Source: an uncultured Collinsella sp. (lineage in GTDB: Bacteria > Actinomycetota > Coriobacteriia > Coriobacteriales > Coriobacteriaceae). Taken from it: DNA of 20,931 bases. Numbering within the stretch: the stretch's first letter is position 1; each line of letters starts with the position of its first letter. The stretch is taken from the NCBI GenBank assembly GCA_902495265.1, contig CABUWR010000002.1, positions 1-20,931 of the forward strand, given 5' to 3'. Position numbers and translations under genes: made by a program. The notes under the pieces were generated by a model, which was not told where the DNA came from, did no database searches, and saw only the letters and a list, made by a program, of their open reading frames with translations. Of the stretch, positions 1 to 20,931 are shown piece by piece.

Positions 1-109
1 GGAGCTTTAGTTAGCCCATATGACGCTGTTTTGAAGTCTACCCTGCCTTCAAATAGGGCGAATGGTATAGAGATAGCTGCAAAACAGCCTAATTCAATAT
101 GTCTAGTTA

Positions 110-133
110 TACGTATTTGAACTAACTGTCCAG
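110..133. repeat. 24-bp dispersed repeat, copy 1
   Basis: This 24-mer (TACGTAT...TGTCCAG) differs by one base from the reverse complement of 1456-1479 and by two from 1637-1660. The ten bases GGAGCTTTAG at 1-10 also occur at 1622-1631, just before copy 3. The window edge may therefore cut a further, longer copy of the element seen at 1456-1660. Apart from this the first 165 bases show no gene. Confidence 0.75.
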
Positions 134-165
134 CCCTGTTTGACGGCGCACGGGTGATTCGCCGT

Positions 166-1293
166 TTAGACCGGTGCAAGGCCGATTCCGGCCCGCAGAG
201 CGTTGAGCCAAGCGGCCTGACGCTTGCGATAGCCCTTGATGCGATATCGGAATCGGACTCCCGCGAGTCGATGCATCGTTTGGGCGAAGGCTTCGAGTGC
301 AACAAGGTCTTTCATTTGGTCGCGATTGATAACCAGGACGTGGATGCCCATTGCCTTGAGGCCATTATTTCGATTGCCATCGTGGATGCGAGCGTTTTGA
401 AGCTCATGCCCAATTCCGTTGTATTCGCTGTCGACTCCGGCTGCGGGGCAATACAGGTCGCAGATGGCGTAAGGGATGCCGGAGGACATGTTGACCGCAA
501 GGGTGTCGAAGTCGATTCGATAGTTGAGTAGCAAGCCTCCCATAGGTAGGCTGCAACACCCGAAACCGCCAAAGCGCATGGGTGCTCCGAGAACGGCAAA
601 CATTAGGGATTCGGCTGGGGATGCGGATCCGGCCCGGGCGAGTTTAACGGCCGTGCGAAACGAGGCGTACGAGCTACTTTTGGCGAACCGTGCGACCGCC
701 TCGAGCTCTTCGATGGTCGTGGCGGGCTCGCATTTGTAGTGTGCCTGTTCATAGCGGGTTTCGTTCTGTTGCTCGGCCACCGACTGGTTGCCCAGGCAAT
801 CAAGATCGCCCGTCGCTGCGCAGCCATCGCCCTTGGGCCAGATGTCGTCATGGGCAATGGGGTATGTTGCCCCGGGAGGAAGGGAGTAGGTTCCGAGCAG
901 TTCCATGAGAAGCATCAAGGTTTTGGCGACTGATTCATTTTTGGAACAAAGCATGGCTGTCACGGCGGGAGACGTTGCGTAGATGTCGGCCTCGACGTGC
1001 ATAATTGCACCTTCAGGAAGCGGAGCGGAGAGAATATGCTGAAGAAGTCGCTTGTCGGGGCGTCTGTTGTCTTCGTCTGAAACGAGAAGATCGAGCAGTT
1101 CGGAATCATCTTCATTCCAGGCATCGAGTATCGAAAGTGCGCCAAAGTCTATCGCGTCATTATTGGGAATGCAGCTAGCCAAGGCCTGTGCTTGCTGTTC
1201 ACTATCAACGAAGTCCCAGGGTAGGGCAGAGTACGCCCGTCGTGCGCGACGAATTGCGCGGAGGGCGGAGAAATGTGAAATCACGGTCGTCAT
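166..1293 (-). CDS. hypothetical protein with PD-(D/E)XK nuclease-like C-terminus
   Basis: Function unknown, 375 residues. The C-terminal third (about residues 215-350) has the layout of AbiEi/Vsr/DUF559-like endonuclease folds. A 'GSASPAESL' helix is followed by a hydrophobic strand with Asp279, then 'SEYNG' (Glu290), His296, and an Asp-Gly-Asn-Arg helix (Arg308) before 'LKAMGIHVLVI'. This assignment rests on motif order alone. The N-terminal half resembles nothing I recognise; it has no signal peptide or membrane segment. No clear Shine-Dalgarno precedes the ATG at 1291-1293, so the start could be weak, leaderless or internal. The gene stands alone between copies of a 24-bp repeat (110-133 and 1456-1479), which suggests an accessory locus, for instance a defence or toxin-type nuclease. 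That role is inference. It could equally be a catalytically dead family member. Confidence 0.7.
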   Translation of the reverse strand: MTTVISHFSALRAIRRARRAYSALPWDFVDSEQQAQALASCIPNNDAIDFGALSILDAWNEDDSELLDLLVSDEDNRRPDKRLLQHILSAPLPEGAIMHVEADIYATSPAVTAMLCSKNESVAKTLMLLMELLGTYSLPPGATYPIAHDDIWPKGDGCAATGDLDCLGNQSVAEQQNETRYEQAHYKCEPATTIEELEAVARFAKSSSYASFRTAVKLARAGSASPAESLMFAVLGAPMRFGGFGCCSLPMGGLLLNYRIDFDTLAVNMSSGIPYAICDLYCPAAGVDSEYNGIGHELQNARIHDGNRNNGLKAMGIHVLVINRDQMKDLVALEAFAQTMHRLAGVRFRYRIKGYRKRQAAWLNALRAGIGLAPV

Positions 1294-1455
1294 AGCTATA
1301 ACGTACTAAGTTGGAGGCAGAATGCGACCGCCATACCGTTCTTTTCGCTCAGCGGGGCGCTGCGCGCCACGAACGGCTGGGCGTTATGAAATCGGTGGAA
1401 TCGGTCGAGGGGATTACAGGAAATTGAGCTCTGCCGCGAAGGTTGACGATATCTA

Positions 1456-1660
1456 CTGGACAGTTAGTTCAGATACGTATAAGGCGGCGGGCGTTCGAGG
1501 CGTTTCTAAGGGCCTTTGAAGGCGATTTGAGGATAAAAATGCAGCGGCTGTACTCGAAAACGATGAGCTTTGGACGGTATGGCATCCGCCGGGGAGCTCA
1601 GAAGGCTCCGAACGGCCCTTTGGAGCTTTAGAAAAATACGTATCTGAACTAATTGTCCAG
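1456..1660. repeat. MITE-like segment with 24-bp terminal inverted repeats
   Basis: The segment begins with CTGGACAGTTAGTTCAG... (1456-1479) and ends with its reverse complement (1637-1660, one mismatch), enclosing about 157 bp. Reading frames cross the inside, one ending in the GGAGCTTTAG also seen at 1-10, but none has a credible start and domain. It is best read as a non-autonomous repeat element or gene remnant. Together with 1294-1455, where I see nothing, it fills the gap between the nuclease-like gene and prs. No target-site duplication is obvious. Confidence 0.6.
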
Positions 1661-1677
1661 GGAAGGTTGGCGAGGGA

Positions 1678-1711
1678 TAGAAAAGGGTCGGAAGCGAGCT
1701 TCCGACCCTTT
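1678..1711 (-). terminator. Rho-independent terminator of prs
   Basis: A 13-bp perfect stem (1682-1694 with 1699-1711, AAGGGTCGGAAG core) encloses a 4-nt loop. On the minus strand it is followed by a short T-rich tract. It lies 34 bases beyond the prs stop codon. Confidence 0.85.
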
Positions 1712-1744
1712 AAAAACACCAAAGATGATGAGATGCACGCTGGA

Positions 1745-2731
1745 TTACAGCGCGAAGTCGCCGCCGACGAGCGTGGAGACAGGCTCCTCGTGGTAAACGG
1801 CGGAGATGGCCTGGGCGAACTCCTCGGCGACCGAGATGGTCTTGATCTTGCCGCCCACCTCGACGGGAATGGCGTCGGTGACGACGCACTCGACGATCGG
1901 GGCGTCGTTCAGGCGCTCGATGGCCGGACCGGAGAAGATGCCGTGGGTGGCGCAGACGTAGATGTCGCCAGCGCCCATAGCCTTGAGCTCTTTGACGTTG
2001 GCGCACAGGGTGCCAGCGGTGTCGATCATGTCGTCGTTGATGACGCAGGTCTTGCCCTTGATGTCACCGATGATGCCCATGACCTCGGCGGCGTTGTGGC
2101 GCGGACGGCCCTTGTGGGCGATGGCCAGGTCGCAGCCGAGCATGTCGGACAGCTTCTTGGCGGCCTTGGCGCGACCCACGTCGGGGGAGACGACAACCAG
2201 GTTGTCGGTGTCGAAGTGCATGTCGTTGTAGTACTGGCCAAACAGCGGCAGTGCGGACAGGTGGTTAACCGGGATATCAAAGAAGCCCTGGATCTGACCC
2301 TGGTGCAGGTCGAGGGTGATGATGCGGTCGACACCGGCGCGCTCGAGCAGGTTGGCGACGAGGCGGGCGGTGATGGGCTCGCGCGGGCCGGCCTTGCGGT
2401 CCTGGCGGGCATAGCCGTAGTGGGTGATAACGGCGGTGATGGAGCGGGCGGATGCGCGCTTGGCAGCGTCGGTGGCGATGAGCAGCTCCATGAGCATGTC
2501 GTTGACGTTGCCGCCAGCCACGGACTGAATCAGGAAGACGTCGGCGCCGCGGACGGTCTCGTCGTAGCGGGCGTAAATCTCACCGTTGGCGAACTGCTTT
2601 AGCGTAAGGCCCGAAAGCTCGACCCCAAGGTACTCAGCGATCTTCTGAGCGAGGGGACGGTTGGAGGAACCGGAATACACGCGGATGGACTTGCGCATAT
2701 TCTCCGACTTCTCGGGATCATTAATCGGCAT
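1745..2731 (-). CDS. prs: ribose-phosphate pyrophosphokinase (PRPP synthetase)
   Basis: Cytosolic enzyme that transfers pyrophosphate from ATP to ribose 5-phosphate, giving PRPP for purine, pyrimidine, histidine, tryptophan and NAD synthesis. It has 328 residues, the usual length for class I enzymes. The catalytic flexible loop is in 'YGYARQDRKAGPREPIT' (105-121), followed by 'DLHQGQIQGFFDIP' (141-154). The PRPP-binding loop 'VINDDMIDTAGT' is at 230-241. The ATG at 2729-2731 has a good ribosome site (AAGGAG, about 7 nt upstream). A second Met at residue 12 aligns better with shorter homologues and cannot be excluded. It lies downstream of glmU on the same strand, but a terminator and a promoter-like sequence lie between them, so it is probably transcribed independently. 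Confidence 0.97.
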   Translation of the reverse strand: MPINDPEKSENMRKSIRVYSGSSNRPLAQKIAEYLGVELSGLTLKQFANGEIYARYDETVRGADVFLIQSVAGGNVNDMLMELLIATDAAKRASARSITAVITHYGYARQDRKAGPREPITARLVANLLERAGVDRIITLDLHQGQIQGFFDIPVNHLSALPLFGQYYNDMHFDTDNLVVVSPDVGRAKAAKKLSDMLGCDLAIAHKGRPRHNAAEVMGIIGDIKGKTCVINDDMIDTAGTLCANVKELKAMGAGDIYVCATHGIFSGPAIERLNDAPIVECVVTDAIPVEVGGKIKTISVAEEFAQAISAVYHEEPVSTLVGGDFAL

Positions 2732-2777
2732 TACCCTTCTCCTTTATACATCGAATGCCATATAGATGCCTTGTTGC

Positions 2778-2805
2778 ATTGTAACCGCGCGACGGGGTTT
2801 ATCGA
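2778..2805 (-). promoter_or_regulatory. putative prs promoter
   Basis: On the minus strand, TCGATA and TACAAT are separated by 16 bp and lie about 50 bases upstream of the prs start codon, after the glmU terminator. This is consistent with a housekeeping sigma promoter and is judged only by resemblance to consensus. Confidence 0.4.
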
Positions 2806-2871
2806 GTCTTGATAACGTCTTTACCGTCAACGGACACGAACCGACCACTCATCCGGTCACGCAGGTCACGA

Positions 2872-2908
2872 TAGAAAAAGGAGCCGTCCCCATGGAACAA
2901 CTCCTTTT
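2872..2908 (-). terminator. terminator after glmU
   Basis: On the minus strand AAAAGGAG pairs with CTCCTTTT across a 17-nt loop that can itself partly pair, followed by a T run. It begins 15 bases past the glmU stop. Confidence 0.75.
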
Positions 2909-2923
2909 GTGCTTGGTAAAACG

Positions 2924-4336
2924 TTATGCCTCGTCGTCCTCGTGCAGGCGGCGGCGATAATCGGCGGCCCAGCCCTCGATATTTACCTGACGGGCGCGGC
3001 CCAGACCGAGTGCGTCGGCTGGAACCGGCTCGGTGATGACGGAGCCGGCGGCCACGAGTGCACCGTCGCCAATCTGGGCGGGTGCGACCATCATGGTGTC
3101 GGAACCGATGAAGGCATCCTTGCCGATGACGGTCTTGTGCTTGTGGACGCCGTCGTAGTTGCAGGTGATGGAGCCCGCGCCCACGTTGACGCCGGAGCCC
3201 ATGGTGGTGTCGCCGATGTAGGACAGGTGGGGCACCTTGGAACCCTCGCCGATCGTGGACTTCTTGATTTCCACGTGCGTACCGGCCTTGGAGCCGTCGA
3301 GCATGTGGGTGCCCGGGCGCAGGTAGGCACGCGGGCCGCAGTCGACGCCGTTCTCGATGACGGCCTCGATGGCGATAGTTTCATCGATGGTGCAGCCGCT
3401 GCCGACGGTGGTGTCGGTGAGGCGGCTGTTGGGGCCGAGCTGGCACTCCTCGCCCACGGTGACGTGGCCGATCAGATGCGTCTGCGGCCACACGACGGTG
3501 TCGCGGCCGATGGTGGCGTCGGGACCGATCCAAGCCTGCGTGGGGTCGATGAAGGTAACGCCCTCGGCCATCCAGTGCTCGTTGATGCGGTCGCGCGCGA
3601 TGGCGGTGAGCTGCGCGAGCTGAATGCGGCTGTTGACGCCCAGGCCGTCGCGGTAGTCATCGCAGTGGAAGATGGAGACCGCCTGGCCGTGACCCTTGAG
3701 GATTTCGAGCATGTCGGGCAGGTAGTACTCGGACTGCGCGTTGTCGTTGCCGATCTCGTTAATGTGGGCGGCGAGCTGCGCGCCGTCAAAGGCGTAGCAG
3801 CCGGCGTTGCACTCCAGCAGCGTGGCGGCCTGCTCGGGCGTGCAGTCCTTCTGCTCGATGATGCGCTCGATCTGGCCGTCGGCGCCCAGCTTGATGCGGC
3901 CGTAGCCGAAGGGATCGGGCGGGGTCATGGTCATGACGGTGCAAGCGAGCTCGCCGGTGGCGACGGTCTGCGCGAACTTGGCGACGGTGTCGGCGGTGAT
4001 GAGCGGCAGGTCGCCGTTGAGCACGACGACCGGGCCTTGCGTGATGCCGCAGGCCTCGAGCGCGACCTTGACGGCGTGGCCGGTGCCCAGGCGCTCGGTC
4101 TGCTCGACGCACTCGACCTTGGTAGCGCTGTTGGCATAGGCGCCGTCGATGAGGGCGCGCATCTCGTCGGCGTGGCTGCCGATGACGACCACGACGCGGC
4201 TGCAGCCGGCCTTGATGGTGGCGTCGACGATCCACTGGACCATGGGCTTGCCCAGGATCTTGTGCGAAACCTTGCAGTGGTTCGACTTCATGCGGGTGCC
4301 CTCGCCGGCGGCGAGGATAATTGCGGTTGCGTCCAT
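2924..4336 (-). CDS. glmU: bifunctional GlmU: GlcN-1-P acetyltransferase / GlcNAc-1-P uridyltransferase
   Basis: Makes UDP-N-acetylglucosamine, the precursor of peptidoglycan and other glycans, in the cytosol. The N-terminal pyrophosphorylase domain (about 1-230) carries 'LAAGEGTRMKS' (residues 8-18), 'QTERLGTGHAV' (79-89) and 'NGDLP' (107-111). The C-terminal half is a left-handed beta-helix of hexapeptide repeats typical of the acetyltransferase, with 'RPGTHM', 'KKSTIGEGSKVPHLSYIGD' and 'NVGAGSITCNYDG'. The length of 470 residues is normal. An ATG at 4334-4336 preceded by AGGAG is chosen over an upstream in-frame ATG, because that extension has no family resemblance and would overlap the divergent transporter operon. 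The gene ends with an acidic tail. Confidence 0.96.
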   Translation of the reverse strand: MDATAIILAAGEGTRMKSNHCKVSHKILGKPMVQWIVDATIKAGCSRVVVVIGSHADEMRALIDGAYANSATKVECVEQTERLGTGHAVKVALEACGITQGPVVVLNGDLPLITADTVAKFAQTVATGELACTVMTMTPPDPFGYGRIKLGADGQIERIIEQKDCTPEQAATLLECNAGCYAFDGAQLAAHINEIGNDNAQSEYYLPDMLEILKGHGQAVSIFHCDDYRDGLGVNSRIQLAQLTAIARDRINEHWMAEGVTFIDPTQAWIGPDATIGRDTVVWPQTHLIGHVTVGEECQLGPNSRLTDTTVGSGCTIDETIAIEAVIENGVDCGPRAYLRPGTHMLDGSKAGTHVEIKKSTIGEGSKVPHLSYIGDTTMGSGVNVGAGSITCNYDGVHKHKTVIGKDAFIGSDTMMVAPAQIGDGALVAAGSVITEPVPADALGLGRARQVNIEGWAADYRRRLHEDDEA

Positions 4337-4529
4337 GTGATCTCCTGTTACGTTATAGAGACGTGTGTTTGGAAACGATACACGGCGCAATATGATACCG
4401 CAGGCATATGTTGAGCGCGTAGCGATTGGTTTGCGGCGGTTGAGGCTTGCGCCGCCGGCGTGGTGTTTGCACTGCTTGCGTGCGGCATTGGCGGTGCTGC
4501 GGAGCTGTCGTTTGAGCGAGGGGACGGGG

Positions 4530-5423
4530 GTGCCCGTGGACAACATACGAGAGGAGTTTGGCGGCGAGCCCGTTGCGGCATTCTCGATGTCGCATCCGGC
4601 TGTGCCGGCACTCTATATAGTGCTGACGCTGGGGCTCACCATGTTCTCGATGCAGCCGGTGCTGATTGCGCTGTCGCTTGCGGGCGGGCTGGCGTATGGA
4701 TTTGCGACGCGTGGGGCTGCCCGCACGCTGGGCGCACTCCGCTGGCAGCTGCCGGTGATTTTGATTATCGCGCTGGTCAATCCGCTGTTTAGCGCCTCGG
4801 GCTCGACGGAGCTGTTCCGTATTGGTATGCGCGCGGTGTATCTGGAAAGCATGGTATATGGCCTGTGCATGGGCGGACTGTTTGTGGCGAGCGTGCTGTG
4901 GTTTGAGGCCGCGGCGTCGATGCTCGAATACGACAAGGTGCTCGCGCTGCTGGGCAATGCCGCACCGGTGATTGCGCTCATGATCTCGATGTGCATGAGG
5001 CTTATCCCGCAGTTTTTGCGCCGCGGCCGCACGGTGCTGGCGGTGCAGGGCGCGATTGATGTACCGGGGCGTGCGCCGGCCGATCCCGTGCGCTCGCGCC
5101 TGCGGGCGTCGAGCGTGTTGATGGGCTGGGGCATGGAAGATTCGCTGGAGCGCGCGGACGCGATGCGCTCGCGCGGGTGGGGTGCCGCGACGCGTCGTAC
5201 GACGTATGCGCGGTATCGACTGGGGCGCAGCGACGTTGCCGCGCTGGTCGGGCTCGCGCTGTTTGGTGCTGCCGCGGTGGCGGTGGCGTGGACCGCGACG
5301 ACGCAGTATTCGTTTTATCCGCAGCTCTCGGTGCCGGCGCCGTGGCCGGGCTATGTCGTGTACGTTGCCTGGATGGTGCTGCCTTGCGCGTTGCACGCGA
5401 TTGATGAGAAGAGGTTTGGCTGA
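4530..5423 (+). CDS. ecfT: ECF transporter transmembrane component (EcfT)
   Basis: Membrane-embedded T component of an energy-coupling-factor importer, which couples the ATPases to the substrate-binding S protein. Several hydrophobic helices are clear ('LYIVLTLGLTMFS', 'LPVILIIALVNPLF', 'AALVGLALFGAAAVAVAW'). The coupling-helix motif appears as 'RADAMRSRGWG' at about residues 208-218, matching the Ala-Arg-Gly motif of CbiQ/EcfT proteins. The start is uncertain: an open frame extends to 4365, but GAGGGG at 4518-4523 favours GTG at 4530 (used here, 297 residues) or GTG at 4536. The stop overlaps the next start as TGATG, so the two genes are translationally coupled. It is divergent from glmU. 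Confidence 0.87.
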   Translation: MPVDNIREEFGGEPVAAFSMSHPAVPALYIVLTLGLTMFSMQPVLIALSLAGGLAYGFATRGAARTLGALRWQLPVILIIALVNPLFSASGSTELFRIGMRAVYLESMVYGLCMGGLFVASVLWFEAAASMLEYDKVLALLGNAAPVIALMISMCMRLIPQFLRRGRTVLAVQGAIDVPGRAPADPVRSRLRASSVLMGWGMEDSLERADAMRSRGWGAATRRTTYARYRLGRSDVAALVGLALFGAAAVAVAWTATTQYSFYPQLSVPAPWPGYVVYVAWMVLPCALHAIDEKRFG

Positions 5424-7066
5424 TGGCTCGGTTTGATAGGAGCTCGGCGGCGGGTGTGGCATATGGCTCGGCCGCGCCGGCGATTGAGGTGCGAGGCCTT
5501 AGTTTTGCCTATCCCGGGGTCAAGGCACCGGTGCTCGAGGGGCTTGATTGGCGTGTTTCCCAAGGTGCGTTTGCACTGCTTGTTGGCGGTACCGGTTCGG
5601 GCAAGTCGACGCTGCTGTCGCTGCTCAAGCCCGAGATCGCTCCAGCGGGCGAGCGCACTGGCGATGCGCGCGTGCTGGGCGAGAACGTTGCCGACATGGA
5701 CGTGCGGGCATCGGCAGAGCGCGTGGGTTATGTGTTTCAGGATCCCGAGAACCAGATTGTGTGCGAGACCGTGTGGCACGAGATGGCGTTTGGCCTAGAG
5801 AATCTGGGTGTGTCGCGCGACGAGATGCGCCGCCGTGTTGCCGAGACCAGCTATTTCTTTGGTCTGGAGGACTGGCTTCATCGTGATACCGATACGCTTT
5901 CGGGTGGCCGCAAGCAGCTGCTGTCGCTTGCCGCCGTCCTGGCGCTGCGCCCGCGCGTGCTGCTGCTCGACGAGCCCACGTCTCAGCTCGATCCCGTTGC
6001 CGAGAAGAATTTCCTGCACGCGCTGTTTCGTGTGAATCGCGAGCTGGGCTGCACGGTTGTTGTGGCGACGCATCAGCCGCGCCCAATGCTCGAATACGCG
6101 ACGTGTGCGTACCGGATTGAGGATGGCCGCGTGCACGAGGCGGCGGATATGGCTTCTTTGGTATGCCGAGAATCGCTGTTTTCCGATGACACGTTGGGGT
6201 GGGGTGCCATCCGATGTGCAAAAAACGGAGTATTCAGCAGGCGTGAGGACAATTTGGGCTCTCTGGAGCCGCCCGGGGACGTATCGAGCGCGAAAAAAAG
6301 TTTGGAATTGGACAAATCGTCCGAATTTGTGGCGCAAACGTCGCTCGAGAACGGCTTGGAAGCCTTCTCGCGCACGGATGGAAGCAGAATACTCCAAAAA
6401 ATGCACGGCGGGTCGGCTACCACCCTGTCGGAAGGCTGGTTTCGCTACGATCGAGCGTCCGGCTGGGTGCTGCGCGGGCTCGATGCGTCGTTTTCGGCCG
6501 GTGCGGTGCATGCGATCGTGGGCGGCAACGGATGCGGTAAGTCGACGATACTCTCGGTGCTGGCGAAGACCGCCAAGCTGCAGCGCGGCCGCATGGTGCG
6601 CGGAGCAGCCTCGGCGGCGCTGCTGCCTCAGAATCCCAAAGCATTGCTGGTTGCCGAGACGGTTCGCGATGAGCTGATGGAATGGGCCTCGACCTGCGGA
6701 TATGACGAGAACTTGGCGCGGGAGCGTGCGGCGAGCTTGGGGTTGTCGGGTCTGGATGGACGCCATCCGTACGATCTTTCGGGCGGGCAGCGTCAACTGC
6801 TTGCATTGGCAAAACTGCTGCTAATCGGCCCCGAACTGCTATTGCTCGATGAGCCCACCAAGGGTCTAGACCTGTTCAGCCGCCGCACCATCGCCCGCGC
6901 CCTGCGTGACCATGCGAAGGCTGGCGGCACCGTCATCATGGCTACGCACGATTTGGACTTTGCCGAGCAGGTAGCCGATGACGTTGCCATGATGTTTGAC
7001 GGTGAGATTGCCTGCATGGAGTCCCCGGCCGACTTCTTTGCCGACAACGTGTTCTATAGGGCGTGA
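5423..7066 (+). CDS. ecfA: ECF transporter double ATPase (fused EcfA1-EcfA2)
   Basis: One 547-residue chain carries both nucleotide-binding domains that power the importer. Domain 1 has Walker A 'GGTGSGKST' (55-63), a Q-loop 'VFQDPENQIV', signature 'LSGGRKQ' (159-165), Walker B ending Asp183-Glu184 and switch 'ATHQ'. Domain 2 has Walker A 'GGNGCGKST' (367-375), signature 'LSGGQRQ' (452-458), Walker B 'LLLLDEPTKGLD' and switch 'ATHD'. All catalytic motifs are intact in both halves. The linker of about 90 residues is long and unlike either domain. Residues about 265-328 are encoded by a stretch bounded by imperfect inverted repeats (6216-6406), possibly an in-frame insertion. The ATG at 5423 overlaps the ecfT stop. 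Confidence 0.95.
   Translation: MARFDRSSAAGVAYGSAAPAIEVRGLSFAYPGVKAPVLEGLDWRVSQGAFALLVGGTGSGKSTLLSLLKPEIAPAGERTGDARVLGENVADMDVRASAERVGYVFQDPENQIVCETVWHEMAFGLENLGVSRDEMRRRVAETSYFFGLEDWLHRDTDTLSGGRKQLLSLAAVLALRPRVLLLDEPTSQLDPVAEKNFLHALFRVNRELGCTVVVATHQPRPMLEYATCAYRIEDGRVHEAADMASLVCRESLFSDDTLGWGAIRCAKNGVFSRREDNLGSLEPPGDVSSAKKSLELDKSSEFVAQTSLENGLEAFSRTDGSRILQKMHGGSATTLSEGWFRYDRASGWVLRGLDASFSAGAVHAIVGGNGCGKSTILSVLAKTAKLQRGRMVRGAASAALLPQNPKALLVAETVRDELMEWASTCGYDENLARERAASLGLSGLDGRHPYDLSGGQRQLLALAKLLLIGPELLLLDEPTKGLDLFSRRTIARALRDHAKAGGTVIMATHDLDFAEQVADDVAMMFDGEIACMESPADFFADNVFYRA
6216..6406. repeat. possible inserted element inside the ATPase linker
   Basis: The 19-mer at 6216-6234 (GTGCA...GGAGTATT) matches the reverse complement of 6388-6406 at 13 of 19 positions. 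The 5-base start and 8-base end are conserved; the middle is A-rich in one arm and T-rich in the other. The enclosed 191 bp are A-richer than their surroundings, contain no stop in the ATPase frame and encode the unrecognised linker. This fits a small mobile repeat or a strongly diverged linker. No target duplication is obvious. Confidence 0.45.
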
Positions 7067-7070
7067 TGGG

Positions 7071-7784
7071 ATGGCGGATTTTCGCGCCTCGCGCCTACTC
7101 ACAAAACTTGAGATTCCGCTGTTGTTGGCGGTGCCGGCGGTGATGGCCGCGGCGTTGCTGGCGGGTGTTGAGCAGGCGGCGCTTGCCATGCTTGTCGTGG
7201 TGGCGCTGGTGCTCGCGCTGTTCTTTGCAGGCTACGAGGCATCTCGTCCGGGTTTGCGCCAGATTATGCCCACGCTGGTGCTGGCGGCGCTGGCGGCGGC
7301 GGGGCGCATCCTGTTTGGGCCCATTCCCGATTTTAAGCCCGTGAGCGCTATCGCCATTATCGCGGGTGCGACACTTGGCCGTCGCAATGGTTTTATGGTC
7401 GGCGCGTTGGCGGCACTGACCAGTAATTTCTTTTTTGGACAGGGCATGTGGACGCCGTGGCAGATGTATGCCTGGGGTCTGGTTGGCTATGTTGGCGGCG
7501 CGCTGGCGCATGCGGGCGCGTTTGATCGCGCCGATGGAACCGTGCGAATGCCGGCGCTGTTGGCGTATGGCTTTGCCTCGGGCTTGCTGTATGGCGTCGT
7601 GATCAACGCGTATGACATCATCGGTTTTGTGCAGCCGCTCACCTGGGCAGGCGCCGTAGCGCGTCTTGCTACGGCGGTGCCGTTCGATATCACGCACGGC
7701 CTCGCGACCTGCGTGTTCTTGGCCGCCTTGTACAAGCCTTGGTGCCGTCGCATTAACCGTGTCGTCGTGAAGTACGGGCTGTAA
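7071..7784 (+). CDS. ECF transporter substrate-binding S component
   Basis: Membrane protein of 237 residues with about six hydrophobic segments. It should bind the vitamin or vitamin-like substrate and deliver it through the T-A complex encoded just upstream. The signature region is 'FGPIPDFKPVSAIAIIAGAT' (about 83-102), followed by 'SNFFFGQGMWTPWQMYAWG', typical of the ECF S-component family that includes cobalamin-type CbrT proteins. The substrate cannot be decided from sequence; cobalamin or a related compound is a guess by family resemblance. The ATG at 7071 lies 4 nt after the ATPase stop and is preceded only by GGG, so translation probably depends on coupling. An upstream in-frame ATG at 6996 lies inside the ATPase gene and is rejected. 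Confidence 0.85.
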   Translation: MADFRASRLLTKLEIPLLLAVPAVMAAALLAGVEQAALAMLVVVALVLALFFAGYEASRPGLRQIMPTLVLAALAAAGRILFGPIPDFKPVSAIAIIAGATLGRRNGFMVGALAALTSNFFFGQGMWTPWQMYAWGLVGYVGGALAHAGAFDRADGTVRMPALLAYGFASGLLYGVVINAYDIIGFVQPLTWAGAVARLATAVPFDITHGLATCVFLAALYKPWCRRINRVVVKYGL

Positions 7785-7822
7785 TGGCGGTTGCGCCGGG
7801 GCGAGAATCAATATTGCCTTGG

Positions 7823-8004
7823 TGTCATATCAAAACTATGCCGGTTTACGGGCTGGATTGACGCAGGCCGACCATACCGGCATTTTTCGAAAATAGACGA
7901 GCCGTCTACCTGCGGTTTTATTTTGCTCGAATTGCGTGTGGTTGGGGATCTGCGATTCAGCCCCGTAAACCGGCATAGTTTTGGAATGGCCGGCTGATAT
8001 GACA
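7823..8004. repeat. long extragenic palindrome A
   Basis: The left arm 7823-7855 (AAAACTATGCCGGTTTACGG core at 7832-7851) is mirrored by 7958-8004. The right arm has one extra C and an 11-nt insertion before the final TGATATGACA. The centre holds TCTACCTGCGGTTTT, also present in palindrome B. It is followed by AAATGATCCGTTTTC near 8028, a tail that also follows B. There is no convincing coding capacity. Confidence 0.8.
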
Positions 8005-8063
8005 GGCGTCGTGGCCCTCAGAGAGCCAAAATGATCCGTTTTCTTCCGTCCCCAGACGTCCCC

Positions 8064-8300
8064 AGGGAATCAGTTGACGGCGCTCGCCACGAAACTGGCC
8101 CATCTACTACGTTTAGCCCGACACCCCCAAGCACAACCGTGTTTTATGAAAAACCGCAGGCTTTCTACCTGCGGTTTTCTTTTTGCGTTGTTCGCTGTGG
8201 TTGAGGGTAGTAGCTCAAACGTAGTAGATGGGCCGATTTCGTGGCGGGTGTGCCGCGTGGATTCCCTCGCGAGGTGAAAATGATCCGTTTTCCTCCGTCC
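8064..8300. repeat. long extragenic palindrome B
   Basis: The outer ends AGGGAAT (8064-8070) and ATTCCCT (8261-8267) enclose inner arms 8085-8114 and 8217-8246 (CCCATCTACTACGTTT core, nearly perfect). The centre contains the terminator-like hairpin at 8149-8178 and is homologous to the centre of palindrome A. The 3' tail AAAATGATCCGTTTTCCTCC (from 8277) repeats that of A. It sits directly after A, between the ECF operon and exoA. No gene is seen in 7785-8319. Confidence 0.8.
8149..8185. terminator. hairpin with T tract inside palindrome B
   Basis: AAAACCGCAGG (8150-8160) pairs with CCTGCGGTTTT (8168-8178) across a 7-nt loop, followed by CTTTTT. The A-rich upstream side allows bidirectional use. 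It lies between convergent operons (ECF on plus, exoA on minus) and may terminate both. Confidence 0.65.
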
Positions 8301-8319
8301 TCGGGGAATTATTTGGGGG

Positions 8320-9138
8320 TTAGAGCTCCAGGGCGAGGGTGACGGGGCAGTGGTCGCTGCCGAAGATGTCGCCGCGGATGCCGGTGTCGCGTACGTTGCC
8401 GGCGATTGCGTCGCTTACCAGGAAGTAGTCGATGCGCCAGCCTGCGTTGTTCTTGCGGGCATTAAAGCGGTAGCTCCACCAGCTGTAGACGCCCTCGACG
8501 TCCGGATTGGCCGCGCGCCAGGTGTCGGTAAAACCGGCGTCGAGCAGCTCGGTAAACTTGCCGCGTTCCTCGTCCGAAAAGCCTGCGTTGCCGCGGTTGG
8601 ACTTGGGGTTCTTAAGGTCGATCTCCTCGTGTGCCACGTTAAAGTCGCCGCAGGTTACGACGGGCTTTCCGGTCTCGCGCTCAAGCGTGCTCAAAAAGCC
8701 GCGATAGGCATCGTCCCAGGCCATGCGTACATCGATGCGCGCGAGCTCGTTTTGGGCGTTGGGCGTATAGACGTCCACGAACCAAAACTTGTCGAACTCG
8801 AGCGCACAGACGCGGCCCTCGGTTGCGGCTTGGGCGACGAGCTCGGCCGCCTCGCCCTCGCCGGCGTGGGGCAGCAGCGCATCGGCGCGCAGCACGCGCA
8901 GCGGTTCCTGGCGGCTAAAGACCGCGGTGCCCGAGTAGCCCTTGCGCTCGGCGTAGCTCCAGGTTTGGTGGTAGCCGGGCAGATCGATATCGACCTGGCC
9001 TTCTTGCAGCTTGGTCTCCTGCAGCGCCAGGATATCGACGTCGAGTTCTTGTGCGATCTGGATAAAGCTCGGGTCCTTTTTGAGCACGGCGCGCAGGCCG
9101 TTGACGTTCCACGAGGCGAAAGTGTAAGTCTGAGGCAT
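8320..9138 (-). CDS. exoA: exodeoxyribonuclease III / AP endonuclease
   Basis: Base-excision-repair enzyme of the ExoIII/APE1 family that cleaves at abasic sites and trims 3' ends. It has 272 residues, as expected. Diagnostic residues are Asn11 in 'SWNVNGLRA', Glu41 in 'LQETKLQ', the 'YTPNAQ' strand, 'GDFNVAHEEIDL', 'WWSYRFNARKNNAGWRIDYFL' split by normal loops, and the C-terminal 'GSDHCPV'. The start at 9136-9138 has AAAGGA about 6 nt upstream. It is divergently transcribed from the sirtuin gene, with about 110 bp between the two starts. All catalytic residues expected for magnesium-dependent phosphodiesterase chemistry appear present. Confidence 0.96.
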   Translation of the reverse strand: MPQTYTFASWNVNGLRAVLKKDPSFIQIAQELDVDILALQETKLQEGQVDIDLPGYHQTWSYAERKGYSGTAVFSRQEPLRVLRADALLPHAGEGEAAELVAQAATEGRVCALEFDKFWFVDVYTPNAQNELARIDVRMAWDDAYRGFLSTLERETGKPVVTCGDFNVAHEEIDLKNPKSNRGNAGFSDEERGKFTELLDAGFTDTWRAANPDVEGVYSWWSYRFNARKNNAGWRIDYFLVSDAIAGNVRDTGIRGDIFGSDHCPVTLALEL

Positions 9139-9251
9139 GGTGTCCTTTCGACGGGGTTGGCAGGCTTAAGATTAACGCAACAAGAGCGGGGCGGAGTCCG
9201 CGAGTGATAGTGCGAACGCCGCCGTCCCTAAGACACGGACGGAGGACATAT

Positions 9252-10004
9252 ATGACGCAGGCAATATCGGACCCCAAGCAGGCCTCCGCTGCGCTGGCGG
9301 AGCTGTTCGAAACCCATAGCCACGTGGTCTTCTTTGGCGGCGCGGGCGTTTCCACGGCGAGTGGCATCCCCGATTTCCGCAGCGTGGACGGTCTGTATCA
9401 CCAGCGGTTTTCCTATCCGCCCGAGACTATGCTCTCGCACAGCTTCTACGAGGCGCATCCGGCGGAGTTTTTCGACTTCTACCGGACCAAGATGATCGCC
9501 CTTAACGCCAAGCCCAACCACTGCCACGCCAAGCTGGCGGAGCTGGAGCGCGCCGGCAAGCTCGACGCCGTGGTGACGCAAAATATCGACGGCCTGCACC
9601 AGATGGCCGGCTCGCAGCGCGTGTTTGAACTGCATGGCTCGGTCCACCGCAATATTTGCCAGACGTGCGGTGCGGTCTACAGCGCCGAATGGATTTGCGC
9701 GCGCGAGCACGAGGATACCGCGGGCGTGCCCGTGTGCCCTGCGTGCGGCGGTCGCATCAAACCCGATGTGGTCCTCTACGAAGAACCGCTCGATGAGCGT
9801 GTGCTTACCGGCGCCGTTGCTGCCATCGCCGCAGCCGACGCCCTCGTCGTGGGCGGGACCTCGCTCGTGGTGTATCCGGCGGCGGGCCTCACGCGTTACT
9901 TTACTGGCGATACGCTGGCCATTTGCAATTTGGCGCCCACCGATCAGGATGCAAATGCCGACCTGCTGATTTCTTGCGACATCGCGGCCGCGTTTGCGTT
10001 CTAG
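9252..10004 (+). CDS. cobB: NAD-dependent protein deacetylase (sirtuin, Sir2/CobB family)
   Basis: Removes acetyl groups from lysine side chains using NAD, releasing nicotinamide and O-acetyl-ADP-ribose. The NAD-binding loop 'GAGVSTASGIPDFR' (30-43), 'TQNIDGLH' (109-116), catalytic His128 in 'ELHGSVH', and zinc ligands Cys136, Cys139, Cys162 and Cys165 are all in place. The late 'GGTSLVVYPAAGL' motif is also present. The Tyr-x-x-Arg motif of desuccinylase-type sirtuins is not evident, favouring deacetylase activity. The ATG at 9252 follows GGAGG (9241-9245) by 6 nt. The frame is open upstream but without family similarity. It is followed about 95 bp later by folP. Confidence 0.95.
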   Translation: MTQAISDPKQASAALAELFETHSHVVFFGGAGVSTASGIPDFRSVDGLYHQRFSYPPETMLSHSFYEAHPAEFFDFYRTKMIALNAKPNHCHAKLAELERAGKLDAVVTQNIDGLHQMAGSQRVFELHGSVHRNICQTCGAVYSAEWICAREHEDTAGVPVCPACGGRIKPDVVLYEEPLDERVLTGAVAAIAAADALVVGGTSLVVYPAAGLTRYFTGDTLAICNLAPTDQDANADLLISCDIAAAFAF

Positions 10005-10024
10005 CCCACGCGCGCGGATACAAT
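9994..10024 (+). promoter_or_regulatory. possible promoter upstream of folP
   Basis: TTGCGT and TACAAT are separated by 19 bp, spanning the end of the sirtuin gene. A GC-rich hairpin (CGCCGCC / GGCGGCG, about 10050-10078) lies between this and the folP ribosome site and could act as an attenuator or upstream terminator. It is judged by consensus resemblance only. Confidence 0.3.
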
Positions 10025-10098
10025 AGAAAGACTGATTGCAAAGCGACCCCGCCGCCAGCGCCCGAGCGCGGCGGCGTGGGCATTTTAGGAGGATGTTC

Positions 10099-11832
10099 AT
10101 GGCGAACGACAGCAAGACATGGCGGTGCGGAAAGTACGAGCTCAGCTTTGACCGTCCGCGCATCATGGGCGTCCTCAACGTGACGCCCGATTCGTTTAGC
10201 GACGGCGGTGAGCACTTTGACCAAGATGCCGCTATCGAGTACGGCCTGGCGATGCTCGATGCCGGCGCCGACATCATCGACGTGGGCGGCGAGTCCACGC
10301 GCCCCGGCTTTACCCCGGTCAACCCCGACGAGGAGGCGCGTCGCGTGCTGCCCGTCGTGCGCGCGCTCGCCAAAGAGGGCGCCATCGTCTCAATCGACAC
10401 GCGCCACGTGGCGGTTGCTAAGGCGGCCGTGCGCTGCGGCGCCTCTATCGTCAACGACGTGACGGGCTTCACCGATCCCAAGATGGTTGAGTTCGTTAAG
10501 ACGAGCACCTGCGGCGTCATCGTAATGCACGCCGGCGAGGTCGCCGCACCCGCACGCACGCACGCGACGGTGCAGCTCGATACCTCGGCTGCGGCGTTTG
10601 TTGCCGAGAAGGCACGCGAAGCGGCTGCCGAGGCCGCGCGCGAGGCCGAAAAGCCGGCCCGTCGCCGTCGCGGCAAGTTGCTGGGCGAGTCCAAGGTTGA
10701 GGCCAAGCTTCCGGGCGGTGTGGTACAGCCCTCGCTGCCGTTTGGCGAATCGGAGCCCGCACCCGAGCCTGTTGACGAGCCGGAGACGCCGGTTGCCGAT
10801 CAGACTGCCCCTGCCGCCGCTGCGCCCGAGACCGTGCCCGCAGCTACCGAAGCCGCGCCAGAGCCCAGCGACCACCTGGCCGCCATGATGCGCCGCAGCG
10901 CCCGCCGCGAGGAGGCCTACGTGCCCACCTCACAGCTCCGCCGCTTCACCCTGCCCGATTCGGCGCCCATCATGCGCCGCGTCATGGGCTTTCTGTCCGA
11001 CCAGGCCCGCACGCTCATCCATGCCGGCGTGTCGCGCGACCGCATCTGCATCGATCCGGGCCCGGGCTTTGGCAAGACGGCCAACGAGGACATCGTCATC
11101 CAGCGCGAGACCGCCAAGATGGCGTCGCTGGGCTATCCGCTCATGTGCGCCGTGTCGCGCAAACGCTTTGTGGGCGCTGTCTCGGGCGCGACCGAGGCCG
11201 CCGAGCGCGATGCCGCCACGTTTGGCGTGTGCCTGGGCGCCATCCAGGCCGGCGCCAACATCGTGCGCGTGCACGACGTCGCGGGCTTTGCGCAGTTCCT
11301 GAATGGTTACTGGGCTGTCGCTAAGCCGCAGCCGCGTCGCGCGTTTGTGGCCGTGGGCTCCAACCTGGGGCATCGTTGCGACAACATCCGCGCCGCGCGC
11401 GACGTGATTGCCGAGATTCCGCTCACCTGTGTGTCCAACTGCTCGCGCATCTACGAGAGCGAACCGGCTTACGAGACGCGCCAGGACGCGTTTGCCAACG
11501 CCGTCATCGAGATTAAAACCGAGCTGGCGCCGCTGGTGCTGCTCGACGAGCTTATGAAGATCGAGGCCGAGCTGGGGCGCGACCGCTCCAAGAAAGCCAA
11601 GGTCAACGGTCCGCGCACCATTGACCTGGACCTGCTGTGGATGGACGGCGAGACCCACGGCGGCAAAAAGCTGCGCCTGCCGCATCCGCTCATTGGCGAG
11701 CGCGACTTTGTGCTGGTGCCGCTCGAGGACCTGATGCACGACCCGGCGCGGTTCTTCCGCTACAACGGCGTCGAGGTCAAGGAGCCCGAGGACCGCGTGG
11801 GCCATATCGTGGGCGAATTGGGGCGTATGTAG
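10099..11832 (+). CDS. folP-folK: dihydropteroate synthase / HPPK fusion with large insert
   Basis: Two folate-pathway enzymes in one 577-residue protein. HPPK pyrophosphorylates 6-hydroxymethyl-dihydropterin and DHPS condenses the product with p-aminobenzoate. DHPS motifs are 'NVTPDSFSDGG' (27-37), 'GESTRPG' (64-70), 'SIDT' (98-101), 'NDV' (119-121), 'VMH' (142-144), 'DPGPGFGKT' (319-327) and 'SRKRFVG' (from 353). HPPK motifs from about 414 are 'VAVGSNLG', 'YESEPAYETRQDAFANAV', 'NGPRTIDLDLLW' (503-514) and 'LPHPLIGERDFVLVPL'. Between 'VMH' and 'DPG' lies a stretch of about 170 residues. Some 130 of these are Ala/Glu/Pro-rich, with a basic patch 'ARRRRGK', and look disordered, whereas normal DHPS has a short segment here. 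AGGAGG abuts the ATG at 10093, so ATG 10099 with 6-nt spacing is preferred. No folB is seen nearby. Confidence 0.94.
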   Translation: MANDSKTWRCGKYELSFDRPRIMGVLNVTPDSFSDGGEHFDQDAAIEYGLAMLDAGADIIDVGGESTRPGFTPVNPDEEARRVLPVVRALAKEGAIVSIDTRHVAVAKAAVRCGASIVNDVTGFTDPKMVEFVKTSTCGVIVMHAGEVAAPARTHATVQLDTSAAAFVAEKAREAAAEAAREAEKPARRRRGKLLGESKVEAKLPGGVVQPSLPFGESEPAPEPVDEPETPVADQTAPAAAAPETVPAATEAAPEPSDHLAAMMRRSARREEAYVPTSQLRRFTLPDSAPIMRRVMGFLSDQARTLIHAGVSRDRICIDPGPGFGKTANEDIVIQRETAKMASLGYPLMCAVSRKRFVGAVSGATEAAERDAATFGVCLGAIQAGANIVRVHDVAGFAQFLNGYWAVAKPQPRRAFVAVGSNLGHRCDNIRAARDVIAEIPLTCVSNCSRIYESEPAYETRQDAFANAVIEIKTELAPLVLLDELMKIEAELGRDRSKKAKVNGPRTIDLDLLWMDGETHGGKKLRLPHPLIGERDFVLVPLEDLMHDPARFFRYNGVEVKEPEDRVGHIVGELGRM

Positions 11833-12534
11833 ATGATTGAGATGAATGCTGTAGCCGCCGGTACCGAGCTTGACGCCGCGCGCGATGCGGGCCGCGAGGG
11901 CATGTCCGCGGGCTGGTGCGCTTGGAGCGCGGGCGAGGCGTCGTTGACGTTTTCGCTGGTCGTGCGCCCGGACGTGAACATGCATGCCTTCCACGGCCTG
12001 CCGTTTGTGGCGGCGATGGGCATGATGGACGCGCTCGTGGGCACGGCGTCGACACCGGGCCTGGGCCTTGCCGGCAAGGTGGGCATCCAGTGGCCGAGTG
12101 ACATCGTGTGCGGCGCGCCTGCGTTTGAGACGTCGTTCGCGCGCGTCGCCGTCAACGGCGGCGCCGGCGCCGCGGGCATGTTCGGCGCCGTGACGGTGGA
12201 TATCGAGCGTTCGGCGTTGAGCGAGCTTTGTGTGGATGTGGCTGACGAAGCGCTGGTCGAAGAGTTGGCCGCCGCCGTGCTGACCCGTGTGGACACCTGG
12301 GCGGTTGTTGCCAACACGCCGCAGGGCGCTGCCGGCCCGCTGGCTCCCGTGCTGGGCGAGTACTTCGACATGGTGCCGCTGCTCGGTCGCCAAGTTGCGG
12401 CGGTGTCGCCCAACGGCTTGCCGCTCGCGGTCGGCGTGTTTGCGGGCCTGGACATCTGGGGCCGCGCGACCATCAAGACCGATGCCGGCGAGCAGGAGTT
12501 TCCGCCCGAGGCCGTGCGCATTCGCGGGTTGTAG
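11833..12534 (+). CDS. biotin-protein-ligase-like protein, probably degenerate
   Basis: A 233-residue protein whose order of motifs follows the BPL/LplA/LipB fold. 'AGREGMSAGWCAW' (19-31) stands where ligases have their Gly-Arg-Gly-Arg biotinyl-AMP loop. 'SLVVRP' (41-46) is a core strand and 'VGIQWPSDI' (83-91) matches the Trp-Pro-Asn-Asp strand. A C-terminal 'GVFAGLDIWGRATIKTDAGE' resembles the final beta domain. The lysine that normally follows the Trp-Pro-Asn-Asp motif is absent, and the nucleotide loop is poor, so ligase activity is doubtful. The ATG directly follows the folP-folK stop, so the two are probably co-transcribed and coupled. An alternative start is the ATG at 11842. It could be a regulatory or pseudo-enzyme paralogue; the physiological link to folate is unknown. 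Confidence 0.6.
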   Translation: MIEMNAVAAGTELDAARDAGREGMSAGWCAWSAGEASLTFSLVVRPDVNMHAFHGLPFVAAMGMMDALVGTASTPGLGLAGKVGIQWPSDIVCGAPAFETSFARVAVNGGAGAAGMFGAVTVDIERSALSELCVDVADEALVEELAAAVLTRVDTWAVVANTPQGAAGPLAPVLGEYFDMVPLLGRQVAAVSPNGLPLAVGVFAGLDIWGRATIKTDAGEQEFPPEAVRIRGL

Positions 12535-12575
12535 CGCAGAGCGCCCACGCTCAAAGATGACGATGACAAGCAAGA

Positions 12576-12604
12576 CCCTCCTCGGCTGTGCCGGGGAGGG
12601 CTTT
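12576..12604 (+). terminator. putative terminator of the folP operon
   Basis: CCCTCCTCGG (12576-12585) pairs with CCGGGGAGGG (12591-12600), with one G-T pair and a 5-nt loop, followed by CTTT. The stem is strong but the T tract is short. Confidence 0.55.
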
Positions 12605-12631
12605 CGCGTGGCTGCAGGGTGGCATCTCGGT

Positions 12632-12674
12632 CCTATTCCTCAAAACTGAAATATTTTCGTTTTTGAGGAATAGG
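12632..12674. repeat. 43-nt palindrome, copy 1
   Basis: CCTATTCCTCAAAA (12632-12645) and its exact reverse complement (12661-12674) flank a 15-nt AT-rich centre that is itself nearly symmetrical. It lies 86 bp before copy 2 and 154 bp before the ATPase gene. Confidence 0.9.
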
Positions 12675-12717
12675 ATTAAGGCAGCTCGGCCTTTCGCGAG
12701 GTATATTCGCTACAGAG

Positions 12718-12760
12718 CCTATTCCTCAAAACTGAAAAATTTTCGTTTTTGAGGAATAGC
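12718..12760. repeat. 43-nt palindrome, copy 2
   Basis: Same 14-nt arms as copy 1 except the last base (C at 12760 breaks the outermost pair). It ends 25 bases before the ATPase start codon and 13 bases before its ribosome site. It would therefore lie in the promoter or 5' leader, consistent with an operator or leader hairpin. Confidence 0.9.
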
Positions 12761-12785
12761 GATAAAAGACCGCGAGGAGGCCCCA

Positions 12786-13982
12786 ATGAAACTCATCAAT
12801 AGAACGTCATATATGGACACGTTGACGAGCCTTATTGGCGTGCCGGACATCAAGGTCATAACGGGCATCCGCCGTAGCGGTAAGTCAAAATTGCTCGAGG
12901 CCCTCCGCGATTACGTGGAGGCGAATCTGTCCAATTCGAATGTCATCCATATCAATTACAACCTCGACGAGTTCGAGGGCCTGCTCGAATATCATGCCCT
13001 GCTCGCCTATGTAAAAGAGCATCGAGTGTCCGACAAGCAAAACTTCCTGCTTATCGACGAGGTTCAGATGTGCGACGGTTTTGAGCGTGCGATCAACAGC
13101 CTTCACGCATCCGAGCAGTACGACATCTTCATCACCGGATCGAATGCCTTTTTGCTGTCGAGCGATCTGTCGACGCTCTTTACGGGGCGCACCTTCGAGA
13201 TCGAGGTTTTCCCATTCTCGTTTGAGGAGTATCGTCTCTATGGCGACGAGAGCGAGGTCGACCGCGACTTCGATGAGTACGCGAGAACCGGCGGCATGTC
13301 TGGCTCTTACCCTTATCCACTGCAGGAGCAGCGCTATCAATATCTCTCCAACGTCTTTAAGACGCTCATTGTGAGAGATATCGTGCAGCGGCATAACGTG
13401 AGAAACGAATCGGCGCTGCTGCGCATTGCCGATTACATGATGGACAACGTTTCCAACATTACGTCGGCACGCAACATTACTGATGCATTAAATGCGGATG
13501 GGCTAAAGATTACGAACAAGACCGTCGGCACGTACATGGGGTACCTGTGCGATGCGTTTGCCTTCTATAAAGTTCGTCGATACGACATTCGCGGCAAAAA
13601 ATACCTTAAGAGCGGCGAGAAGTACTATCTGGCGGACCATGCGTTTAAATACGCACTGCTCGGTACACGCGATATGGACTGGGGTCGCGTGTACGAGAAC
13701 ATGGTGGCCATCGAGCTGCTGCGCCGCGGATACGAGGTATACGTCGGCGTACTCTATAAAAAGGAAATAGACTTTGTAGCAATCAAGCGAAGCGAGAAGC
13801 TCTACATTCAGGTGAGCGACGACATCAGCTCGGATAAGACATTTGAACGCGAGATTTCACCACTGCTGAGCATTGGCGACGCGTACCCCAAGATGATTCT
13901 CGCCCGCACGCATCACGAGGCCACGGACCGCAATGGGGTGCAGATCGTGGACCTGGCGAGGTGGCTGTGCGGTGAGACGTAG
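12786..13982 (+). CDS. AAA-type ATPase with DUF4143 domain
   Basis: Member of the widespread AAA_14 + DUF4143 family of bacterial and archaeal ATPases whose function is unsettled; the C-terminal half resembles nuclease-like folds. The protein has 398 residues. Walker A is 'GIRRSGKSK' (27-35), and Walker B plus the catalytic glutamate is 'LLIDEVQ' (88-94). A sensor-like 'IFITGSNAFLLS' and an arginine in 'TGRTFEIEVFPFSFEEY' follow, the standard family signature. Near the C-terminus, 'YENMVAIELLRRGYEVYVG' and 'KKEIDFVAI' match the DUF4143 Asp/Glu-x-Asp element. GAGGAGG lies 5 nt before the ATG. It is a single gene with no operon partner, flanked by three 43-nt palindromes, which hints at a mobile or self-regulated cassette. 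Confidence 0.92.
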   Translation: MKLINRTSYMDTLTSLIGVPDIKVITGIRRSGKSKLLEALRDYVEANLSNSNVIHINYNLDEFEGLLEYHALLAYVKEHRVSDKQNFLLIDEVQMCDGFERAINSLHASEQYDIFITGSNAFLLSSDLSTLFTGRTFEIEVFPFSFEEYRLYGDESEVDRDFDEYARTGGMSGSYPYPLQEQRYQYLSNVFKTLIVRDIVQRHNVRNESALLRIADYMMDNVSNITSARNITDALNADGLKITNKTVGTYMGYLCDAFAFYKVRRYDIRGKKYLKSGEKYYLADHAFKYALLGTRDMDWGRVYENMVAIELLRRGYEVYVGVLYKKEIDFVAIKRSEKLYIQVSDDISSDKTFEREISPLLSIGDAYPKMILARTHHEATDRNGVQIVDLARWLCGET

Positions 13983-13990
13983 CAGAAAGC

Positions 13991-14033
13991 CCTATTCCTC
14001 AAAACTAAAAAATTTTCGATTTTGAGGAATAGG
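13991..14033. repeat. 43-nt palindrome, copy 3
   Basis: The arms are identical to copy 1 (13991-14004 and 14020-14033) and the centre differs by a few bases. It starts 8 bases after the ATPase stop codon and lies between convergent genes, so it may also act as a termination hairpin. Confidence 0.9.
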
Positions 14034-14082
14034 ACCAATGCGTTGCCTAGTTCGCCGCTCGTGCTCGACTTAGGTCCCCGTC

Positions 14083-14856
14083 CTACCCCAGCTTCTGCAT
14101 GCGGCGGTAGATTTCGCAGATGCCTTTGATGGTGAGTTGGCCGTCGACCACGTCGAAGGCGTCGGTCGAATCGGCGACGATGCTGGCGAGGCCGCCCGTG
14201 GCGATAACGGTGGCATCCTCGCGCCCCAGCTCGCGCTTCATGCGCGCGACCAGGCCCTCGGCCATGGCGGCGGCGCCCGTTACGGCGCCGACCTTGATGC
14301 ACTCCTCGGTATCACGGCCGATGGCGTGCTCGGGCGCCTCGAGCGGAACGCTGGCGAGCTTGGCGGCTCGGGCGGCGAGTGCGTCCATCGAAATGCGGAT
14401 GCCCGGCGCAATCGCTCCACCAATGTAATAGCCGTCCTCGTCGATGACGTCGATATTGGTTGCGGTGCCAAAGTCCACCACGATCGCCGGAGCGCCGTAG
14501 AAGGTCTCGGCAGCGACGGCGTTGGCGATGCGGTCGGCACCAACGGCCTGGGGGCGTGCCGCCCGCAGCTTGGTCACGGCCGCCGTCTGCGGTCCAATGA
14601 CGATGGCGTCTGCCGCGATGCGGTCGGCCACGGCGTGCCACTCGCGCGAGAGCTGCGGCACCACGCCGGCAAAGGCGATCGCGTCGACCGCATCGAGCGA
14701 AAGGCCGTACATCTTAAAGAAGCCCATCAGGCGCACGTGGATCTCGTCGGCGGTATAGGAGCGGTCGGTGGGCATGCGCCACGACTGCACCAGCTCGTCT
14801 CCGTCAAACAGGCCCATGGCCGTCTGCGTGTTTCCCATATCGATAGCGAGCAGCAT
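14083..14856 (-). CDS. coaX: type III pantothenate kinase
   Basis: Phosphorylates pantothenate, the first step of coenzyme A synthesis. It belongs to the ASKHA superfamily and is insensitive to CoA feedback. The protein has 257 residues, normal for the family. Motifs are 'AIDMGNTQT' (phosphate-1 loop, catalytic Asp6), 'GADRIANAV' (106-114), 'DFGTATNIDV' (128-137), 'GGAIAPGI' and 'ATGGLA' (adenosine region). The ATG at 14854-14856 has GGAG about 6 nt upstream. It stands alone between the ATPase cassette and the initiator tRNA gene and is convergent with the former. Confidence 0.96.
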   Translation of the reverse strand: MLLAIDMGNTQTAMGLFDGDELVQSWRMPTDRSYTADEIHVRLMGFFKMYGLSLDAVDAIAFAGVVPQLSREWHAVADRIAADAIVIGPQTAAVTKLRAARPQAVGADRIANAVAAETFYGAPAIVVDFGTATNIDVIDEDGYYIGGAIAPGIRISMDALAARAAKLASVPLEAPEHAIGRDTEECIKVGAVTGAAAMAEGLVARMKRELGREDATVIATGGLASIVADSTDAFDVVDGQLTIKGICEIYRRMQKLG

Positions 14857-14993
14857 GTCTACTCCAGGTGTCGGCGTAAAAGGACGCGCACCATTGTATA
14901 CGCGCCGCCGGCGGTGCCAGGCTGCGATTCGTTTACGGTGATATGGGCTAAGGGGTTTTAAATATGAAGGAATTATGCTCTACGAGATTTTCC

Positions 14994-15022
14994 TTGCCGT
15001 TTACCGAACTCCCACGTAATAT
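14994..15022 (+). promoter_or_regulatory. promoter of the initiator tRNA gene
   Basis: TTGCCG (14994-14999) and TAATAT (15017-15022) are separated by exactly 17 bp and end 31 bases before the tRNA. This is a good housekeeping-type promoter and is left intact by the downstream integration. Confidence 0.7.
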
Positions 15023-15053
15023 TCTTTCTTGCGCACATGAGGCGCCCAGACAT

Positions 15054-15130
15054 TGCGGGGTGGAGCAGTCTGGTAGCTCGCCGGGCTCATAACCCGGAGG
15101 TCGTAGGTTCAAATCCTGCCCCCGCGACCA
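15054..15130 (+). tRNA. initiator tRNA-fMet (CAU)
   Basis: A 77-nt cloverleaf with anticodon CAU (15088-15090) and encoded CCA end. Initiator status is shown by three consecutive G-C pairs (GGG/CCC) next to the anticodon loop and by the absence of a Watson-Crick pair at 1:72, here U1 and G72. It also closely resembles the E. coli initiator tRNA. The 3' 45 nt form part of attL and were contributed by the integrated element, which restores a complete gene. Confidence 0.96.
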
Positions 15131-15133
15131 AGA
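15086..15133. other. attL
   Basis: A 48-bp sequence identical to 20221-20268. It starts at the anticodon loop of tRNA-fMet (CTCATAACCC) and runs to three bases past the CCA end. The bases immediately outside differ (G here and T at the other copy on the left; C versus A on the right). Confidence 0.93.
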
Positions 15134-15139
15134 CCTTTT

Positions 15140-15180
15140 AGCAGCTCAAAGGCATTGTTCCTTTGGGCTGCTTTCTTTTA
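15140..15180 (+). terminator. element-supplied terminator for tRNA-fMet
   Basis: AGCAGCTCAAAGG (15140-15152) pairs with CCTTTGGGCTGCT (15160-15172), one mismatch or wobble, with a 7-nt loop followed by TTCTTTTA. It lies 10 bases beyond the tRNA and inside the element, replacing the presumed native terminator now at 20277-20304. Confidence 0.7.
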
Positions 15181-15192
15181 TGTCTTCGATTT

Positions 15193-15228
15193 ATAGCAGC
15201 GTTATAGCAGGCTTTGTAGCAAATAGCA
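15193..15228. repeat. left-end arm-type repeats (TRTAGCA)
   Basis: Four near-direct repeats of (T/A)TAGCA at roughly 10-11 base spacing (TATAGCAGC, TATAGCAGG, TGTAGCAAA, ATAGCACTG). They are similar to groups at 15676-15695 and 20049-20078. Their place near attL suggests arm-type integrase sites. The rest of 15229-15600 holds no credible gene; a perfect GGGGTACCCC palindrome at 15281-15290 is its only clear structure. Confidence 0.55.
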
Positions 15229-15603
15229 CTGCAAACTAAACTCAATTCGAGCCACGCTAACAGTTCGCTTGTTTGCTGCTGGGGTACCCCCCCATGCTCA
15301 AAGTAGGGCTATAGCCATAGGGCACCAATGACGGGAGCTAAATTACTGCGCGTTAGGGTTTTTTGGACGGGGGTGGTCTTCTTTTAGAAGAATAAGACCG
15401 ATATATTTAGAGTTTTTCGCTTTTGCGCCGAGTTGGGGGTATTTCGTCTGTCTTGTAGTTAAAAGCGCCAACTTGGGTAAAGACCAACGCTCATTATTGC
15501 TGTGCTGCGGCTCTGTGGTGGCATTACAAGCGGCTTTCTTGCCCCTGCCGCTTATCGGGTGCGTGCGAATTGGTCAAAGCGACAAATATCGCCATACAAC
15601 AAC

Positions 15604-15641
15604 GAAAAAGAGCGCCCGCCAACTGAATGGCAAGCGCTCTA
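15604..15641 (-). terminator. terminator after the resolvase gene
   Basis: On the minus strand GAGCGCTTGCC (15639-15629) pairs with GGCGGGCGCTC (15620-15610) through two G-T pairs, followed by TTTTT. It ends transcription of the minus-strand resolvase gene. Confidence 0.75.
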
Positions 15642-15675
15642 TTTCGTTAGCCTGTTCGGCTATGGGCGAATTGAT

Positions 15676-15695
15676 TGTAGCAGCGTTATAGCAGG
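15676..15695. repeat. arm-type repeat pair at the resolvase 3' end
   Basis: TGTAGCAGCGTTATAGCAGG, nearly identical to 20049-20068 and to 15193-15211. It lies 5 bases beyond the resolvase stop, so it could be an integrase arm site or part of a resolution site. Confidence 0.5.
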
Positions 15696-15700
15696 TGGTG

Positions 15701-16261
15701 CTATCGCTCGATGCCCTTTTTCTTGAGTTCCCTATAAAGCGGGGCGCGGCTTACGCCTGTGCGCTCGCATATCTCCTTAACGGAAATGCCGCCGTCTTTG
15801 TATAGCCTTACGGCGGTGTCCATCTTGTCTGGGTCTGTGGCGGGTCTGCCAAACTGCCGCCCGCGTGCTTTTGCCGCCGCGATGCCCTCTGCTTGTCTTT
15901 CCTTAATCAATTCGCGCTCAAACTGCGCCATAGCCGCGCACATTGCAAAGAAGAAACGTCCCTGTGGGGTGCTGGTATCGGTGCCCTCTTTGATGGATAC
16001 AAGCGAAACGCCGTTTTCCTCAAAGCGCTCGGCAAGACTGAATAGTTGCTTGCTGCTTCGCGCCAAGCGGTCATAACTGCAAACTACAACAGTATCGCCC
16101 TTCCTTAACTGTCCAAGCATTTTGTCGAGTTCGGGGCGGCTTTCTTTAACGCCGCTGATTTTATCGCTAAAAATCTTATCAACGCCACGTTTAGCCAACT
16201 GGTCTAGCTGCCGGTCTAGGTTCTGTTCTTTGGTGCTAACGCGTGCATATCCAAATATCAT
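15701..16261 (-). CDS. serine recombinase (resolvase/invertase family)
   Basis: A 186-residue small serine recombinase of the Pin/Tn3-resolvase type. The nucleophile is Ser9 in 'GYARVSTKEQNLDRQ'. The conserved 'SYDRLARSS' is at residues 62-70 and 'QGRFFFAMCAAMAQFEREL' lies before the long dimerisation helix. A C-terminal Hin-like helix-turn-helix ('ISVKEICERTGVSRAPLYREL') follows 'GRQFGRP'. All catalytic arginines expected near Ser9 and Arg68 are present. AAGGGGG lies about 7 nt before the ATG. It has its own upstream gap of about 280 bp and a downstream terminator, so it is probably a separate unit. In a small element it could resolve multimers or invert a segment; no inverted site pair was identified. 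Confidence 0.94.
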   Translation of the reverse strand: MIFGYARVSTKEQNLDRQLDQLAKRGVDKIFSDKISGVKESRPELDKMLGQLRKGDTVVVCSYDRLARSSKQLFSLAERFEENGVSLVSIKEGTDTSTPQGRFFFAMCAAMAQFERELIKERQAEGIAAAKARGRQFGRPATDPDKMDTAVRLYKDGGISVKEICERTGVSRAPLYRELKKKGIER

Positions 16262-16318
16262 TACTTGCCCCCTTTGTAGGTGTATCTAAAAGTCTAGGGC
16301 ATTTCGGGACAATAATAA

Positions 16319-16387
16319 AGAGACAGTTAAAGAGACGGTTAAAGCGCCTGTTTTTTGCTTTGTTCTCGGTTGCTTATCGCCGTCTCT
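16319..16387. repeat. tandem 12-mers and inverted partner upstream of the resolvase
   Basis: AGAGACAGTTAA (16319-16330) and AGAGACGGTTAA (16331-16342) are tandem. CCGTCTCT (16380-16387) is an inverted partner that could form a stem with the second copy. It lies 58-126 bases upstream of the resolvase start and is a candidate operator or recombination site. I see no gene in 16262-16544. Confidence 0.4.
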
Positions 16388-16544
16388 TAACGTGTGCTTT
16401 TGGGACACGCTCAAATGCCAACATCTTTGTTGCTATATTGCCAAACTGCCGCTGATACGCTGATAAACTCGAACGGTGCTTGCGGTCGCATAGGGCTATA
16501 ACGATTCGCACGCCGCCCGCCGCGCCCGTGTTTCCCGTCACGGT

Positions 16545-17297
16545 CTATTGCTTTCGCGCTTCAACTAAAACACTGAAAGAATCAAGCAGCTGTTCCTTGG
16601 TATGGTTGAGCGATGCAATACAAGCGTTAATCTGCTCTATAGCTGGTTCGCCTGTTGTCATGTCCTCAAGCGCTATCGCCGCAGCTTCTTTAATCGCCCG
16701 TTCGAGATTTGGCGCATATAGCAGACCAAATCGCTCGCGGTCGTTTAGCTTTCCGACAATTCCAATGAGATAACATTTCAATTCAAGCTCTTGTGCCTGT
16801 CTATAGAATTGATACGGTGTATTGAAGTTCTCACGCGTCCACCCTGCCAACGCTTCACCTACAGATTCGCCATGCCTGTATTCGATATCCCAAACGTCAA
16901 GAAAAGGCGAACTTGAATTATCAAGCTCTCGCAGTATAAGAGCGCGTTCCTTTCCATTGCATAGCAAGGGGTTGTTATAAACGCGTTTGCAAATCCCTAT
17001 GTCGATGCTTAAAGCGTCTGCAAGCTCTGTTGCGTCGCCTATGTCGAGCGCTTCAAGGATTTGACAAAACTGGGTATTTGCGTTCTGCACGTGTCTCTCG
17101 TCTTGGTGTAACGGTTCGCACAAATCTAAATCGCTTGGCAAGCGTGCCAAATCATTAAAGGCTTGATTTGCAAGGCTCATTTCCTCCCGAAAGCACGTCT
17201 CGCACGTGCTGAAAGCATCAAAGCATGATTCGCGCTCATCGTTTCGATTGTTGATTGAGCATTGCATGATTGAATCGTCAAGTAGGCTTCTATTCAT
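16545..17297 (-). CDS. unrecognised element protein, 250 residues
   Basis: I do not recognise this family. It is a soluble, acidic, mostly helical-looking protein with no signal peptide or membrane segment. The N-terminal 80 residues are cysteine-rich, including 'CFDAFSTCETCF' (a Cys-x6-Cys-x2-Cys cluster that might bind metal), with further cysteines in 'LCEPLHQ', 'FCQIL' and 'LLCNG'. The middle reads 'WDIEYRHGESVGEALAGW'. The C-terminus is helical. An ATG five codons upstream (17312) lacks a ribosome site, whereas GGAG sits 9 nt before ATG 17297, which is chosen here. It follows the replication-like gene within 25 bases, so it is co-transcribed. It is the only candidate for cargo in the element. 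Confidence 0.75.
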   Translation of the reverse strand: MNRSLLDDSIMQCSINNRNDERESCFDAFSTCETCFREEMSLANQAFNDLARLPSDLDLCEPLHQDERHVQNANTQFCQILEALDIGDATELADALSIDIGICKRVYNNPLLCNGKERALILRELDNSSSPFLDVWDIEYRHGESVGEALAGWTRENFNTPYQFYRQAQELELKCYLIGIVGKLNDRERFGLLYAPNLERAIKEAAAIALEDMTTGEPAIEQINACIASLNHTKEQLLDSFSVLVEARKQ

Positions 17298-17320
17298 TTC
17301 GAATCGCTCCATTTGTCTAT

Positions 17321-17752
17321 TTAACGTTGGCGGTTACGCGCTGCCGTTCTGCCGCCTTTGCTACCGTTTAATCGGGCTTTTCCTATCGCAAGCGCCGATT
17401 CATCAACAAGTGGCATACCCCGCCGCCCGCTGCTGCCGACAGTTACAAGTTCAAGGTCTATTAGCGTTGCTATAAAGGCTTCGTATTCCTCGGGGCAGTT
17501 GAAGTGCAAACCGAGCTGAAAGCCCCTGTAACCCTGTTCACCCTCGCGCGGTATGGCGTGTGTGGTCGTGTTCGAAAGCAGTTCAACAAGCCGCCAATAA
17601 CGCCCGTAGGACTCCATTCCACCGACTGAAATAAGCTGATTGAAATAGGGGTTCCCGGCGTTAGCGGCTTCGTGCTTAACCCATGATATGGGGCAGTTGG
17701 AAAGTGCCCGCGCCGCGCACGCTTCACCTGCTTTGTTTAGTTCATCGCCCAT
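17321..17752 (-). CDS. small replication-initiator-like protein (DnaD/DUF4373-type winged helix)
   Basis: A 143-residue protein. The central part 'MESYGRYWRLVELLSNT' (46-62), then 'GFQLGLHFNCPEEYEAFIATLIDLELV' in two helices (77-103), resembles the winged-helix N-terminus of phage and plasmid replisome organisers. In those a Tyr/Gly-x-Tyr-Trp helix precedes a 'leading to low residue' helix. The basic tail 'NGSKGGRTAARNRQR' is also typical. The link is by pattern only and is weak. The N-terminus has several cysteines and 'PISWVKHEAAN', consistent with such domains. The start has a GGGCGG upstream. It begins 12 bases after the HTH gene stop, forming one operon with it and the following unknown gene. 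Origin-like iterons at 18301-18333 lie upstream. Confidence 0.6.
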   Translation of the reverse strand: MGDELNKAGEACAARALSNCPISWVKHEAANAGNPYFNQLISVGGMESYGRYWRLVELLSNTTTHAIPREGEQGYRGFQLGLHFNCPEEYEAFIATLIDLELVTVGSSGRRGMPLVDESALAIGKARLNGSKGGRTAARNRQR

Positions 17753-17764
17753 AGCCGCCGCCCG

Positions 17765-17971
17765 TTATAAGCCGAAATATCGGCACACTTGGTCGCGGTT
17801 AAGACGAATCATATTTCCGCGAATCCTTACCACCGATAGCTGCCCGTCTTTAACAAGGTTGTAAACAGTGCCCTTTGAGATTTGCAAGCAGTTTGCAACC
17901 TGCTTAACGGTTACAAGCTCTTGAAGTTCTTTCAAGTTGCGCGGTGCTTCTTGCCGCTCAGTGCTTTTCAT
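17765..17971 (-). CDS. excisionase-like helix-turn-helix protein
   Basis: A 68-residue protein with a MerR-like / HTH_17 excisionase DNA-binding domain: 'LVTVKQVANCLQISKGTVYNLVKDGQLSVVRIRGNMIRLNRDQV'-type layout (helix-turn-helix, then wing with Arg and Asn). Such proteins act as directionality factors for tyrosine integrases or as repressors. The open frame reaches 18058, but ATG 17971 with GAAAGGGG 7 nt upstream is the natural start. It is first in a three-gene operon and preceded by a 14-bp perfect palindrome (18001-18014) that may be its operator. It is the only obvious regulator of the element. Confidence 0.85.
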   Translation of the reverse strand: MKSTERQEAPRNLKELQELVTVKQVANCLQISKGTVYNLVKDGQLSVVRIRGNMIRLNRDQVCRYFGL

Positions 17972-18000
17972 TAGTGCCCCTTTCAACGTGTCGGGTTGGA

Positions 18001-18014
18001 CGAATCGCGATTCG
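18001..18014. promoter_or_regulatory. palindromic operator candidate
   Basis: CGAATCGCGATTCG is a perfect 14-bp palindrome, 30 bases upstream of the HTH gene start. A TATATA-like -10 (near 18022-18028) lies just upstream of it on the minus strand. This arrangement is expected for a repressor site in the leader. The surrounding gap 17972-18546 holds no credible gene. Confidence 0.5.
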
Positions 18015-18300
18015 ATGGGGCTATATAAACATGAAAGCGTTCTATGGGCTTCTAGCAAACGAATACGCCAATAGGAAATTTAATAAGCTATATCATTCAG
18101 AAAAGATTGAATTAGTAGCGGGCGTGATTAAAAGAGACTCGCCAAAACGTAATACGTGATCTCGGGTAATTACTAAAGCGATGGTTTTAGGTTGGGTTAA
18201 CCCTTAAAGGTATGTTTACCAGCGCTTTTTTATTACGTTAAAGTGTGTAAATGAGTTTTTGATTAACATGCGAACTTCATAACTCAGCGCGTTAAAACAA

Positions 18301-18333
18301 GTTTTCAACAGGTTTTCAACCAGTTTTCAACAG
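18301..18333. repeat. three 11-bp iterons, origin candidate
   Basis: Three direct repeats of GTTTTCAACAG (the second ends CA) follow one another without gaps at an 11-bp period. They resemble iterons or DnaA-box-like TTTTCAACA sites and stand in the gap ahead of the replication-like gene. Nearby are an inverted pair AACGTAATA/TATTACGTT (18146-18154, 18231-18239), the palindrome GGGTTAACCC (18194-18203) and an AT-rich stretch. Confidence 0.5.
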
Positions 18334-18454
18334 CGCTTGCCGTCTTCTTTTCTTCTAATAAGGTTGCACGCCCGCCGCGCCCGCGCTTGCCCTTAAAGGC
18401 GCAAGCGTGGCGGGCTGCTGCTATCTAGTCTTATCTGTTCTTATCTGTATAGGC

Positions 18455-18525
18455 ACCCTATAGGGTCGCTATACAAAGAGTAAAGCCACCCTATAGGGTT
18501 GCCCTATCGGGCGTATAGGGTGGCT
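18455..18525. repeat. repeated ACCCTATAGGGT palindromes and hairpin
   Basis: The perfect 12-nt palindrome ACCCTATAGGGT occurs at 18455-18466 and 18488-18499. AGCCACCCTATA (18484-18495) also pairs exactly with TATAGGGTGGCT (18514-18525), enclosing a smaller GCCC/GGGC hairpin. It starts 22 bases beyond the stop of the small minus-strand gene and could terminate the integrase operon, though the T tract is poor. A GC-rich imperfect palindrome precedes it (about 18370-18416). Confidence 0.6.
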
Positions 18526-18546
18526 GGGTTTTAGCTGTATGGGCGT

Positions 18547-18768
18547 TTATTTATCGGTGTTGAAGATTGTATTTTCTAGCTTGTATGTTGCGGCTTCAAT
18601 AACAGCGCCCAACGTATAGTAAGCATCGCCAATATGCTTGTATGGGCTAACGCCCGTATCGGCTGAATCCGCAAGCATTTTAAGCAGACACGCCGCGCCG
18701 TTTAAGGCTGAAATAGCATCCTCTGGTTCATCGTTGAACGTTATTAGTGCGTTGCTCTGTTTATCCAT
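18547..18768 (-). CDS. small element protein, 73 residues
   Basis: Unrecognised. Two amphipathic helices ('DAISALNGAACLLKMLADSA' and 'YYTLGAVIEAATYKLENTI') joined by a short loop suggest a small helical-bundle protein, perhaps a partner or antitoxin-like factor; that is a guess. AAAGGA lies about 9 nt before the ATG. It begins 33 bases after the integrase stop on the same strand, so it is probably co-transcribed with the integrase. Confidence 0.7.
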   Translation of the reverse strand: MDKQSNALITFNDEPEDAISALNGAACLLKMLADSADTGVSPYKHIGDAYYTLGAVIEAATYKLENTIFNTDK

Positions 18769-18801
18769 GTTGCCATGTCCTTTCTGGGTGTAGAAATATA
18801 C

Positions 18802-20013
18802 TTACTTGCTCGGTGTCTGGTTGCATCTCATTAGGCACTCTACGATGCCCGCTGCCCGCCGCTTCGCGTCTGGGTCTGCACTTGCATACACGTTTAGCGT
18901 CATTGCTGCGTTGGCGTGTCCTAGGTTGCTTGAGACGGTCTTAACGTCCATGCCGTGGGCAAGCGCCAATGTTGCCCACGCGTGGCGTAAGTCGTGAAAA
19001 CACAATCGCCGCCCCTCGTTGCCACGTGTGCCGAGCATCTTTGCTAACGATGCCCAATCTTTAGACAGTCTGTCTGGGTGGTAGTATCCGAGTGCATCGC
19101 CAAGGATGAAAGAATTGGGGTTAAGCGATGCCATATTATCGGCGAATACCTGCCGTTGCTTTTCCTGCCATTGCTCAAGCACTTCTAGCAAAGCATCGGG
19201 CAGAACAACGTCCCTTGCTTTGTCGGTCTTTGGCTGCTTGATATATGCACCTCCTTTGCCGAGTCCAATTGAGCGCCTAATCCATATAACGCGATTGTCC
19301 GTGTCAATGTCTCGCCATTGCAGCGCGCATACCTCCCCGCGCCGTATTCCTGTGTTTAGTGCTATGTATGCCGCGACAGTGACGGGGGACAGCTCAAGCA
19401 GATTTAGCTTGTCGAGAAGTTCGGCAAGCGCCGTTTCATCTAGTGCGTTAATGCCCTGCTTTTTGTTGACACGCTTGGGCGGCTTAACAAGGGATAGCGG
19501 GTTCTTGTCAATAACGCCTGTAGCGATAGCGTTATTGAGAACCATCTTTAGCAGTCTGAAAGCCTTTCCTATTGTGGAAGATGAACGGTCTTCTTTAACA
19601 AGCTCTGCCACCCATCTTTCAGCATCGATAGGCTGTAAATCTTTTATTCGTGTTTCGCTAAAAGCAGCGGTTATATATCTCAACGAATCGCGATAGCCGC
19701 TTATGGTTGACGGCTCAATAGCTTTAGTTTGTTCTTTTGCGTCAATGTATTGAGACACATATTCTGGTATTGGCATATCTGCCATAGGTACCGATACGCC
19801 GCCGTTGCGGGCTAGGCTTTCGCTGTGTTCTTGTTCCTTTTCTTGCCGCCATGCTGCAAGCTCTGCGTTTGCCGCCCGCTTTCCCGTAGCTTTTAGCGTG
19901 CGCGTTATGTATCGGCGTTTATTGTTGGTGTCGCGGTATGACAGCCGCCCGCGAAACTTGCCGCGTTTTTTATCTTCTAGCAATTCCTGCCCTGTGTAGT
20001 AAAGCGTGCCCAT
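18802..20013 (-). CDS. int: tyrosine site-specific integrase
   Basis: Catalyses integration and excision of the element at tRNA-fMet. It has 403 residues with an N-terminal AP2-like arm-binding region ('KFRGRLSYRDTNNKRRYITR'), a SAM-like core-binding domain ('PEYVSQYIDAKEQTKAIEPS' to 'LKMVLNNAIATGVIDKNPLS') and a catalytic domain. Catalytic residues are Arg224 in 'TGIRRGE', a lysine in 'PKTDKARD', His340 and Arg343 in 'HDLRHAWATL', His366 in 'LGHANAAMTL' and the nucleophile Tyr376. The open frame reaches 20067, but ATG 20013 has GAAGGG about 7 nt upstream and leaves the arm-type repeats at 20049-20078 outside the gene. It sits beside attR and reads inward. Confidence 0.95.
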   Translation of the reverse strand: MGTLYYTGQELLEDKKRGKFRGRLSYRDTNNKRRYITRTLKATGKRAANAELAAWRQEKEQEHSESLARNGGVSVPMADMPIPEYVSQYIDAKEQTKAIEPSTISGYRDSLRYITAAFSETRIKDLQPIDAERWVAELVKEDRSSSTIGKAFRLLKMVLNNAIATGVIDKNPLSLVKPPKRVNKKQGINALDETALAELLDKLNLLELSPVTVAAYIALNTGIRRGEVCALQWRDIDTDNRVIWIRRSIGLGKGGAYIKQPKTDKARDVVLPDALLEVLEQWQEKQRQVFADNMASLNPNSFILGDALGYYHPDRLSKDWASLAKMLGTRGNEGRRLCFHDLRHAWATLALAHGMDVKTVSSNLGHANAAMTLNVYASADPDAKRRAAGIVECLMRCNQTPSK

Positions 20014-20048
20014 AGCCAAACCCTTCAAGAACATTTCATATTCGTGTT

Positions 20049-20078
20049 TGTAGCAGCGTTGTAGCAACGTTGTAGCAA
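20049..20078. repeat. right-end arm-type repeats
   Basis: Three tandem copies of TGTAGCA (TGTAGCAGCGT, TGTAGCAACGT, TGTAGCAAAC) at 11-bp spacing between the integrase start and attR. They match the left-end groups. ATAGCAGCTCA at 20146-20156 also echoes TTAGCAGCTCA beside attL (15138-15148). Confidence 0.6.
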
Positions 20079-20220
20079 ACAGCTGATTCTAAAGAACTAA
20101 CTGAATGATTAAACGCTACGCAACCGCATGAACTGTATGAACAAAATAGCAGCTCAGATACCATGTTATCACATGAGCGAAGAGCTATTAGATTTGCAGA
20201 ACGGAATAATATAAAGCACT

Positions 20221-20268
20221 CTCATAACCCGGAGGTCGTAGGTTCAAATCCTGCCCCCGCGACCAAGA
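20221..20268. other. attR with orphan 3' half of tRNA-fMet
   Basis: Exact 48-bp copy of 15086-15133. It carries the tRNA from the anticodon loop to the CCA end but has no 5' half or promoter in frame with it, so it is a remnant and not a tRNA gene. Confidence 0.93.
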
Positions 20269-20276
20269 ACTTGCAG

Positions 20277-20304
20277 CTCGTCGGCCTAGCCGGCGAGTTT
20301 TTTT
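20277..20304 (+). terminator. displaced native terminator of tRNA-fMet
   Basis: CTCGTCGGC (20277-20285) pairs with GCCGGCGAG (20289-20297), one G-T pair and a 3-nt loop, followed by seven T. It lies 11 bases beyond the CCA of the orphan half, where a tRNA terminator would be in the uninterrupted locus. Confidence 0.85.
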
Positions 20305-20353
20305 GTTATTTGGGGACCGTGTTTTCGGTCCAATTCTCGGCTTCTCAAACAAA

Positions 20354-20731
20354 ATCTCGATCTGTAACATCTAGACCCGATTTGGGCGGCTGGGTGTTAC
20401 AGATCGAGATATGCCGGTGGGTTGGGTCCCGTTTATCTAAATCTGTAACACGAGGGGCGGATTTTGCCGAGTTGTTGTTACAGATTGAGATTTTCTGGCA
20501 GACGGGTCCCGTTTATCTCGATCTGTAACATCTGGAGCCCATTTTGCCGAGTTACTGTTACAGATTTAGATTTTTCGGCAGGCTAGATTGGTTTGTCTTG
20601 ATCTGTAACATCTAGGGTCGTTTTTGGCCTGTAGGTGTTACAGATCGAGATTTTCCGACGGAACGCTCCCGTTTGTCTCGATCTGTAACAGTAAGACCCG
20701 GTTTTGCTGAGTAACTGTTACAGATTGAGAC
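20354..20731. repeat. array of five 57-nt palindromic units
   Basis: Units at 20354-20410, 20435-20491, 20515-20571, 20595-20651 and 20675-20731. Each has a 16-nt left arm (RTCTNRATCTGTAACA), a 25-nt centre and a 16-nt inverted right arm (TGTTACAGATYKAGAY). Intervals are 23-24 nt, giving a period of 80-81. The inner 10-11 bases of every arm (ATCTGTAACA) are invariant and changes cluster in the outer 6. Centres and intervals are related between units (TTTTGCCGAGT and TCCCGTTT recur), so this is not a CRISPR. No gene is visible in 20305-20872; the array is the main content. Confidence 0.9.
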
Positions 20732-20872
20732 AAACCGACGGGCCGCCTCGCCCCATCCACCTGCCGCCACCTGATATTCGCCGATTTTCGTTGTGCCGCC
20801 GTGCTCCCATGCCATATCCTCTAGACAACTACGCGGCATCATCGCCGCCGCGCCTACAAGAGAGGAATGTCC

Positions 20873-20931
20873 ATGACCGCACCTGCATCCAAGCTGCTCC
20901 AGCCCATTACGGTTGGCCCCCTTGAGCTCAA
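20873..20931 (+). CDS. start of an Old Yellow Enzyme-like flavin oxidoreductase (partial)
   Basis: Only the first 19 codons are in the window. The translation begins 'MTAPASKLLQPITVGPLEL', which matches the N-terminal pattern of NADH:flavin oxidoreductases / enoate reductases, where 'L-x-P-x-x-I-G-x-x-x-L-K-N-R' leads into the TIM barrel. AGAGAGGA lies about 8 nt upstream of the ATG. The product assignment is tentative because so little is visible. It is the first gene downstream of the palindromic array, whose last unit ends about 140 bases before this start. Confidence 0.55.
   Translation, partial: MTAPASKLLQPITVGPLEL

Follow-up and report, generated by a model that had tools for sequence, protein, structure and literature searches.

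Pneumococcal BOX elements are dispersed repeats that contain a variable number of inner units. Three further kinds of repeat serve for comparison: BIME-2 elements, which are made of regular tandem units (PMC2817692); the GTAG and CGTC super-families of REP sequences, in which a short palindrome ends on one side in a GTAG or CGTC tag that stays unpaired (PMC3733652); and REPINs, in which two inverted conserved ends are held apart by a spacer of set length and compensatory changes are common (PMC3116915). The array described here lies at positions 20354-20731 of a stretch of 20,931 nt, referred to as the window. The window was obtained from an uncultured member of Collinsella, a common human gut genus. 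The protein encoded at 1745-2731, a putative ribose-phosphate pyrophosphokinase, agrees with this origin: it shares 84% identity with a Collinsella bouchesdurhonensis protein, and the hits that followed reached 71 and 70%. A sequence-only reading of this DNA had pointed out the array and had proposed, among other roles, an operator cluster or a partition-type site.

RESULTS

The window array and its relatives in Collinsella

The array consists of five units of 57 nt, each made of a 16-nt arm, a 25-nt spacer and a second 16-nt arm, and the distances from unit to unit are 81, 80, 80 and 80. The coordinates thus bore out the earlier description of five 57-nt units with 16-nt arms and a period of 80-81 bp. 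Unit 1 occupies 20354..20410, with core half-sites at 20360-20369 and 20395-20404 on either side of the 25-nt spacer. Unit 2 (20435..20491) has its cores at 20441-20450 and 20476-20485, unit 3 (20515..20571) at 20521-20530 and 20556-20565, unit 4 (20595..20651) at 20601-20610 and 20636-20645, and unit 5 (20675..20731) at 20681-20690 and 20716-20725. From core to core, the gap between units 1 and 2 measures 36 nt (20405..20440), and those between units 2 and 3 (20486..20520), 3 and 4 (20566..20600) and 4 and 5 (20646..20680) measure 35 nt each. The ATCTGTAACA core or its complement was exact in all ten half-sites and the outer arm bases varied, as the sequence-only reading had also stated; a scan of the whole window did not find the core elsewhere at up to one mismatch. 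A putative oxidoreductase gene, a label taken over from that reading, starts downstream on the + strand and is cut by the window end (20873..20931).

A search for two exact cores separated by a spacer of 15-35 nt gave matches in 17 of 58 genomes. All 17 were among the 35 Collinsella genomes, and no match came from the 23 genomes of the order that belong to other families. Within a set of 43 Collinsella genomes, 22 contained 17-44 perfect units, one (G014) contained a single unit and 20 contained none. As a chance control the pattern was read backwards: it had no match in any of the 58 or any of the 43 genomes, and no pair in all the DNA fetched for the measurement of geometry. The single unit of G014 is a truncated copy that lies at the tRNA-Met locus, and no other perfect unit was found in that genome. 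In G001, the nearest genome to the window among those compared (29% of sampled 31-letter words), 63 of the 64 matches to TCTNRATCTGTAACA lay within arrays and the remaining one was a one-unit remnant. Seventeen arrays were mapped in each of two genomes. The plasmid collection held one matching record, NZ_OY725717.1 (Collinsella aerofaciens, 'plasmid 6', 899,693 bp), with 29 units at up to three mismatches in 13 clusters; the record is probably a piece of chromosome. Despite its plasmid label it carries tuf, nusG, ribosomal protein genes and gltB. No array match was obtained in the phage collection, and viral contigs gave one match, a 38,886 bp contig with two units. We infer that the carriers form one clade, since in a comparison at one locus their principal matches showed 90-100% identity to the query, against 70-89% for the other genomes.

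Two outcomes had been named beforehand as contrary to a conserved element, namely an array unique to one strain and a repeat family already catalogued. The search across Coriobacteriia that had been proposed instead detected a dispersed Collinsella family, present in many genomes. Over the array no Rfam family reached its gathering score, and the five weak matches obtained in 20200-20800 at E up to 1 stayed far under theirs. Among the matches listed for published Collinsella repeats, drawn mostly from non-subscription literature, no description of such arrays was found, nor was one apparent in the available part of PMC7771070 (Collinsella aerofaciens, repetitive extragenic palindromic).

Fixed distances and selective conservation

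Among the 245 distinct half-site pairs in all the DNA fetched for measurement, 239 had a spacer of 25 nt; the exceptions were 24 nt (two), 26 nt (two) and 16 nt (two, both overlapping true units). Of 162 gaps between units, 157 were 35 nt (88 gaps) or 36 nt (69 gaps) long, the others being 34 nt once, 29 nt twice, one of these in an unrelated genome, and 44 nt twice. When all pairs were compared in both orientations, mean identity was 29% for the central 15 nt of 35-nt gaps (88 gaps) and 42% for the spacers. The five bases at each edge of the 35-nt gaps showed 84% identity. Distance is preserved where much of the intervening sequence changes, and near-exact spacing combined with drifting sequence at many genomic sites leads to the prediction of a protein able to gauge distances of 25 and 35/36 bp. 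At the first loci fetched, arrays held 2-5 units in 47 of 50 array rows, which include one array twice and leave out single units with more than three mismatches. As for the three single-unit rows, one fits the cut-off copy of G014 and one has three mismatches.

The symmetrised consensus of 166 distinct units was WWTRTCTCRATCTGTAACAnCTAG with an A/T-rich centre. Substitutions were counted in 34 reciprocal unit pairs from G001, G018, NZ_OY725717.1 and the window. Only orthologous units with no more than five core mismatches and with an identity of 80% or higher across 105 nt were counted, so that all the following rates are lowered and the core is somewhat favoured. The 10-nt core differed at 12 of 680 positions (1.8%), with none of 340 in core positions 6-10, and the spacer centre at none of 102. 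The rest of the spacer differed at 44 of 544 (about 8%), the TCTCR part at 27 of 340, the A/T-rich flank at 28 of 340 and the outer gap at 232 of 1360 (17%). In the TAG part (23 of 204) conservation did not exceed that of the surrounding spacer. Given how few the differences in core and centre are against those in the outer gap, we read this pattern as purifying selection on core and centre, with the gap changing about nine times faster.

Relation to RAYT genes and to other repeats

Units of this form might be REPIN-like, non-autonomous mobile DNA: a carrier-specific RAYT (Y1 transposase) would recognise the conserved inverted ends and would once have copied the units round the genome, their conservation then reflecting this recognition. 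REPINs likewise have two conserved inverted ends and a length-sensitive spacer (PMC3116915), and all 13 clusters of NZ_OY725717.1 lie between listed genes of its incomplete gene table. Genes of the Y1 family of Pfam were present in 30 of the 35 Collinsella genomes, and one RAYT orthologue (L122 4506-5531, orthologues L281-L301, 68-100% identity) was detected in 21 of the 22 carriers and in none of the 21 other genomes, where the best match reached 42%. Such co-occurrence supports a REPIN-like origin, yet it is also compatible with a clade that has many genes of its own, and may do no more than mark that clade. However, half-sites were found at none of the transposase loci: 20 Y1 loci (including the four of G001 and the two of G018, with 5 kb per side where the contig allowed) contained no exact half-site and no half-site pair, and all 21 RAYT orthologue loci (about 1.5 kb per side, one shorter) lacked a 15-nt extended half-site at up to three mismatches. 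Perfect units also persist where the RAYT has stops or is absent. The orthologue contains stops in six of 21 genomes (G004, G059, G062, G064, G013 and G029), which hold 33, 35, 42, 39, 43 and 44 perfect units, respectively, and G007, which lacks the orthologue and has another Y1 gene, holds 23. Upkeep of the arrays therefore does not seem to need the RAYT. In addition, compensatory changes, described as common in REPINs (PMC3116915), were rare in the arrays, and a different hairpin repeat flanks the Y1 genes of G009 and G014. A REPIN-like identity of the arrays is the main alternative, a genuine possibility that we nevertheless consider unlikely. The stops in six of the 21 genomes with the orthologue may also be a sign of a domesticated transposase being lost.

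The hairpin repeat, CCACCACAAAGG-(GGTGCCTGTCCC)-CCTTTGTGGTGG, bounds some arrays and persists alone where the array is missing (L231, L232, L242, L139, L140). Since its loops flank the Y1 genes of G009 and G014 on both sides, the REPs belonging to Collinsella RAYTs may be these loops instead of the arrays. Of 58 arrays, a set that includes mutual orthologues and one array split in two rows, 17 had such a loop no further than 250 nt away, and it faced outward in 16 of 20 instances; the other 41 arrays, the window's included, had no such loop within 250 nt. Loops were seen on both sides of three arrays (L231, L232, L194) and were opposed in two of them. Over the whole fetched sets loop density was 0.35-1.8 per 10 kb, and 3.1 in the single viral locus. 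In G059, five of seven arrays had hairpins, the arrays there having been picked as apparently differing between genomes and forming no random sample.

A second family of spaced inverted repeats, ATTCCTCAAAA, was observed in the window at 12635-12671, 12721-12757 and 13994-14030. It has a 15-nt inner spacer, its first two units are 86 bp apart, and it brackets an AAA_14/DUF4143 ATPase gene (12786-13982). The ATTCCTCAAAA pattern occurred in 13 of the 35 Collinsella genomes, including G025, which has no ATCTGTAACA units. DUF4143 ATPases were also considered as hosts of the arrays in four genomes, and none was directly adjacent among those compared; the DUF4143 gene nearest to an array in G001 was about 4 kb away, and in G018 one lay about 1.2 kb away with a tRNA-Met gene between. 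Samples of 200 kb were taken from two non-carriers. In G028 no 8-mer pair was repeated three or more times at one distance, and G026 contained three other repeated inverted-repeat sequences (L213, L214, L217, L220), which are hairpin families.

RNA pairing

The arrays might instead act as transcribed hairpin RNA, as a bidirectional terminator, an mRNA 3'-end stabiliser or a multi-hairpin small RNA. Seven folds, of the five units on the + strand and of two on the other strand, predicted strong RNA hairpins (z -3.9 to -10), a property inherent to any inverted repeat. Moreover, 10 of the 13 clusters of NZ_OY725717.1 face at least one gene 3' end, and a slight excess of pairing over shuffled units was obtained at arm positions 0, 1 and 2 (z 2.5, 3.1 and 3.3). 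At most arm positions the same comparison gave nothing clear, and several flank and spacer positions paired less than the shuffled units did. Across 14 arm positions of the 166 units, departures from the consensus were one-sided 114 times and two-sided 10 times; six of the 10 were complementary, five of these at the variable position -1. Since changes in the arms are seldom compensated, RNA pairing is not what is kept, and together with the shuffles this rarity ruled it out as the main selected trait. The proposal of the sequence-only reading that half-sites rather than RNA pairing are conserved was accordingly supported, both by these counts and by the ortholog differences. A spacer length fixed almost to the base, the position of three of the 13 clusters between divergent genes and the sub-threshold Rfam scores likewise speak against an RNA element, which we judge improbable.

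Genomic context

The 13 clusters of NZ_OY725717.1 were located between convergent genes in five cases, co-directional genes in five and divergent genes in three. Their neighbours include gltB/Nramp, tuf, a DXS gene, lacG, glgP and others; contexts in other genomes rest partly on mechanical ORFs. Ordinary transcription-factor operators of one regulon would agree with inverted half-sites at fixed spacing that lie upstream of some genes. These orientations, and neighbours with no evident shared function, make this explanation very improbable, and the same variety of adjoining genes does not favour the suggestion of an operator specifically for the flavin oxidoreductase. Distances from dnaN in two genomes leaned towards the origin and were not significantly non-uniform (p=0.065 and 0.13; p=0.47 and 0.19 with clusters collapsed), so that the proposed partition-type site found no support in chromosome placement. 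A search for DnaA_N found none in two genomes and one record.

Variation of arrays and gene content between genomes

The tRNA-fMet gene named by the sequence-only reading as the neighbour of the array was only partly confirmed. A tRNA-Met sequence does lie beside the array, but it is a 45-nt 3' fragment (20221..20265, + strand) that lies outside the array, at the right-hand end of an integrated element, while the intact tRNA-Met gene is found at 15054-15130, 5 kb from the array. Judging from its anticodon stem, the tRNA is plausibly the initiator. The integrated element occupies 15086-20265 in the tRNA-Met gene and encodes a resolvase (15701-16261), an HTH_17 protein (17765-18058) and a tyrosine integrase (18802-20067); two further ORFs had no Pfam match. 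The fragment at 20221-20265 marks the ancestral junction of tRNA and array. In 11 of 30 tRNA-Met loci of relatives, an array of 1-5 units was found about 95 nt past the tRNA end, and G001, behind an insertion of its own, and the window have the array as well. For four further carriers in this set, the sequence ended at a contig end (G007, G010 and G005) or held other DNA (G013). The range of 1-5 units at one locus supports the change in tandem unit number that the suggested tandem duplication implied. In the non-carriers G032 and G028 (L165, L166), short GCGACANTGTCGC-like palindromes lie on the 3' side of this tRNA-Met gene.

At another locus 12 carriers had an array and eight had none, two more (G062 and G004) being not resolvable. 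With eight of 20 resolvable carriers lacking it, the array is dispensable at that locus. In a weak locus tree the eight empty sites and seven occupied ones formed one group (support 84/96), and the five other occupied ones branched outside it; because of these five, loss is likelier than gain. In the 12 occupied sites a hairpin loop (GGTGCCTGTCCC or its complement) lies to the right of the array, and in those of G027, G010, G059 and G019 a second one is found close to its left. The eight empty sites retain a single loop, in one orientation in four and in the opposite one in four, and two well-supported sister genomes differ in the orientation of the loop at the empty site.

Differences in gene content were observed between arrays. 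The order array-genes-array in NZ_OY725717.1 corresponded in G001, where the genes are absent, to two units 80 bp apart or to a single unit (L193, L200), gene loss by recombination between arrays being the likelier direction. The arrays thus mark places where gene content differs within the group, and their register was kept where neighbouring arrays differ between genomes. Inert tandem repeats homogenised by recombination and gene conversion, which would agree with this register and with the variable unit number at one locus, are scarcely credible, because conversion would homogenise gaps and spacers too, yet both differ strongly between loci and it is cores, centre and spacing that are kept.

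DISCUSSION

The arrays constitute a family of fixed geometry in which core and centre change slowly, arm changes are seldom compensated, arrays are present at shared loci and absent at some, and the register is kept across recombined arrays. To this we would give about an even chance: that the array is an intergenic element of operator-like half-sites for a putative double-strand DNA-binding protein, perhaps architectural in role. It is the binding of a protein, its oligomeric state and the architectural role that we infer. A putative sequence-specific protein would read an extended half-site of about 20 bp (TCTCRATCTGTAACAnCTAG). Two such half-sites, inverted and 25 bp apart around the A/T-rich centre, could be occupied by a single dimer or by a dimer of dimers, and mostly two to five units at 80-81 bp would build a regular nucleoprotein array. 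Counted from the start of one site to the start of the next, the distances measured by the protein would be 35 bp within an inverted pair and 45-46 bp from one unit to the following one. The most likely role would be in local chromosome architecture or as a boundary at operon ends, preferred here because the neighbouring genes have no evident common function. A history in which units of mobile origin were later recruited would fit the data too.

A more far-reaching version of the protein-binding element, which we hold to be doubtful, is a lineage-specific scaffold in which the putative protein polymerises on arrays at many intergenic sites, keeping a register of 80-81 bp, and links operon boundaries to one another. 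If this were so, the conserved trait of the scaffold would be its register and not the sequence between the sites, and a chromosome-organising element would be limited to part of Collinsella, including C. aerofaciens. We know of no description of such an element.

When set beside the known repeat systems, the Collinsella arrays share with BOX elements their dispersal and the variable number of inner units, and differ in that no separate end modules were recognised. The consensus lacks, outside the arms, a tag of the kind that PMC3733652 describes for the GTAG/CGTC super-families. Regular tandem units are common to the arrays and to BIME-2 (PMC2817692), but the Collinsella unit is a spaced inverted pair and not a set of alternating REPs. 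The arrays resemble REPINs in having two inverted conserved ends, a variable spacer of set length and one co-occurring RAYT orthologue. They differ from REPINs in their 80/81-bp tandem phasing, with 17-44 perfect units per genome, in the small number of compensated changes, in that no half-sites were found near the RAYT and in that units are kept despite RAYT stops. The BIME-1/RIB elements of enterobacteria (REP, IHF site, REP) are intergenic like the arrays, some of which have mostly outward hairpin repeats on one or both sides; the Collinsella units, however, are inverted pairs of an unrelated motif, and two opposed hairpins around an array are rare, with none at the window. In its logic, the protein-binding element that we favour is comparable to the protein-binding BIME/RIB elements.
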